This document shows positions 1-64,000 of a stretch of DNA of 64,000 nucleotides, in pieces. The notes under the pieces were generated by a model, which did no database searches, had not been told where the DNA came from, and worked only from the letters and a program-made list of their open reading frames with translations. The position numbers and the translations under genes are program-made. The DNA comes from Agarophyton chilense (Eukaryota > Rhodophyta > Florideophyceae > Gracilariales > Gracilariaceae): the NCBI GenBank assembly GCA_030374765.1, contig JARGXX010000088.1:1302001-1366000 (forward strand), given 5' to 3'. Each line of letters starts with the position of its first letter. The stretch's first letter is position 1.

Positions 1-4
1 GGAT

Positions 5-1663
5 ATGCCGTACGTCCGCTGCGAGGAAGAAGCCGACTACCAGTTCAGGGTGAACAAACTCCTTTCGGACCTATACACGGACTTCATCTCATCTCATGTG
101 CGCTTTCCTCGGGTTGGTCACAACCTCTTGGCGCTTATGTGCTTCCGGCCATCGTACGACCACATATTCTGGATGTCCAACTTGGTGTATTGGGACGAGA
201 TGCACCAGCCCGATGGTCGTCTACGTCAATCCTTGGGGTTCTTCTTTTGTTGGCATCAAGTGGAATTCCACGACATGAGCGCCGACAAACGCCTTCTGTT
301 GTACCTTTCCCTACCCCATGAGGACGAGAACCAATGGGCCATGTATTGGCGTGTCTCGCCGCTCTTTCTGGTTCCCAAGCCGTCCGTGGTGGCGTACCAC
401 TCGTTTCACCTCATGGGCGCTGACCATGACCGAAGGTACTGGCTGTCCTGGCAGGTGCTCTTCGTCGAGTTCGGCGTGATTTCCCTTATGGCCTTTCTGG
501 ATACCGCCAAATACGGAATCCGGGGTAATGTCCGTTCGGAGGATTGGAGGGTGTGGTATGATGAGAACATACCCGGTCCTCGAGGTCACCTAATCTCGCT
601 CCCGGACATTATGATCCGTTTCTTAAGGAACATGGGAATACAAAACATCGTCCGTGGGACTCAGTTCCACGTCGAGGAGACCGAGGCCCTTTTGGATCAT
701 GTCCTACAGGTGGAGTGGGGCAAGACTCCCGGGTTTCTTTGGTATGAATGGGATACTGACTCATTCACGCCGATTCCGCTGCATCCGCAGGGTCGGGACG
801 ACGCCCGTGCCTATCCCGCCAAGCCCTTGAGGAATCAACCATCGGACATTCCGAGGCGTCATATGCCCCACTATTATCCAAAGGCCATTGGACTCGATCC
901 TCTTTGCTTCGAGCCTGATGTGGAAGCCGCGCCGTTAGTTCCTGCTGGCATGTCCGACGGAGAATCCTTTGGTGAAGATCCCTTCGTCTTACCCGTGGAG
1001 GGCGTTCATCCTCAAGTTGAGTCCGACGTTGCATTGCAAACCGGTTCTCCTCCTTCAGTTCCTCCAGGCGCTGCTCCTCAGGATGAGCTCTCGTATGAAC
1101 CGCCCGTTGCACAAGTGAATATTCCTCCTGGCGAGGTTACCGACGAAACCGAAAGTCCTGTAGGCGAGGCACTTGCTCAGACGTCCACCGGGGGCGTCGA
1201 AATCGCTCCGTCCTCTCCGTTGGTCCACTTTCCCGCTTCGGTCACGGCTGCCGCCGCAGACCTCGTTCATGTCTGCCGTACCGTTAGTATCACGGCCTCG
1301 ATGGACATTGCGACAGTCCTGAGGGAAGCATGCTCCTCGGCGCGTCACTCGGCTCGCTACGCCGCTGTTGTCCAACAGGCTCCGAACCTGAAGACCGCCA
1401 TGGTCAATATCCTGCGACAGATTGCTCAGGCGATGTCCCAGAGGGTTACTGCCGACTTGGATGCATGGTATGGTCTCAATTTGAGTGACCGGGAGGTTTT
1501 CGATGGTGACAATAGTTCCTCAGGGGAATCTCCGCCGAAGAAGCGTGCTCGGCTCGCTGGTGCAGGTCTTATTGGTACAGTAGGCTCCTCGAGTGATCCT
1601 AGCCTCCGTTTCGCTCCTGAAGGATCCAATGAGGAAGGCAGAGTTACTTCTGAGCCGTCTTAG
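5..1663 (+). CDS. Uncharacterised 552-residue protein (orphan ORF)
   Basis: This is a long uninterrupted frame from an ATG at base 5; the frame is still open at the window edge, so the true start may lie upstream. I do not recognise a family. The first ~260 residues are dense in aromatic residues (many W, Y, F and H) and look like a folded domain. Residues ~270-420 are a Pro/Glu/Val-rich, probably disordered linker. Residues ~420-490 are Ala-rich and helical. A basic cluster near residue 520 (PPKKRAR) resembles a nuclear localisation signal. No signal peptide or membrane segment is visible. It ends about 75 bp before the 3' side of a decayed Ty3/gypsy element that runs on the opposite strand. 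It could be an antisense accessory ORF of that element or an independent host gene. It is intact while its neighbour is decayed. That it is a real coding frame is likely from its length; its function is unknown. Confidence 0.5.
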   Translation: MPYVRCEEEADYQFRVNKLLSDLYTDFISSHVRFPRVGHNLLALMCFRPSYDHIFWMSNLVYWDEMHQPDGRLRQSLGFFFCWHQVEFHDMSADKRLLLYLSLPHEDENQWAMYWRVSPLFLVPKPSVVAYHSFHLMGADHDRRYWLSWQVLFVEFGVISLMAFLDTAKYGIRGNVRSEDWRVWYDENIPGPRGHLISLPDIMIRFLRNMGIQNIVRGTQFHVEETEALLDHVLQVEWGKTPGFLWYEWDTDSFTPIPLHPQGRDDARAYPAKPLRNQPSDIPRRHMPHYYPKAIGLDPLCFEPDVEAAPLVPAGMSDGESFGEDPFVLPVEGVHPQVESDVALQTGSPPSVPPGAAPQDELSYEPPVAQVNIPPGEVTDETESPVGEALAQTSTGGVEIAPSSPLVHFPASVTAAAADLVHVCRTVSITASMDIATVLREACSSARHSARYAAVVQQAPNLKTAMVNILRQIAQAMSQRVTADLDAWYGLNLSDREVFDGDNSSSGESPPKKRARLAGAGLIGTVGSSSDPSLRFAPEGSNEEGRVTSEPS

Positions 1664-1739
1664 TGAGTCCTGTTGGTGCTTGGAGCGCTTTCGTGTACCT
1701 TGAGGTCATGACGAGGGCTGTTAGGCCTCTGCTAGTTAG

Positions 1740-4700
1740 TCAAATAAAGTAATGCGTGTGCTTTCCAAATGTCGATCCTGTATTCCTCAAACGTGCATGC
1801 CCCCGGACGGCGTCCAAACCTTGAGAGCTTCCTCAGGTCTTCTTCAGGGGTCTCCTCAGGATTGAAGTTGTTACCTGATGTGGGAGCTACGGCGGACCAT
1901 CGTGTCGGGAGACATATGGAGAGGCGTTTTGGGAGGCGTTTTGGGAGGCGTTTTGGTATTATTCGGGCCAATGGGTGTCCCGTCCTGAAGGTTGCCATCC
2001 GTGCTGCCGATTTTGCGCCAATAGCGGGCGATAAAATTAGCCGGAATGGTTTGAGGCTTTTGCCTAGTTTCTTCCTCGGAAGAAGAGCTAAACCAATGGA
2101 AGCTATATCGCATAATCCCATCTTTTCTTCGACCGGCGGAGATGATTCGTTCAATAACGTATTTCTGTTGGTGTTCCTTCTCTCGAAGAAGAGTGTAGTC
2201 CAGAGAAGCGAATTCATCGGAGACGGTTGGGAGAGATGATTTATCGTCATTGGGCTTGACTAATGGGTCCATGAGGACAGTCGGGTACGCCGATATTGCC
2301 TTACGAGCTGTGGGGACCTGAGCCTCGATCTGAGGTCGTGGTGATTCCGTTGGGCCAAGAGGATGGGACTTTGTTGGTCCGGAGGAACTGGGAGCTCGTG
2401 TCACCCGATCAATAGACACGGTGTTCTGTAGGCCGTCAATTAGTATCGTAATTGTGTGGCGACTGGCCTTAAGGAATTTATATGGTCCCGTCGAGCGGGG
2501 AAGGAGTTTCCGCGTAGTATCCTCCAGGTCATCACTGGCTTTTGGTAGCCAATCCAGGTAACCAATTCTCCTTCCATAAAAATGTAAGTGTTTCAGACAG
2601 CTTTGTCAAAATTGACCTTGTAGCGCTGTTGGGCTTTGGTCAGTACATCTCTAGACGATTGGATAATGCTGTCGATGCGTCAGAGCGAGTAGCGCTTCGC
2701 CTGTGTAGGAGTCATTTCTTCGGTCAAACCCTGGGTTGTAATGGACTCCTGAAGTTCAACAGCTATCGGCGGTGGCGATCTAGTTAGCGTTAAATCAAAA
2801 GGGTTTTTCCCCGTAAAAGCGTGTACTTGCGTGTTATAGGCATAAAACAGTGGCTCAACGACGTCGTCCCAGTCCAATTTGTGCTCCGATACGTAGTGTA
2901 CCAATGGGTCCAGAAGGGTAGGGTTGAAGCGGTTTTTCCATTGGTTGGCGGGTGGTATGCCGTTGTGATTACATGTTTGATACCTAATGTAGCACACATG
3001 TGCGAAAAGAATGCCGTGGCGACATCCGTTACTGTTTTCTTTGTTAGGGCTAGGGCTCGGGTAAGTTTGGTAAACCTATCGGTTATTACCAAGACCAATC
3101 GGTTCCCATGGGACGATTTGGGCAAAGATCCAAGTATATCCATGGCGACGAATTTTATATGGCCTACGGCGGGGAAATGTTTCATTTTGGTCTAATGGTT
3201 GTCTCGAGACCTTAGCATTTTTGCGCGCGAAGAGCATTTCAGTGCAGTTCGCCATAGGTCTTGCGCCATAAATGGCCAGTAAAAGAACTTCCTTGAAATC
3301 TGGTACAATTTTCGGCCTCCAGGGTGACCAGCCAAGCGTGCGAAATGGCCAATGTATAAGAATGGCGCCCTTAGTGACCTTGGTACTATCCGTTGGATTG
3401 CACCATCCAGTGGTGAGCGGCGACACAATAGTCCGAATCGGTCGTAGTCGAATATGCATACAAGAGTTCCTACTAATTGGGCCGTTTGCTTGCAGTACTC
3501 ATTTGCCACCTGCACCTGTAGGAGCTCCTTAATAGTTATAGGGAGGAGCTCTTTTTCTTCTGGGGTTATTGCATTAACTTGAGATGGTGTCGAAACGGGT
3601 GGTACTGTGTCCCAGTCCAATAGGTATACTTCATTCTCCCTTATCTCAGGATAATCCACTTTGACCGCACCCATAAGGTAATTCGTTTCCGTATTATCCT
3701 GGGGTCCATCATCTGTGAAGGGAGTAGGAATGAGGTCGTACAAATGGCGTTGCATCAGTTCCGTTGGTCATGATTCCCGAGAGGGCATCTGCTGCCTGGT
3801 GCTTGATGGCCTATAGGTTATTTCGTAGTCATATTTAGACAGCCTGAGGTGTCACTGAGCGAGGCGACTTGATGAATTGCTCATATTTAGTAACCAGCTG
3901 AGTGAATCGTGGTCTGTCCTAATGGTTAACGTAGTTCCCTCGAGGTATGGACGGAGTGTCATTACGGACCATTCGATGGCTAGGCATTCCTTTTCGGTAG
4001 TACTGTAGTTTCGCTCCGCGCTGGTCAGCGTTTTGCTCCAGTATCCAATAGGTCGATAGTCCTTCTGTCACTCCTGTTCCTGTAGCAGTGCACATCCCAT
4101 TTGGGCATCAGAGGCGTCTGTATCCAGGACAACGGGCCTATTGGGTTTTGGTAACGCCAATATAGGTGGGTTCAGCTATTTGTCGTTTAGGGTCTGAATG
4201 CCTCGTACTGGTGGTCGGTAGGGGCCTCAAACTCCAAAGGTGTTCTTTTCTTCAGCATTGCGTTGAGAGGGGCCGAGATTTTAGAAAACCCTTGGACGAA
4301 ACGTCTATAAACATTGCACAAGCCCACAAAGGATCTTAGTTTCGTCTGGGTCCAGGGAAGTTTATCCTGTGGGATTGAATTAGTGGTCCGTGTGGCTACT
4401 TTTAGCTTTCCCGGGAGGACGACGTGACCAAGATAGTCCACCTAGGCCTGGAAGAAGGCACATTTGCGCAGCTACAGTTTTACTCTGGCGTCCTGTAGGA
4501 TTGTTAGTACCGTCTTCACATGGCGAAAGTGTTCCTTCACGGTACGTGAGAAGATGGTGACGTCGTCTAAATAGACCAAGGCGAACTACCATTTGACTTT
4601 TGACAGTTTGATGTCCATTACCCGTTGGAAGGTTGCTGGTGCATTCTTTAAACAAAAGGGCATACGAGTAAATCTGAACAGACCTTCATGGGTGGTGAAT

Positions 4701-6690
4701 GTTTTCAGCGCTCTCGCATTTTTTGCCAAAGGGATATGCCAATATCCGGAGTTAGCGTCCACTGTGTTAAATACGACAGCTTTGTCTAAGGGATCTAGAC
4801 AGTCATCCATGAGGTGTATCGGGTATGAGTCCCTGTGGGGTACTGCGTTCAGCTTCCTTTAGTCGACACAGAACCTTACGGAGCCATCCTTCTTCGCCAC
4901 GAGGACAAGGGAACTTGCCCATTTGGATTGGTTCGAAGGCGCCGGCTCTATGACGTGAGCTTTGCGCTTTTGGCCATCTGGTCGGCGATATTTTCCCTAC
5001 CCTTCAGGCCTGTACGGTATGTATGCTGGAACTGTGGTCTACCATCATCCTGAAGGTCAATGCGGTGTGTAGTGGCTCTGATTTTTCCTAATCTAACTGA
5101 CCACATGGGCTGGTATTCCCTGAGAAGATCATGTACCTGGGGCCTATAGGATTCGATTTCTGCGCCGATAGCGACTGTACCCTCCCAAGAGTCGACGTCC
5201 TCGTCGGGAGTTCGCCTTTAAATTTTATCCATTTGGGACTCCATAATGGCCACGGGCATAGGTAGAGTGATTCCAACCACTGTACCTTTACGTAACCGTA
5301 CGGGTTTATCACTGAAGTTGCTGATTGTGACCAAGAACGGCCTGTTGGGGTGGATTTCCATTACTCCATTGACCATAAAGGTAAGGCGCTTCAGAACCGT
5401 TTTCGGGTGGTTCTGAATCGTTAGGAGACCTGAGGACTGTGAATGAACCAATATAGTGATTGGGGTCATCGGGGGTATCATTGTGGACTTTGACAAGCGA
5501 ACCTTATTGGATTTCGTGTTTCCAGAGATAATCGCTCGTCTGCGGTTATCCTCTGGCCCTGGTGTGGGCCGTACGGAACAAACTCAGAAACCTAAGAACA
5601 GCAATGGGATCGGAACCCGAAAACTTGTCCGTAATGGTTAGTTGCATCTGTCTGGCCCATTTGGCGACTCCTCGAGCCACAGAACCAGAATATTTTGGAG
5701 ACTCGTCGGGCAGCCGGTAATTCCGGTAGTCTAGAACCTCAACGAAAAGTTCGTTAGTTGTTGTCAGTGGTTTGAGGCCTCGAACGACAGCCACATCCAC
5801 TTCGGAGTCGGTCGTTTCGGTCGAGGCTGATCCGGAATCATTCGTGTCCAAATGGTCTCTTCTTTTGATCCTTCTGTTTTTCTTTCTACTACGGTTAATC
5901 CGTTTCTTTCCAGCAGAATGGGGACCTAAAGGATAGATCTGTATATCAGATTTGATGGAGCCCTGAGGTCGCTGTACGTTATATTGTCCTTTGGGTTGAG
6001 TAATCTGTCTCACTTCTAAACGCGGAGCTTCTCTTTTGCTCCTAGATTGTCTTTCCGTTGGATTTTTCTGATGGTGTTTCCGGCGAGGGGCCGGTAATAC
6101 CGCCACTCCTGGGGGTTCGGTAGGGAGTTGTCGTATGGAAACCAGATGGTTGACTTGTGATGTGGTCCTAGGGATCGCATTGCCTGACTGGCTGGAGACT
6201 ACATCATGGACGGCCTGTAGGATAAAGTCTAGGAATAACTCAGACTCCATAACCTTGGGTACGATTCGCGTAATGAGGTAAGCCTTATGGTCAGCGATTG
6301 ATATAGCGAGTCGCATGTCCACACGGAGACCGGGCCACAAAAGGTCGGAAAGCCCTTCGGGAATGTTTTCTCTAATTCCTTCGGTCTTACGAGGTTCTCC
6401 TTGGGGTATACCTGGCCTAGAGGTTGCCCTGGTGAGGCGTTCTGATAAACGAGCTGTCACCAGGGTTCTCGGCGAATCCTTTCAGGGTTGTACCGGGGGG
6501 TCAGTACTTCTTGCGGCTGGCTTCTCGTGCTCCTGCGGTCGCAAACGGTATCAACCTGAGGGTCAGGCGACATCGTTGGAGTTATAGTCGCAACTTTTCC
6601 TGCAGTAAAAGTCCTATGTTTCGGACGGTTGGGTGTGTTTTCTGCATCCATGATGGCTGGTGCTTCTGTATTTTTGGTCCAATGGGGAAT
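1740..6690 (-). mobile_element. Ty3/gypsy LTR retrotransposon fossil (gag-pol)
   Basis: On the minus strand, parts appear in the order usual for Ty3/gypsy. A gag-like region (about 6.65-5.55 kb) holds a motif like KFSGSDPIAVLRFL and a basic stretch. Then come a protease/linker region (~5.5-5.0 kb) and reverse transcriptase (~4.83-4.2 kb, with FRFTRMPFCLKNAPATFQR and later GLCNVYRRFVQGFSKI). RNase H follows (~4.2-3.8 kb, DTDASDAQMG), then integrase (~3.75-2.68 kb, with MDILGSLPKS, VITDRFTKL and AYHPPTNG), and a C-terminal tail to ~1.74 kb. RT-RNaseH before integrase assigns it to Ty3/gypsy, not copia. The pol region is scattered over several frames, so it is broken with at least six breaks and looks old. 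I could not identify LTRs; the 3' one may lie beyond the window start. Confidence 0.85.
1921..1956. repeat. Three exact 12-bp tandem units
   Basis: The unit GAGGCGTTTTGG occurs three times in a row without a mismatch, inside the 3' tail of the gypsy fossil. In one minus-strand frame it reads as a repeated Pro-Pro-Lys-Thr. It may be recent slippage after the element died. Confidence 0.9.
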
Positions 6691-6699
6691 TTAACCAAA

Positions 6700-7480
6700 G
6701 GCTAGAACAAGTATAATTTTTCTTTCCAATGGTCAACTCAATTATTCCTGAATGATTCTAAGTCGAGAGATAAAAATGTAACGCAATTACTGGTAGGTCA
6801 GCGTACTGATCTAAACCTGAGGTAGCGTGGTAGAGTGGGTCCTAAGGTCGGTTTTTTTGATGGGAGCACTCCCAGAGTACTTGGTGCAATGGGCGGGCGT
6901 TTACTGCATAGTCGTACAGGTCGAAGCAACGGAAACGATGGCTTGAAGACCAATTGGTGGAACTAATGTACCAAAGGGGGTAATTTGGTATCTTAACGGT
7001 GCCTATCCGATTCTAAGGAAGAAGCGTCACTCGAGCCAAGTAAATAGCAATGGTGAGGCATTTGGATCTACCTTGCACTGTAAAGATATCCTATCAAACT
7101 AAATAAAAAAAAATAATTATCTGAATATGTCCAGCTGAAGTCGGGCAGTCCACGTGGGGTCTGCAAGGTACTTTAGGCCCTGGCGGCTTACAAGATTCAA
7201 CCTTAATCGTTACTCCTTCACAATCCCAAGGGGATTCTGGTACATTTTCTCAGTTCAAATCCATGGACTGCTTAACAGGATCCGCCCGTTCACTTCCTGG
7301 TGATCAAAACTTGTGCTTTTGAGGTTACTTGAGTTCTGAAACAAAAATAGTATAGGTGTGCCCCTTAGCTTGAATTGGTATTTTGGTAGCTTCTCCTCCC
7401 TTCATAGGGTCAGGTACCCCGAGAACGTGTTTCATAAATATGTTTGTCTAAATCATGTCTAAGTAGTTAAAAAATAGAAC
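6700..7480. other. No gene seen, AT-richer spacer
   Basis: This lies upstream of the gag end of the gypsy fossil and would be expected to hold its 5' leader or LTR. I see no convincing primer-binding site or LTR boundary, and no reading frame worth calling. Confidence 0.4.
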
Positions 7481-8130
7481 TCATAACCTGTTTTTTCAAA
7501 GCGCACTGTGCGATTTTGCCAAAGATATTGACTAAAACCTTGACAGATGTATCAGCCTTAACCAAAACAAAAATATTCAAGATTCAAAGCTGTTGATGGG
7601 GGCATATGGACGGTTACGGTTGAGTAATATGTAGGCCATGCCATTTCTTTGGGACATCTACTCACACTTGAGATTCCACGAGAACCTGCAATGACTTCGC
7701 GACGTCCAGTTTCGTGAAAAACTTGGTCATTATGCGGTGCACTCAGCGCTGCGAGTAATGTAACATGCTTCCGCCTGGCGGCTCGGACGAGATTCCGAAA
7801 ATTTGGTATGGTCGAACCCTTTTCCGTTTCCACGGTGTTCTTATTAGGGCTTATATCTTCAAAAAAGTGGTCACAGAAATCACAACAGAATTTGATCGTT
7901 GCAGCAAGTGAGTAATAGCCGATGAAATCCAGCCTTCCCAAACAGTCTTCTGATAACACAGGGAGAGTAATCTATCCAGCAGTCCGTATTGGAATTTTTT
8001 CGCGTCGGAGATATCGAATAAAGAACCAAAGCAATCGGTTTCCCGATTTACTGCAGATATGAACTTCTTGTGTATCAGGTTTGGAGCACCTCCTGTATCA
8101 AGGACAGAAATCTAAAATAACATGAGCTGT
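7480..8130 (-). mobile_element. Possible LTR-element relic with a retropepsin-like motif
   Basis: On the minus strand, bases 8099-8091 encode Asp-Thr-Gly in a context (VLDTGGAPNLI) like the active site of retroviral-type aspartic proteases, where a hydrophobic-D-T-G/A-A core is usual. A short conceptual stretch continues towards 7.5 kb without recognisable RT or integrase. It is broken and probably old. Its orientation matches the neighbouring Ty3/gypsy fossil, so it may be a second, more decayed copy or an upstream remnant. The call rests on one short motif. Confidence 0.22.
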
Positions 8131-8373
8131 TTGGAGAGACTGAGGTCGGCGTAAGCCTTGCAAGTCCTGTCGGCCATTACCATGATTCGATCTGGGAAAA
8201 CGAGGTTCTGGGACCGTACCATTTGACGAAGTAAAACAATAAAATGATCCAACTCCACGTGTATGGCAACCATTTTCCGTGTATGGATCGAAATACCCGG
8301 GAATTGAAGCTTAGGCGACTCAGTCGTTTTTTAATTCGAAAAGAAAAACGCCCCTTTTGCAGGGAAGACTTCT

Positions 8374-8472
8374 GTGAACTTCATATCTGTCAACTTAAGA
8401 AGTGGATACAACGCCATTGGTTCACATCCAAGGGGACACAAGTTGTAGATATGCTCTCCAGAGTACCAGCCC
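8374..8472 (-). repeat. Interspersed repeat, copy A
   Basis: The reverse complement of this segment resembles bases 25304-25405: both carry GAGAGCATATCTA followed by CTTGTGTCCCCTTGG. Similarity runs for roughly 100 bp with substitutions and a few small indels. I do not recognise the family. Copy B lies immediately right of the Tc1 element. Confidence 0.6.
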
Positions 8473-10740
8473 AAAATAGGGCAAAGCAAAGATGTCACAA
8501 AAAGACGACAGAAAGAAGAAGTGAAATAGGTAGAGAGTGCAAATGATAAAGTGATCCACATATGCGTGGCAAATAGAGGCTAATTTATAAAGATGTGATG
8601 TATTAAAAAGAAATGTGTAAAAACCTTTACCACGATATGAAGATAGGAAGTATGTATCAATTGTTTTAGAAACCAGTATTGTTCTTCTTTCGGACACCGC
8701 CTCGATGAAGACGACTTTTATAATAAACTTGAAAATCGTGAGCCTCGGAAAACTAGATAACGCATACACGGCACCAGACGTCAGTGTCTTTGTGATGTGC
8801 ACGTCGTAACGAGTTTTGGTGCTTACAGGCGCACCGGTGCACCTCCAACTGGCTCTGGCTCTGCACGTTGGTGCCGCAGCTGGCACATTTTTCTCGTCGT
8901 TTGTAAACGTGAGAAGCGTCGCTGCCGTCTTCCATCCCGTAATATCTTTTTTAAGCGCTGTACCGTCTGAAGCTTCAATGTGCAGAGACGGCGCTAATTG
9001 GAGGGGCATCAAGGCGGCCATTAGCATGAAAAAAGGATAGGACGTGCTTATTACAAAGACACTGACGTCTGGCCGAATCATCGCACCGAGGCCATGTCGG
9101 ACGCTCGATATTTCTTGCTTTGTTTCGCTTCGGGGACGTCCCTGGAGTGTTTTCAATGGTGCTGCCAAGCAGTCGCGCTCGCCCGTTTGGGGTGGCGAAT
9201 AACCATTTCAGTAAGTCTACGACTCGCTATGAGGTGGGCAAACCGCTGCTCGTGAAGAGATTGGTTGCTATTCGGAAAGTATTACGTTACCGTCAAGGGA
9301 ACTGGAGTCTCTCTCCTGATACCCATTGGCAAATTTCAATGACGATGATCAAAATCTTACCTGGGCAGCGGAAACGAGCGGTAAAACCTTTGCATCATAC
9401 TTCCGGCCGGTATGGATCCGCTTGCTCTTGCCATTGCAAAAATATCACCGTACGCTCACCCAGTAACTTCAAAATTTACGAAACCGTGCAGAGAACAGGA
9501 TAGTCGCAATGCTGCTATGCAACGTCTACTCCGATGTCTGTGCGCATATTAGACGCCATGCCACCCCCAATTTATGGGCAGCAGCATCTTCTACAAACTG
9601 TTTCAAGTGTATGCCTACTAGTCGAGAAGGCACGCTAGCGCTCTGAGCCGTGCCAAAACTGGCAAAAACGCTACTTCTCCGTGGGAGGTGATACCCCGCA
9701 AATCATGCACCCAACGGAAGTGGTGGCATACAGTGGGCACTATCCGAACGCAGCCGAAATCTTTGCTGAGCGTTGCGAGTAGATCTTTCGTGGAGGCTTA
9801 GAAGTCCTCCAGAATCGTCAGTATGTATTTTTTTTGTTTGATTTGCCCCCCTCGCACATATCAAACACAGACGAAATAAGACACGCCGATGCGAGAACCC
9901 CGTGCGACGGCTCTGTATTTTGTCCCTCGAATGCCCGGCGACTCCTTCTTGCCACAGTGCCCTTTGCATTGCCTCACAGTCATTTGGATTGTCTCCATAT
10001 GCCTCGCTTAGAATACGAAAAACATCTCAATGAGGTTGGTCTATAGTAAAATGGCGATCGAGCCCATCTGAACGTGGTTGCCCGAAATAGAAGACGTTGT
10101 GGAAAAGGCTATAGACAAGGCCGCCATAAAAGTGGAGCGCTAGAAGAACCGAGTGGAAGTGCGAAACACGTACAAGTGTGAGTGCTAAAGCGGTATAGTA
10201 CATGTGGATGTCCAGCAGGGGTATTTTTAGTAAATATTTCAGTTTTAGTTAAAATAGGTTAGGCGCTACAGTAGGACCTGAGTCTCTGTGATCTTGTGTT
10301 CATGTACTCGGCTGCCACCCTTTAAAAAAAGAGCTAAGACATCCTAGCCCATATGTTTGGTCTTTTGCGCAGATCAGAGACTAGTCGGATCATTTTATAC
10401 CTGGTTACAAAGCCGTTAGTACCTTTGGAACGATTATGACCGTGAATATATCGTAAAATCGTTTTCCGGGTTTGTTGTCATTTTGTATCGGAAATGCGAT
10501 ATGGCTTGACCGTGGAAAGTAGATTTTAACAAACCTTTATTTTAGCAGAGCACAATGAAAAACCGCATGCGCATACCGCGGAGAAATTAACCTATTCCGC
10601 GTTGGTCACCAGTGGTAGACGTTGACGTATGGTAAAACTATTTATAGTCGTTAGGAAACAGTTGAACAAATGTTGTAGTTTTAGCATAAGTGGTGCTTGT
10701 TTTTATCAGACTAATGTAAAATGGAAGAAATATACTATAT
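8473..10740. other. 2.3 kb without a recognisable gene
   Basis: Frames up to ~250 codons exist (for example minus strand 9168-8422), but none resembles a known family or has convincing composition. One minus-strand frame at 8935-8753 contains a C-x2-C-x12-H-x5-H spacing that could be a decayed zinc finger. Otherwise I see nothing. Confidence 0.4.
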
Positions 10741-10749
10741 GCAGTGGAT

Positions 10750-10850
10750 TTCACTCTCCAGATCACTCAAAAAGTTTCGACGAGGCATGGTATTTGAACT
10801 TGAGACCTGACCTGAACTGGATACCCTGCTAGGTAACCACAACATTACTG
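10750..10850 (-). repeat. tRNA-like / SINE-like segment 1
   Basis: On the minus strand, a GTTGTGGTTACCTAGC stretch (10843-10823) looks like a Pol III box A or tRNA D-arm. About 30 bases later, CAAGTTCAAATACC (~10802-10789) looks like box B or the T-loop. The stems do not pair well enough for a functional tRNA, so a tRNA-derived SINE relic is more plausible. A similar arrangement lies at ~13.8 kb on the same strand. Confidence 0.25.
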
Positions 10851-11361
10851 CACTAAATAATTATATTAGTACATTAACAATTACTCAACTAGGGGATATA
10901 CGTAAACTCTGTCTCTTTGTTGCCAAAACAGAAATGCTAGATTCCAAGAAGCTATATGAAAGATAATTTTCAGCATACATATTCTCTTATGGAAGTCCTG
11001 TACGTCGACAACCTGAAAGAAAACGTTTATTGAATCTACATAACAGCCTGGCGATATCCGACCGCCCAGTCTCTCAAGAGCCGTTCGATGCTTCCGAGTA
11101 TCTGAAGAGTACACTGACACAACATCTGCTTCAATTGTTTGGAAAATCCTGCTTCTAGTGTCTATACGACCACTGGCCTCATATGAGGCCAAATTTACAA
11201 CATCGATATTTTTGGTAAACTTTGTAAATTTCCTTAGATTTTTGTGCCTAGAGGTTTTCAATACTCTCTTCTTCTCTGGCGTCAACCTCAAAGATCATGA
11301 ACGATCGTCCACAACCTGTAAAAAACATCATCTTTACTTCATTCTTCATAATTTATCAAAT

Positions 11362-13490
11362 ATGTCATCATCTATAGATCCCCGTCGTGTAGTGGGAAAC
11401 AGAGTACACACCCGCGCACGTCTCATCACATTAGAGAGCGACTGTAAACTCTTCTTTGGCATGCAATGGAAGGCGAAACTGGTCAGCGGAAGTGTTACAA
11501 AAGTGGACGTTGTTGTCAAAAACAATCGGAGACACACTTTTGTCACGATAATCTTCGAGCTACCTGGTCGTGAGGAAGTTTGCAGTTTCAAACTTTGAAA
11601 TTTAAAAGCCGGCGATCATGTTACAGTTAATGACACTGCTCAAGAAGTTATCAATTCGAACGTGGAGATTAATGGTGCTGCTATTACTAATGAAGTTTCG
11701 AACAATGAAGAGCAGCCTACTGTCACGGATGCTGATCACTGTCACACAATGAATCCGTTGCGCCCTCCTACTGTGACAAACAGTGACATACAAGACAGCT
11801 TTGTGGAAGTTCATTCGACGAAATGGACAACCGAAAATGTATCCTTGAATCTGAATGGTCCAGTGCAAATGCATCAATGGAAAGTCACGGGACCTGTTGG
11901 AGATTTTATCTCCGGCATCCATACACCTTAGGGACTCTCCCCATACGATTTCTTCATGTGGATGTTTACTGTAGCTCATTTGGAAACAATAGTTCGATCT
12001 ACCAACTCTCGGCTGGAAGAAAAAGGCTTAAAGCAGACTACAGGATGGGAAATTTTGAAGTTTTTTGGTTTGATGGTGTTATTGACACGCTTTGAGTTTT
12101 CAAATAGAAGATCGCTTTGGTCTAAAGACACTTTTTCTAAATATATCGAATCTCCGCAGCTCGGAAAGATCATGTCACGAAATTGGTTTAAACATATACG
12201 GCAATTCATCGTTTTCAGTGGCTCTGAAAACGATCAAAAATCAGAAAAATGCAGATGGTCATGCGTTTCTAAGTTGGTGAAAGCTCTAAATGACCATCGG
12301 AAAGCGTTTGTAAATCCGTCACACGCTTTTTGCGTGGACGAAAATGTGTCACGTTGGTATGGACTTGGAGGGAACTGGATGGAAAAAGGACTTCCACACT
12401 AAACTGATCTTCATAGGAAACCTGAAAATGGTTGTGAATTAAAGTCAGTGTGTTGTGGAAGGAGTAGAATTATTCTCAAAATAGAAATCACCATGGGAGC
12501 TACGCAACCAGACGTACAGCCTTTTGAATCAGAACATGCGAATGGAACAGCTGTTTTAATGAGACTTGTTGAAATTAGGTTCGCAACTGATCGAAGCGTT
12601 TATGCCGATTCATATTTTGCAGCCGTTGAAACAGCTGGAGAACTTTTAAAAAGAGGAATGCGATTTATTGGGGTTATAAAAACAGCCACCAGAAGGTTTC
12701 CTATGAAACATCTTCCCGAACTTACGATGACGGCACGAGGCCAGCACATGTCAATGGTCTCGAAACTGCCTGAATAGGATCGAAAGATGATGTCTGTGCT
12801 CTGAGTGGACCGAGCGAAGAGATATTTCATCAGCACTTGAAGGAGTACCCAACCAGGAACTCCCATTTCTCGTGAAAGATGGAGGACAACTGATGGAATA
12901 ACAACGCAAATTCCGCTTTCCATTTCTATTCCAGAGGTTTGTGAGGAGTACCATTCTTTTTGTTCAAGAATTGATAGGCCTAATAGGTCACGTCAAGATA
13001 ATCTGAATACGGAAAAGAATCTTGAAGTGAAAGAATTGTCTTTTAGAGTGAATAATTCTTTGCTGGCAATGTGCGTGGTTGATGCTTGGAATCTTTACAA
13101 GGGGGAATACGGAGACACATTGAATCTTACACCGCATAATTTCTGTTGTAATCTCGCAGACGGATTTATAGATAACAACTGAGATGCTATTCGAAATATG
13201 AAAGGAAAATGTAAAGAGGAAGATGAAGTAGAAAACCCATACATGGCTTGTACCGGCATTCATTTAATGGATACCAATAGCAAAAGAAGAAAATTGGATG
13301 GTTTTTTGACGTCTCAAACATATCAAGGACGATGCAAAGTCTGCAAGACCACTCACAAATCCAAATTTGTTTGTTCAGAATGAAAAAAGTACAATAATAT
13401 AAATGTTTATATTTGCTACAGCGGAACCAGTCGAGAGTGTTTTATAGATCATCTGCGTGATATTCATCACATTTCGAGCAACAAATAGTC
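11362..13490 (+). pseudogene. PiggyBac-type (DDE_Tnp_1_7) transposase pseudogene
   Basis: The frame starting MSSSIDPRRVVGNRV shows the features of PGBD4/PiggyBac-like transposases. These are the helical block LKFFGLMVLLTRFEF followed by LWSKDTFSKYI (~12.05-12.16 kb), a VDENVSRWYG motif with the first catalytic Asp (~12.33 kb), VYADSYFAAVETAGELL with a later catalytic Asp (~12.6 kb), and GMRFIGVIKTATRRFPM. It ends in a Cys-rich zinc ribbon (GRCKVCKTTHKSKFVCS, ~13.33-13.38 kb). The reading frame is the same from start to zinc ribbon, but in-frame stops occur at 11596, 11929, 12400, 12775, 12802, 12838, 13180 and 13381. The length (~700 codons) is normal for the family. I could not define terminal inverted repeats or the expected TTAA target duplication. 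Confidence 0.85.
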
Positions 13491-13739
13491 AACAACATTG
13501 ATGGTCGTGTGTCAAAATGCGATTTTAAGGCCTTTTAGAGGCATTTTTTGAAAGTGTAAAGCAAAAGTCAAATTACTTTAAGTCCTCTACTAATTCAATC
13601 CGCGTTACCCAACTCGCTAGATATGTTATGGTCTTTGACGAAACAATTCCCTTAGCAGATGTCACATTATTCTGTCTTCTGTTCAAGTGGACGCAAATGC
13701 GTTCTTAAACCGTAATAAATTTTAGAATTAGTCGAGCTC

Positions 13740-13840
13740 TCGTACGAGTTTTCGAGTTACACTGACCTGGGCGAGGTTTGAACTCTGGTTTTATCAGTCT
13801 CCGAGCGGTCGTGAAACCACTGAGATGGTGGTACTGAAGA
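13740..13840 (-). repeat. tRNA-like / SINE-like segment 2
   Basis: On the minus strand, CTCAGTGGTTTCACGA (~13826-13811) resembles a tRNA D-arm or box A, and AGTTCAAACCTCG (~13784-13772) resembles box B. The implied acceptor and T stems are poor. It shares this layout with segment 1, and the two lie either side of the PiggyBac pseudogene. Confidence 0.25.
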
Positions 13841-13914
13841 TAACTGTCTAAAGACTGTACTTTAAAGCAGGACAAACATGGTTAGAAAATTTGTTTTTTA
13901 CTAAGAAAATAGAA

Positions 13915-16900
13915 TACGCCGCTGCCACACCACTAACCTCCCTCAACCCGTCACCACCGTCACTGCATCTGCGCCGCTAAAGACAACAACCGCAGGCCAG
14001 CTCCGACTCACGACGAATAAGGGTCACCGAATAATCATACCTTCCTCTTCACGACAGACAATGGCGGTGAGTACCTCTCCAAAGCGATATAGGACTACTG
14101 CCATCGAAAGTGGATACACCACATGACAGCAACACCATACACCCCACAACAAAACTCCATCGCCGAGAGAATTAACCACACACTACTGGACGCAGCCCGT
14201 GCCAACCTCACCCACTCCAACCTACAAAATGAGCACTGGGAAGACGCTATTCGTGATGCAGCCTTCAAATACAATCTGACCATACATTCAGCCACCAATG
14301 AAACACCCCACAAGGCTCTCTTCGGCACGAAACCACAGCTCACCAACCTCTTTCTGTTTGGACAGCTTGGCTACTGCTACATCCCATGCAAGAAAACCAA
14401 GAAATCCAAACTCACACCCCGAGGACTCCCGTGCCGATGCATGTACGGTAATAACCTCAACAACATAACATTCATTATACTGGTGACCGGCGAATACCGC
14501 CGAATCCGACAGGTCAACTGACATCCATACGAACCGCAAAAGGATCCAGCAAGAACATACAGTGGGTCATTTCAATCCATAAACCACCATAAAACCCCAG
14601 ATACCATCACCAACCCGACCCTGCCGCCACGGTCACGAAAGCAGGCAAGCAACTATCCAGACGCATCTGAATGGCGAGCGGCACATAACGCCGAGCTCGA
14701 CAAACTGGACGACATCGGCGCCATCCAATGGCTTCCCAAGAGAAAGCTCCCTAAACGACTGATACCCCTCACCATGACATATCGATACAAAAATCTATGC
14801 GAACAGACCTGTGGATACAAAGCCCGATGCTCTGTACGCGGTGATCTCATGAAGCCACACGTTGATTTTGATCCAGAGAAAACAGCAGCTCATCTGGCGC
14901 AACGGAGTGCAATCAGACTGGTTTTCGCATTGGCCGCCCAACTGAACCTGGAACTTGCCCACTTCGACATCACCAGCGCGTTCACTCACGAAAACTACTC
15001 ACACAAGAATACCATATTTGTGCGACGGCACCCTAGAAATCTACGGCTCCTTCAGACATCCAACACCGGAAGGAAAACCACTGAAGAACCTAAACGTCAC
15101 CCCCCCAGCTGGATACTTCTACCTTCGATCTCTGTGGCAAATCCTCCGCAAAATTGGATTCACACAATCGGAGGACGATCCATCCTTATTCATACGTCAC
15201 ACCTTGCCCTCCTCCTACATCGTAATTGTACTAACTGAAGGACAATACCCTTCAAGGGGGTTTCTTCCCAAGACTTAGAGATTTCGCTCGCTTGAGGACT
15301 AGCGTGGTCTATGAAAAGCTATACCGCTATTGCGTGCCGACGGCCGGTTAGGACCGGAGGTGCACACTGGTGGAACACGTGGACTGTACGGATGCCGACG
15401 CTCGAGGGCGAGGCGTGCCACATGTGGCCTGGATTCTACAAAATGGTTAGTATTACTTAGTAATTTTCAGTATTTATTTTGCTACGTTATCGCTATTTAG
15501 TGTCTCTTTTTCGGGCGCGCGCCCACTGTCAGGGCCCGCGCGCCACACTACTTAGGAGGTTGAGCACTGCTCTCCAGTAAACACCCTCTTGGGAGATCTC
15601 AAGGAGGGTGTCTTGGCTCTGAACTTTTCGCCTTCGGCGCGTTTTCACCGCATACTGCGTGAGCGCCCGTTGCAAGTTAGTTTGTCCACCCCTCTGTCGA
15701 CCAGAGTGCTACCACCACCGTGGGTTCATATTTAATCGCCGACATTGGTCGTAGTCTCGCCCTTGTATAGGGTTTCGCCCCCGTTTTCCTCTTGTTCTCC
15801 TTTTTGGCTCTCGTGAGTGGCCGGCTCACTCACCCCCGCTCGCCTCCCTCATACGAGTGTTTCCTCGCTCCTTTTCCGACAATCTCCGTGATACCGCTCC
15901 GCCTAGGATTGGTCACACCCCGGACTGTGCCGTGCTCACCTAAACACTCTAGGTATATCCCCCCGGATTGGCCTCAGTCTTACACCCGAATTCGTCGTGC
16001 CTTTCCAGAGTGGCTCTGTTTCTGTGCTCCGCTGGGACGCGTCTCCTCCGCCTGAGGCGTGTCTCTCAAGAGAGGAAGATCCCGAACATCTTCGTGGTAT
16101 CTCCGCTCCAAGCGTTGTCCTACACTAACCATCGATGACTTTCTAATAGCCACAACAGAACCGCATCTGATTTCCGCTCTGTACAAAGCACTCTCCATAA
16201 AATACGCAGTTAGGAACCTTGGAAAGTCAACCAAATACTTTGAATGGAACATTAGATACGATACAGACAAAAGCATCCAACTTAGCCAAGAACACAACAT
16301 TGAAGCTCTCCTCGAACACACGAACATGCATCATGCCAATGGAAAACAAACACCCTTTGCATCAGGCTTAGGCTTACACCCACTCACACAATACGACAAA
16401 CCAGCATCAAAAACCCCACACAAATACGCCCAAATTGTAGGTGAACTTCGTTGGATTGCCGATGGGACCCGGCCAGATATTTCATTTCATGTTTTTCGCC
16501 TCGCACTGGCACTTAACAATCCTACAAAACGACACTGGAGCCACTGCAAAGCACTACTGCGTTATTTCATCCACACAAAGCTATACAGACTGACATACTC
16601 CCAATACCCAAAAAAACCCCTTACAATTCACTCTTACAGCGATGCTGATTTCGCAGCAGACCAAGTCAATCGCCGTTCCATATCAGGAGCTGTGTTTTTG
16701 TTGAACAACAATACCATCGAGTGGATCTCGGGACAAAAAAAGACAACATCTCTGTCCATCTGCTAGGCAGAATAAATAGCTGTAACAAGTGCAGTCCAAA
16801 CCACGCAACATCTTCTACGCCTTCTCTTTTTCCTTCATGTCCAACACAACGACCCTTCGACGTTGCACATTGATAAGAAAGCTGCAATCGCCGTTGCGCT

Positions 16901-17129
16901 AAACACCAGTAGTGCAAAACGCAGGAAATTCATCGACGTCAAGCATCACTACTTGCGAAAACACCTCAACAAAACGATTTCTCTGCATCACGTCTCATCG
17001 AAGCGAATGCTAGCTGACATATTCACAAAACAATTAGCGCGGTTACAGTTCTCGGACAACTCTCGACGGCTGCGAGTGCATCCTCTGCCATCCTCACCCC
17101 GCGGCAATTCAACACCAATTATCCGATGA
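13915..17129 (+). mobile_element. Ty1/copia LTR retrotransposon fossil, 5'-truncated
   Basis: The order integrase, then reverse transcriptase, then RNase H identifies Ty1/copia. Integrase residues appear from ~14.05 kb (TTDNGGEYL, then YTPQQNSIAERINHTLLDAAR). Next comes reverse transcriptase (~14.77-15.23 and ~16.13-16.5 kb; AHFDITSAFTHENY, then DDFLIA), and RNase H (~16.6-17.1 kb; HSYSDADFAADQVNRRSISG, then ADIFTKQL). Gag, protease and the 5' LTR are absent, so it is truncated as well as broken (several breaks). A solo LTR of another element sits in the RT region. The ~277 bp between the coding end and the MULE target site may be part of its 3' LTR, but no second LTR copy is available to confirm this. 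Confidence 0.88.
15236..16124. mobile_element. 889-bp solo LTR inserted in the copia fossil
   Basis: The segment begins TGAAGGACAA and ends TTGTCCTACA, a TG...CA pair forming a short near-perfect terminal inverted repeat. It is flanked by a perfect 5-bp direct repeat CTAAC (15231-15235 and 16125-16129). These are the marks of an LTR insertion whose internal part was lost by LTR-LTR recombination. No gag or pol is present. Inside is a strong GC-rich inverted repeat (about 15516-15548) and a CATATTTAAT element (~15726) that could be a TATA box. The target site lies in the reverse transcriptase region of the copia fossil, so this insertion is younger than the copia element. Confidence 0.85.
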
Positions 17130-17405
17130 TTGCTACGGAACTGCGCCTAATCAAAGCCCAGCCACCACAGACTCTTCATTCTGCAACAGCAGCCGCTACA
17201 GCGACCGCAGCTCCGCCGTTATACAAACGCTGAGACCCAAAACGACTAGCCGGCGGCACTTGGCAGACTCGAAGGTCGGCAGGTGTGTCACCACGCAGAA
17301 GCGTGTGAGTCAAGACCTCTCGCCTGCCAGCACCGCCGAGCAAGTACTCTCTGCCTCCACGCAGACGATAGATGTACACGTTGACCGTAGTACACCAATA
17401 AAGCG

Positions 17406-17414
17406 ACCAACCCC
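17406..17414. repeat. Left 9-bp target-site duplication of the MULE
   Basis: ACCAACCCC sits immediately before the left terminus GGCAAAAGGCC and is repeated exactly at 23941-23949 right after the other terminus. Nine bases is the classical Mutator duplication length. Confidence 0.9.
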
Positions 17415-17702
17415 GGCAAAAGGCCAAAATACACGACGTCTGGTATGTATGAAATAGACTAGATTTAGACCAATTAAAATTCTGGCTGCATTTCAGATAC
17501 CGTACAATGCACCGTGGCCCCCTACTCGGAGTGCGCTCTCTGAGCTCGCATGGCGCTGTTTGCGCATATGCGTATCAGGCCAATCATACATCGTCCACAT
17601 CGTCCCACATCGTCCTCGCTCTCTCCTCGTCCAATGTGCAAGCCGGCCGCAACTCGAACTCCTTCTCCCCAAATCACCTCGCGCCAAGTCCTCGCCATGT
17701 AG
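17415..17702 (+). repeat. MULE left terminal inverted repeat
   Basis: This 288-bp segment matches the reverse complement of 23670-23940 across its whole length at roughly 96-97 percent. The main difference is a 17-bp stretch after CCCCCTACTC (near 17527) that is present here and absent on the right. Such long TIRs usually carry transposase-binding sites and the promoter. Confidence 0.93.
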
Positions 17703-17905
17703 ATGACGTCCACTTTCCAGCCATATTTCAAAACTTTTGGCGCTATTTTGGCGCTCAATAAACTGAGCTCACTGTGCCGCTCAATATTGTAATCCCCATC
17801 ACCCCAATCCGTATCGTATCGAACGAACTGAATCCTCTCATTCCTTGTTACCCGTTTCATATCGATTCTACACTACAAAAACTCTTTCTCTTCCTAAACA
17901 AATGC

Positions 17906-19645
17906 ATGATAAAAAAAGGTAAGATATCGAAAACAGGCTGTTTCTGAACCTTTTATTTTAACCGTTCTAACATTTTCATTTTCTGTGAAATAGAAGATGT
18001 TCTTGAACTGTTTTGTATAAGTCATGGAAAAGAAGGTGTTTCTAAAATATGTATTGAGTTTTACAAGAACCTGGAAAAGTATGGTAGTCTACAGTTAACA
18101 TCGTCCAAGCTGCGGTTTTTAGTTGTCCACCGACACGTCTATGACATTGTCGAAGCAGAGAAACGTGAAACAAGTCCTGTGTCCTTTGTTAATAGTTCGA
18201 GCAAGACTGCCTACCTGTGCAGTGATCTTATCACTTCTGCTCTGATGGACATGGAGCCCAAACCAGGAGTTTGTATCTGTCCCTGTGACACAAGCACATC
18301 TCTGACAGGCTATGCAAACAGGATAGAGACAGGACGGATGAATTCCAAAGACATTGTAGAACTGATACTGAAGCCGCTATCTAAATCGCTCTCAAGGAAT
18401 GCTACGGGCACAAACTGTGCCATTCACATTGTAGTAGTCCCTTTGAAGCTCTCAAATCAGCATTGGGGGGTTCTCGTAGGACAGAAGTCGCCTGGAAGTA
18501 GGTAGAAGAAAAGGAAAAAGCCTACAGTTTTCTTCGGAGACAGTTTACGCTGGAAATTCCCAGAGCAAGTTTTACTTCTATTCAAGCGAGCGTTTGAATA
18601 TACTATTCTGAATGGCGAGGTTTCTGCAGTTCTGTCGAAGAAGAACTTTATGCTTGACATAAAACAGTACCCTCTGCAGAAAGATGGACATAGCTGTGGG
18701 TGTTATGTGATATCCGCAGCGGCTGAATTTGCTGCGGATCGAGGGTTTGCGCCAGGTCGAAGTTTTGCGCACGGCTTCAGCCCTGCTTTATCTGAGCGTT
18801 ATAGGTGGATGGCCATCAGAAGCCGTATAGTTCACATTCTTATGGCCTACGAGTTCTACGAAGGAAAAGAAGTTTCCGAGACTATGCTGCAGGACTACCG
18901 CTTAAATCACCGTCGTCATATCTATCGAACTGGAGAGAAGGGAAAGTTCCGCTTGAAGAAGATCCGCAGCCCGGTTAGGGAACGAGGTGATATGATTCTG
19001 ACGAAGAGAAAGGCGACTGAATCTCCCTCACAAGCTGTATCAGCGATATATTCAGACAGCGCCGCAGCTACTCTCCAGGGACGCGATCATCATGAAGATG
19101 TAGACAACGTAGCGAAGAAGGAGGGGATGAAAAAACCGTCCGACATCGATATTATGTTGCGCAGGCAAGACGATGAGCAACTCAAGGACTTGATTGTGCG
19201 GATGATTGAGGGAAATGAGAAGGAGCGGTCGTCGCAATGTCAGCGAGACATTAAGGAACAGGTTCGGAGCAAGATTGACGTCTCCAATTCATGCTTGTCT
19301 CCCCTCCTGCGAAGGAGGTCTACTCGAATAGTGAAGTTTCTGGATAGTTCTGACGTTTTTCATTCAATTATGGATCAAGTCCTTGATGAAGTGATTGACA
19401 GAACATCTGCTCGCAGCCTACACTCTCTGGACGCTTCCCCAATTGTGCATTCCGTAGTTGATAATGTTACTGATCAGGCCGTAGTCGTCTCTGTTCAAAG
19501 GTCTTTGAACGAAAACGATAACCGAGATGAGGAGATGGCTCTTTCAGTGGCATCAAGAGTGGGAGAGAAACCTTTTAGTGGTCCCGGACTGAAATTCGTA
19601 TGCGAGGTAGACGACATGAGTGCTTTCATGTGCTCGACAGCATAA
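17906..19645 (+). pseudogene. MULE Ulp1/SENP-like (C48) cysteine protease region
   Basis: The frame carries the Ulp1 catalytic signature. It has His in NQHWGVLV (~18.46 kb), Asp in VFFGDSL (~18.53 kb), and a Gln/Cys region QKDGHSCGCYVISAAAEF (~18.68-18.72 kb). In cells this family removes SUMO or related modifiers. In MULEs its role is unknown. A TAG at 18503-18505 lies in frame between the His and Asp motifs, and a TAA at 19643-19645 ends the frame. Downstream of the protease (18.9-19.6 kb) is a charged Ser/Lys/Glu linker. The best start is the ATG at 17906, which requires removing the putative intron 17919-17993; without it the first exon falls out of frame. Upstream in-frame sequence from 17994 is well-formed coding sequence, supporting this model. 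Confidence 0.7.
17919..17993 (+). other. Putative 75-nt spliceosomal intron in the MULE
   Basis: It starts GTAAGAT and ends GAAATAG, with TTCTAAC about 25 bases before the 3' end as a plausible branch site. Removing it joins an ATG-initiated mini-exon (17906-17918) in frame to the long coding frame from 17994, giving a start for an otherwise ATG-less frame. The call is by consensus only. Confidence 0.45.
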
Positions 19646-20911
19646 ATGCATGGGTTCTTGTATGCCATGCACCATTTTCGATTGATAAGAAGGAAAATGA
19701 GGCAGAGCGATCGTCTCTTTACTGGGAGACTTCGTTGTGCCAAGAGCAAAGCACCCACTCGGTGTCCTTCGACCCTTAACTTCAGCCTGGGATGTAAAAG
19801 TCTGAAATGGTACGTTTCTGCAGATCTACGACACAACCACACACCCCTCAAGGTAGCTGATGAGGTAATTAAGGAGCATTGTCAAGCTCTTCAGAGCTCA
19901 TTGAGAGCTCGCTATCAGATTTGGAAGGAGGAGCTTTCTAGAGGCGCGAGCAGGAGAGCAATAGATTGGGAAGCGTTAGAACAAAAACTGTTTACAAAGA
20001 AAGAAGATGATGAACTGTTTACCAAGAAAGAAGATGATTTTATGTCCGACATTCTGGGTTGCGAGGTAATGGGAGACGTTTTCAGGAGAAGCCCGCCAAT
20101 TGCGGCGAAACTTAAAGTCAAGCCTTTCACGTCCCCAACGCCAAATAGAACGACGAACAACCATTCTCTTCGCCGCGCTGACCAGTTTCACACTCCTGAA
20201 GAGAAGCTCGAGTATAGTACTTCGTGCCAGCGTGTAGGAGACATGAATGGGAAACAGAACAGGTTTCCACAACCTGAGGTAGAAGACGTCATTGACTTGT
20301 TGTCTTTAGGAAACGACGTAGGAGACGTGACTGGTAATGAATTAAGAGGCGTAAATGGTAATGACGTAGGAAACGTGAGTGGTCTAGCAGCCCCACTGTT
20401 TGGAACAGGAGCCCCGGGGATACCGAGCCCGGACAGGGAACCCAAGAACTACTCCAAACATAGCATTGAGTATGTACACACTTCTTCCTACTCTTCTACT
20501 TCAAACTATCAGTGTAGTACAAGGGCAACACCCAACAGCATGCTTGGATCCGCTGTAGACGAGGTAATGGAGAGCAGGAATGGTACGGAAGGGATACATG
20601 ATGAGATTGGACTGGATGATAGAACTTCAGAACTGATCGATCGATTTCTGTTTTTAGATGACGAGGAAGAGATTCCTTTAGATATTTTCCACGTAGAAGA
20701 ATCTCTCAACGACGATGACGACACTGATTGTGATGATGAAGTAGAAGTGCATGTCAAGGATGGACAAGAAGAAAAGATGGAGAAGGTTAGTATAGCTGAG
20801 AGTAAGACTGGCGAGGTGGAAGACGACAAGGAGCATATTGAAGAATGCTTTAAGTCGGCGGTCATTGCTTACTTTCAAAGCCTTTCTTTTGATGCCCCGG
20901 CCACGATGTAA
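19646..20911 (+). CDS. MULE middle ORF: zinc module plus acidic linker
   Basis: This is a 421-codon frame in the same phase as the protease region, starting directly after its TAA. The N-terminal ~75 residues carry a FAR1/FLYWCH/WRKY-GCM1-like DNA-binding module: basic residues, then LRCAKSKAPTRCP, then W-Y-V and HNHTPLK, giving a C-x5-C...HxH zinc set. The module seems to begin before the TAA (FVCEVDDM, ~19.6 kb), so the stop probably interrupts it and this may not be an independent gene. Residues ~110-130 hold a duplicated KKEDDxLFTKKEDDF block. Residues ~215-250 hold a repeated GNDVGxV pattern. The C-terminal third is very acidic. The last base overlaps the next ATG (TAATG), with a change of frame. 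Confidence 0.6.
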   Translation: MHGFLYAMHHFRLIRRKMRQSDRLFTGRLRCAKSKAPTRCPSTLNFSLGCKSLKWYVSADLRHNHTPLKVADEVIKEHCQALQSSLRARYQIWKEELSRGASRRAIDWEALEQKLFTKKEDDELFTKKEDDFMSDILGCEVMGDVFRRSPPIAAKLKVKPFTSPTPNRTTNNHSLRRADQFHTPEEKLEYSTSCQRVGDMNGKQNRFPQPEVEDVIDLLSLGNDVGDVTGNELRGVNGNDVGNVSGLAAPLFGTGAPGIPSPDREPKNYSKHSIEYVHTSSYSSTSNYQCSTRATPNSMLGSAVDEVMESRNGTEGIHDEIGLDDRTSELIDRFLFLDDEEEIPLDIFHVEESLNDDDDTDCDDEVEVHVKDGQEEKMEKVSIAESKTGEVEDDKEHIEECFKSAVIAYFQSLSFDAPATM

Positions 20912-22335
20912 TGAAAGAAGTGCAGCACATCGCCGATTGTATGGGATACTATCTCTATACGAGGACATCGATCTACATAGGCGACAGGAAGCGAACTGAA
21001 GCAAATGGAGTGGCTGGAGACCGTCGTGTGCTACAAAAGGGTCTCCTAAAGTGCGAGAAGTACAACTCGAAGCAGCCTGGGCGATGCAATTTTTCTCTTA
21101 CTATTAAAACAGTCGGTTCGGACGAAGACGGAGGCAATAAATCCTACGTTGCGGACTTCACAGGGGCTAGACACAATCATAAACCTGAAGAAAGCTGTGG
21201 GGTCAAGAGTCTGGCCCCGAAGATGCGCTCTGAAGCGCTTCACATGACCAACACTCTGAGAATGTCCTTCCAAGATACCTTGAGATACTTGGAGGACAAG
21301 TATAAGAAAGTAATCAATCCGATAGCGGCTCGAAAGCAGCTAGGGTACGCTGGATCGCTAAGCAATCCAAAGGATTTGGAATGCATGAGACTTTGTGGAG
21401 CACTCGTTTCCCTCAACAAAGAACACCCTGGTAACAAGTTCTTTTTCAACTGCGATAGCTCTGGAAGAATGATGTCGGCGTGTTGGACTTTGAAGGAGTG
21501 GCTTAATGACTACGAGGACTACGGAATTGTGCCAGGCATCTCGGTGGATTGTAAGGCTGTGGCAAATCGGTTTGGATATCCGTTGTTTACAATCAATGGG
21601 AGGTCAAATGATGGGTTCACGCTAACGTTATTCATGGGTTTCATTGCCGGAGAGAGGGAAGAGGATTTCGTTCAGGTACTTTCGCGTTTCAAGTCCATTA
21701 TCCTGTTCTCTTCGGCAATGATAACTATGGACCAGAGCGTCCCATGTATTAACGCGACGGAGAAGGTCTTTGATACATCTTTCATATCGCTTGACGAGTG
21801 GCATCTAAATCAAAACCAGATGAAGAACGTCACTTCGTGGTGTGGAAAGATTGGAGGGAGCACATGGTGTGATGTTATGTCCCGAGACCTCTTCAACTTG
21901 AGAAGGTCGAGAAGTATATCCAGTTTTGTGTGTAGAAGAGAAGCGTTCGAACGACAATACTTTTACGGTTTCCGACGCAACCCTCCGCTTTGGTTCAAGT
22001 ACCTCTACCACTCCAAACCGCACATGTTAGTGGTCTGTTTCAGAGATGCAGCAGTACCGAAGAGGTATCTTTTTCAGGGTACAGGCTACACGGAGGCATC
22101 TAACTCTGGCTACCGAGCATACATTCTGTCGAAGAAGGTGCCTTTCTCTAAGATCCCTTATGAAATGCTTCGACTGACAAGAAAAAGGAGAGTTGAAAGG
22201 CGATCCTCACACCTCAGATCCCTTACTCCGCTCAGCTCGCGTCATAGATCAATCCGAGACACACAACTCCCTATTCCCCCCAGTTCTGAACTATATGATC
22301 AACGAGTACACCAGTTACGCGCTCTTGAAGTTTAA
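20911..22335 (+). CDS. MULE transposase (MuDRA-like) core ORF
   Basis: This is 474 codons. Residues ~1-95 form a second C/HNH zinc module (LLKCEKYNSKQPGRCNF, then FTGARHNHKPE). Residues ~200-330 match the MULE transposase catalytic region: GISVDCKAVANRFGYPL contains the first catalytic Asp, INGRSNDGFTLTLFMGFIAGEREEDF follows, and ITMDQSVPCINATEKVF holds the second Asp. The usual C-x2-H motif near the third acidic residue reads DEWHLNQNQ, so the Cys is replaced by Asp. It catalyses cut-and-paste movement by binding the TIRs. The frame ends at 22335, but recognisable protein continues in another frame, so the C-terminus is frameshifted. The ATG overlaps the previous stop by one base. Confidence 0.8.
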   Translation: MKEVQHIADCMGYYLYTRTSIYIGDRKRTEANGVAGDRRVLQKGLLKCEKYNSKQPGRCNFSLTIKTVGSDEDGGNKSYVADFTGARHNHKPEESCGVKSLAPKMRSEALHMTNTLRMSFQDTLRYLEDKYKKVINPIAARKQLGYAGSLSNPKDLECMRLCGALVSLNKEHPGNKFFFNCDSSGRMMSACWTLKEWLNDYEDYGIVPGISVDCKAVANRFGYPLFTINGRSNDGFTLTLFMGFIAGEREEDFVQVLSRFKSIILFSSAMITMDQSVPCINATEKVFDTSFISLDEWHLNQNQMKNVTSWCGKIGGSTWCDVMSRDLFNLRRSRSISSFVCRREAFERQYFYGFRRNPPLWFKYLYHSKPHMLVVCFRDAAVPKRYLFQGTGYTEASNSGYRAYILSKKVPFSKIPYEMLRLTRKRRVERRSSHLRSLTPLSSRHRSIRDTQLPIPPSSELYDQRVHQLRALEV

Positions 22336-23418
22336 AGAGCTCAGTATAGTTCCGTCGAAGTCCTACGCAGTTCTAAGCGCAACATTAGTAGACATCGAAG
22401 CTGTGGAATGGCGTGAGGTGGTACAAGATGGGAGCTATGTTGGCCCTGTGGCGAAGTTCGAGTTAAGGTGGAGAAAAGAGTATGCCGCAGCGTCCAACCT
22501 TTTCCGCAACCAAATCCGCCATCATCTTTACATTCCTTTGCGAATTCATCGCCAGTACTACCCATCACTGTGCTTTTCGCTTGCAGAGTAAGTGGCAGTG
22601 GCACAGAAGCGAAGAGAAACCTGGAAGTGCGCTGCAGCTGTAGAAACAGCATCACGATGGGTTTCCCATGGCGTCATGTATTTCGGTGCGCGATGGTGTA
22701 TGGGGAGGAGGTTCTACGTCAGCCGCGGTTTAAGGTAGTACTCTCGGAGTACATTGCAATCGACAAATTGTTTGATACGTAGTGGAAGAGAAACTTCGAG
22801 GAGTGGAACATTTCGAGAGTGTCCAATATTCGTCAAACTGCCGGTGTGATTGATGCAGATGCGTTAAAGTCGAAGCTCTTGCCCATTGATGGGGAGGAAG
22901 ACAACAATGCAGAGATTAGTGATCTGGTAACCGGAAATTCGGATGTAGAGCTTCAGAACTACGGCCGTTATTCAGATGGAAAGGCCATGTACGACCATAT
23001 ACATCGCTTGGCTTCGGGCATGGGTAATGTTGCAATTCAAAGAGTACATAGGCTTCTCGAAACAGTGAAGAAAATGCTTCCCGATGGTTCTATTCCTTCA
23101 CTGTTTCTAATAACCAATTATGAACATGAGAGTCTAACCATTTCGGCGGGGACCAACCACTTCGATTCCTCATCGGTTGATCAAATCGACTTATCCAAAA
23201 TCCTACCACCAATCTCTTCATCTGTTAGGACTTCAAAACGAAAGAAGAGCTTCACTGAGAGATTTACTACCAAAAAGCAACGACATGGTGCTCCAAAGTC
23301 CTACCCTACTGCCGTTTATGGCTCTCAATCTCAAACCATGAGTCTACCGTCCCAATCTGAGATACACAACGCGCAAACCAAAGCAATAGAAATCATTGAA
23401 AGTGTACATCGTAAGTAA
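22283..23418 (+). pseudogene. MULE transposase C-terminal region with SWIM-like motif
   Basis: After the transposase frame is lost, sequence from about 22.28 kb continues in other frames (INEYTSYALLKFKEL, then a region to ~22.78 kb). A SWIM-like zinc motif appears as VRCSCRNS...GFPWRHVF (~22.63-22.68 kb). The usual third Cys before Arg-His is Trp here. A final ~200-codon frame (from 22819, no ATG) is hydrophilic and ends RTSKRKKSF...KKQRHG, a nuclear-localisation-like basic tail, stopping at 23418. This is the expected position for a MULE C-terminus. At least two frame changes and one stop (22780) break it. Confidence 0.6.
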
Positions 23419-23669
23419 AATAGATATAAAAGCAAACCTTCAATATTATGAGTATTAACACTTACAAATTGCCTAACATTTGCTTTCTCTGCGACGTGAT
23501 ACGGCGGCAGAGCGAACTTCACTTCTCGCACAAGACGTGCGTTAAAATGATGTTGAACGAAGAACTGAACCTGGGAGGGACGGATGACTGCTCCACCATC
23601 TAGTCGCACGACTACTTCTCAGCTTCAACGACCCTTTCTTAGGTTCAAATGTCGCGCCATTTTTCTTAG

Positions 23670-23940
23670 CTACATGGCGAGGACTTGCCGCGAGGTGATT
23701 TGGGGAGAAGGAGTTCTAGTTGCGGCCGGCTTGCGCATTGGACGAGGAGAGAGCGAGGACGATGTCGGACGATGTGGACGATGTGTGATTGGCCTGATAC
23801 GCATATGCGCAAAGAGCGCCATGCGATGAGTAGGGGGCCACGGTGCATTATACGGTATCTGAAATGCGGCCAGAATTTTAATTGGTCTAAATCTAGTCTA
23901 TTTCATACATACCAGACGTCGTGTATTTTGGCCTTTTGCC
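23670..23940 (-). repeat. MULE right terminal inverted repeat
   Basis: This 271-bp segment is the inverted partner of 17415-17702 and ends GGCCTTTTGCC at the element boundary. Confidence 0.93.
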
Positions 23941-23949
23941 ACCAACCCC
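23941..23949. repeat. Right 9-bp target-site duplication of the MULE
   Basis: ACCAACCCC is identical to the left copy at 17406-17414. Confidence 0.9.
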
Positions 23950-23979
23950 CGCCGACGGGCTCCGGGGGTCTCGGTCATA

Positions 23980-25277
23980 AAGTCTGTTTCAAAATCATAT
24001 CCCTCGCGCAAATTTTCCAAAAATCGACGTTTTATCTACAGTAAAACTAACAAAATCAGTGTAAAAAAATATGCAAGTAAAAAAACTGTTTCAAAATCAT
24101 AACCTTTATGGCATCCTTTTTATTCCAACACGAGTTCAGTAGTTTAGTTTTGCTCCTCTAGCCTGTATAACACTTATAAAACGCTTTGGCATTGATTCTA
24201 TAAAAGAATTGATAGAATTACAGTCAATTTTTTCCCAGCAATCTTTGATACAATTTTTTAGATCAAAAACTGTATCAAATTGCCTTCCTTGCCCATAAAC
24301 CATTCGGGCCAACAGTCCTCAAATGTTTTCGATAGGGTTGAGGTCAGGAAAGCGCGCAGGCCATTCAATAACCGACATATTTAGACTATTGAACCACTAT
24401 TTCATAGAATTAGACTTATGCACAGGTGAATTATCTTGCTGAAAAATGAATTTTTCTCCGTGCATACAGTATGAAAAAGGTAAAAGATAGTTTTCTAGAA
24501 CCTCAGCATACTTCTCAGAGTTCATTGTAGTTTCAACAAAAGCCATATCAGTTGCTCCTTTCGTGGATATTCCAGCCCAAACCATTACTGATGCGCCTTC
24601 TGAATGCCTCATCACAAATTCCTTCTTTTCTTTTCGTAGATCATGCCAATAAAATTTATAGCAATCTGGACCATCAAGGTTAAACTTTTTTTCGTCGGAA
24701 AAGATAACATTATTCCATCCCGTTTTCCAAAACACCTTTTGAGCACACAATTCAACTCGATTTTTCTTGTGATTATCTTTTAAAAAAAAGTCTTCCTCAT
24801 TTTTGTGTACTTGAACAAGTTTTGACGGTTGACTTTAAGTCATATTGTAGATCTTGATAAAGGCAAATTTAGATTTTTGACAATTTTTCCGCAAGATAAA
24901 GTGTTGTGGCATAGTTCTCGCTTAATTCCATGCTTATCGGCCCGGGATAGTGCCGTAGGACGGCCGGTTAACGCTTTGTTCCGTATTTAGCAGGGTTTTT
25001 GATGAAGTTGCTGATTGTTTTTGGGTTGCGCTTGAGTTTTTGGGCTATATCTGCTGGAATCATACTCTGACCTACTAATTCCATGATTTTCAGCTGGTCA
25101 GAGCGTGTCAGAGGTGCGCCACGAGCCATAATTGAGCGAATGATTGTATAAAGGATATACTTTTGAAACAGTGTTATTGACTTAGTGGTTTTTATTTGTT
25201 GCGAAATGTGCTCTACAGTACGTGAAATGCCTTTTTGGCGCAGTTTTTGTAAAGGGATATATTTTTGAAACGCACTG
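23980..25277 (-). mobile_element. Tc1/mariner element with IR/DR ends
   Basis: This is a 1,298-bp element flanked by TA dinucleotides (23978-23979 and 25278-25279), as expected for Tc1/mariner. The ends are imperfect inverted repeats with a TTTCAAAA(T/A)ATATCCCT-type core. Each end carries an outer and an inner copy of the core about 105 bp apart (outer 23980-24013 and 25244-25277; inner ~24086-24110 and ~25147-25173), the IR/DR layout known from Tc1-like elements such as Sleeping Beauty. The length is typical. The transposase runs on the minus strand and is inactive. Confidence 0.9.
24136..25129 (-). pseudogene. Tc1-like DD34E transposase pseudogene
   Basis: From the ATG at 25129 the frame begins MARGAPLTRSDQLK, followed by a helix-turn-helix (IPADIAQKLKRNPKTISNFI). 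The middle shows VIFSDEKKFNLDGPD with the first catalytic Asp, then SVMVWAGIS. FIFQQDNSPVHKS carries the second Asp, and FPDLNPIEN carries the catalytic Glu exactly 34 residues later, which makes it DD34E (Tc1 clade). Total length (~330 codons) is normal. Stops interrupt it: TAA about 50 codons in, several more between ~24.76 and 24.95 kb, TAG just after the second Asp region, and TGA directly after PIENI. A protein cannot be made, so any past mobility of this copy depended on another source. Confidence 0.88.
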
Positions 25278-25303
25278 TAGTTCTTCTAAGTCACACTCAT
25301 TTC

Positions 25304-25405
25304 GGCTGGCTCTCTCGAGAGCATATCTATTGCTTGTGTCCCCTTGGGTTGTAACCACCCGCGTTGTGTCCTTTTACTTTAACGGATATGACGTGCACAG
25401 TTATG
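25304..25405 (+). repeat. Interspersed repeat, copy B
   Basis: This is the counterpart of 8374-8472 in opposite orientation. It begins about 25 bp right of the Tc1 element, so Tc1 inserted beside or within a longer copy of this repeat. Confidence 0.6.
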
Positions 25406-25814
25406 CAGAAATGATTTATTGCCTATGCGACACATATGCGTTCCAAATCCACCATTGTATGCACTTTCGGCACCTGTGGCACTGTACACGTGGTTTATGT
25501 TCGAACATTCTGCGCTCGAGTGGCTCATAGTACCTATCACTACGAAACAGGGAGGGGGCGCGAACATTTTGCCGGCGGCAAGAATGCAAGTCGATCACTT
25601 TCCCCATCGCACCCGCTATTTACTTGGAAGAATCTCAAACATTGCCAAGCCCGCAAATACCAAACTAAGAGTAACTGCGCTTCATCGCTCATCAACTCTC
25701 AAGCAATTCAGCCTGGGCCTGCTACACATCCATTAAGACAGTTTGTCGCGATAATGACCTCCATCACATCATAATACCTTTCCTTGAATGTAGTTTCAAC
25801 TGCAAAGAACATCA

Positions 25815-28800
25815 ATGCAATCCATGCTTTCTCAACGTCGCTCAAGCGAACAAGCATCCCAATCAATCCACTCAACTCCGTCTCAAATGCGCCTCGAGTC
25901 CGCCTTGCGCCATGCCACTGTCCTGTTTTCAACCACAGCGTTCCAAGAGAATGACGCACGACCAGAGTCCCCTGCACCTTCTCAGCCTATCTCTCGCATC
26001 TCAGAGGCATCTGCAGTGCGCCGGATTTTCTCACGCGAGCCACGTCGTCGCCCAGTTCACAGTCGTCTCGCCGTAGCTGCCAATGCAAAAAATCCACATA
26101 TCATACGCGTATACCATCTTGTCGACTACGGTGTCAATACACGTCCACTCATTCATCGATCTTGGAACATTTCTGACCTTCGAAAAGTTGATGGACTGGG
26201 TCAGCCAGTTTCAGAAAGTGTCTCGTTTGCCTTGCATTTCATCCCTGCCAAAGTGTTCATCTTTCGAACACTGTCTCCAAAGGCCAGAGCATCTTTTCTT
26301 TGGTCCCTTTTACAGACATGTGTTTCAAGGCTCAAACGCGCGCCGCCTGTTCAGCATCTTCGCCTACTCGATTTGCAGACCATGGCTGAAGAATCTCCTG
26401 TTGTCGACGATGGCACCGCCATGAATCAAAGAACTTCAGAAATCTCCCATAAGAGCGTCAATGCATCCGAACGTCAATCCGATGTCCCACCAACACATAC
26501 ATCGGAAGCCTCAACAAAGAGGCACTCCTCTCATACTATTCAATCCAAACGCACTAGTCTGGACGAATCAAAGAACGGTCTCTCTGGACTTGAGCAGAGC
26601 GCGGAATCGAATGCCAGATTAGCTGACGTGCAGACCCAGAATGGTGGGCTCGGGTCTCAAGCAAGACGATTTCAAAAGTTTCCAAGGGCGTTTTCTGAAC
26701 CGAAACTTTCCGACTCAACCCAGAAGCGAAGCGAAACCACGTTACATGATGGATCATCCCAGGAAGCACCGCGTTCAGAGCATGTTCAGGGTAAAGATTC
26801 GTACTTAGAGCAATTAGCTTTTGAAGCAGCTGCCAAGCGCTTTGGGAATAACCGTTCCTTAGCTGCTATTTGCGGCACTGCAGAGATATCAAATTTGGAT
26901 AGCGATCCCAAAGCCTTGTGGTTTGACAACAGAAGAAGACCGAATGAAGCAAATACAAGGAGGCTTATGGAACAAATGCATCTGCGAAGGCCGAGAAAAC
27001 AGACGAAGCTCAAGGACGATGAAAAAGCTGATTTGTTGTACTCTTTGGAGTTGTTTGCAGAGAACACTGAAGGTCATTTGCATGAATTCGGCGAATGGCT
27101 TGAGAGTCATATTCAAAAATTGGAGGTGGAAAACATTCGAGATATTGTTGAGGTTGAGAGCTGCGAGCCGTGTCTCGAGACTACGGCGTGTGGAGCGTCA
27201 ACAGATGGAATTGAGAGAGAAGACCTCCATGATGTACTCATCAAATCGATTACGGCGGTCGGTCCTTGGCTTCGAAAATGTGAAAGCCAATTAGAGCCAT
27301 ACGCCCGTCTGTCACAAGAAACCAACGATTACTTAATGCTTTTGGAAACACAACATGAGAATACTCGAGCACTTCAAGAGCAACTCGATGCTCTTCTGCA
27401 CTCCATATCGTTCACCGATCGAGAACAGGCGCTTGTTGATTATTTGGACGGTGTGCTCGCTGCGAATGAGGAATTTGACTATTCAGAGCTTCTCAAAGTT
27501 ATTCTTATGCTTTCATGGAAATCGAGGGAGATATCGAAACTGAATGAGCTGTCAGGAATGGATGCGGTCACAAATGCACAGCGCTTGATATCTGAGAAGC
27601 GTAACCGTACCTCAAGATCCTTGCTACCAATCTTGAAATCCTGTCTAGAAGATATGTACGCTGAACGTGAAAGAGCTGTTCTTGCCTGTCACGAAGATGG
27701 ATTTGACTCAAATAGACCTTCATATAATGAAGATCGTGTTGAAAAGCTTCGGAAAGGTTTGCTCTGTCTAGCTGCATGTGAGAGCAATGCATTTTCTCAG
27801 GTCATGGATCATTATGTTGAGCTTTCATCTTCATGGACTACAAGCTTTCTTCGCTTCGCAATGCAAAGCGAGCCACCTATTTCTCCAGAGAAAAATGCCT
27901 TGAATGACCGAATGATACGCTTTGCAGAGAGCTTATTGTATGGCTGTCTTGTAGAAAGTCAGTTGGCTTTCAGTCTTTTTTACAATGACTTGCGCGATAA
28001 GGAAATAACGATGCCAACCTTACTTCGAAGACAGCTTCCATCTCCTGAATTCTTACGTGAATTTTTGAAGCGTGCGGGCCTACATGAAGATGATTTTGAG
28101 GCTGGCCTTCACCAGCATTTCTGGCGTTCGTTGGAATTCTTTAGCAAAGGGCTCACCTGCTCTTCTTCACAGTACTTGGAGGAAGTGGTTTTTCGAGTGC
28201 AGCAAAGACTAAGGGGTTTGTATGATGTTTACAAGAAACAGTTTCCCACGGAGGTTTTGAGAGTAGGGATCATGAGGCTGAACAATGAAGCGATAATAGA
28301 AGCTCTGGATAGCTTTCAATCAAAATGTAGGGTGCTATGTAGCACTTCTCAGCGATTGGTAGAGACACACGCAAACGCTGTCTTAACAATGCTATCGGAA
28401 CCACTTGACCTTAGAACATATACGCAAAGGTCGGGTTTTTTCCTTCGTGTGAAGAGAGCTGTAGACCTTGCGAGCGAATTATCTGGGGTTTCCAACGAAA
28501 GTGCACCTGATGTTCAAACTCGTATCAGCGGAGACGACTTCAGTCGTTCGATATGCGAGAAGCTTATTGGTGCAACGCTTCACAGGGCCGAGGAGATTCC
28601 AGCTGTCACTAATGACTGTGTCGAAGATTTGAAGCTGCAGTGCTACGGATATGTGTCCGGAAGAATTGGCGAACCGCCTGGCGAAGAGTATCTCATTCGT
28701 CTAACTCGTTTGGCTGATCGTATTCGGGAACCTATTATGGGCCGATGGATTAACAGGACGATACTAGGAAAGATGTTTAATGAGCTTTTTCAAGACGCAA

Positions 28801-29108
28801 CGAGCGGAAGTCCTGAGAGCTACGTTAAAATGCGAACGTGGGTAGCAAGCTTAAACCCATCTGTCGCAGCGAGTGAAATCCGGGGTGTTGTTCGTTCATC
28901 ATTAGAAGAAGCGGCAAAAACGTGCGCGATTATTCCCTTTTATGACAATTTGATATCTCTCATCAAGGAAAGAGTCGATGAGATACTGCGAAAAAATAGA
29001 CGCAACAAAAATTTCTCCGAGGTGAGACCTTTATTTTGTTCATTCATTGCAGATCTACTTTCGATGCTAAGGATTGAACGAGAATCGTTGCAAAAACTTT
29101 ACAGATGA
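25815..29108 (+). CDS. SEC3: Exocyst complex subunit Sec3 (EXOC1)
   Basis: This is a single 1,097-residue exon from the ATG at 25815. Residues ~60-190 fit the Sec3 PIP2-binding PH-like domain: RRIFSREP...RLAVAAN, HIIRVYHLVDYG, then a W-x-[IL]-x-[DE]-L-[RK]-K-[VI]-D core (WNISDLRKVDG), FALHF and a FLWSLLQTC helix. Residues ~190-340 are Ser/Glu-rich and disordered. From ~345 to 1097 it is helical, beginning with the coiled coil YSLELFAENTEGHLHEFGEWLES...LEVENIRDI that aligns with the Sec3 rod, followed by the C-terminal CorEx-type helical region. Sec3 tethers secretory vesicles to the plasma membrane within the octameric exocyst. The length fits (yeast 1,336, animals ~890). The identification is by pattern, without alignment. 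Confidence 0.72.
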   Translation: MQSMLSQRRSSEQASQSIHSTPSQMRLESALRHATVLFSTTAFQENDARPESPAPSQPISRISEASAVRRIFSREPRRRPVHSRLAVAANAKNPHIIRVYHLVDYGVNTRPLIHRSWNISDLRKVDGLGQPVSESVSFALHFIPAKVFIFRTLSPKARASFLWSLLQTCVSRLKRAPPVQHLRLLDLQTMAEESPVVDDGTAMNQRTSEISHKSVNASERQSDVPPTHTSEASTKRHSSHTIQSKRTSLDESKNGLSGLEQSAESNARLADVQTQNGGLGSQARRFQKFPRAFSEPKLSDSTQKRSETTLHDGSSQEAPRSEHVQGKDSYLEQLAFEAAAKRFGNNRSLAAICGTAEISNLDSDPKALWFDNRRRPNEANTRRLMEQMHLRRPRKQTKLKDDEKADLLYSLELFAENTEGHLHEFGEWLESHIQKLEVENIRDIVEVESCEPCLETTACGASTDGIEREDLHDVLIKSITAVGPWLRKCESQLEPYARLSQETNDYLMLLETQHENTRALQEQLDALLHSISFTDREQALVDYLDGVLAANEEFDYSELLKVILMLSWKSREISKLNELSGMDAVTNAQRLISEKRNRTSRSLLPILKSCLEDMYAERERAVLACHEDGFDSNRPSYNEDRVEKLRKGLLCLAACESNAFSQVMDHYVELSSSWTTSFLRFAMQSEPPISPEKNALNDRMIRFAESLLYGCLVESQLAFSLFYNDLRDKEITMPTLLRRQLPSPEFLREFLKRAGLHEDDFEAGLHQHFWRSLEFFSKGLTCSSSQYLEEVVFRVQQRLRGLYDVYKKQFPTEVLRVGIMRLNNEAIIEALDSFQSKCRVLCSTSQRLVETHANAVLTMLSEPLDLRTYTQRSGFFLRVKRAVDLASELSGVSNESAPDVQTRISGDDFSRSICEKLIGATLHRAEEIPAVTNDCVEDLKLQCYGYVSGRIGEPPGEEYLIRLTRLADRIREPIMGRWINRTILGKMFNELFQDATSGSPESYVKMRTWVASLNPSVAASEIRGVVRSSLEEAAKTCAIIPFYDNLISLIKERVDEILRKNRRNKNFSEVRPLFCSFIADLLSMLRIERESLQKLYR

Positions 29109-29646
29109 CCCGGACATAGTACCTGAAAAAAAAAGCCCGGTCCAGCAATATGTACCCTGCCAGTGCACCATATTAGTCAGCCTAAGGGCTGGCGATGACA
29201 GTTTTACTGCGGTATGCGATAAAGACTGTTTCATTGTAATGAGTATGGGCGAATCATGTTGGAATTGTATATACAAAGAGCCTACCCGGCGTGAAAATTA
29301 CATCTTCGCGTTTTCGTGGGCAGAACATTTAAACTGACGTTTCTGTAGCTACGTCGAGCAAAGAAGGGATACTTGTCTGCAGGTATTAAAAACAGTGGTT
29401 GAGAAGTCTGTTCAACTTTGCAAATGTATCGCATACGATAGTGTTGGGTGTTAAGGTGCCAAAGAAGTGCTAGGTTGTAAAACTTTCTATGACATCAAGA
29501 GAGAGAAGCTTTGTGCTTGTTTTCAAGTGTTCAGTCCCAGGAAGTGAGGACGATTGACAACCGGCCATCCAGAAAGTAAGTTCCGGAGCAAGACACTAAG
29601 ATCAACTCGAAAGTGGTCGGCTCCCATCTCCCTTAGATATTAAGAC

Positions 29647-29680
<34 letters not shown>

Positions 29681-29812
29681 TTCATAACATGTTGTTTGTG
29701 AAATCGCGCTCATGAGCATGTATATTGTTTTATTATGTTGATTCTGGAAAGTTACTTCCCAGCTTCATGGCGGCGGGCTTTTTGTAGCACATGAATTTCT
29801 TTACAAGTATCA
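29109..29812. other. Convergent intergenic spacer with GA microsatellite
   Basis: This is the shared 3' region of SEC3 (+) and PES1 (-). It holds an almost pure (GA)n tract at about 29645-29680 with one interruption. No gene is seen. Confidence 0.7.
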
Positions 29813-31792
29813 CTACTGCCTTCTTCTCTTCAGATTACTAACTCCCTGTTCTCCCCTTGCGGCCTCGAGTCGTTTCCGCTTCTGAACGAGTTTGTCCTTC
29901 ACGGCTAATTTCGCGTTCTCTGCTTTCTTGTGCTTCCTATACTGGCGCATCTTCTTTCGGCTCAACATCAGGGTCGCCATTTCACGTCCCTCTTTGTCCA
30001 TTTGAGCGTTCTTGGCTTTCGCAAGTTCTTCCTCTTTTCCTTCTTCGTCTTCACCTTCCTCACCCTCACTCTTTTCCACGGTGGAATCCCTATTATCGAC
30101 TTGGGCGCCCTCTCCCCCGCTTTCGCTATCATCTGTATCTTCTGCCCCCGATTGTTCTCCTTTTGCGTTTTCATCTTTTTCACTTTGCACGTTCGTCTCG
30201 TGTGATTTAGTGAACGAAAACAGGGTAGGATTTTTTTCCTTCGAGAAAACTTTAACATCAGATTTCTTGGCCTCCGTCGTGCCACATACGGCCTTCTTAG
30301 ATGATTGAAGACGAAGCTTCTTTTTCCTCGCTTTCTCTTGGTTGTTTGCGTTACGTTCCGCATATACCACAGCAGCAGCCTCCTCAACGACGGATTTATC
30401 ACCGGCTTTTATGCGTTCAATGATGTCCTTGAACCACGGGCGATATCCACCGTCCTCCTCTTCAGTAACAAACGGACTCAAATGTGGAGGAAGAGGTGCT
30501 CCAGGGCCATACAACAAAGATGGCAGGAGCATTGAGGCATTTATAGAGTCGAATACATATTGAGGTTGAACATATTCAAGCGACATGACGCGGACTCCCA
30601 TAACTTTCGGTCGATCGATGATCCAGTGAGTATATCCTGAAAGACGATTCTCGTTTCCCTTTAGGTCATCTTCTCTAGTCACTTTCAGCGCTCCCGCTGC
30701 TTTTAGGCAGAATTCAAGCTCTAAGTACGGTACCTCTCGCCCTAGGACGATGGACTTACCCTGGAAAACCCCCATGCTCTTACTCTCCGACTCAGGGAAA
30801 CCTTCACACATTTCTTTCGATACATCTTGATCGTTCTCTGTTGGATTAGAGTCCGAGCCTTCGTCATCCGATTCCTCTTCAACTTTGGATTCCATAGCTA
30901 ATTTCTCAACCATTTTAACTGCGTCTGGAGATATAGAACTCACAGGTTCTTTCTCTTCTTGGTGCGTTTCCTCACTTTCTTTCATTCTGTAAGGATTGAC
31001 CTTCTCAAGCAGAAGGGAGGAAAGTTCTACCGCATTGGCATCGGCATTTCGAAGAATCTTCGGCGGATAGGCTAAATTTTGGGTTGTGTACAGTCGGAAA
31101 TTGACAAAGCTCATGATGCATTCGTACAACTCAAGAAAGGTAAGCATGACTGAATAGTCAACATCATCTGGTAGTATTTGGCTGAATCGGTGAGGTGTGA
31201 TCCATGTTACGGTTTCCCCCATCAGATTTGCTTGAAAGTAGTACCCTTTGATAGAGACAAACACTCTGCGCAGGGAGTGAGTTTCCGCGACAAAATTGTG
31301 GAACTCTCGAAGAAGACGCTGTGACTTTGTGACGCGTTCCGGAACAATGCCCACTTTGTGATCAGCCGGAAGGTTGGCAAACAATGCTATGATGCAAAGA
31401 GGGTCATCTAATTCCCGAATAGCATCAATGAAATTAGGATAGCGTTCTAGGACTAAATGATCAAGCCTGCTTTTCGGAGTGTTGAGAGCCAATCTACGCA
31501 AAATGTCTATTCGGCGCTTGGAACGAGCTTTGACGACTTTCTTTCGATGCGCATTCTGCTGTCGAATGGTATTGATCAGCCTTTCGTGGGCTAAAAAATC
31601 GATATCCTTTCGGAGATAGTAAGTCTTATCAGAGCCTTCAAACTTTTTCCTGGGGTCTCGCGGATAAATTCCTTTCAAGATACAAATTCTGCGAAATTCT
31701 TGCAACGAAAGTTGTAGCTTTTTGAGAGACTTATCGCGACTAATGAACGCCTTAGCGTTTCCCGAAGTTCCCTTCTTCTTCTCGCGGCCCAT
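29813..31792 (-). CDS. PES1: Pescadillo homologue (PES1/Nop7), ribosome biogenesis
   Basis: This 659-residue protein starts MGREKKKGTSGNAKAFISR, the near-invariant pescadillo N-terminus, which fixes the start. The conserved N-domain spans residues ~1-270 (FRRICILKGIYPRDPRKK, KTYYLRKDIDFLAHERLI). A BRCT domain lies at ~340-435 (FQGKSIVLGREVPYLELEF through YVQPQYVFDSIN). An acidic stretch (~540-600) is followed by a Lys/Arg-rich tail, typical of nucleolar proteins. Pescadillo works with Bop1/Erb1 and WDR12/Ytm1 in maturation of 27S/32S pre-rRNA and the 60S subunit. It converges on SEC3 and is divergent to the unknown gene at 32553. A short membrane-protein ORF overlaps its first 41 bases in another frame. 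Confidence 0.96.
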   Translation of the reverse strand: MGREKKKGTSGNAKAFISRDKSLKKLQLSLQEFRRICILKGIYPRDPRKKFEGSDKTYYLRKDIDFLAHERLINTIRQQNAHRKKVVKARSKRRIDILRRLALNTPKSRLDHLVLERYPNFIDAIRELDDPLCIIALFANLPADHKVGIVPERVTKSQRLLREFHNFVAETHSLRRVFVSIKGYYFQANLMGETVTWITPHRFSQILPDDVDYSVMLTFLELYECIMSFVNFRLYTTQNLAYPPKILRNADANAVELSSLLLEKVNPYRMKESEETHQEEKEPVSSISPDAVKMVEKLAMESKVEEESDDEGSDSNPTENDQDVSKEMCEGFPESESKSMGVFQGKSIVLGREVPYLELEFCLKAAGALKVTREDDLKGNENRLSGYTHWIIDRPKVMGVRVMSLEYVQPQYVFDSINASMLLPSLLYGPGAPLPPHLSPFVTEEEDGGYRPWFKDIIERIKAGDKSVVEEAAAVVYAERNANNQEKARKKKLRLQSSKKAVCGTTEAKKSDVKVFSKEKNPTLFSFTKSHETNVQSEKDENAKGEQSGAEDTDDSESGGEGAQVDNRDSTVEKSEGEEGEDEEGKEEELAKAKNAQMDKEGREMATLMLSRKKMRQYRKHKKAENAKLAVKDKLVQKRKRLEAARGEQGVSNLKRRRQ

Positions 31793-31961
31793 TTTTTCTG
31801 GCTTGCTCTACAACGGCCCTTGCTGCGTTCTTAACAAGATCGTCAAAAATATATATGCCAGAACAAACGCCGACGACGGTTGTGAATAATAGAGATCCCG
31901 GAGTGAGAGAAAGGAATGGATTGAACCTCAAAAATGTTATTCGTTTCCGTCCCTTCTGCAT
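31752..31961 (-). CDS. Possible small single-pass membrane protein (69 aa)
   Basis: From the ATG at 31961 the frame encodes 69 residues: a basic N-terminus (MQKGRKRITFLRFNPF), one hydrophobic segment at ~19-36 (PGSLLFTTVVGVCSGIYIF) and a charged tail. This layout is common in small mitochondrial or ER membrane proteins, but I recognise no specific family. Its last 41 bases overlap the start of PES1 in a different frame, so it lies in what would be the PES1 5' leader. It could be a real overlapping gene, an upstream ORF, or chance. Confidence 0.3.
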   Translation of the reverse strand: MQKGRKRITFLRFNPFLSLTPGSLLFTTVVGVCSGIYIFDDLVKNAARAVVEQARKNGPREEEGNFGKR

Positions 31962-32552
31962 CGACGCATAGGCCCAGGTACTCAAAGTGGATGGATTTCA
32001 AGCTTCTTTGGATGCGAATATCGAGTATGCGAGCCAGAAAAAATCAGTAAACAGATAACATGTCTTGCTTCGGACAGAGGAGCAAACAACTGTGATGCGT
32101 CTTTCAGGCACCGCGCAGGCCAAGACCGTCCGTGCTGGGAGTGCCCTTGTCTGTCTTGTGCAAGAGTGGTATGATGGCTACGAAGGTAACAATCTTCGTA
32201 TCTATTTACCTGACGCCGCCGGTATGGCTTCCTCCTGCACCTCTGTAGCATTAAAACTTGATGCAAACAAACAAAAGATCATAAAGTTTTGCAAATGTTG
32301 CCAATGTTTTGTTTACATTGCACTGTCACACTCGTTTTGGGCTCCGAATTTCGGCGCCCAATTTGGCGGGTGCACGCTTTTCCGGTGCCCTCTGACTCTT
32401 CGCCTTTCCCATTCGGCATCCCCGGTGAAACGAAGCTTACGTAGATTGTGCAGAATGCATGATAACAACCGGAGTGGGACACGGAAGAGCTCAAAGCACA
32501 ATATTCTTTCTAACCTCCGAGTTTTCGCGCGAGTGGACGAATCTCTGTCCAG
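31962..32552. promoter_or_regulatory. Divergent promoter region between PES1 and the 32553 gene
   Basis: About 590 bp separate two divergently transcribed genes. Frames here (for example from 32065 on the plus strand) have no recognisable content and probably represent 5' leader. No clear TATA box is seen. Confidence 0.4.
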
Positions 32553-33776
32553 ATGGTCGCCATGTCTGAGAACGGAGTGAAACAATTGCAGAATTCTGAG
32601 TTGATTACTCAGCTTCTCTCTGATATCTCCCCGGAACAGGCAGTTCGGTGGATTATGCTTCATGGAATACAAAAGAAGCATGTTTCTAAACGAACAATTC
32701 CGCACATCATAGCCAGGTCCCTGCTTTCCATTGTCATACGCGCTCCATCTGTTGCAGAAGCACGGTCAGCTCGAGATGCCCTTTCAATATTATTGAGTAC
32801 CCCTCAGGAGCATGACGCATCCGCGCTTGGGTTTTCTGGCGGAGAAACTACGACTTTTGTTGCGAACATTCTCGTTGACATGTTGTCTTCAGCTACACAA
32901 GATGAGCCTCTTCAACTCACAGCCCCTACTCTTTCCTTCTACTCAGAAGCAGGTGCTGGTTCTGGCGACACGGAAGAATTCTACAAAGCTACCCCTGAGC
33001 ATCGGGTTTTGCAAACTTTTTCACACGAAACGTTGCCCGATATCCGGCAATTCAATCTTGCGATGGCAATCAACACATTCGCTGAGGCTTTCAAAGAAAA
33101 AGGCTGTCGCAGGAGGCTGCTTGAAGTCACAAGAAGCAATATGCATCGAATTTTGGCTCCATGGTTGTCGATATTACCCTCTACGATTTCGCAACTGGAT
33201 TCAACATTGTTAAATGCACTGTTGTCTTTTTACAGTTCTCTGGTTTCAGCTCTGACCGAAGATGAGCAATCTGATCTAGTGACTCGTCTTGTGTCTTCTA
33301 CTATGCAAATCATACAGACAAGCCCAGAACAACTCTTTTACTTCCTGGACGGAATTTCCGTCAACTCGCTGAAAGTCTCCATGTGTCGTTTGTGTTTGAT
33401 CCAACGCTTTCGAGTGGTAGATGATGATTCGAAGCTATTAACGGCGAGGGCGATTGTGAACAAATACCTTACACTTAAACCTGTTCAGGGCCGTGCGAAT
33501 AATGCTGTTCCCGTCCTTCTCACCGTATTGATTGATTCTTGGATTAAGACTTTACCGCAGAAGAAAATGACACCACGATTTCTCGGGCGAAAGAGTGCTG
33601 GTTACTCACTAAAGTGTTTGAAAAAGCTTAGCATCGCAAAGAGAGAATTTCTCGAGAGATATAATGACACGCTCGAAGATGATATGCTGGCGTTTAACAT
33701 GGCAATCCAGAACCTTTCTCTCCGCATCTTTGTTGGCGAAGACACAGGAAATACCAGTTACAAACAACGAACATGA
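32553..33776 (+). CDS. Uncharacterised alpha-helical protein (407 aa)
   Basis: This is a single exon from an ATG at 32553; a second ATG at residue 4 (MSENGV) is an alternative. Predicted content is almost wholly helical with repeated Leu/Ile/Ala-rich segments (ISPEQAVRWIMLHGI, IIARSLLSIVIRAP, TFVANILVDMLSSA, LTARAIVNKYLTLK), suggesting a HEAT/ARM-like solenoid. No signal peptide, membrane helix or catalytic motif is evident. It is divergent to PES1 and converges on ERO1. The uninterrupted frame and ordinary codon use argue it is a genuine host gene. I do not recognise the family. Confidence 0.65.
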   Translation: MVAMSENGVKQLQNSELITQLLSDISPEQAVRWIMLHGIQKKHVSKRTIPHIIARSLLSIVIRAPSVAEARSARDALSILLSTPQEHDASALGFSGGETTTFVANILVDMLSSATQDEPLQLTAPTLSFYSEAGAGSGDTEEFYKATPEHRVLQTFSHETLPDIRQFNLAMAINTFAEAFKEKGCRRRLLEVTRSNMHRILAPWLSILPSTISQLDSTLLNALLSFYSSLVSALTEDEQSDLVTRLVSSTMQIIQTSPEQLFYFLDGISVNSLKVSMCRLCLIQRFRVVDDDSKLLTARAIVNKYLTLKPVQGRANNAVPVLLTVLIDSWIKTLPQKKMTPRFLGRKSAGYSLKCLKKLSIAKREFLERYNDTLEDDMLAFNMAIQNLSLRIFVGEDTGNTSYKQRT

Positions 33777-34091
33777 TCGTTGTTTCATGCAACTGTCTAC
33801 CACCACGTATTATTCCGAAATCATTGAAGCCCATTGCTGGGATGGGGTATTAATATTTCTTTCCGTCGGGCATCGTTAAAAGAGTGGTTGATGCGATTCT
33901 AGCATGGAGCTTTAAGAAGATCTGTAACAATTAGGACCGTAAGAGGAAGACAGGGTTATGTGTTGATGCATTGCAAATATACCGTCAGGGTTACTTTTTA
34001 TGTCAGTTGTTTTTTTCATCGGCAATTACTACTCTATTGACAAGTCGGTTTCATGGTACGGGAGATGCTTTTACTTCTTTCCTTCCCTTTT
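33777..34091. other. Convergent 3' spacer, nothing recognised
   Basis: About 315 bp lie between the stop of the helical-protein gene and the stop of ERO1. No gene or repeat is seen. Confidence 0.5.
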
Positions 34092-35612
34092 TCATGAACT
34101 TTTCGATGCAGCGTCTGTTTTTGCTCTCCTCCGTAGTTTCTGTAATCCCTCGGATGGGTCGTGAGACTCTTCAAGTGTTCCACTTTTCTCCGATTCGAAC
34201 GGCTTCGATTGGATAGAAGATACTGAACTTTCAGTTGAATGTGTGGATGACCTCTCTCTAATGTTCCCACTGTAACCGGATACCCTCTGAGGTGTTTCAT
34301 GCTTAGATAAGTTGTGAGAAATGACGCTGAATAGCGCAACGACGCATAGACCGATAAACATTCCGAACAGCTTATTGAGTTGCATATCGCGCCGTATCTG
34401 TGATTCCATCTCATCAACAGTCAAAACGCTCGTGGAAAGCTTGTACAGCAAGTTAAATAATGCAATCACCTCGTTCCTCTCGAGTTCCGGGGTCTCTTCC
34501 TCAAAGAGAATTCGGAGTGCAGTCCCCAGTCCCAAAAACTGAAGTTTCCCCCATACTCGGCATTTTTCACATCCAACACAATCCATAATCATGCTAATAT
34601 TTCGAAATGCACTCCGGAAGTAGGGAAGCATGTACTTGTTTTGTTCCATAAACATGTCCGATTCATCGAACACTTTGTGCTGGCAATGGGGCTGAAGTAT
34701 ATCTAGCTGGAACAATTGCTTCATTTGTTGCCTGGTGAAGTTATCGTTTTCTTCGTTGCCCGTTACATAATCAGAATAGTCTGGAGAAAGAGATGTGGAT
34801 GCCTTGGCAAGGGCGCGCATTGCAACGGCATAGACAACATTTAAGTTACTGATGCGTTCTGGATAAGGTCGCAATCTCTGTTTGTATATCGATATGTTTC
34901 GACCCCATGTGTTACCATTCAGGTACCGTCTAGCTATGTGCATACTTATGGACGCATGAAGCCCCGATATGAGTCTATAAAACATACGTTCTTCCTTGCA
35001 CGTATCTGGATCACATATTCCGGAGCGGCATTTGTCAGAAAAGATGAAGCAGTTCTCATCGTATATAGCTTGCCACACTCGTTGAGAACCAGGGCCGGCA
35101 TAGCCGGTGTATTGCTCCGGGTTGCGCCGCAAATCAACGTAAACACTTTTGCTGTCATCGTCTCTCTTTACCCATGAGTCATCGTCGGCTGTATACCATT
35201 GAGGCTGTTTAATGAAGGCAGCTAGACCTGTCAAACTGCGGTCCACATTATTAAGCTCGTTATCGCTGTCGGTGTCTGCGCATGGCGCGTCAGCGACATG
35301 GCGCCAAGCTTCCGGAACTTCATCTTCTGAACAGTTCTGAACAGTGCATTCTCGAATCACGCACGTGGGGGCTTCATCGCGCCAGAACGGACACGGATTG
35401 TCTAATGCTACTCTGAAAACAGAGAAGTAGGTAGACTTGGACACGAGCTCGTGGAAAAGGGCGTTTATACGCTTTGTGGATTGACGGTCAACTTGGCGAG
35501 CGTCTGCACAGGTGTCCGGAAGTTTGCTTGGAAAGGGGGATGAAGCTAGAGCCAGAGATATGAGGATCAAGCCGAGAACACTGATAGACAGTTTTGTGAG
35601 TTTTGGTACCAT
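34092..35612 (-). CDS. ERO1: Endoplasmic reticulum oxidoreductin 1 (ERO1)
   Basis: This 506-residue protein begins with a hydrophobic segment (residues ~8-25, LSISVLGLILISLALASS) acting as signal peptide or anchor. The mobile shuttle cysteines lie in CVIRECTVQNC (~80-90). FAD-binding and core motifs are present: PQWYTADDDSWV, VYVDLRRNPEQYTGYAG, QRVWQAIYDENCF, and FYRLISGLHASISMHIA. The active-site triad CVGCEKC (C-x2-C-x2-C) is near residue 345, followed by KLQFLGLGTALRILF. A second hydrophobic segment at ~410-430 (FGMFIGLCVVALFSVI) suggests C-terminal membrane anchoring, as in yeast Ero1. ERO1 reoxidises PDI using O2 via FAD to drive disulfide formation. All key cysteines are intact. Confidence 0.97.
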   Translation of the reverse strand: MVPKLTKLSISVLGLILISLALASSPFPSKLPDTCADARQVDRQSTKRINALFHELVSKSTYFSVFRVALDNPCPFWRDEAPTCVIRECTVQNCSEDEVPEAWRHVADAPCADTDSDNELNNVDRSLTGLAAFIKQPQWYTADDDSWVKRDDDSKSVYVDLRRNPEQYTGYAGPGSQRVWQAIYDENCFIFSDKCRSGICDPDTCKEERMFYRLISGLHASISMHIARRYLNGNTWGRNISIYKQRLRPYPERISNLNVVYAVAMRALAKASTSLSPDYSDYVTGNEENDNFTRQQMKQLFQLDILQPHCQHKVFDESDMFMEQNKYMLPYFRSAFRNISMIMDCVGCEKCRVWGKLQFLGLGTALRILFEEETPELERNEVIALFNLLYKLSTSVLTVDEMESQIRRDMQLNKLFGMFIGLCVVALFSVISHNLSKHETPQRVSGYSGNIRERSSTHSTESSVSSIQSKPFESEKSGTLEESHDPSEGLQKLRRRAKTDAASKSS

Positions 35613-36354
35613 GGCTCTCGAACAACTAATGCGATAGGACTCAAGAAGACACGGATGAAGAAATTGGAAGGCCTGTAAACCAAACTCTCAAGGCACAGCG
35701 TATCTATTTAAAGGTAAAGAAATATATAGTATCGTCGTTAACGTTCAGGCAAGCAGTCCAGAATGGGAGGATAGCAGAGGGTTTAAAAATGAATGTGGGA
35801 GGTTCTTATCTCCTTGAGGGGGTCGTCGAAGATTGTGACGTGGATACAGCAGGGAATTGCGCTGGGTAAATTACTCGCAAGGGCGCGCCAACACTAATAG
35901 TTTTCATTGGCTACATAAAGGAAGAAATCAATCAAAATAAGTCCACTGGCAAAGTCATTGTTGTCGCCCTCAGTCGAAATGAAAGAGCGGAGCGCCCGAA
36001 TCTGCGACGGTTGACGTGCGCATAGCTGCACTGACGAAGCGCGCCACGTGACACGCGTGGCAGGCATGAGGTACGAACAGGAGACTGGAAGTGCCATGCG
36101 TTGTTCCGATGCGCTAAGCAAGAGGTGTGGCTCGTTAGCTTCTGAAGCAGCTTAGTTCGGCAGCTTCCTTGCGACGCCGACGCATCTTGCGGGCCGCATA
36201 GCGACAGTCTACGTCTCCACATCTATCGTGCCCAACTCAACTGCAACTCTTTTGCACGAAGCTAACGAAGCCACATCAAGCTCCGCCTTTTGTTCTTCTG
36301 CAGCTCGTTGCTTATTCATACCGTATCCACATGACATTTTGACCTGCGACTGTG
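35613..36354. promoter_or_regulatory. Divergent promoter region, ERO1 / VPS41
   Basis: About 740 bp lie between divergent genes. Frames of up to ~95 codons on the minus strand look like noise. TATTTAAAGG at 35702-35712 could be a TATA element for ERO1 (minus-strand CCTTTAAATA), about 95 bp upstream of its ATG. Confidence 0.35.
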
Positions 36355-39138
36355 ATGCAAGAACCTTCCTTTTCAGTCGCTGCCTTTGCATCAGAGAGTG
36401 GCTCATCTTCTCCTTCCGATTCACCCGATATCCACGTAACTTGCGCGGCTACGTCCGCCAAACTCGTCGTTCTTGGTCTTTCCGACGGCTCTTTGTCGCT
36501 CTATGACGTTTTCGGCAACAAACTAGACCACCACCAATCTCTTCACGTTGGTCCCATCATCGCTGTCGCTCTTGGCGGCGGGCTGTGTGCTGACGAAGTA
36601 GTAGCTTCTGTAGGTCGTGCGCGAGCAGATATTCGTGCTGCAAAGTTATTCACTGGTGGAAATGCCTCCTCCCAGATTTCATCCGCTGACAAATCCATGC
36701 TCAGCGATGCCACTGTTTCCTTTACCAAACACGTCGAAAGCGATGTTGTCGCGCTAGCCGTTGACCCTTTCTTCGGAAAGCCGCGTCATGGCGACCGAGT
36801 TGCTTACGCAGACGCATCTGGCAGAGTTGCCCTGTATACGGCAGGCTGGTTTGGCGGGACAGACATAACTATTGAGGAAAAGCTTTCGGAGCCCGCTTCG
36901 TCGCTTTCGTGGGTTCAGCATTTGCTTGCATACGCTGTATCTGAGAGCGTTTATGTGTATGATACTCGCGCAGGTACCCCTGTGTGTCGAGTAGAGTCCC
37001 CTGGTTCCAGCGCTCCACCGTCGCCAATGCCGAAAGTGCTTCCAGCACCCCTGGATAAAGGGTTTCTTGATGAGAACCGTGACCGCAATGAGCTCAATCC
37101 CTCGGTGAAAGAGTCACGGTACAATGCAGGAGACAATAAGCCTTCATCACAATCCCGAATAATAGCTCCTAAGACATGGTCTCTGAAAACAAAGATCTTC
37201 ATGGAACAAAACCTTTCGGAACCATTTTCACAACACGGTGAATCAACCGTGATGTTGTTCGTTACTTGGCCAACAGGTGCTCGCATTGTACGTATTCGCC
37301 CGCACAAGGAAATTGTACAACCCGAAGATCGATCGAAGCGAATTCCACCTCGAGACATAAAGCTTGTCTTTAAACTGAATCGCGAAACTCTTCCCATCAC
37401 AGAACTCTCTGAGGAAGAGTTGGAAGTTATGAGTCACTCGATAAACAACATGGCTGTCGACTCTCCTTTGCTCGCGCTGGTTCCTTTTGGTAAACATGAG
37501 AACGTAGCACTCGTAGGTACGCCGTCTAGGGGGGTGACATTGCATCTTATTTCAGAAAGTGGGAGGAGCGAAAAGAGCATGCGCATGCCCCACAAAGACC
37601 TTTGTGATGCAGATATGCTCACCATTCCTGGTGGAGATCCACTCGTTCTCATCTTTGGTCACCTTTGTGGTTTCAAGCGACAAATCGGATCCGAAGTCGT
37701 CGAAAATAATATCGCGAAGCAGGAAGTAGTATACGTGAGATCTCTGACTACGGCTGAGAGGGTGAAATGGCTTCTTGGACGGAGTCGGTTCTCGGATGCG
37801 CTTAAGATTGCGCAAAATGCCCCGGGGGGTAGTTTAAGACGAGCGGAAGTTTCGTTGGAAGATGTGGGCGAGCAGTTCCTGGAATCCCTTCGGGATAATG
37901 GTGAATATCGTCGACTTGCTTCGGTCCTAGCAGAGACTATAACGACAACAACTCCGTACTTTGGCATGCGAGGGCGAGACAAAGTAATGGGGAAGCGAAA
38001 GAGACGATGGGAAAGCTGGATTACAACCTTCCGTAAAGCACATAAACTGGAAGTTATTGCACCCATGATTCCAACCTATGAACCTAATCTTGACGAAGCA
38101 ACCTACAATGCAATATTAACAGAGCTTTGCGACAGTGATCCAGAGGTAATGTTACAGGTGCTGAAAACATGGCCGGCCAATGTCTACGGAGTTTTGACAG
38201 TCACTATCGCAATAGAAGAAAAGATTGCGAAAGAGGAAAAGCAGAAATGGCTTTCGAAAGAAGGCAGAGAAGCTTTGCGAGAAGGATTGTTAATGATGTA
38301 TGGCTTGTCGGGAAGACATGATGAAAACTTAAACTTGTTGCTCAGAGATGGATCGTCAAAGGTATATGATTATATTCGATCACACAACCTCTACGAAGCC
38401 GTTAGATCCCCAGAAACAATTCAAGGGCTCTACAAAATTGATTCTTTTGCTGCCACTGACATCCTTTCACATGCACCAGAGACTATTTTGCCTCCAGAGG
38501 CAGTGGTACCAATCTTGATGAAGCTGGATAATTCCGAGTGGACTTATATGTACCTTCACGCAGTGTTTCGTCTCGATCCTGAACAAGCTCCAAAGTATCA
38601 CAACCATCTTCTGAAGCTCTATGTACAGCACGGCAGCCCAGGTCTGTTGTTCAACTTCTTACGAACGAGCAGGCATTATTCCTTGGATCGTGCTCTTGAG
38701 GAGATGGGTGGGCCAAAAGGATTGAGGCCGGGATTCCTAGCTCAAGAACGTGTTTTCGTTTTATCCAATATGGGGGACCTTAATTCCAGCATGGATATCT
38801 TGCTTGATGAACTTGGAGATACTTTCGCAGCAATTGAGTTTGCATCAGATCTCGGAGATTCTATTCTTTGGGAACGACTTATTGAGCATGCTAAAACGCA
38901 TGCGGATACACTTGCAGCTTTGCTAGACAGTCCAGCCGGCGGAAAAGTTGACCCTGTTCGCCTTGTCCCTCTTCTCAATTCGGAGATGAGAATTCCACAT
39001 CTCCGAGATCGTCTTCATCGCATCCTTGTTGATGCAGCACTCGAAAGGGCTCTTCGTGAAGACGCTGCCGCAGCGCTACATCACGACGCCAGCGAGTTGC
39101 TTAGCAAGTTAGATAAATGTGTGTCAGTGCTTCCATGA
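36355..39138 (+). CDS. VPS41: Vacuolar sorting protein VPS41 (HOPS subunit)
   Basis: This is a single exon of 927 residues from the first ATG (36355). An N-terminal beta-propeller covers ~25-390. Its signature is VVALAVDPFFGKPRHGDRVAYADASGRVALYTAGWFGG, then SLSWVQHLLAYAVSESVYVYDTRAG, matching the VPS41 pattern of a propeller blade, a W-L/F-G turn and a 'lIAWA...gVkvYD' strand. The C-terminal half is an alpha-solenoid with a clathrin heavy-chain repeat (~690-870: YMYLHAVFRLDPEQAPKYHNHLLKLYVQHG, and LGDTFAAIEFASDLGDSILWERLIEHA). VPS41 acts in HOPS to tether late endosomes, AP-3 vesicles and vacuoles. The C-terminal RING found in many homologues is not seen; the frame stops right after the solenoid. 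Confidence 0.9.
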   Translation: MQEPSFSVAAFASESGSSSPSDSPDIHVTCAATSAKLVVLGLSDGSLSLYDVFGNKLDHHQSLHVGPIIAVALGGGLCADEVVASVGRARADIRAAKLFTGGNASSQISSADKSMLSDATVSFTKHVESDVVALAVDPFFGKPRHGDRVAYADASGRVALYTAGWFGGTDITIEEKLSEPASSLSWVQHLLAYAVSESVYVYDTRAGTPVCRVESPGSSAPPSPMPKVLPAPLDKGFLDENRDRNELNPSVKESRYNAGDNKPSSQSRIIAPKTWSLKTKIFMEQNLSEPFSQHGESTVMLFVTWPTGARIVRIRPHKEIVQPEDRSKRIPPRDIKLVFKLNRETLPITELSEEELEVMSHSINNMAVDSPLLALVPFGKHENVALVGTPSRGVTLHLISESGRSEKSMRMPHKDLCDADMLTIPGGDPLVLIFGHLCGFKRQIGSEVVENNIAKQEVVYVRSLTTAERVKWLLGRSRFSDALKIAQNAPGGSLRRAEVSLEDVGEQFLESLRDNGEYRRLASVLAETITTTTPYFGMRGRDKVMGKRKRRWESWITTFRKAHKLEVIAPMIPTYEPNLDEATYNAILTELCDSDPEVMLQVLKTWPANVYGVLTVTIAIEEKIAKEEKQKWLSKEGREALREGLLMMYGLSGRHDENLNLLLRDGSSKVYDYIRSHNLYEAVRSPETIQGLYKIDSFAATDILSHAPETILPPEAVVPILMKLDNSEWTYMYLHAVFRLDPEQAPKYHNHLLKLYVQHGSPGLLFNFLRTSRHYSLDRALEEMGGPKGLRPGFLAQERVFVLSNMGDLNSSMDILLDELGDTFAAIEFASDLGDSILWERLIEHAKTHADTLAALLDSPAGGKVDPVRLVPLLNSEMRIPHLRDRLHRILVDAALERALREDAAAALHHDASELLSKLDKCVSVLP

Positions 39139-39222
39139 TTGGATGATCTCCAGCATTTTTCGGATATATGTATCTAATTAAACTAACTCTGATAACGTCC
39201 ATCTCTCCGAGTCTCTTCGCCG

Positions 39223-40047
39223 TTATTGACCCATCGCTGCTGCTTGAGCACGCTGCAGCTGTTCCGGAGTGACGTCTTCAGCCTTAAAGAACGTGTAAGA
39301 AAGCATTATATCTTTGATTTCAGACATGTTCTCATCACTAGCAAATTCAGGATCGATGTAAAAGAACACGGGCATGTCAAGAGCTTCTCCAGGTTTCAAG
39401 CGCTGTTCATCGAAGCAGAAGCATTGAACTTTGTTGAAGTATATTGCCGCTTTGGCTGGTGTGACATTGTAGGTAGCTATGCCCGTTATCGGTTCCGGGG
39501 AGAGGTTTTTCGCCGCATAGAATGCCAAAACGGTTTCTCCTGGAAGAACTACAACTTCGGATTGTAGAGGGGTGAAGCGCCATGGAACGTGAGCGGAGAC
39601 ATCAGCATTGAAACGAATCTTAATGGGACGATCTTCTACCACCTTCGCCTCGTCTATAGCAGTTATGAAGTCATCACCTTCATCACCGTCCTTCGTCCGA
39701 ACTGTCCCCCCAAACCCAGTGACCTGACAAAAAACCCGGTAAAGCGGAACAGAAGCATATGAAAGGCCAACAGTGGCGAGAGCTAGCGCCGTCGCCCATG
39801 CAGCGAAATTACGATTTTTCTCCCGTATCGTTGCTTCCCTCTCTGGACTTCGGCGAGCTCCTTGATACTGAGCACGAGACCTTGCATTCGCAGAGTGCCA
39901 ACGAGAAGACTGTGCCGGAAATGAATTCGTTTTCCAGGCTTGTTTCCCAACCGAAAGAAACCCTCCACGGCCATGATCGATCTCGCGCCTTAGAAAAGCT
40001 GAAAGGCACGCTCGCTGAAGCATGCTCCTTATCTGTACCTGAATCAT
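39223..40047 (-). CDS. COX11: Cytochrome c oxidase assembly protein COX11 (CtaG)
   Basis: The first ATG in frame (40047) gives 274 residues. The N-terminus (MIQVQIRSMLQRACLSAFLRRE) is a basic amphipathic mitochondrial presequence; a Met at residue 9 is also possible. One membrane helix follows at ~77-95 (AAWATALALATVGLSYASVPLY), leading into VPLYRVFCQVTGFGGT, the family hallmark. The soluble intermembrane-space domain contains the copper-binding CFCF motif (~residue 208: KVQCFCFDEQRLKPGE) and the DMPVFFYIDPEF strand. COX11 delivers copper to the CuB site of cytochrome oxidase. The gene converges on VPS41, only ~85 bp apart at the stops. Confidence 0.97.
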   Translation of the reverse strand: MIQVQIRSMLQRACLSAFLRREIDHGRGGFLSVGKQAWKTNSFPAQSSRWHSANARSRAQYQGARRSPEREATIREKNRNFAAWATALALATVGLSYASVPLYRVFCQVTGFGGTVRTKDGDEGDDFITAIDEAKVVEDRPIKIRFNADVSAHVPWRFTPLQSEVVVLPGETVLAFYAAKNLSPEPITGIATYNVTPAKAAIYFNKVQCFCFDEQRLKPGEALDMPVFFYIDPEFASDENMSEIKDIMLSYTFFKAEDVTPEQLQRAQAAAMGQ

Positions 40048-41699
40048 GGTTTGCGAGCAGAACTCGTGAAAAAGAAAACACAGATCAGCTCCAGCCCCAT
40101 AAGAACACAGCTTCACTAAACTAACAGACACGTTGGAGTCAACCGAAAACCATGTACCAAGTCCGATACTTCCCTACATGCGATGGGGATTCCCATATCT
40201 GGCGGGGTTTTGAGACGGGGGCGGATTATGGCACCCTTCTACATGCAATATTCAATCCAACTGGCTTATATCTTTTGCTATTTTTTTTAGCGTAAAATAT
40301 TTTTCGCATCTGCGGCACAGACAACGAACAAGAGTGGTTTCTGGCCTCTTTTCGAACGGTCCTTGAGGCGAAGCTGTCGTATTGCCATGCAAAATGCTTT
40401 GGCAAAGAACCATCAAGACTTCTTGTGCTTTTCTTTCTCTAAAGTACTCTCTTTTGATACTCCAAATGTCGAAAGGGACCTCGCTGTAGACCGCGAGCAA
40501 AAGTTCAACCTCAGCTTGGCTCATGAAAGCAATGTTCTCAAACTATCAGGGGTTATACTTCCTCTTGTACCAAAGTACTGTGTCATTCAAACAAAGATGT
40601 AGGAAGGTCTTGAATTGAGGACAACCGAACAAAATTTGGGATTCATTAAGATAAAAGAAAGACTATGCATTGTAATGTATGATCTCCAAATGAATGAATG
40701 GCGAACTCTTGTTTCATTTGTCAAGTCAGATATGCGTTGACCCCAAAAACAACCCATACAACTTGCTTCAGCTTGATTATCCATGTGTTTTTTTATTCTG
40801 CATGTTGTACACGAGAAAAATTGGTCGTTCTAACGTCAGACTGAGGTTACCCCTCGTTGAATGCGGTATTCTATGAAATACAGCTTGCAAATAAAGGTGG
40901 GGCTACATAGCGCAAGCGTGCATTGCCACCTCTCTAAAAGAATGAACGTGAGACGTGATTTCATGTTGCAGTGTTCAGACTGAACAGTTCAGTCTACTAT
41001 CCCATTTGACTGAGATAGAAACCGGGTTGTGAGACACAACCTTTAATATCGAGTGTGAATGGTGGACAGGGACGATCGTCGTAATTTGCAATATAAAGCC
41101 TCAAAGACAGCAAAGCTTTCCATGGCATTTTGATGAAGCGCAGTTGCTGCGATTCGACATACGAGAACTGAAACAGACGTATTGCAGTCAAACAGTAATG
41201 CGATGTGCATGCGACAAAAGGTTGAGGAGAGGAAGATACTAAACGGACCGATCTCAAGGCAAAACTGACCCCCATGGGTGTCGCTTTTGCTTGAAAATTA
41301 AGGACCTGTCTTCTCTCAAATGCGACAGTAACTCCTTGTCGGGGTTTGTGATGGATCTTATGAGCAGCGATTCACAACAGGAAAACAAGTGAATCATTGT
41401 CATTCAAAGGAATCGATTCGAATAAACATGTTCGTTGCTCGAACCGCATGCTTTCAGTCTCTTTCCTTAACATATCGCGCGCAGTATTACTTTGTCGTGC
41501 AGCATGAATATAGCCCACTCACATCTTGCGATATGGTAGAAAAGACTCTCACCAAAGTCTGTTTCCTTTGTGGCCTCACGGATTATTAATATAGGCTCTC
41601 AGGGAGCCCAACCGCTACACAAGGCATGTGCCATACACAAACCTATCTCTATCTACAATTGTTAGGATGTCGTAAGTGCAAGACACCCAATACTCGTTG
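40048..41699. other. 1.65 kb spacer without recognised gene
   Basis: This contains the COX11 promoter region and the 3' flank of OGT. Frames up to ~90 codons on both strands show no family resemblance or coding-like composition. No transposon signature is visible. Confidence 0.45.
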
Positions 41700-44600
41700 T
41701 CAGGTAACCAGCGCAGAGTTGTACAATCTGTCCCGCAACAGGCTTTCTGAACGACTGGAACTTGAGCCAGTGTGCATTCCATCAACTGCAGCAGGCCTCG
41801 ACACCATTGTCGAACCGTCGTAAACATCACGGCCATAGATGTGAGTTGGGGAGTTTCCTTGTTCAAAGTTACGCCAAGCTTGCCAGTACAGCCCTTCCAC
41901 ATTTCGAACCCACCGTTCAGTGTCGAAAAGGGCATTTGTGTATCTGGAAGCTTCAAGCTTTGCCCTGATTGCGGCGAGGCGGGGACGGTTAGTCGCCAGC
42001 TCCACAGCGAGATCTTCATACGCGTTCATGTCTGGTGCTACAAGCTCGGGGAACCCTGCCGCGGTAAGAAGACTTGCAGCCACTCTAGACGCGAACAAAG
42101 AACCAGGACATGTAACCATTGGAACCCCCGACCACAAAACATCCGTCCCTGTCGTGTGGGCATTGCACGTGGGGGTGTCCAAAAACAAATCACCAAGCCC
42201 TGCTCGGGCGACGTGCTCCTCTTTCCCAGCTACATCTGTGAAAACAAGCCGATCAGGTCCGAGGCCACGTGCGAGCGCTTCGTTCTTTATCCGTTGTTCA
42301 GCTGTCGGTGGGAACCGAAGAAGCCATATCTTTGAGTTTGGTACACGTCTCAGGATCCGAGCCCAGACGTCAAATGTGTCTGGCGATAGTTTGTAGAGTT
42401 GATTGTGCATAAGAAACAAAAAGCAGTCCTCCGGGAGACCATATCGCGCTCGAGTAAGAGGGCCGGAAGGGTACGAATTGGGGCCTGGGAAACTGGTTTG
42501 TCTGTGATCGTTCACAAAATAGCTGTGCGGATGATACAATAAAGCCTCCGAGTGCATTCGCGATGCGAGGTTCGGAGGAGAAGTCACAACATCTGTGATA
42601 AAGTACTCGATATAGTGAGCTCCCAATGTTCCTGGAAAGCCCATGAAAGAAACCTGAATCGGAGCCGGTCGAAGAGCAAAAAGTTCGGTTCGAGCGCCCT
42701 TTGTGTACCCATTGCAATTCACAAGCACATGGATTCCATCTCTTGCGATGGCCTCGGCAGACTGCTTCGGGGACAAACCAGAAATGTCCAGAAAATGTTC
42801 CGCTTCCCCTTCAATGCGTCTTCTCCAGTGGGAATTATCCGACGGAGTAAGTGCATAACAGTAGCACTCGACAGTTGTGCCCTTGCCATGAAGGCCATAA
42901 ATGCTTTGGGTGAGATGGCTGTACGGGTGATTATTGTAGTCTGAGGAAACATAGCCAACCTTGAGCCGTGGCTTAGGACCTCTCGGGTACACCCATCGCT
43001 GATTCACATGGGGAATACCCGCCACAACCGATTCGGCCCTCGACGCATATGCAGCGGACAAGGCTTTGAACTTCTCCGGACTGAGAGGGTAGATGAGGGC
43101 ATGGAAAGGCTGGACGCTCGGAAGCCCACTGATGAGCACAGGAGAAACCACAGACGGGGAACTAGAGATGAACTTGGCAAAATTGCTCTTCAGCTTGGAC
43201 TTGCTGAAGACAGCCGGGGAGGAGGGGTGATGCACATACTTTCTTCGCGCCAAGCGATCAGAATTTTCTTCGCGAAGAGTGCTGGCGGATAAAGATCCTT
43301 CTCTTTCGGACCTGGAGCCACAGGCGTCAACAAGTTGCGGGGTAGAATTGGAAAGCGCGCCCTGCAAAGTGTGTTGCAAACAAGACGGAGTGCCCGGGTT
43401 TCTCATCATCGCAACCAACTGCTTATCGATAATGGCCAGCAGCGTTGCAAAGTTCTGAGTTCGGTCGGACCAGTCACAAATCACGCTCAACGAATGCACC
43501 ATATTACAAAAGGCGTCTGGGAGATCGTTTTGCAATGAGAGAGCAGCCTTGTAGCTGGCAACCGACTCCTCAATCTTGTTAAGGTCCTTGTATGTATTAG
43601 CCAAATTTGCATGATGATCGGCAGCATCCGGTTGAAGAGTAACTGCGCGGATGTAAAAGGGTATGGCCTCATCTGTTCGCCCCATGTCTCTCAAAGCGGT
43701 ACCCAGACCGGCAGCTGCCTCGGCCAGGTTTGGATTTCCCATCAAGGCAGCTCTGTACTGTGTTTCAGCTTCCTGCGGCTTGCCTTGGTCTCGAAGCAGA
43801 CCCGCCAGATTGCAGTGGGCTGCAGGGAAACCGGGCTGGCAAGCCAGAGCCGCATTGTAGCAGTGCATGGCGTCAAAAATTGCACCGCGGGCTCTCATCG
43901 CATTGCCAAGGTTGTTCCAGGCGTCAGGATGTCTGGGGGATATGGTGAGAGCGGCGCGATAAGCCATCTCGGCCTCCGGGATCCTGTTGAAATTGCGCAA
44001 GGTGTTGCCGACATTGTTGAAGATGTCCTCGGCCAAAACGGGACCAAACTCGAGCCCTGTAAATTCTGATAGGCTAGGGTCATAAACACCTTGACTGTAC
44101 ATGGCGGTGGTGAATGCGGCGCGTGCCTCGGTCGAATCGGGTGAAAGCGCGACACAAGCTCGATACACGTCGGCGGCGAGGTTGAGATATCCTGCGTTCT
44201 GGCAGGCACGACCAACAGCCAAACAAGACTCAAAGGTATCCACAGGAACAGAAAAGTGCAGTGGAGCCAACATTTCCGGCATGGGCATGGCGGGGGCGGC
44301 AGACACATGGGCGTTTGGAACAATGTGCTGCATTGCAAATTCGTGGGATGGATCGAGGGCCTGGGCAGTGGTTTGAGCCAAGGGCTGCTGGGGTGGAGCC
44401 AGAAGCAGCGTGGTGGGTTGAAGAGACATGGTGGTGTAGGCTTGAGGTGTTTCAAGGGAGTCTTGAGCGGTTTGCGTGGCAGCGTACTGGTCGGTGGAGG
44501 GCAGTCGAAACGAAGGAACAGCGAACATTGGCTGCGACGGTTGAGTGTGGGTGGATGAGTTAGAAGCAAAGGAGTTTGGGAACATGAGCTCCTGAGCGGA

Positions 44601-45572
44601 GTGATCGTCCGCGGTGACATGCTGCAGCGAAGTGGGGGCCGGTGCGGGAAACTGGTGGTGCAGCACGGAATGCGGTTGATGCGGTTGAATTGGCGGGCGC
44701 AACGTATTGATAAATGACAAATTGGCGGCGACCTCGTCCTGGAGGTGCGGCTGCAGGTGGGACGGTCGGTCGGTCATGGGATAGGCGAGGTTGTGAAGCT
44801 TGTGTTCCACATGGTTGAGGTGGTGGTGCGGCGGGGACGGTTTTGGAGCGAGCGTGGTGCTTTGCAGTTGCATGGGGTCGGAGGAGATGGAGGGATGGGC
44901 GACAAAGTGCAGCTGCTGCGGTTGGCTCTTGGCGTGGTGATGAAGGTGAGAATGCATATGGGGGGCGGCAGCGGCAGCGGCAGCAGCAGCGGCAGTAGCA
45001 GCAGCAGCAGCAGCCGACGACGACGACGACGACGACGACGGGGCGGAGACGTGGGCGGTGGCAAGTTGCGGGTGGTGGCGTTCGAAGCGCGGCGCAACGT
45101 GCATAACGTGTTGGTGGGCGGCGTCAAGCACGGGAAGCGCTGGAAGAGCAGAAAACGGAGTGTCTCCAAAGTAGTGTACATGGTCGTGCGGCTGAGGGTG
45201 CGGCTGAGGGTGCGGCTGAATGGGGGGAAACGGGGAGTGCGAGAGAAGAAGCGAAGGCGGGTAGAGGTCGGGTTGCGAGTGGTCCGAATGGTGAGTGTGC
45301 ATGATGTGGTGGTCGTGGAGCGGGGTGACTCGCGGATGGACGGGGTGGACAGGGTTGATGGGGGCGAAGGGGGGAGGGGCGGGCGGCTGCTCGTGGAAGT
45401 GAAGGGCGGGATGCATTGGGGGCGCGGCGTTGGGGGGGAAGAACGGGTTGTGGGAGTGGGTAGGCATTTGAGCAGAGGGCGGCGGCAAGGGCGGGGCGGG
45501 AAAGTCGGAGCGCGAGCGACGAAGCTGGTGAGGAAACGAAGGGCGTGGCGCAAAGTGCAGGGTGACGGCCAT
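41700..45572 (-). CDS. OGT: Protein O-GlcNAc transferase (OGT/SECRET AGENT type)
   Basis: The first in-frame ATG (45572) gives 1,290 residues in one exon. Residues ~1-440 are low-complexity Pro/His/Gln/Ala-rich, including a poly-Ser and poly-Ala run (~190-225). About seven TPRs follow (~450-700; for example DAWNNLGNAMRARGAIFDAMHCYNAALACQPG). The GT41 catalytic region runs from ~865: LKVGYVSSDYNNHPYSHL with the conserved active-site His, DGIHVLVNCNGYTKGAR, ELFALRPAPIQVSFMGFPGT, and DTPTCNAHTTGTDVLWSGVPMVTCPG binding UDP. It transfers GlcNAc from UDP-GlcNAc to Ser/Thr of nuclear and cytosolic proteins. The insert between catalytic lobes is short, as in plants. It has fewer TPRs than animal OGT. 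It is divergent to the Myb gene across a GC-rich intergenic region. Confidence 0.95.
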   Translation of the reverse strand: MAVTLHFAPRPSFPHQLRRSRSDFPAPPLPPPSAQMPTHSHNPFFPPNAAPPMHPALHFHEQPPAPPPFAPINPVHPVHPRVTPLHDHHIMHTHHSDHSQPDLYPPSLLLSHSPFPPIQPHPQPHPQPHDHVHYFGDTPFSALPALPVLDAAHQHVMHVAPRFERHHPQLATAHVSAPSSSSSSSSAAAAAATAAAAAAAAAAPHMHSHLHHHAKSQPQQLHFVAHPSISSDPMQLQSTTLAPKPSPPHHHLNHVEHKLHNLAYPMTDRPSHLQPHLQDEVAANLSFINTLRPPIQPHQPHSVLHHQFPAPAPTSLQHVTADDHSAQELMFPNSFASNSSTHTQPSQPMFAVPSFRLPSTDQYAATQTAQDSLETPQAYTTMSLQPTTLLLAPPQQPLAQTTAQALDPSHEFAMQHIVPNAHVSAAPAMPMPEMLAPLHFSVPVDTFESCLAVGRACQNAGYLNLAADVYRACVALSPDSTEARAAFTTAMYSQGVYDPSLSEFTGLEFGPVLAEDIFNNVGNTLRNFNRIPEAEMAYRAALTISPRHPDAWNNLGNAMRARGAIFDAMHCYNAALACQPGFPAAHCNLAGLLRDQGKPQEAETQYRAALMGNPNLAEAAAGLGTALRDMGRTDEAIPFYIRAVTLQPDAADHHANLANTYKDLNKIEESVASYKAALSLQNDLPDAFCNMVHSLSVICDWSDRTQNFATLLAIIDKQLVAMMRNPGTPSCLQHTLQGALSNSTPQLVDACGSRSEREGSLSASTLREENSDRLARRKYVHHPSSPAVFSKSKLKSNFAKFISSSPSVVSPVLISGLPSVQPFHALIYPLSPEKFKALSAAYASRAESVVAGIPHVNQRWVYPRGPKPRLKVGYVSSDYNNHPYSHLTQSIYGLHGKGTTVECYCYALTPSDNSHWRRRIEGEAEHFLDISGLSPKQSAEAIARDGIHVLVNCNGYTKGARTELFALRPAPIQVSFMGFPGTLGAHYIEYFITDVVTSPPNLASRMHSEALLYHPHSYFVNDHRQTSFPGPNSYPSGPLTRARYGLPEDCFLFLMHNQLYKLSPDTFDVWARILRRVPNSKIWLLRFPPTAEQRIKNEALARGLGPDRLVFTDVAGKEEHVARAGLGDLFLDTPTCNAHTTGTDVLWSGVPMVTCPGSLFASRVAASLLTAAGFPELVAPDMNAYEDLAVELATNRPRLAAIRAKLEASRYTNALFDTERWVRNVEGLYWQAWRNFEQGNSPTHIYGRDVYDGSTMVSRPAAVDGMHTGSSSSRSESLLRDRLYNSALVT

Positions 45573-46799
45573 AGCACGGGGATGGAGGGGAATGGAGGGG
45601 AGGGGGGAGGGGGTGGGGGTGCTGAACGGCGAAATGGAGAGGTCAGGAAGGATCCATAGGAGAGAAGGCGGTGGTGACGGGCGCGGCGGAAGCGACGAGG
45701 AGGTGAGGTGGGTAACACGGTGAGCCAAAGCTCAAGCGGGGGGCGGCTTGGAGTGGGAGTAATGAAGAGGGAGAGGGCAAGGGAGAGGAGGGAGGAGTAG
45801 CAAAGACAGAGCGCGCGCAGACAGCAGCAACACGAGCACGGCACGCACACACACGCACGGGGCGCAGCGGGAACGAAGGCGCGGGCAATTGGCAGCGCGC
45901 AAGCGCGCAAGCGCGCAAGCGACGCGACACGTGTGCGGCGTGAAACACCAACAAGAGGCCAAGAAAAGGGGTGCAACACGACCGTTGGAACGCGACGCGG
46001 CGTGTGCACTGGCAAACAAAGATTTGATAAAAACGACACGACGCACGCGTGGGACGTAATGATTGGACATGACGCGCGCACACATTTCGGCTGGTGTGAT
46101 TGGAGGCGTATGCGCACGTGTGCGGTTGGGGCGCGTCTCGCTGGCTTGTGGTGCACGTGGTGCACGTGGTCGTTTGCGCGCACGCAAGAGTGCGTGCACA
46201 AACAACACACAACGCACGCACACTTTTGACGCGTGTGTAAGGCACGTGTACGCGTACAGATAACATACGTACATACGGCACAGCGGGCGCTGTCGCCTCG
46301 CTGGCGGCACGGCCTGCCTTCGGCTGCACACACACAACAAACAACACCAGCGCAGTGGAAGCGGGGTGCTAGCTGTCGCTCAGCATGTGGTGGCCACGCA
46401 ACAAAGCTGTGCACGCATGACACGCGGCAACGTGTCCGCGTGGCCACGCGTGCAGCGCGCGGCCACGGCCAAGTGTACACGCACGCGCGCAACGCGCGCA
46501 ACGCGCGCACGCGCACGTAACGCACGTCCACGAACGGCAGCAGCTCAGCGCCGGTGCGCCGGTGCGCTGCTTGCCGTGTGCGGTGGACGGTGGGCGGTGG
46601 CGTGGCTGTTCGAGGCCCGTGCGCCTCCATCCGTCGTCACGTCACCATTCCGCTCTCCGCACGCTCGTCGGCTGTGCGCGCCCACGGCGGCGCCGCCGCG
46701 CTATCGCCCGTGTCCGCGTCCAAGCCGTCGCCGCCGTCGTCGTCGCCGCCGCCGCCGCCGTCGCGCAAGCGCGTGCGCCATGCGCGCGAGCCGCTAATC
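45573..46799. promoter_or_regulatory. GC-rich bidirectional promoter region, OGT / Myb-like gene
   Basis: About 1.2 kb lie between two divergent ATGs. It is rich in CpG, in CACGTG/GCACGTGG-type E/G-box cores (for example ~46150-46175, with two tandem TGCACGTGG units) and in GCGCGCAA repeats (45896-45918). Open frames extend through it on both strands only because stops are rare in such GC-rich sequence. No TATA box is obvious, as expected for CpG-rich promoters. Confidence 0.4.
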
Positions 46800-46801
46800 A
46801 T

Positions 46802-46851
<50 letters not shown>

Positions 46852-48461
46852 CGTCCCCGCCGCCGCATCACCTGCACCACGGCCGCCGCCACCACCACCA
46901 CCACCACCACCAACAACAACACCAGCACTCGGCCGTGACGCACGCCAGCGCGGCCGCGCCCGCCGCGCCCGTCATCATGACGGACGCCACCACGTACGCG
47001 CGCTCGCGCTCGCGCTCGCGCTCGCGCTCACGCTCGCGTTCCCCGCCGCCGCCGCGCTCGCGCTCGATGGCCGACCTCGTGCACCGCACGCAGTCCGTCG
47101 CGCCGCCCGCCGCGCTGCCGCTGCCGCTGCCGCTGCCGCTGTCGTTGCTGCCTCCGCCGCGCGCGGGCAGCGACGACGGCTCGCAACAGGAGCGCAACCA
47201 CCAGCGCCGCGCCGCGCAGCCGCCCAATTCGCCCACACAACCGCCTCGGCCGCCGCCGGCGCCACCGCCGTCGCACGCGTCGCCGGCGCCGGCGCCACCG
47301 CCGGCGCCACTGCCGCCACCGCCGGCGCCGGTGCCGCCGGGCGAGGTGTCGCGCAACGCGCAGCGCGCAAGTAGCGCCGCGCTGCCGCCCATGGTGGCGC
47401 CGGATATGTCGTCACTTACGTACAAGCGCCATCACCGTGCCAGCTCGTTGGCGCAGCCGTCGCCGCCGCACCACCGCTACCATCAGCCGCACCAGCGCCA
47501 CCGCCGCCCGCACAAACTGCAGCGCCTCATGTCCCCCCTTGAACGAAGTTCGGACATGTTGACGGCCGACATGCTGCCCGCGCACATGCTGCCCGCTCAC
47601 ATACTGCGCGGCGACGCGCTGCGCAGCCATGTGGTGGCCAACCACATGGTGCCCGCCGGCAGCGCGCTCGAATCGCCAACCAACCTCTCGTCGCCGCCCA
47701 AGTCCAAGCTACGACGCCTGCACGCGGGTGACTCGCGCACCGAGCTGCTGGAGGAGAACCGGGCACTGCGCATCCAATTGGAGCACGTGAAGAGCAAACT
47801 GCGCTCGGCCGAAAGCCGCATGCACAAGATGCACAACACGATGATGAGCAATGACGCGCTTCTGCACAAGTATCGCTCCAAGCTGGTGCACATGTTCGAG
47901 TACGGGGCGCAGCCGCAAGTGTCGGTGCGCGCGCGCGAGGAGTCGCAGCTCAAGGCGACGCACGGGCGCTGCAAAGTGGACGGCGAGAGCATCAGCAACA
48001 GTCAGCAGGAGGAGCAGGATCAAGAAGAGGAGGTGTGGAGCACGTATTCGCCGTCAGCGTCGTTCGACCCGGAACAGTCAGAGCACACGCGACGCATACA
48101 CGACCGAGGAGACGTGATATCGCGCAGCGACGCGGCGGCGCTGACAAAACATCGGCGCACGCGGGCGCCGGCATGGACGGCAATGGAGGAGCAGATTTTC
48201 ATGAAGGCGTACGACAAGCACGGGTGTCAATGGAAGCTGTATCAGGACTCGCTACCGGGGCGGTCCAGACGGCAAATACAGTCGCACGGGTCGTATCTGA
48301 TTCGGCAGGGCAAGCTGGCGAAGAAGAACAGCCGCCCATGGCAGCGGCGGAAACAGCTGGCGGCGGGCGGCGCGCCCAGCAGCATGATGCTGAGGGAGGA
48401 GGACGACGACGTGCACGCTCAAGTGGAGACGCAGCGCGCACCGCGGTCAGACGAGGAATAG
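46800..48461 (+). CDS. Myb/SANT-domain protein with RS and coiled-coil regions
   Basis: The frame opens at 46554 without an ATG; the first ATG at 46800 gives 553 residues. Order: poly-Pro (~2-18), His-rich run (~24-42), an RS dipeptide stretch (~66-80, ARSRSRSRSRSRSRSPPPPRS), and a Pro/Ala-rich region to ~300. A coiled coil at ~320-370 (ELLEENRALRIQLEHVKSKLRSAESRMHKMHN) and a Myb/SANT domain at ~450-515 (APAWTAMEEQIFMKAYDKHGCQWKLYQDSLPGRSRRQIQSHGSYLIRQGKL) follow. The final helix QIQSHGSYLIR recalls the SHAQKYF class of single-repeat Myb proteins. It is probably a nuclear DNA-binding or chromatin protein; the target is unknown. The start is uncertain because of GC-rich low complexity. Confidence 0.65.
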
Positions 48462-48539
48462 GAGGAGTATTTAGGAGGAGTATTAGGGTGTGTTTTTTGT
48501 AACATAAAAAGTGTGTTGCATTTTTTTTTTTCTAGTGAG

Positions 48540-48959
48540 TCAGTGCGTGCGGTCAAAGTCGCCGGCCATTCCGAGGAAGGTGCTGTGCACCGGGGTGCCC
48601 GCGGTGGGCGGCAGTGCGGCGGAAGCGGAAGCGGGCGCGTCGCGCGTGCGCAGCTGCTGCTGCGAATGGCGGCGACGCACATCACGACTGTGATACTCGA
48701 TGTTGAACACGTTGTGATACGACCCCTGTGGCACGACGGGCGCGCGCTGGGACCCCGGCGACGGGAAGCGGAAGTTTGACTCGGACACGGGCTTGCGCAA
48801 CACATCATCCTCCACGTCCGGACGTAGAATCTTTCCCGTGCGTACGCGCGCCTGCATGCGTTGCACAAAGCCGCGTAGACCGCCCTCGCCGCTCAGCGCG
48901 GACTCGGCCTTCCCGGCGGCCGCCAGCAGCGGCGTTGCGCGCGATCGGAGCTGCGCCAT
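48540..48959 (-). CDS. Complex I accessory subunit NDUFA7/B14.5a-like
   Basis: This 139-residue protein starts at the ATG at 48959. The central block VPQGSYHNVFNIEYHSRDVRRR (~residues 77-98) matches the diagnostic NDUFA7 motif P-x-G-x2-H-x6-Y-x2-R-D-x-R-R with exact spacing. It is preceded by a basic N-terminal helix region (FVQRMQARVRTGKILRP) and followed by a Pro/Ala-rich tail containing a G-T-P, as in animal B14.5a. Length is close to the family (~113). NDUFA7 is a peripheral-arm accessory subunit of mitochondrial NADH:ubiquinone oxidoreductase. It converges with the Myb-like gene, ~80 bp apart. A GT-rich G-quadruplex-prone tract lies directly upstream. Recognition rests on one motif. Confidence 0.6.
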   Translation of the reverse strand: MAQLRSRATPLLAAAGKAESALSGEGGLRGFVQRMQARVRTGKILRPDVEDDVLRKPVSESNFRFPSPGSQRAPVVPQGSYHNVFNIEYHSRDVRRRHSQQQLRTRDAPASASAALPPTAGTPVHSTFLGMAGDFDRTH

Positions 48960-48971
48960 GTCGGTGCGGCG

Positions 48972-49083
48972 GGGTGGTTGCTTGGTTGCTTGGTTGGTTG
49001 TTGGTTGGTGCGTGGTTGGTGCGTGGTTGGTGGTGGTGGTTGGTGGTGGTGGTTGGTGCGTGCGTGGTGCGTGGTGGTGGAGG
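48972..49083 (+). repeat. GGTTGG-rich minisatellite (G-quadruplex-prone)
   Basis: This ~110-bp tract is built of GGTTG, GGTTGGTGCGT and GGTGGT units, beginning within 15 bp upstream of the NDUFA7-like ATG. The G-rich strand is opposite to that gene's coding strand. GGTTGGTGCGTGGTTGG at 49003-49019 has the four GG-tracts needed for a two-tetrad quadruplex. Confidence 0.85.
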
Positions 49084-49183
49084 TGCGTGCGTGCGGACGC
49101 GCGGGCGCGCCAACTGCATCAAACGGCTACGCTACTTGCTAGCAGTGCTCTGTAGCAAAAGTATGCAGCTGCGACGAGGCGCC

Positions 49184-49299
49184 CGTGTGAGGCGTGTGGG
49201 GCGTGTGGGGCGTGTGAGGCGTATGCAACGTGCATCTTCTGTGAGTCGTGTGTGACGTGCAGCATTTGTGAGACGTGTGAGACGTGTGAGACGTGGAGG
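49184..49299 (+). repeat. Short tandem decamer and nonamer repeats
   Basis: About four GTGTGRGGC-type units (49184-49222) and about four GAGACGTGT units (49266-49298) lie in the spacer between the NDUFA7-like gene and the VCBS gene. They are low-complexity repeats with no known function. Confidence 0.75.
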
Positions 49300-50006
49300 A
49301 GGGGAAAGATGGCGGTGCATACCTACTCTAGTAGTACAGTACCGGTGGATGGAGTACCGGTGGCGGCGACGGACAGTTTTGCGGGTACGAAGGTACGGTG
49401 GCTGGTGAGCTTGGGCGCGGCGCGAGATGGCGAGAGTGGAGCGCCTTCTGGCAGTCGCGCTGCTCGGCTTGTTGCCGCCTGCGTGCGCGCTCGCTCGCGA
49501 GACCGTCCGCAAGTACCGTAGCTTGAGCTTTACACAAGTTCCCCCCCCCCCCCCCCCCCACCCCCAACCAACTCGCGCCATCATGTGACCACCACGCACG
49601 CCCCACCGCGCTCACCGTGCCGACGCCCGCCGTCGCGAGCGTGTCGCCCACCCACACACACCACGCCCGTTCCCGTTCCCTCCGCTGTAAACCCCCCGCT
49701 CCACTTTGCGTCGTGTCCCACCCACGCCGACGTGCCACATCGCAATCTGTAAACCCGCAACCCCACACCCGTTAGACTCGCAGCGCGCGCGTGTCACACA
49801 CGCGTCGCCCCCCCGCGAGCATCTTCTTCGCTGCAAGCCCCCCCCGCGCGCTATAAGAGCGAGCGCCCCATACATAAAAACGTCATGTTCATCGTACAAC
49901 TGCGATCGTATCCCCCCCCCCCGCCCCCCTTCCCTAAAAAGTCATCGCGTCGATTCTTGTAGCGCGGCCGCTCCGCTTCCCCACCCCCCCCCCCGCTTTT
50001 TCTCCC
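49300..50006. promoter_or_regulatory. Promoter region of the VCBS gene with poly-C tracts
   Basis: This contains long C runs (19 C at 49541-49559, others at ~49911-49928 and ~49982-49994) and CGCTATAAGAG at ~49849, a plausible TATA element ~155 bp before the VCBS ATG. A 53-codon ATG frame at 49427-49588 begins with a signal-peptide-like stretch but runs through the poly-C tract. Confidence 0.35.
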
Positions 50007-51575
50007 ATGTCGTGGGTACGATCGCTTGTGCGCGCGCGCGCAATTCGCCTCGCTGGCGCGCTGTTCGTCGCGGGCGTGGCCGCCGCGCTAATGCTGGCTG
50101 CCGTGGCGGAGGCTGCAAATCCGCCGCCGACCTTCCGCGACGTCACTGCGCAGGCGGGAATCGATCTGCGCCGCCCAAAGCTCAAAAAGTACGGCGCGCC
50201 GTCCGTGGTTGACCTCGACCGCGATGGGTGGCCCGACTTGCTTTTCTGCCACCACGACCAGACGTTTGAGGAGCTGTACTTTAACAACCGCGACGGCACC
50301 TTCTCCAAGGCGCAGTGGGGCATTTGGCACGACACGCACGGGCTCAACGCGTGGCCTGTGTCGCCTACCACGCGCACCATGCGCTTTTCCATGTCTGTGG
50401 GTGGCAACTTTGGCCTCGACCCCAACGCGCCCTTTGTGTTCGAGGTGAACCCCGTGACGCGCGCCGTCACTCGCGTGGACGCCGAGGCCGGTCTGGATGA
50501 GTTTGGCGGGCGCGGACGATCGGCCATCTACCTGGATCTGTCGCAGGGCCGTCACCCGCAGTTTCTGGACATCATTTACACCAATGCGTTTTCGCTCGAC
50601 GGCAAGTCGCAGTTCGCGTATGAGGGCGTGGACGGAAAAACGTTCAAGCCGCGACAGCTGACGGGCGGCTTCGAGGTGTCGGACAACTCTCTGGCCATGG
50701 TGACCGACGTGGACAACGACGATAAGGTGGAAATTGTGGCCATGTGGCGTTTCACCATGTACAAGGTGACGGGCGATTTTGCTCTCACCGACATCACCAA
50801 CCAGGTATATCCGTCCAATCTGCCGCGCACAGGCGTGATTGCGGTGGCCGAACTGGACTTTGACAACGACGGTGACTTTGATCTGTATGTGGCGCGCACG
50901 CGCGTGGGGCCGTGGCTGCCGGACGTTGCATACGACGACTTTCTATTGGAAAACCGCAACGGAAAGTATGTGGACGTGAGCGAGCGCGCCGGCATTCCCA
51001 AGGACACGCAATCGCACGGGGTGACGACGGGTGACTTTAACAACGACGGGTGGATGGATGTGTACGTGAGCCAGTACGTGGAGCCGGACTTTATGCTGCT
51101 CAACAAGGGCGATGGCACGTTTGAACGCGTGGACGGGTTGACGACGCGTCCCAACAACGTGCGCGGCGATAACGCGGTGGGCGTGGACTATGACCTGGAC
51201 GGCACGGTGGATCTGGTGAGCAGTCAGGGCGACCACAACGACGCGGATCTGGGCGGATCGTATCGTATCTTCAAAAACGTGTTGGACATGTCGGAGGGCA
51301 CGGCCAACTTCATCAACGTGCGCGTGGGCGTGCCGTGGGACCGTAGCTGCACGCCCATGCACGCGGTGGTGTTGGTGAACGCGGGAAACCTGTGGATTAA
51401 ACGTCGCGTAGGGTCGCCCGGAACGGAGGTGTCCAACTCGTATCTGGAAACGCTACACTTTGGACTGGGGTCGCGCACGGAGGTGACGGCCATCTACGTC
51501 AAGTATGCCAACGGCTATGTGGTGATGAGACGCAACGTGATGCACGGACAAACTGTGCTACTCGGACTGCTGTGA
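50007..51575 (+). CDS. Secreted VCBS/FG-GAP repeat protein with UnbV/ASPIC end
   Basis: This is 522 residues in a single exon. A signal peptide occupies ~1-36 (basic start, then LAGALFVAGVAAALMLAAVAEA). The mature protein contains several VCBS/FG-GAP calcium-binding loops: VVDLDRDGWPDLLF (~68), VTDVDNDDKVEIV (~234), ELDFDNDGDFDLYVAR (~287), TGDFNNDGWMDVYVSQY (~344) and VDYDLDGTVDLVSS (~394). Together they form an integrin-alpha-like beta-propeller. The C-terminus (TLHFGLGSRTEVTAIYVKYANG) matches the UnbV/ASPIC module found in CRTAC1 and bacterial proteins. It is probably extracellular or cell-wall associated and adhesive. There are no catalytic residues and no anchor. It is followed ~125 bp later by the E(z) frame on the same strand. 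Confidence 0.85.
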   Translation: MSWVRSLVRARAIRLAGALFVAGVAAALMLAAVAEAANPPPTFRDVTAQAGIDLRRPKLKKYGAPSVVDLDRDGWPDLLFCHHDQTFEELYFNNRDGTFSKAQWGIWHDTHGLNAWPVSPTTRTMRFSMSVGGNFGLDPNAPFVFEVNPVTRAVTRVDAEAGLDEFGGRGRSAIYLDLSQGRHPQFLDIIYTNAFSLDGKSQFAYEGVDGKTFKPRQLTGGFEVSDNSLAMVTDVDNDDKVEIVAMWRFTMYKVTGDFALTDITNQVYPSNLPRTGVIAVAELDFDNDGDFDLYVARTRVGPWLPDVAYDDFLLENRNGKYVDVSERAGIPKDTQSHGVTTGDFNNDGWMDVYVSQYVEPDFMLLNKGDGTFERVDGLTTRPNNVRGDNAVGVDYDLDGTVDLVSSQGDHNDADLGGSYRIFKNVLDMSEGTANFINVRVGVPWDRSCTPMHAVVLVNAGNLWIKRRVGSPGTEVSNSYLETLHFGLGSRTEVTAIYVKYANGYVVMRRNVMHGQTVLLGLL

Positions 51576-51699
51576 CTGGGTGACTGTACATGATTTTGCA
51601 AGCACAACTGTTCTCTTTTCTTTTTTATTTACTAATAATATCCCCCCCCTTTTGTACAAAAAACTTCGCCGCGCTTGAATTTTTGAACGCCGCTTTCAG

Positions 51700-54501
51700 A
51701 TGCCGCCCTTGGCTTGGCGCCCGCCGCCCGCCCGTGCCGACTGTCGTCGTCGTCGTCGTCGTCGTCACCTCACCGCGTTCCCCATCCTCCCCCGAACCCT
51801 CCCTCGCCACCCCCGCTTCCGCATATATGGCAGACGCGCGCCGCGGGCGCGCTTCGCCTACCCGCGACCCCATCCCAACCATCCGGTACGTCGCCGTCCC
51901 CGCTCCCTCCGTCCCCGCCCCCTCCGTCCCCGCCCCCTCCGTCCCGTCGCCAGTGCCCTGGCCCCCCCCCCCGCCCCGCCCCGCCGCTCACCGCCCGTGT
52001 GCTGTTTCGCCAGAGATGTTCAGCTGCGCTTCATGCTCGCGCTTGCCGCCCACGCCCGCCGTACCATCCGTGCCCAGCTTGACGCCAGCCTGCGCCACGT
52101 CGCCGCGCACCACCGCCCGCCACGCGCCCACACCCCACCCGCCCATTCCGACGCTCACTTTTCCGACCACACCGCCAGCGATGATTTTCTTGCCACGTCC
52201 ACGCCCGCTTCCGCCGTGTGCGACGCCGCCGCTGCAATAGCCGCGCTCAACGCTATTGTGCGTCGACACCGCCGAAGCCCCGCGCCTTTCGTCGTCGTCA
52301 TGCCAAAGCGCCGCACAAACCCCACGTACTCCGCCTGGGTCCCCGTCAAGCTCAATTACCTGCAGAACGACATCGACCTGGATCCGTTTCGCCCCTACTT
52401 TGGCGAGAGCAAGACCGAGATGGAAAAGGCTGAGGACGCGTATCGCAAGATGCTTGACGACGCTAGCCATCCGCAGAGCGCCCAGCTCGTCAGCGACGGT
52501 CAGTTTGACCCCAACGGCGACCTTGTGCCGCGTCACTCCGATTCCTTTCACTCCCTTTCTGCCCGCCGACTCAGGGCGTCGCAGCGCCACGCCATCGTCA
52601 CCACCATTCGACAGCGCGGATCCGAACACGACGTGTTGAAACAGCTCAGCGTCGCCTTGCGAATTCCCGACACCCGCCGTGTGCTGCACGCCTACCACGT
52701 CGCCCTGGCCAGAGAAGACGCCCACCACCGCCGCATTTCGAGACGACGCGCCAGACTGCAAAAAGAACACGCCATCTTCAACGCCCTGGACTTTCCCAAG
52801 CCCCAAACATTCGAGCGTCATCGCCCCCACACCGACTTTGCCCAAAACTTTTTCTGTTTTAAATGCTTCATCTTTGGCTGCCAGACGCACGCCGGCGAGC
52901 ATGTGCTGCCCATTCGCCCCATTCCCGATGACACCATTGCACAAAGAGTCAACGCCTTGAGCACCAATGCCGCCGCCCCGTGCTCTGCGCGCTGCTTTCT
53001 GCTGGAGGAGCATCTGCAGCCGCCCCAGAGCGCCGAGGAAACGCGCCCGTGGTCGGATGAGGAGATTATGCTTTTGAGGCACGCGTGCACTCTCACTCAC
53101 GAAGACCCTTGTGCCATGGCCATTGTCGTTGGCAGTAAAAGCTGTCGCCAAGTTCGTGCGCGCATTTCGAACCTTCATGAAAAGCACTTGCTCACCGCGG
53201 CTATCAAATCCGCCAAACAGAACACAAACAAAACCACAACCAAGCTGCGCAGCAAGAAAAAGCGGCCGGAGCCAGCCAATTCGCACATTCAGCGAGTTCG
53301 TAGGCGCCAAGAGCTCAAGTCGCCTGACAAATCGAACTATGGTCGTGAGGGCGATCATCATCATCATCATCACCATCATCATCACCATGATGATGATGAC
53401 CCTGCTTGTGATTCCCATCACGCTGCATACGTGCCGTGCAATCACAGTGGCGCGTGCTCCAAAGCAAACGGCTGTTCTTGCCTCAAGGACAGCCTGTATT
53501 GCGAATCTACCTGCTGTTGCAATACTGGTCGCTTCTCAAACGTGGGAGCCGTCATTCGGTGGGACCCGCAGTCTGAAGGATATCAAGGCTCGAAAAGGCC
53601 GCCCAAATGCAAGAACCGCCACTGGGGTTGTTCCTGTCGCTCGGGATACTGCAACACAAACTCATGCGAATGCTTTCGAGATAATCGCGTTTGTAATCCG
53701 GACTTTTGCACCCACTGCGAGGCAGACATTCTACCTCACTACATCAGCGTGTACGAACGCCGCTGCAGAAACACAGAGCTCATAACGGCTCGCCACAAAC
53801 GAACTGTGGCGGGAAAATCCAATGTTCACGGTTTTGGTCTCTTCGCACTGGATTACTTTGACGTTGGCGACCTTATCGGTCACTACTGCGGAAGGACTGT
53901 GCACCCGGAGAAAGTGGACTTCTTGCTACGTGCGTCTGATGCCAAGAAACTTACGTACGCCTTTGATTTGACGGGAAGAATGACCATTGACGGCGCTTGC
54001 TTTGGCAGCAAGGTTCGACTTATCAATCACAGCAGCAACCCGGGCGATGTGAACTGTGGCGCCAGGCTGGAGCGAGTTCGAGGAGAGGCGCGTATTGCCA
54101 TCAAGGCTCTGAAAACTGTAAAACCTGGCGATGAATTTCTGTTCGACTACAAAATCACTCAAGGAAACGAGTGGCTTGATCAGGATTCAGCTGAGGGTTC
54201 GGTGTTTGATTCAGATGCAGATGATTCGCCGGGAAAGCATTCACAGGAGAACAGCTCTGCACCGCGCTTTGACATTACTCAACCTATGCGCGCACTCAAC
54301 TTTGCAGCGGACCAGCATTCTGACGACCGTGAAGAGGACGATGTGGAGATTGTTGCATCTGGACGCAGGGATAGGCCACGTTCATCGAGAAGGGTTGAAG
54401 AAGACATTGAATTTGTGGGCCTGAATGCCGAAAACGAGAACGACGCGATGGATAGCGATTCCACAACGGATTGTCCAGTTATTCCGATTGGGCGCAAGTG
54501 A
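51700..54501 (+). CDS. E(z)/EZH-type histone H3K27 methyltransferase (PRC2)
   Basis: The frame opens with an ATG at 51700 (933 residues), but the first ~110 residues are Pro/Arg-rich and doubtful. Later starts at residue ~112 (MLALAAHARR) or ~201 (MPKRRTNPTYS) are plausible. A SANT domain lies at ~445-495 (RPWSDEEIMLLRHAC...). A poly-His then poly-Asp stretch is at ~551-567. The pre-SET CXC domain at ~578-680 has the repeated Cys array (CNHSGACSKANGCSCLKDSLYC through CNPDFCTHC). The SET domain at ~705-820 has KSNVHGFGLFALDYFDVGDLIGHYCG, RLINHSSNPGDVNC (NHS motif) and GDEFLFDYKI. This order is diagnostic of Enhancer of zeste, the catalytic subunit of Polycomb repressive complex 2. The C-terminal ~110 residues are acidic and disordered. 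Confidence 0.94.
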   Translation: MPPLAWRPPPARADCRRRRRRRHLTAFPILPRTLPRHPRFRIYGRRAPRARFAYPRPHPNHPVRRRPRSLRPRPLRPRPLRPVASALAPPPAPPRRSPPVCCFARDVQLRFMLALAAHARRTIRAQLDASLRHVAAHHRPPRAHTPPAHSDAHFSDHTASDDFLATSTPASAVCDAAAAIAALNAIVRRHRRSPAPFVVVMPKRRTNPTYSAWVPVKLNYLQNDIDLDPFRPYFGESKTEMEKAEDAYRKMLDDASHPQSAQLVSDGQFDPNGDLVPRHSDSFHSLSARRLRASQRHAIVTTIRQRGSEHDVLKQLSVALRIPDTRRVLHAYHVALAREDAHHRRISRRRARLQKEHAIFNALDFPKPQTFERHRPHTDFAQNFFCFKCFIFGCQTHAGEHVLPIRPIPDDTIAQRVNALSTNAAAPCSARCFLLEEHLQPPQSAEETRPWSDEEIMLLRHACTLTHEDPCAMAIVVGSKSCRQVRARISNLHEKHLLTAAIKSAKQNTNKTTTKLRSKKKRPEPANSHIQRVRRRQELKSPDKSNYGREGDHHHHHHHHHHHDDDDPACDSHHAAYVPCNHSGACSKANGCSCLKDSLYCESTCCCNTGRFSNVGAVIRWDPQSEGYQGSKRPPKCKNRHWGCSCRSGYCNTNSCECFRDNRVCNPDFCTHCEADILPHYISVYERRCRNTELITARHKRTVAGKSNVHGFGLFALDYFDVGDLIGHYCGRTVHPEKVDFLLRASDAKKLTYAFDLTGRMTIDGACFGSKVRLINHSSNPGDVNCGARLERVRGEARIAIKALKTVKPGDEFLFDYKITQGNEWLDQDSAEGSVFDSDADDSPGKHSQENSSAPRFDITQPMRALNFAADQHSDDREEDDVEIVASGRRDRPRSSRRVEEDIEFVGLNAENENDAMDSDSTTDCPVIPIGRK

Positions 54502-56774
54502 GAAAAGACATTGTGCAAGATGTGGCAAGATTCTTGGTTGCTCCGATTTGTTTCCGCAGTTACATTTGCAAGTTGTGTTGTTTCCTCTCTTGATGGCCGC
54601 GATTGCGTGTAGTGCGGTTACGAGGTAGTCCCATTCTGATCAAGAATATCCATGTATCTATCTATCTATCTATCTATACATGACGCTCTCGCTTCCGAAG
54701 GGTAGATGGGTATCTATTATCCCCTGCAGAGCAACCAACGCGAGTAGAAATATTTCGTACAAATTTGAATTTCAGAATGTGTCACTCACAAACCACCGAT
54801 TGAAAACAAACCTTGACGAACGATTGCGCAGACGATCTCGCTAGGAAATAAATACCACAGGCTTTCTTGACTTACTCAGCGAGAGCGTCTGTGAGGAGAA
54901 CGCGGTCGATGAATACCATCTGTGTTGTTTTCGTACATGGCGTATCTATACCTTCCGCACAAAACGGATTTCATTTATGATCGCAGGTATGAAATTGCGG
55001 CAGCTCGAGCTCCAGAATGAACCTCCAACTTGTATTTACTGTCACGTTGTCAATGACACTGATAGTGTCTTGAATGGAAAACACACTGGTGTGCAAATTG
55101 CTTACTTCAAATAAACGGTATGGTTATCCAATTTCTCCGTAGAAATTTCCATGAAAAGTCGTAAGCATGCTTACAAGGGGAAAAAAAAAAAAAAAACCCA
55201 CCTCGAGCCACGACATTCCTCAGTGTATCTACGAAGGGTACCGAGTGCATTCGGTGAGCGCGGGTGTGGTGAGTTTTCAAGTGTCATTCCGATGGATATT
55301 GTATGCCACTAAAAAGCTAAATTTGGTCTTCCTGTCATGCAAAAAGCGTAAGGGTTACCTGTGCATTAAACATGGACAGCGACGCCGGGCAGAACGAGCA
55401 CAAAGCCTTTTATAAAGCTTGCATGCTTACCGGCTTCCCGCTACGCACGCGCTTCAACGTGTAGCCCTATAACACTAACAGCAGGAAAAGTATGACAAGA
55501 CCAGAGAGGCACGTTTGAGAATCAGGGAATGATTTGCGACTTCGTCTCTTGTGACAGTAGAGAGATCAACATCAAAAAATCCCCTTGCGTTGAACCTGAA
55601 ATACCAAATTTCGCTGTAACCAAATTCAGCAGCTTTGATAAAAGCATCACCGCAATTTGTATCCGACGTTGTACTCCACAGGGTCCAATCCCCAACACAC
55701 CCTATCGAGACAATCCCTGCACCCATTGTGAGCGAAAAGATGAGGTCAGTGGAAAGCAAGGGAGATGCAATTTAGCGATTTAGTTGACGTCACAAATCGC
55801 TGCAACGGCGAGGGGTCTCGCACAGAGTTGGCAAATTGGGTCTACTCAAATGTTATTTATTATAGTACAGGTTGGTCATGTAACATGACTCATGTTTACT
55901 CACGACAACGCAGCGAATGGTGACAATGCGTTCTGCCGTTGGCAGACTGCCGTTGGCGAGTGCCAGGGAACCGTAGTGATACTGATCAGCGAATTCTGGT
56001 TACAAGCATCATACAACATGCGACTGGGCCATATGGCAACAGTACAGTGCGAAAGTGATACTCAAAAGAGCAACAACCAAGAAGGCACTGGTTACGAATT
56101 TCTTCATGTTACGGTTGTTGCCGAGAAAGGGGTTCAAAGAGAACATGCCAATGAGTCTGTCCGTTCGAAACGTGGAGTCTGTCGGTAATATCGCCACCAG
56201 ACCGCCCAAACAGAACGGCGTCCAACGATTTGGGCGAGAGTCACCAAGTTAGAGCTTGAAAGAAAGTAGATACCATGAGCACGTGTGGCCGAAAGTCGTT
56301 TTTGGCATACAAGCGAAGGGCCTCCTCCCTGCCTCGCACACATGTGCTAGACGCGCAGAGGCACGAGGAATACCAGCGTTTTTCGCAGGCACACGCCATG
56401 CGATGTATTGTTTTAATCGAACTTTTGATACTATTGCTAGTTGAAGGTTTTGAACAAAAGCTACACACCGAGTTGCGTGTAGGGTAAGCTCAGGGTGAGG
56501 TCGACGATTTGGAAGCAGTTGCGGGACAAATAGAATTGGGAACAACAGATGCATGCTAAAAAAAGAAAAGAGGGATTGAGAAGACTCGCAAACAAAAATA
56601 ATAGCCAAGCGTGGGTTCGGGGGGGATGCGCGACATTGCGAGTGATAGGCACCTCGCTATTACATGAGATGGTGCCATAAAGAGATGGGTTCTGCAAAAA
56701 GATAATGTCACGTTGGAAATGCGGTTTGGAGAAGAGCGGTATGGGGGCAAAAGCAGCGAAGCGTGCGCTCAAAG
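54502..56774. other. 2.3 kb spacer, no recognised gene; TATC microsatellite
   Basis: A (TATC)n tract at 54655-54676 is bracketed by CATGTAT and ATACATG. A 15-A run lies at ~55182-55196. Several frames of 80-100 codons (for example minus 55759-55475, plus 55892-56188) lack recognisable features. Composition is clearly more AT-rich than the 46-54 kb segment. Confidence 0.5.
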
Positions 56775-57836
56775 TCAGACGTCGGATGGAGATTGTTGGT
56801 GGAGGGGTTTGCATTGGGCATGCATGTCGACAACGGTTGAGGGTTGGTCCGCAATGTAGGGGGCTTTCTTCTCGACGGGTGACTGCGAGTAGGCCTTGGA
56901 GAGCGCAAACAGGACGCCAGCAAAGACGCCAGCCATGATGCTGAGCCATCCAAGGGCGGAGATTTCGGTGTGAAACAAAAGGGCAGCGAGCAAGACGACG
57001 GAAAACTTGTTGCAGGCGCCCAGAAAACTCAGGGTGCTGCCGGATGTGACCGACACAAGCCAGAATATGGAAATGCCGATGGCGGCGGCGAGGAAGGAAG
57101 ATAAGACGAAGACGTGGCGAAAGACGGCGGAGGAGGCCGGAAAGCGCTGGATGAAGGGGAGCAGTTGGTTGGTTGTAAACGCGATGGGCAGCATGAGGGA
57201 GGCGGCGACGAGATTTGCATGCAGGGTCTTTTGGACGGGGGAGAAGGAGTTGGAGAGACAAGCGCGGAGCGAAAGAACGTAGAGAATGTTGATGACGACG
57301 TTGGCCATGGCCCACGCGTAGCCGACGACGTCGTAGTGCAGATCGGTGACGGCGGTGACAGCGTTGGCTACCACAATGAGCAGCATGGCAGCAGCAGTTG
57401 AGGGCGCAATGCGGTCAGCAAACAAAGCGCGCTCTGCAAGCGCGATACCCATGGGCGCCAAACTCTTAAGCACCGAGAGCACCGGCAGCGACACCGCGCG
57501 CAGCGCGCGCGCGTTGGTGAAGATGTACAGCGTGAAAAGCACACACGGCGCGAAGATCTGACGTAGCAACGGCAGCGACACGGGCGCGCTACGGCGCGCC
57601 AGACGCAGCACGGATAGTAAAACGGCCACGCCCACCGACTGTAGCGAGAGCAGCGCCCATGGATAGTCCAGCGAGTGAGAGAAGATGAGCTTGTTGGCGA
57701 GCGTGAGCGACGTCGACGTCGTCACGTACGCCACGCACGCTAACAGAGGCGCCAGCGCGATGGCGCGCGTCACCGCGCCGCGCTGCGGCGGCGGCGGCGA
57801 CGGCGATGGCGGCGGCGACGGCGGCAGAGGAGACAT
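56775..57836 (-). CDS. GDP-mannose-type nucleotide-sugar transporter (DMT family)
   Basis: This is 353 residues with about ten membrane helices (first at ~28-48, last at ~300-320). NST/TPT-family features include NKLIFSHSLDYPWALLSLQS in helix 2, a helix 4 beginning VLSVLKSLAPMGIALAE, and VTSGSTLSFLGACNKFSVVLL near residue 268. In GDP-mannose transporters (VRG4, GONST1) this last region reads T-S/T-x2-S-x2-G-A-L-N-K; here it is G-A-C-N-K. It would import a nucleotide sugar into the Golgi lumen by antiport with the monophosphate. GDP-mannose is the best guess; GDP-fucose or another TPT-like substrate cannot be excluded. The N-terminus is Pro/Ser-rich and cytosolic. It is divergent to the Sm_multidrug_ex gene. 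Confidence 0.78.
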   Translation of the reverse strand: MSPLPPSPPPSPSPPPPQRGAVTRAIALAPLLACVAYVTTSTSLTLANKLIFSHSLDYPWALLSLQSVGVAVLLSVLRLARRSAPVSLPLLRQIFAPCVLFTLYIFTNARALRAVSLPVLSVLKSLAPMGIALAERALFADRIAPSTAAAMLLIVVANAVTAVTDLHYDVVGYAWAMANVVINILYVLSLRACLSNSFSPVQKTLHANLVAASLMLPIAFTTNQLLPFIQRFPASSAVFRHVFVLSSFLAAAIGISIFWLVSVTSGSTLSFLGACNKFSVVLLAALLFHTEISALGWLSIMAGVFAGVLFALSKAYSQSPVEKKAPYIADQPSTVVDMHAQCKPLHQQSPSDV

Positions 57837-58330
57837 GTAGCTGCGGCGGCGGAGAAGCGGCAGTGGCAGCGGAAAAGCTTGTCGGCGGGGTCGGAGAAGC
57901 GGCAGCGGCTACAGCGGCGGTGGTGACAGCGGCTACAACGGCGGCGGCGGCGACGGCGACGACTACGGCGGCGACGACAGCGGCGGCGACGACGCGCCGT
58001 GTATCGTGGAGCGCAGCGATGCGCCTTACGGCGACGAAGATTTGTCGATACGAAGCGGCCGCAGGGGGCGCGACAGGCGCGGGGGACTCGTGGCACCTCG
58101 GTGGTGACAAACGCTCAACGCGGCGCAGCACACGGAGCGTGGCGCGTGGACGTCACACGTGGCACCACGGTGCGTGTCGGTGAGTCGACGCCAACACACG
58201 CCGGATACATTGTGCCCCAATTACATTGCGCGTCGTGCAATTGGCGCCCCGGCGCGCAGAGGCTCGTGCGTGGCGCACGCACCTTTCACTGCCCGCCCTT
58301 GTGGAGGTGAGGCGTCTGCTTGCGCTTCCG
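57837..58330. promoter_or_regulatory. GC-rich divergent promoter with GGC/CGGCGA repeats
   Basis: About 490 bp separate two divergent ATGs. The left half is a degenerate GGCGGC/GGCGACGAC trinucleotide repeat (~57840-58000), which makes long but meaningless Ala/Arg frames on both strands. It probably holds both promoters; no TATA box is seen. Confidence 0.4.
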
Positions 58331-59305
58331 ATGCGCTCCGCGTCTTCCCCGCCGCCGCCGCCGCCGCCGCGCCCCATGCTGTCTTTCGCGCCGGCGCTTC
58401 GCCTGCCGCTCCCGTCCCACGCAGCCACATGGCGCTCGTCACCTCTCGCATCCACCACCACCATGCGCTGCGGCATCGCCTCAATCGCCACCACCGTCGG
58501 CGCCGTGCTCACCTTGTGCACCGCCAGCGCCCACGCCCACGCCCTCACTGCTCCCGCACCCCCGCCGTCCATCGCCGCTTCCGCCGCCCAACTCTCCAGT
58601 CCCACCTCCGCCAAACCATGGTCCTCTGCGCGCAATCTCCCCCCCATCGCCCTCACCGCTCCCCCTTCCATCACCTCGCCGCCGCACCCGCGCCCCGCCC
58701 ACCACCATTCCATCCCGCAAAAGGCCGCAAACTTTCTGCGCTCGCACGGCTTGAACGATAAGCTCGTCGTGTTGCTCATCTCCGCCCTGCCCGTCGTAGA
58801 GCTCCGCGGCGCCATTCCAGTAGGTTTTCTTCTCGGTCTCCCCGCGCTACACACTTTTTTGCTGGCTGTGCTGGGAAACATGTTGCCCATCATTCCCTTG
58901 TTGGGTCTCTTGCGCCTGCATCTGGTCCAGCGCGTCGCCGCCACTGTGCTGCAAAGAGCCAGGAGAAAAGCCGAGTCCATTGCCAATTCCACATCGCAAG
59001 CCACTGCGCTTGCTCTTTTCGTCGCCGTTCCGCTCCCCGGCACTGGCGCCTGGACCGGTTGTTTCGTCGCCTTTGTGCTTGGTATGCGCTTTCGAACTGC
59101 GTTTGCCTCCCTTTTTGTGGGCGTTCTTTCAGCCGCCGTCATTGTCACCGCTCTCTGCTCCATGGGCACCGTGGGCGGCGGTATTGCTGCTTTGCTTCTC
59201 TTGATCACCGGGCTCCTTTCGCTTTTCAACACCTTTCGCCGTCCATCTACTTCTGCTGACGACCTACCTCGCCTAAATGGTCCTGCCAATCAAACTTCTG
59301 AATGA
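58331..59305 (+). CDS. Sm_multidrug_ex (COG2426) membrane protein, plastid-targeted
   Basis: The frame opens at a TTG (58226), but the first ATG at 58331 gives 324 residues. The first ~130 residues are Ser/Ala/Pro/His-rich with few acidic residues, resembling a plastid transit peptide. The conserved domain (~135-290) reads VVLLISALPVVELRGAIPVGFLLGLP, AVLGNMLPIIPLL, RRKAESIANSTSQATALALFVAVPLPGTGAWTGCFVAFVLG and FVGVLSAAVIVTALCSMGT. Both the ELRGAIP and PLPGTGAWTG signatures of the family are present. About four membrane helices are expected. The family is named putative small multi-drug export protein in bacteria; in algae and plants it is plastid-located with unclear function. A truncated, frameshifted copy lies at 63.36-64.0 kb. 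Confidence 0.85.
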   Translation: MRSASSPPPPPPPRPMLSFAPALRLPLPSHAATWRSSPLASTTTMRCGIASIATTVGAVLTLCTASAHAHALTAPAPPPSIAASAAQLSSPTSAKPWSSARNLPPIALTAPPSITSPPHPRPAHHHSIPQKAANFLRSHGLNDKLVVLLISALPVVELRGAIPVGFLLGLPALHTFLLAVLGNMLPIIPLLGLLRLHLVQRVAATVLQRARRKAESIANSTSQATALALFVAVPLPGTGAWTGCFVAFVLGMRFRTAFASLFVGVLSAAVIVTALCSMGTVGGGIAALLLLITGLLSLFNTFRRPSTSADDLPRLNGPANQTSE

Positions 59306-59845
59306 CAACCATGTAAAACTCCACGCTAGCTGTCTTCCGTTTGCCATCAGGTTTCGATTGTCCTCTTCATTGTTCCACCAAGCGAGCGAAAGGCCTCCCT
59401 TTCTGTTGTTCGTAGCCGGAGCCACTCGTTCTCACTTGCGACCCACACGCTGAAGGGAGGTTCCTCGAGTTCTGAACGCCAAGCTTGCAAACGCAGCACG
59501 CGTGAAGTACTGAAATAGCGACGCATTGTGTTCGACAAGGACGGAAGGTTTGTTCAGGCGATGAATTGCATTTTACCGAGTCGACGAACGCAACTTCAAT
59601 TAGTTTTCTCCTGTGCATACACATTTCCGCCGCTCTTCAGCGTCAAACCACTACATATCCAGTTCATCACTTCCGTTCCCATTCTCATCATCCATGGTTC
59701 CTCGAGATTTCCAGCGCCAGTTGATGAAGCATCGCATCGCGCAGAGAACAGAAACAAGTGTTGGTCAGTAAAAATGGATTGGACGCTTGCTTTTCGTGAC
59801 GAAACGCTCGCGTGAAACGAAAAGAGCAACTTACCCAGGGGGATT
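59306..59845. other. Spacer, no gene seen
   Basis: This is the 3' flank of the Sm_multidrug_ex gene. Short frames up to ~95 codons have no recognisable content. Confidence 0.5.
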
Positions 59846-60060
59846 TTTACAACCCGACGGCTGTTGAGACCGCCGGGAAGACCAATGAAGGCCTTGTTTC
59901 TACAACCTGGACACTACGAAACTGGAATGGAAGGATTGGACGGGGAGGCCACAGGGGGACATTTTCACAACCTGCAGACCGTTTCAGCCCGCAGGGAAGA
60001 CCACCAAAGACCCCCGATTTTACAACCTGTGAGGGAAAGAGACTGGAAGCTTGAACCCGG
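59846..60060 (+). repeat. Imperfect minisatellite with a TTTTACAACCTG core
   Basis: Four divergent units of about 53-65 bp each begin TTT(T/C)(T)ACAACC(T/C)G, at about 59846, 59899, 59964 and 60019. They share a GGGAAGACCA or GACTGGAA block about 35 bp in. Units 1+2 resemble units 3+4 as a ~117-bp higher-order duplication. Function is unknown. Confidence 0.65.
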
Positions 60061-60555
60061 GGGAGAGCTCGGTATTTATACGAAATCCAAAAGCTTCCGG
60101 GACAGGCGGAATGCAGCAAAAGACCGACGCTACACTTTTTCCCTCGGACGACCGTGACGATGTGTGACGTTGCATTGGAGAGCCGGCGTTAGTCTGTCGG
60201 ATGCTGTGTCAGCACGTTAATTGAAAGAAGGCAGAGACGGGGTTCTGGCTTTGCTGAGTCTCAAGAGCGTTCCGGAGAGGCTGAGTCAAAAATGGCTGGG
60301 CTCATTCGTGCAACTGTGCTTGGTGAACAATGTTATGCACCAGGTGCTGGGCCTGTGTCAGTGGGCAATTCGGATGTGTTTGGCTGCTGGTACCTTTGGC
60401 AACGTGTTTCTCGATGGCGAGCCGTGTCCATTTCATCAGAACGGTGCAGTCTAAGCACGTTGCTTGGCTCGAACAACGAACAGAACACGTGGTCGTTTGC
60501 TGTTCTGTGGACGGTTGCGATCGATTTGGGTTACAACCTCCGCCGTCCGCCATGA

Positions 60556-61127
60556 TGCATCGCCAACGCCGTCAGCGTGCGCCCCGTCGCCGTGCAGCTG
60601 CACGCCCTGTCGGCCGACTCCGACAACCAGCCCATCATCCCACGGGAGCACGGCTTTGTGCGCGCCCTCATCTACTTCATTCACATCCAGCATCCACCCA
60701 TCGCCACCACCGCCATCGCAAACCTCGCCCCCAATCCGGACAACTTCCACCTGCACCGCTTCGCACACCTCCGTTTGCAAGCCCTGCGTACCCTCCTGCT
60801 GGCCGACGCCGCCGACCGCGACCCCCGCCAGTCCGCCGTCGATGTACTGGAGAAGCTCGTGGACGAGGACGAGGAAGAGGACGAGGATGAAGAGATGGAC
60901 GAGCTCGACCGCCTCGAGAACGAAGCCGGGCTGCGCGAAAAGCTCCCTCCCCTCCGGGGCCCGGCCTGCTACACCTCCCCCTATCACTCCGCCTGCACGT
61001 CCCGCGCATATCTGACGGACTCTTCTGCGTCCGCCGCGTCGAGCAGCTCGTCCTCCGCAAGCGCGGCGTCATCTCCGCCGCCTTCTAGCTCGGCGCAGAG
61101 GTCGCCGTCATCTACACCGTAGAGGTA
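60556..61127 (+). pseudogene. ARMC1-like gene fragment (armadillo plus HMA-like end)
   Basis: The frame entering at ~60558 reads IANAVSVRPVAVQLHALSADSDNQ, then HGFVRALIYFIHIQHPPIATTAIANLA, matching the armadillo repeat near the start of ARMC1 (LRDLAAD..NR, GCLPGLILFM, PPVV..ALLAL). An acidic stretch (EKLVDEDEEEDEDEE) follows. In another frame at ~61013-61085 comes VRRVEQLVLRKRGVISAAF, matching the ARMC1 C-terminal HMA-like segment (LLKIKGVISFTF). There is no in-frame ATG (a TGA is directly upstream), one frame change between the parts, and a TAG right after ISAAF. It is therefore a truncated, decayed copy, unless unrecognised introns exist. Homology is judged by eye. Confidence 0.4.
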
Positions 61128-62790
61128 TGACTTGTGGTTGGCGACTGTGGTAACTTTGTACCGTTGCAATGCGCCCCGCTCTGCCGAATGCCCTTCCAAG
61201 TTGCTTGTCCACGCTCACTTTTCCGTAGCCGAAACCGATATTCCCGTCTTGCACCGCCGTGTGCCCGCCGCATCACATTGCTCGTTACCCGTCATGCACT
61301 GTGAGAGTGCCTTTGCAACAGCCTATGTGCTCAACAATGCGGCTCTCTGCACCTTTTTCGATGCGCCCAACGCCCCAGTAGAGCCACGGCAGAGCCACGA
61401 CAGAGCCACAGCTTGCTAGCAACACGCGACTGTGCCAGTGCGTTTCCCATCGCCACATGCCCAGCTTACCTTTTGCTCACACCCCTCTCCGTCATCACAC
61501 GCCCCGATACCTGGCACCATTCGTCAAGCGCTGTACCTTTTTTCTTGCCCGCCAACCCCGCAGTTCTGTCAACTCGTCGACGTCACAACTTTGTGTTGTG
61601 TCGAAACCAACGCTGTACACACCCACCCGTGCCGCTCCTCCCCGAAATCCCGCATTCAAAAGCAGTGTAGGCAACCCACAATCAAACAAAGCCGCATATG
61701 CGAGGAGCTCTGTTTCACGCCTCCACTGTCGTGGCAATCGGACAAACCGTTTTGTTGTACTGTAGCAATCATGTTGTAGATATGTTCTCGTTCGCGCCAT
61801 GCTTCTGCAGTCCGGGCTGATTCTTTCCTCCTCTCCGAAAAAGGGACCATCATCCGTTTTGCATCGTCAGTCGCGCGCTGCACCTTGTGCTATCTTGCTT
61901 GCAAGTACGTTAAACCCAAGCCGAAGGCAGCATCAACTGTCAGGAGATTCTACAGTACGAAGGTATAACGCTTACCTTCCTGCCCTTCTAACCTTCATAC
62001 TGTAGCCTTTGCAAGACATTCGCTGCAAACTGAGTAGCTTACAACAAATTTCGCTTTTCGCGTCGGCTGTCTTCCTCACCATAATAACAATAACACTGCA
62101 CTCCCATCGCAGCCGTTTTGGTAAACGTAACGACGCGAACCGTTGAAGGCTGCAGCATGAGCTGTATGAGTCGAGATTTGGAGCGGAATCTGTCGCTGAA
62201 GTTGTAAAACAGCGCTTAGTTCTTTAGTCATCTTTTTCAACCACAGTTTGCCATCCAGGTTTCCAGAGCCCACCCGAACATTTCCACGCCAACTTTGGCT
62301 TCTTGTCGTAGATTTATTTCGGGCGTTCTATTACTATCGAAACCATGAAACACTACTGGCCAACTGCAATGGTTGCAGTGTTACGAATGTCAACCGTATT
62401 TCGTCCTTCATGCTCCCCTTTGATCCAGAACCTGATGTGCTGACCATCACAGCAAAACCGAAACCAACTCAATCTGGGTCTATGTCTCACACGTTTTGGC
62501 AGAAACAAAACAAAACCAAAATGGGCTTGCCAAGAGCAAACCTTGATCTTACTGTTAGACAAAACGTACTGGTATACTATACTAGAACATGGTTCAACAA
62601 GCCTATCTGATTCAACGATCATGGGTATATATTGCGCATCAGACTACGGTTTCCTGAAACCATCCCGCATTACATGCCTATCGGCCCGAAGACTTGAGCG
62701 TGGCTCGGAGAAGAATGACAACACGAGCGCGACACAAAGAGTCTGGAATGAACACACTTCAACGTTTCACACTTTACTCAGAAACAACTT
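61128..62790. other. 1.7 kb spacer, nothing recognised
   Basis: Frames up to ~120 codons on either strand show no domain or coding-like pattern. No terminal repeats are found that would define a transposon here. Confidence 0.45.
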
Positions 62791-62799
62791 TTCCTATTG

Positions 62800-63358
62800 C
62801 ACAGTCATCTCTGTCACACACTGGCCTTTGCTGTTGTACGTTTTACAGCTGCTCATTATTCGCTTGAATTCGGATATGCAAATCCCTTTCGTTACATAGA
62901 ACCAACCATCCTTTGTCCAATTGTTTCTGCATTGTTGACAAATCCATTGGATGCTTGACCACGTCGTAGTAGTCAATCGCCTCCGCTTCTTCCGCATTCG
63001 TCGGCTCCAATAACGGCCAAGCACAGTCGTGCGTTTTTACTTCATTCAAAACTGATTGCAAGTGCTTGTGAACGATGTGTTGCGAAGTCTTGTCCCGAAT
63101 TGAGAACTCCGTAGCAGGGCCGTTGCGAGTTGACAGATTATTATTCTTCCACCTCATATCTTCAATCCCAGGAACATCCTCGATCTGCGTCCCTTTTCTC
63201 CCGCGCACATCGATTCCAGGGTGCCCAACGCGACTGTTTGAAGTCTCCTTCATCTTTTCTACAAGTGCCATCTTCTGTGTTTTCAGCAACATTGGAATGT
63301 CCAAGTAGTCCACATTTGAGTGCAACATGCATTCCATGAGCGTTCACCCATCAAAGTC
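62800..63358 (-). pseudogene. GCN5-type acetyltransferase fragment (HAT end plus bromodomain)
   Basis: On the minus strand from ~63358 the sequence reads DFDG, stop, TLMECMLHSNVDYLDIP, then LLKTQKMALVEKMKE...HPGIDVRGRKG...IEDVPGIEDM. This is the end of the GCN5 HAT domain and the linker (compare D-Y-D/E-G-x-T-L-M, then YPG and PGIRE). The bromodomain follows: CAWPLLEPTNAEEAEAIDYYDVVKHPMDLSTMQKQL, continuing in another frame as FYVTKGICISEFKRIMSSCKTYNS. An in-frame TGA (63346-63344) replaces the Gly/Ala of DYxG-x-TLM, and a frameshift lies near 62.90 kb. The catalytic HAT core is missing: the similarity stops within a few bases of the Sm_multidrug_ex duplicate. Confidence 0.82.
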
Positions 63359-63361
63359 CCG

Positions 63362-64000
63362 TCGCTGCTTCCGCCGCCCAACTCTCCAGTCACACCTCCG
63401 CCAAACTATGGTCGTCTGTGCGCAAACTCCCCCCCATCGCCCTCACCGCTTCCCCGTCCATTACCTCGCCGTCGCACCCGCGCCTCGCCCACCGTTCCAT
63501 CCCGCAAAAGGCCACAAACTTTCTGCACTCGCACGGATTGCACCATAAGCTCATCGTGTTGCTCATCTCCGCCCTGCCCGTCGTAGAGCTCCGCAGCGCC
63601 ATTCCAGTAGGATTTCTTCTCGGCCTCCCCGCGCTGCACACCTTTTTTGCTGGCTGTGCTGGGGAACATGTCGCCCATCATTCCCTTGTTGTGCCTCTTG
63701 CGCCTGCATCTGGTCCAGTGCGTCGCCGCCACTGTGCTGCAAAGAGCCAGCAGAAAAACCGAGTCCACTGCCAATTCTGCATCGCAAGCCAATACGCTTG
63801 CGCTTTTCGTCGCCGTTCCGCTCCCCGGCACTGGCCCATGGACCGGTTGTATCGTCGCCTTTGTGCTTGGTATGCGCTTTCGAACTGCGTTTGACTCCCT
63901 TTTTGTGGGCGTTCTGTCAGCTGTCGTCATTGTCACCTCTGTCTCTGCTCCTTGGGAACCGTGGGAGGCGCTTTTGCTGCTTCGCTGCGCTTGAACTCCG
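63362..64000 (+). pseudogene. Partial duplicate of the Sm_multidrug_ex gene
   Basis: From about 63362 the sequence parallels 58573-59210 at roughly nine bases in ten, same orientation, up to or near the window end. Conserved protein blocks remain (IVLLISALPVVELRSAIPVG, LFVAVPLPGTGPWTGCIVAFVLG), with Arg-Gly of the ELRGAIP signature now Arg-Ser. An extra C at ~63641-63642, before a run of six T, shifts the frame between these blocks, and the transit-peptide region and start are absent. It is a truncated non-functional copy; the original at 58331 is intact. Confidence 0.88.

What the first reader, a model, noticed from the sequence alone, without database searches (positions are those of the whole stretch)
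17406..23949. MULE with readable TIRs, 9-bp target duplication and a Ulp1 protease
Both ends, the 288/271-bp inverted repeats and the perfect ACCAACCCC duplication can be read directly. The element combines a SUMO-protease-like domain with a MULE transposase on one strand. Ulp1-bearing MULEs are known from land plants; a copy in what looks like a red alga would extend or question that distribution. The nearly identical TIRs imply recent movement, so an active relative may exist in the genome.
Basis: partly seen in the sequence, partly recalled or inferred. Interest (0 to 1): 0.78.

Follow-up and report, generated by a model that had tools for sequence, protein, structure and literature searches.

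The report
Decayed Mutator-like transposon with Ulp1-like domain
This is a complete but internally broken jumping-gene copy of the Mutator type that also carries the remains of a probable SUMO-protease domain, a combination already known from plants and some animals, so it is a useful new example and not a new kind of element.

Summary
A 6,526-bp element (17415-23940) is bounded by 288/271-bp inverted repeats (9 mismatches in 271 aligned positions, one 17-bp gap) and a perfect 9-bp duplication, ACCAACCCC. A MULE transposase domain lies on the + strand (PF10551, E 2.7e-5, slightly below Pfam's cut-off). The Ulp1 label is likely but weak: PF02902 at E 0.044, below cut-off, with a stop read through; longer queries miss it. 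In its favour: both PDB matches are C48 proteases, though weak, His, Asp, Gln and Cys are in order, and 0 of 9 shuffles match.

This copy is probably not autonomous. TIR identity does not date a class II insertion. Ulp1-bearing Mutator elements are printed for hydra and lancelet as well as plants, and red-algal MULEs with long TIRs and 9-bp duplications are tabulated. The host was not verified as a red alga; no genome was held to seek copies or an empty site.

The parts
17406..17414 (.). left copy of the 9-bp target-site duplication ACCAACCCC
   Evidence: read directly; identical to 23941-23949
17415..17702 (+). left terminal inverted repeat, 288 bp, with three copies of ACATCGTCC
   Evidence: alignment to the right TIR: 9 mismatches in 271 aligned positions, one 17-bp gap; 8-mer counts
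17906..17918 (+). possible first coding exon (ATG)
   Evidence: in frame with the long open frame if the candidate intron 17919-17993 is spliced; inferred
17919..17993 (+). candidate spliceosomal intron, 75 nt (AG|GTAAGA, CTAAC, TAG|)
   Evidence: pattern scan: two such patterns in the element; 35 of 500 first-order Markov sequences had two or more, and three further matches lie elsewhere in the window (both strands), so modest support
17994..18850 (+). region with the Ulp1-like (peptidase C48) domain; His codon 18461, Asp 18539, Gln 18677, Cys 18695; in-frame TAG at 18503
   Evidence: PF02902 E 0.044, 14.0 bits against cut-off 20.7, for 18401-18850 with TAG read as Gln; both PDB matches are C48 proteases, E 0.26 and 0.45; residue positions
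18851..20908 (+). long linker region, same frame, with in-frame TAA at 19643 and a first C-C-HxH zinc-finger-like segment within 19646-19846
   Evidence: open frame; similarity of the two finger-like segments; no Pfam match
20911..22190 (+). MULE transposase: second zinc-finger-like segment (about 20911-21200), core with Asp codons 21547 and 21730 and a WH motif at 21799
   Evidence: PF10551 E 2.7e-5, 24.9 bits against cut-off 27.6, residues 219-302 of the ORF; motif positions, assigned by eye; the first Asp lies just outside the Pfam match
22193..23410 (+). broken C-terminal part: probable frame change near 22.2 kb, uncertain one near 22.55 kb, SWIM-like CxC...(W)RH from 22633, in-frame TAG at 22780, then an open frame to 23410
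   Evidence: translations and frame scores; the scores are near zero between about 22.5 and 22.75 kb; SWIM by eye, no Pfam match
23411..23510 (+). candidate 3'-terminal intron, 100 nt (GTAAGT, CTAAC, CAG|)
   Evidence: pattern scan; its branch region is a listed direct repeat of that of the first candidate intron (family D8)
23670..23940 (-). right terminal inverted repeat, 271 bp
23941..23949 (.). right copy of the 9-bp target-site duplication

Best explanation
A full-length, decayed copy of a Mutator-like (MULE) cut-and-paste DNA transposon. In the ancestral element a DDE transposase with zinc-finger DNA-binding segments would bind the long TIRs, excise the element and insert it through a 9-bp staggered cut, leaving ACCAACCCC on both sides (shown: TIRs and TSD; inferred from the family: the biochemistry). 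The ancestral product was probably one long protein, Ulp1-like protease domain first, then linker, two zinc-finger-like segments, transposase and SWIM-like end (inferred from one shared frame up to about 20.9 kb). The Ulp1-like domain most likely removed SUMO or a related modifier, perhaps from transposase, repair or silencing factors (inference). In this copy the gene is interrupted by stops and frame changes, so it could now move only if an intact relative supplies transposase.
For: TIRs and perfect 9-bp TSD. PF10551 at E 2.7e-5, the only family matched by that ORF at E up to 1. C48 residues in order, Gln to Cys 6 residues; PF02902 E 0.044, 0 of 9 shuffles matching that family; the only two PDB matches at E up to 10 are chains named Xanthomonas outer protein D (recalled as a C48 SUMO protease), whole-sequence E 0.26 and 0.45, with His, Asp, Gln and Cys aligned. 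Stops and frame changes, while matches to Pescadillo, Vps41 and Cox11, ERO1 and glycosyltransferase 41 in the same window are long open frames, which argues against sequencing error. The five minus-strand ORFs of 100 aa or more inside the element show no transposon or protease family; one has a match to a DUF at E 0.11, below cut-off.
Against: Both domain matches are below Pfam's curated cut-offs. Read-throughs longer than 18401-18850 did not match PF02902 at E up to 10 (17948-19642) nor any PDB chain at E up to 1 (17948-19060); the best Pfam match of the Ulp1-linker ORF is an unrelated Gag family at E 0.039-0.12, below cut-off, in the linker. The PDB matches have per-domain E of 4.2 and 7.7. 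The transposase ORF has no PDB relative (one unrelated match at E 2.1). NCBIfam gave nothing for two proteins. Single-sequence AlphaFold models were uninformative (mean pLDDT 34.9 and 33.6). No relative was confirmed in viral or GTDB contigs or phage records, which are the wrong place for a eukaryotic element. The frame scores were trained partly on the element itself and are near zero or favour the minus strand at several points.
Confidence: 0.85

Rival explanations
1. The element is intact and autonomous: the apparent stops and frame changes lie in introns.
For: Two candidate introns with good splice and branch signals exist, at 17919-17993 and 23411-23510. GTAAG sites at 20802 and 22588 lie near two of the frame changes. 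A 30-nt GT...AG stretch spans the 18503 stop (read by eye).
Against: The GTAAG...CTAAC...YAG pattern finds only the two introns named and covers none of 18503, 19643, 20.9 kb, 22.2 kb, 22.55 kb or 22780; introns without that pattern were not excluded. The SWIM-like motif has Trp where a Cys is expected (motif recalled).
Confidence: 0.1
2. The Ulp1-like segment is not a C48 protease but an unrelated region with a chance motif.
For: PF02902 at E 0.044 is below cut-off and the longer queries miss it; an unrelated family scores E 0.065 on the same piece.
Against: All four catalytic residues align in order in both PDB matches; 0 of 9 shuffles match PF02902; Ulp1 domains are a recurrent companion of MULE transposases.
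Confidence: 0.15
3. Two separate genes: a Ulp1-like gene ending at TAA 19643 and a transposase gene starting at ATG 19646.
For: TAA is followed at once by ATG; in KI-MULEs the Ulp1 gene is one of three genes, and in grapevine ULP lies apart from the transposase ORF. The similarity between the two finger segments was not shown to extend across the stop.
Against: The same frame runs on across the stop with no space between, and the second frame is itself interrupted near 20.9 kb. A promoter there was not tested.
Confidence: 0.2

Closest known systems
Ulp1-bearing Mutator elements of hydra, lancelet and plants (list in PMC2836005, passages read)
   Same: Mutator transposon and a Ulp1 (C48) domain within one element
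Ulp1-containing TIR-MULEs and Jittery-like MULEs of melon and grapevine (PMC2528002, passages read)
   Same: TIR element, ULP sequence found in either orientation relative to the transposase
   Different: In grapevine the ULP sequence lies downstream of the transposase ORF; [quoted passage not shown]
Kaonashi (KI) MULEs / KIU-carrying Vandals of Arabidopsis (passages)
   Same: Ulp1-like domain in a MULE
   Different: KI-MULEs are non-TIR and carry the ULP gene in reverse orientation to mudrA; here long TIRs and same strand
Rhodophyte MULE groups 36 (Jittery sub-group MULE-Cc) and 38 (MULE-Cc) (PMC6446971 table, passages read)
   Same: 9-bp TSD (group 38), long TIRs of 192-640 bp, SWIM finger, one ORF; group 36 has 'various inserts, potentially host derived'
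   Different: No Ulp1 is noted there; no phylogeny could be made here

Membership tests
Mutator-like element (MULE) | 8-11 bp, usually 9-bp, target-site duplication | tested here: met
   perfect 9-bp ACCAACCCC on both sides; chance 3.8e-6; range from the table
Mutator-like element (MULE) | long terminal inverted repeats (in TIR-MULEs) | tested here: met
   288/271 bp, 9 mismatches in 271 aligned, one 17-bp gap
Mutator-like element (MULE) | MULE-type transposase domain | tested here: met
   PF10551 E 2.7e-5, 24.9 bits, but below the curated cut-off of 27.6
Mutator-like element (MULE) | SWIM or other zinc finger | tested here: inconclusive
   SWIM-like CxC...RH by eye at 22633 with one ligand changed to Trp; no Pfam match for fingers; two C-C-HxH segments resemble each other, 0 of 2000 shuffles as good
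Ulp1 / peptidase C48 | C48 catalytic domain by profile | tested here: inconclusive
   PF02902 E 0.044, 14.0 bits against 20.7; longer queries no match
Ulp1 / peptidase C48 | His-Asp-Gln-Cys in order | tested here: met
   H 18461, D 18539, Q 18677, C 18695; spacing 26, 46, 6 residues, with one stop between H and D; aligned in both PDB matches
Kaonashi (KI) MULE | non-TIR element with ULP in reverse orientation to mudrA | tested here: not met
   long TIRs and same strand; definition from PMC2528002
Autonomous element | uninterrupted transposase reading frame | tested here: not met
   stops at 18503, 19643, 22780 and frame changes near 20.9 kb and, less certainly, 22.2 and 22.55 kb; splicing not tested
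Red-algal MULE group (MULE-Cc) | placement in the transposase tree | not testable with these tools
   no eukaryotic protein or genome collection; host not identified

The most novel reading that the evidence does not exclude
A MULE family, in an alga outside land plants and animals, whose transposase is fused at its N-terminus to a Ulp1-type protease through two zinc-finger segments: an independent capture of a SUMO protease that would show convergent recruitment of deSUMOylation by MULEs in a third major lineage.
Probability: 0.35. Interest if true: 0.45.

Novelty: new member of a known kind. Interest (0 to 1): 0.27.

Why it matters
If the host is confirmed as a red alga, it widens the known range of Ulp1-bearing MULEs and offers an independent case for asking why MULEs repeatedly carry a deSUMOylating domain. 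As a single broken copy it gives a family signature (TIR sequence, domain order) that can be searched in the host assembly.

Tried and rejected
Copies of the TIR elsewhere: none in the window beyond the two ends; no exact match of the 24-bp end in viral contigs. Relatives: no pattern match was confirmed for the transposase ORF (8 stretches in viral contigs; 37 in GTDB contigs) or for the Ulp1-linker ORF (3 in viral contigs); this method with one protein finds close relatives only. The transposase matched no phage record. Empty site: the joined flanks match nothing else in the window apart from themselves and weak matches inside the neighbouring Tc1/mariner-like region; no LTR copy of the left flank was found there. 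Structure prediction from single sequences gave models too poor to search, so no fold search was run. A frame-1 reading of the first finger region (about 19.6-19.7 kb) was considered because the frame score favours it there; I prefer frame 2 because it aligns with the second finger. A comparison begun upstream of the 19643 stop did not carry the similarity across it. NCBIfam gave nothing for two proteins. Rfam and tRNA scans of the window gave nothing. Two host ORFs were compared with PDB partly in the hope of placing the host; the listings name molecules, not organisms, and did not help.

Judged by title and start of abstract, no listed paper describes a Ulp1-bearing MULE in a red alga; three of the lists were capped at 20 (of 23, 863 and 197 papers). 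Passages of six papers were read (with 35, 56, 59), none in whole. Repbase was not available.

Full report
What is there. The window holds a 6,526-bp element at 17415-23940, flanked by ACCAACCCC at 17406-17414 and 23941-23949. The TIRs are 288 and 271 bp long; they differ at 9 of 271 aligned positions and by one 17-bp gap. The 21-bp end sequence occurs only at these two places in the window, and a 9-bp flanking match has a chance probability of 3.8e-6.

Coding content. The domains found are on the + strand. In a Pfam scan of nine ORFs from the region (seven in the element, two in neighbouring elements), the ORF 20911-22335 matches the MULE transposase domain PF10551 (E 2.7e-5, 24.9 bits, curated cut-off 27.6). 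Aspartates in transposase-like contexts lie at codons 21547 and 21730, with a WH motif at 21799 (assigned by eye and recall; the first lies just outside the Pfam match). The same ORF has no PDB relative; its one match at E up to 10 is unrelated, E 2.1. Five minus-strand ORFs of 100 aa or more inside the element match no transposon or protease family; one matches a DUF at E 0.11, below cut-off.

The Ulp1-like region is upstream of the transposase, in another frame. The two unmodified pieces on either side of the stop at 18503 match no protease family; the second matches an unrelated Gag family at E 0.039 and a DUF at E 0.18, both below cut-off. Read through that stop, the piece 18401-18850 matches PF02902 at E 0.044 (14.0 bits, cut-off 20.7) and an unrelated HTH family at E 0.065. 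The longer read-throughs miss it: 17948-19642 has no PF02902 match at E up to 10, and 17948-19060 has no PDB match at E up to 1. The only two PDB sequences matched by the shorter piece at E up to 10 are named Xanthomonas outer protein D (a C48 SUMO protease from recall), whole-sequence E 0.26 and 0.45, per-domain E 4.2 and 7.7, with His, Asp, Gln and Cys aligned. None of nine shuffles matches PF02902; one matches an unrelated family at E 0.25. I take the Ulp1 label as likely (about 0.85), not proven.

Two zinc-finger-like segments of the C-C-HxH kind precede the transposase core, one in each frame; they resemble each other (30 of 86 columns identical; 0 of 2000 shuffles as good). Pfam names neither at E up to 10. 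A SWIM-like motif starts at 22633 but has Trp in place of one expected ligand (motif recalled).

The gene is broken. In the Ulp1 and linker frame there are in-frame stops at 18503 and 19643 and two more at 20909 and 20912. The transposase is in another frame. A further change of frame is probable near 22.2 kb and another is possible near 22.55 kb, where frame scores are close to zero; a TAG lies at 22780. The scores were trained partly on the element and host ORFs of this window. Two candidate spliceosomal introns, 17919-17993 and 23411-23510, carry GTAAG, CTAAC and YAG signals, but 35 of 500 simulated sequences have two or more such patterns and three further matches lie elsewhere in the window, so they are plausible rather than shown. 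The first gives an ATG start in frame with the Ulp1 region. No internal stop is covered by such a pattern; GTAAG sites at 20802 and 22588 lie near two frame changes, so introns of another form are not excluded. ORFs of the same window that match Pescadillo, Vps41 and Cox11, ERO1 and glycosyltransferase 41 are long open frames, so sequencing error is an unlikely cause. The copy is most likely defective.

How it works. From the family, the transposase binds the TIRs, excises the element and inserts it with a 9-bp stagger. That is inferred; what the sequence shows is the outcome, TIRs and TSD. For the Ulp1 domain, PMC13317346 (passages) says that its precise function in KIU-carrying Vandal elements is unknown and that such elements lower methylation of related elements; PMC2836005 (passages) cites a suggested role in transposition and proposes a link with DNA repair. 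I think protection of the element from silencing, or help with repair, is the likeliest role, with low confidence.

Age. In class II elements both TIRs are inherited from the donor copy, so their divergence is not a clock (established knowledge, recalled). With the broken gene, what can be said is only that the perfect TSD has survived.

Context. The element sits in a nest of other mobile DNA: a transposase of the PF13843 family (piggyBac-like, label recalled) at 11932-12774, Copia-like pieces at about 14.1-17.1 kb (below-cut-off matches; RNase H end by eye) and a Tc1/mariner-like ORF at 24400-24834 (DDE_3, below cut-off).

Comparison with what is known. Ulp1-bearing Mutator elements are listed for hydra, lancelet, Arabidopsis, maize, rice and melon (PMC2836005, passages) and grapevine (PMC2528002, passages). 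In grapevine the ULP sequence is downstream of the transposase in either orientation; in KI-MULEs it is reversed and the elements lack TIRs. Here it is upstream and on the same strand. Red-algal MULEs with SWIM fingers, TIRs of 192-640 bp and, for one group, 9-bp TSDs are tabulated (PMC6446971, passages), with no Ulp1 noted. So both parts are known, and their combination in a red alga, if that is the host, would be a new member with a slightly different domain order. The host was not verified: no genome is held, and nothing run here places it.

Verdict. Observation confirmed; interpretation partly supported; a new member of a known kind, of modest interest.

Noticed in passing
58569-59204 and 63359-63994: A direct duplication of about 636 bp at 91% identity that overlaps a small multidrug-export family gene (PF06695, ORF 58226-59302); the second copy lies at the window's end.
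   Followed up: partly
11932-12774: Pieces of a PF13843 (piggyBac-like, label recalled) transposase in two adjacent ORFs separated by a stop.
   Followed up: partly
23974-25285: Tc1/mariner-like remnant (DDE_3 match below cut-off) with imperfect, partly repeated inverted ends, starting about 25 bp after the MULE's right duplication.
   Followed up: partly
3192-3755: Integrase zinc-binding domain (PF17921) on the minus strand, probably of another retroelement.
   Followed up: no
20309-20383: Short in-frame 24-bp-spaced repeat in the MULE linker (family D1).
   Followed up: no
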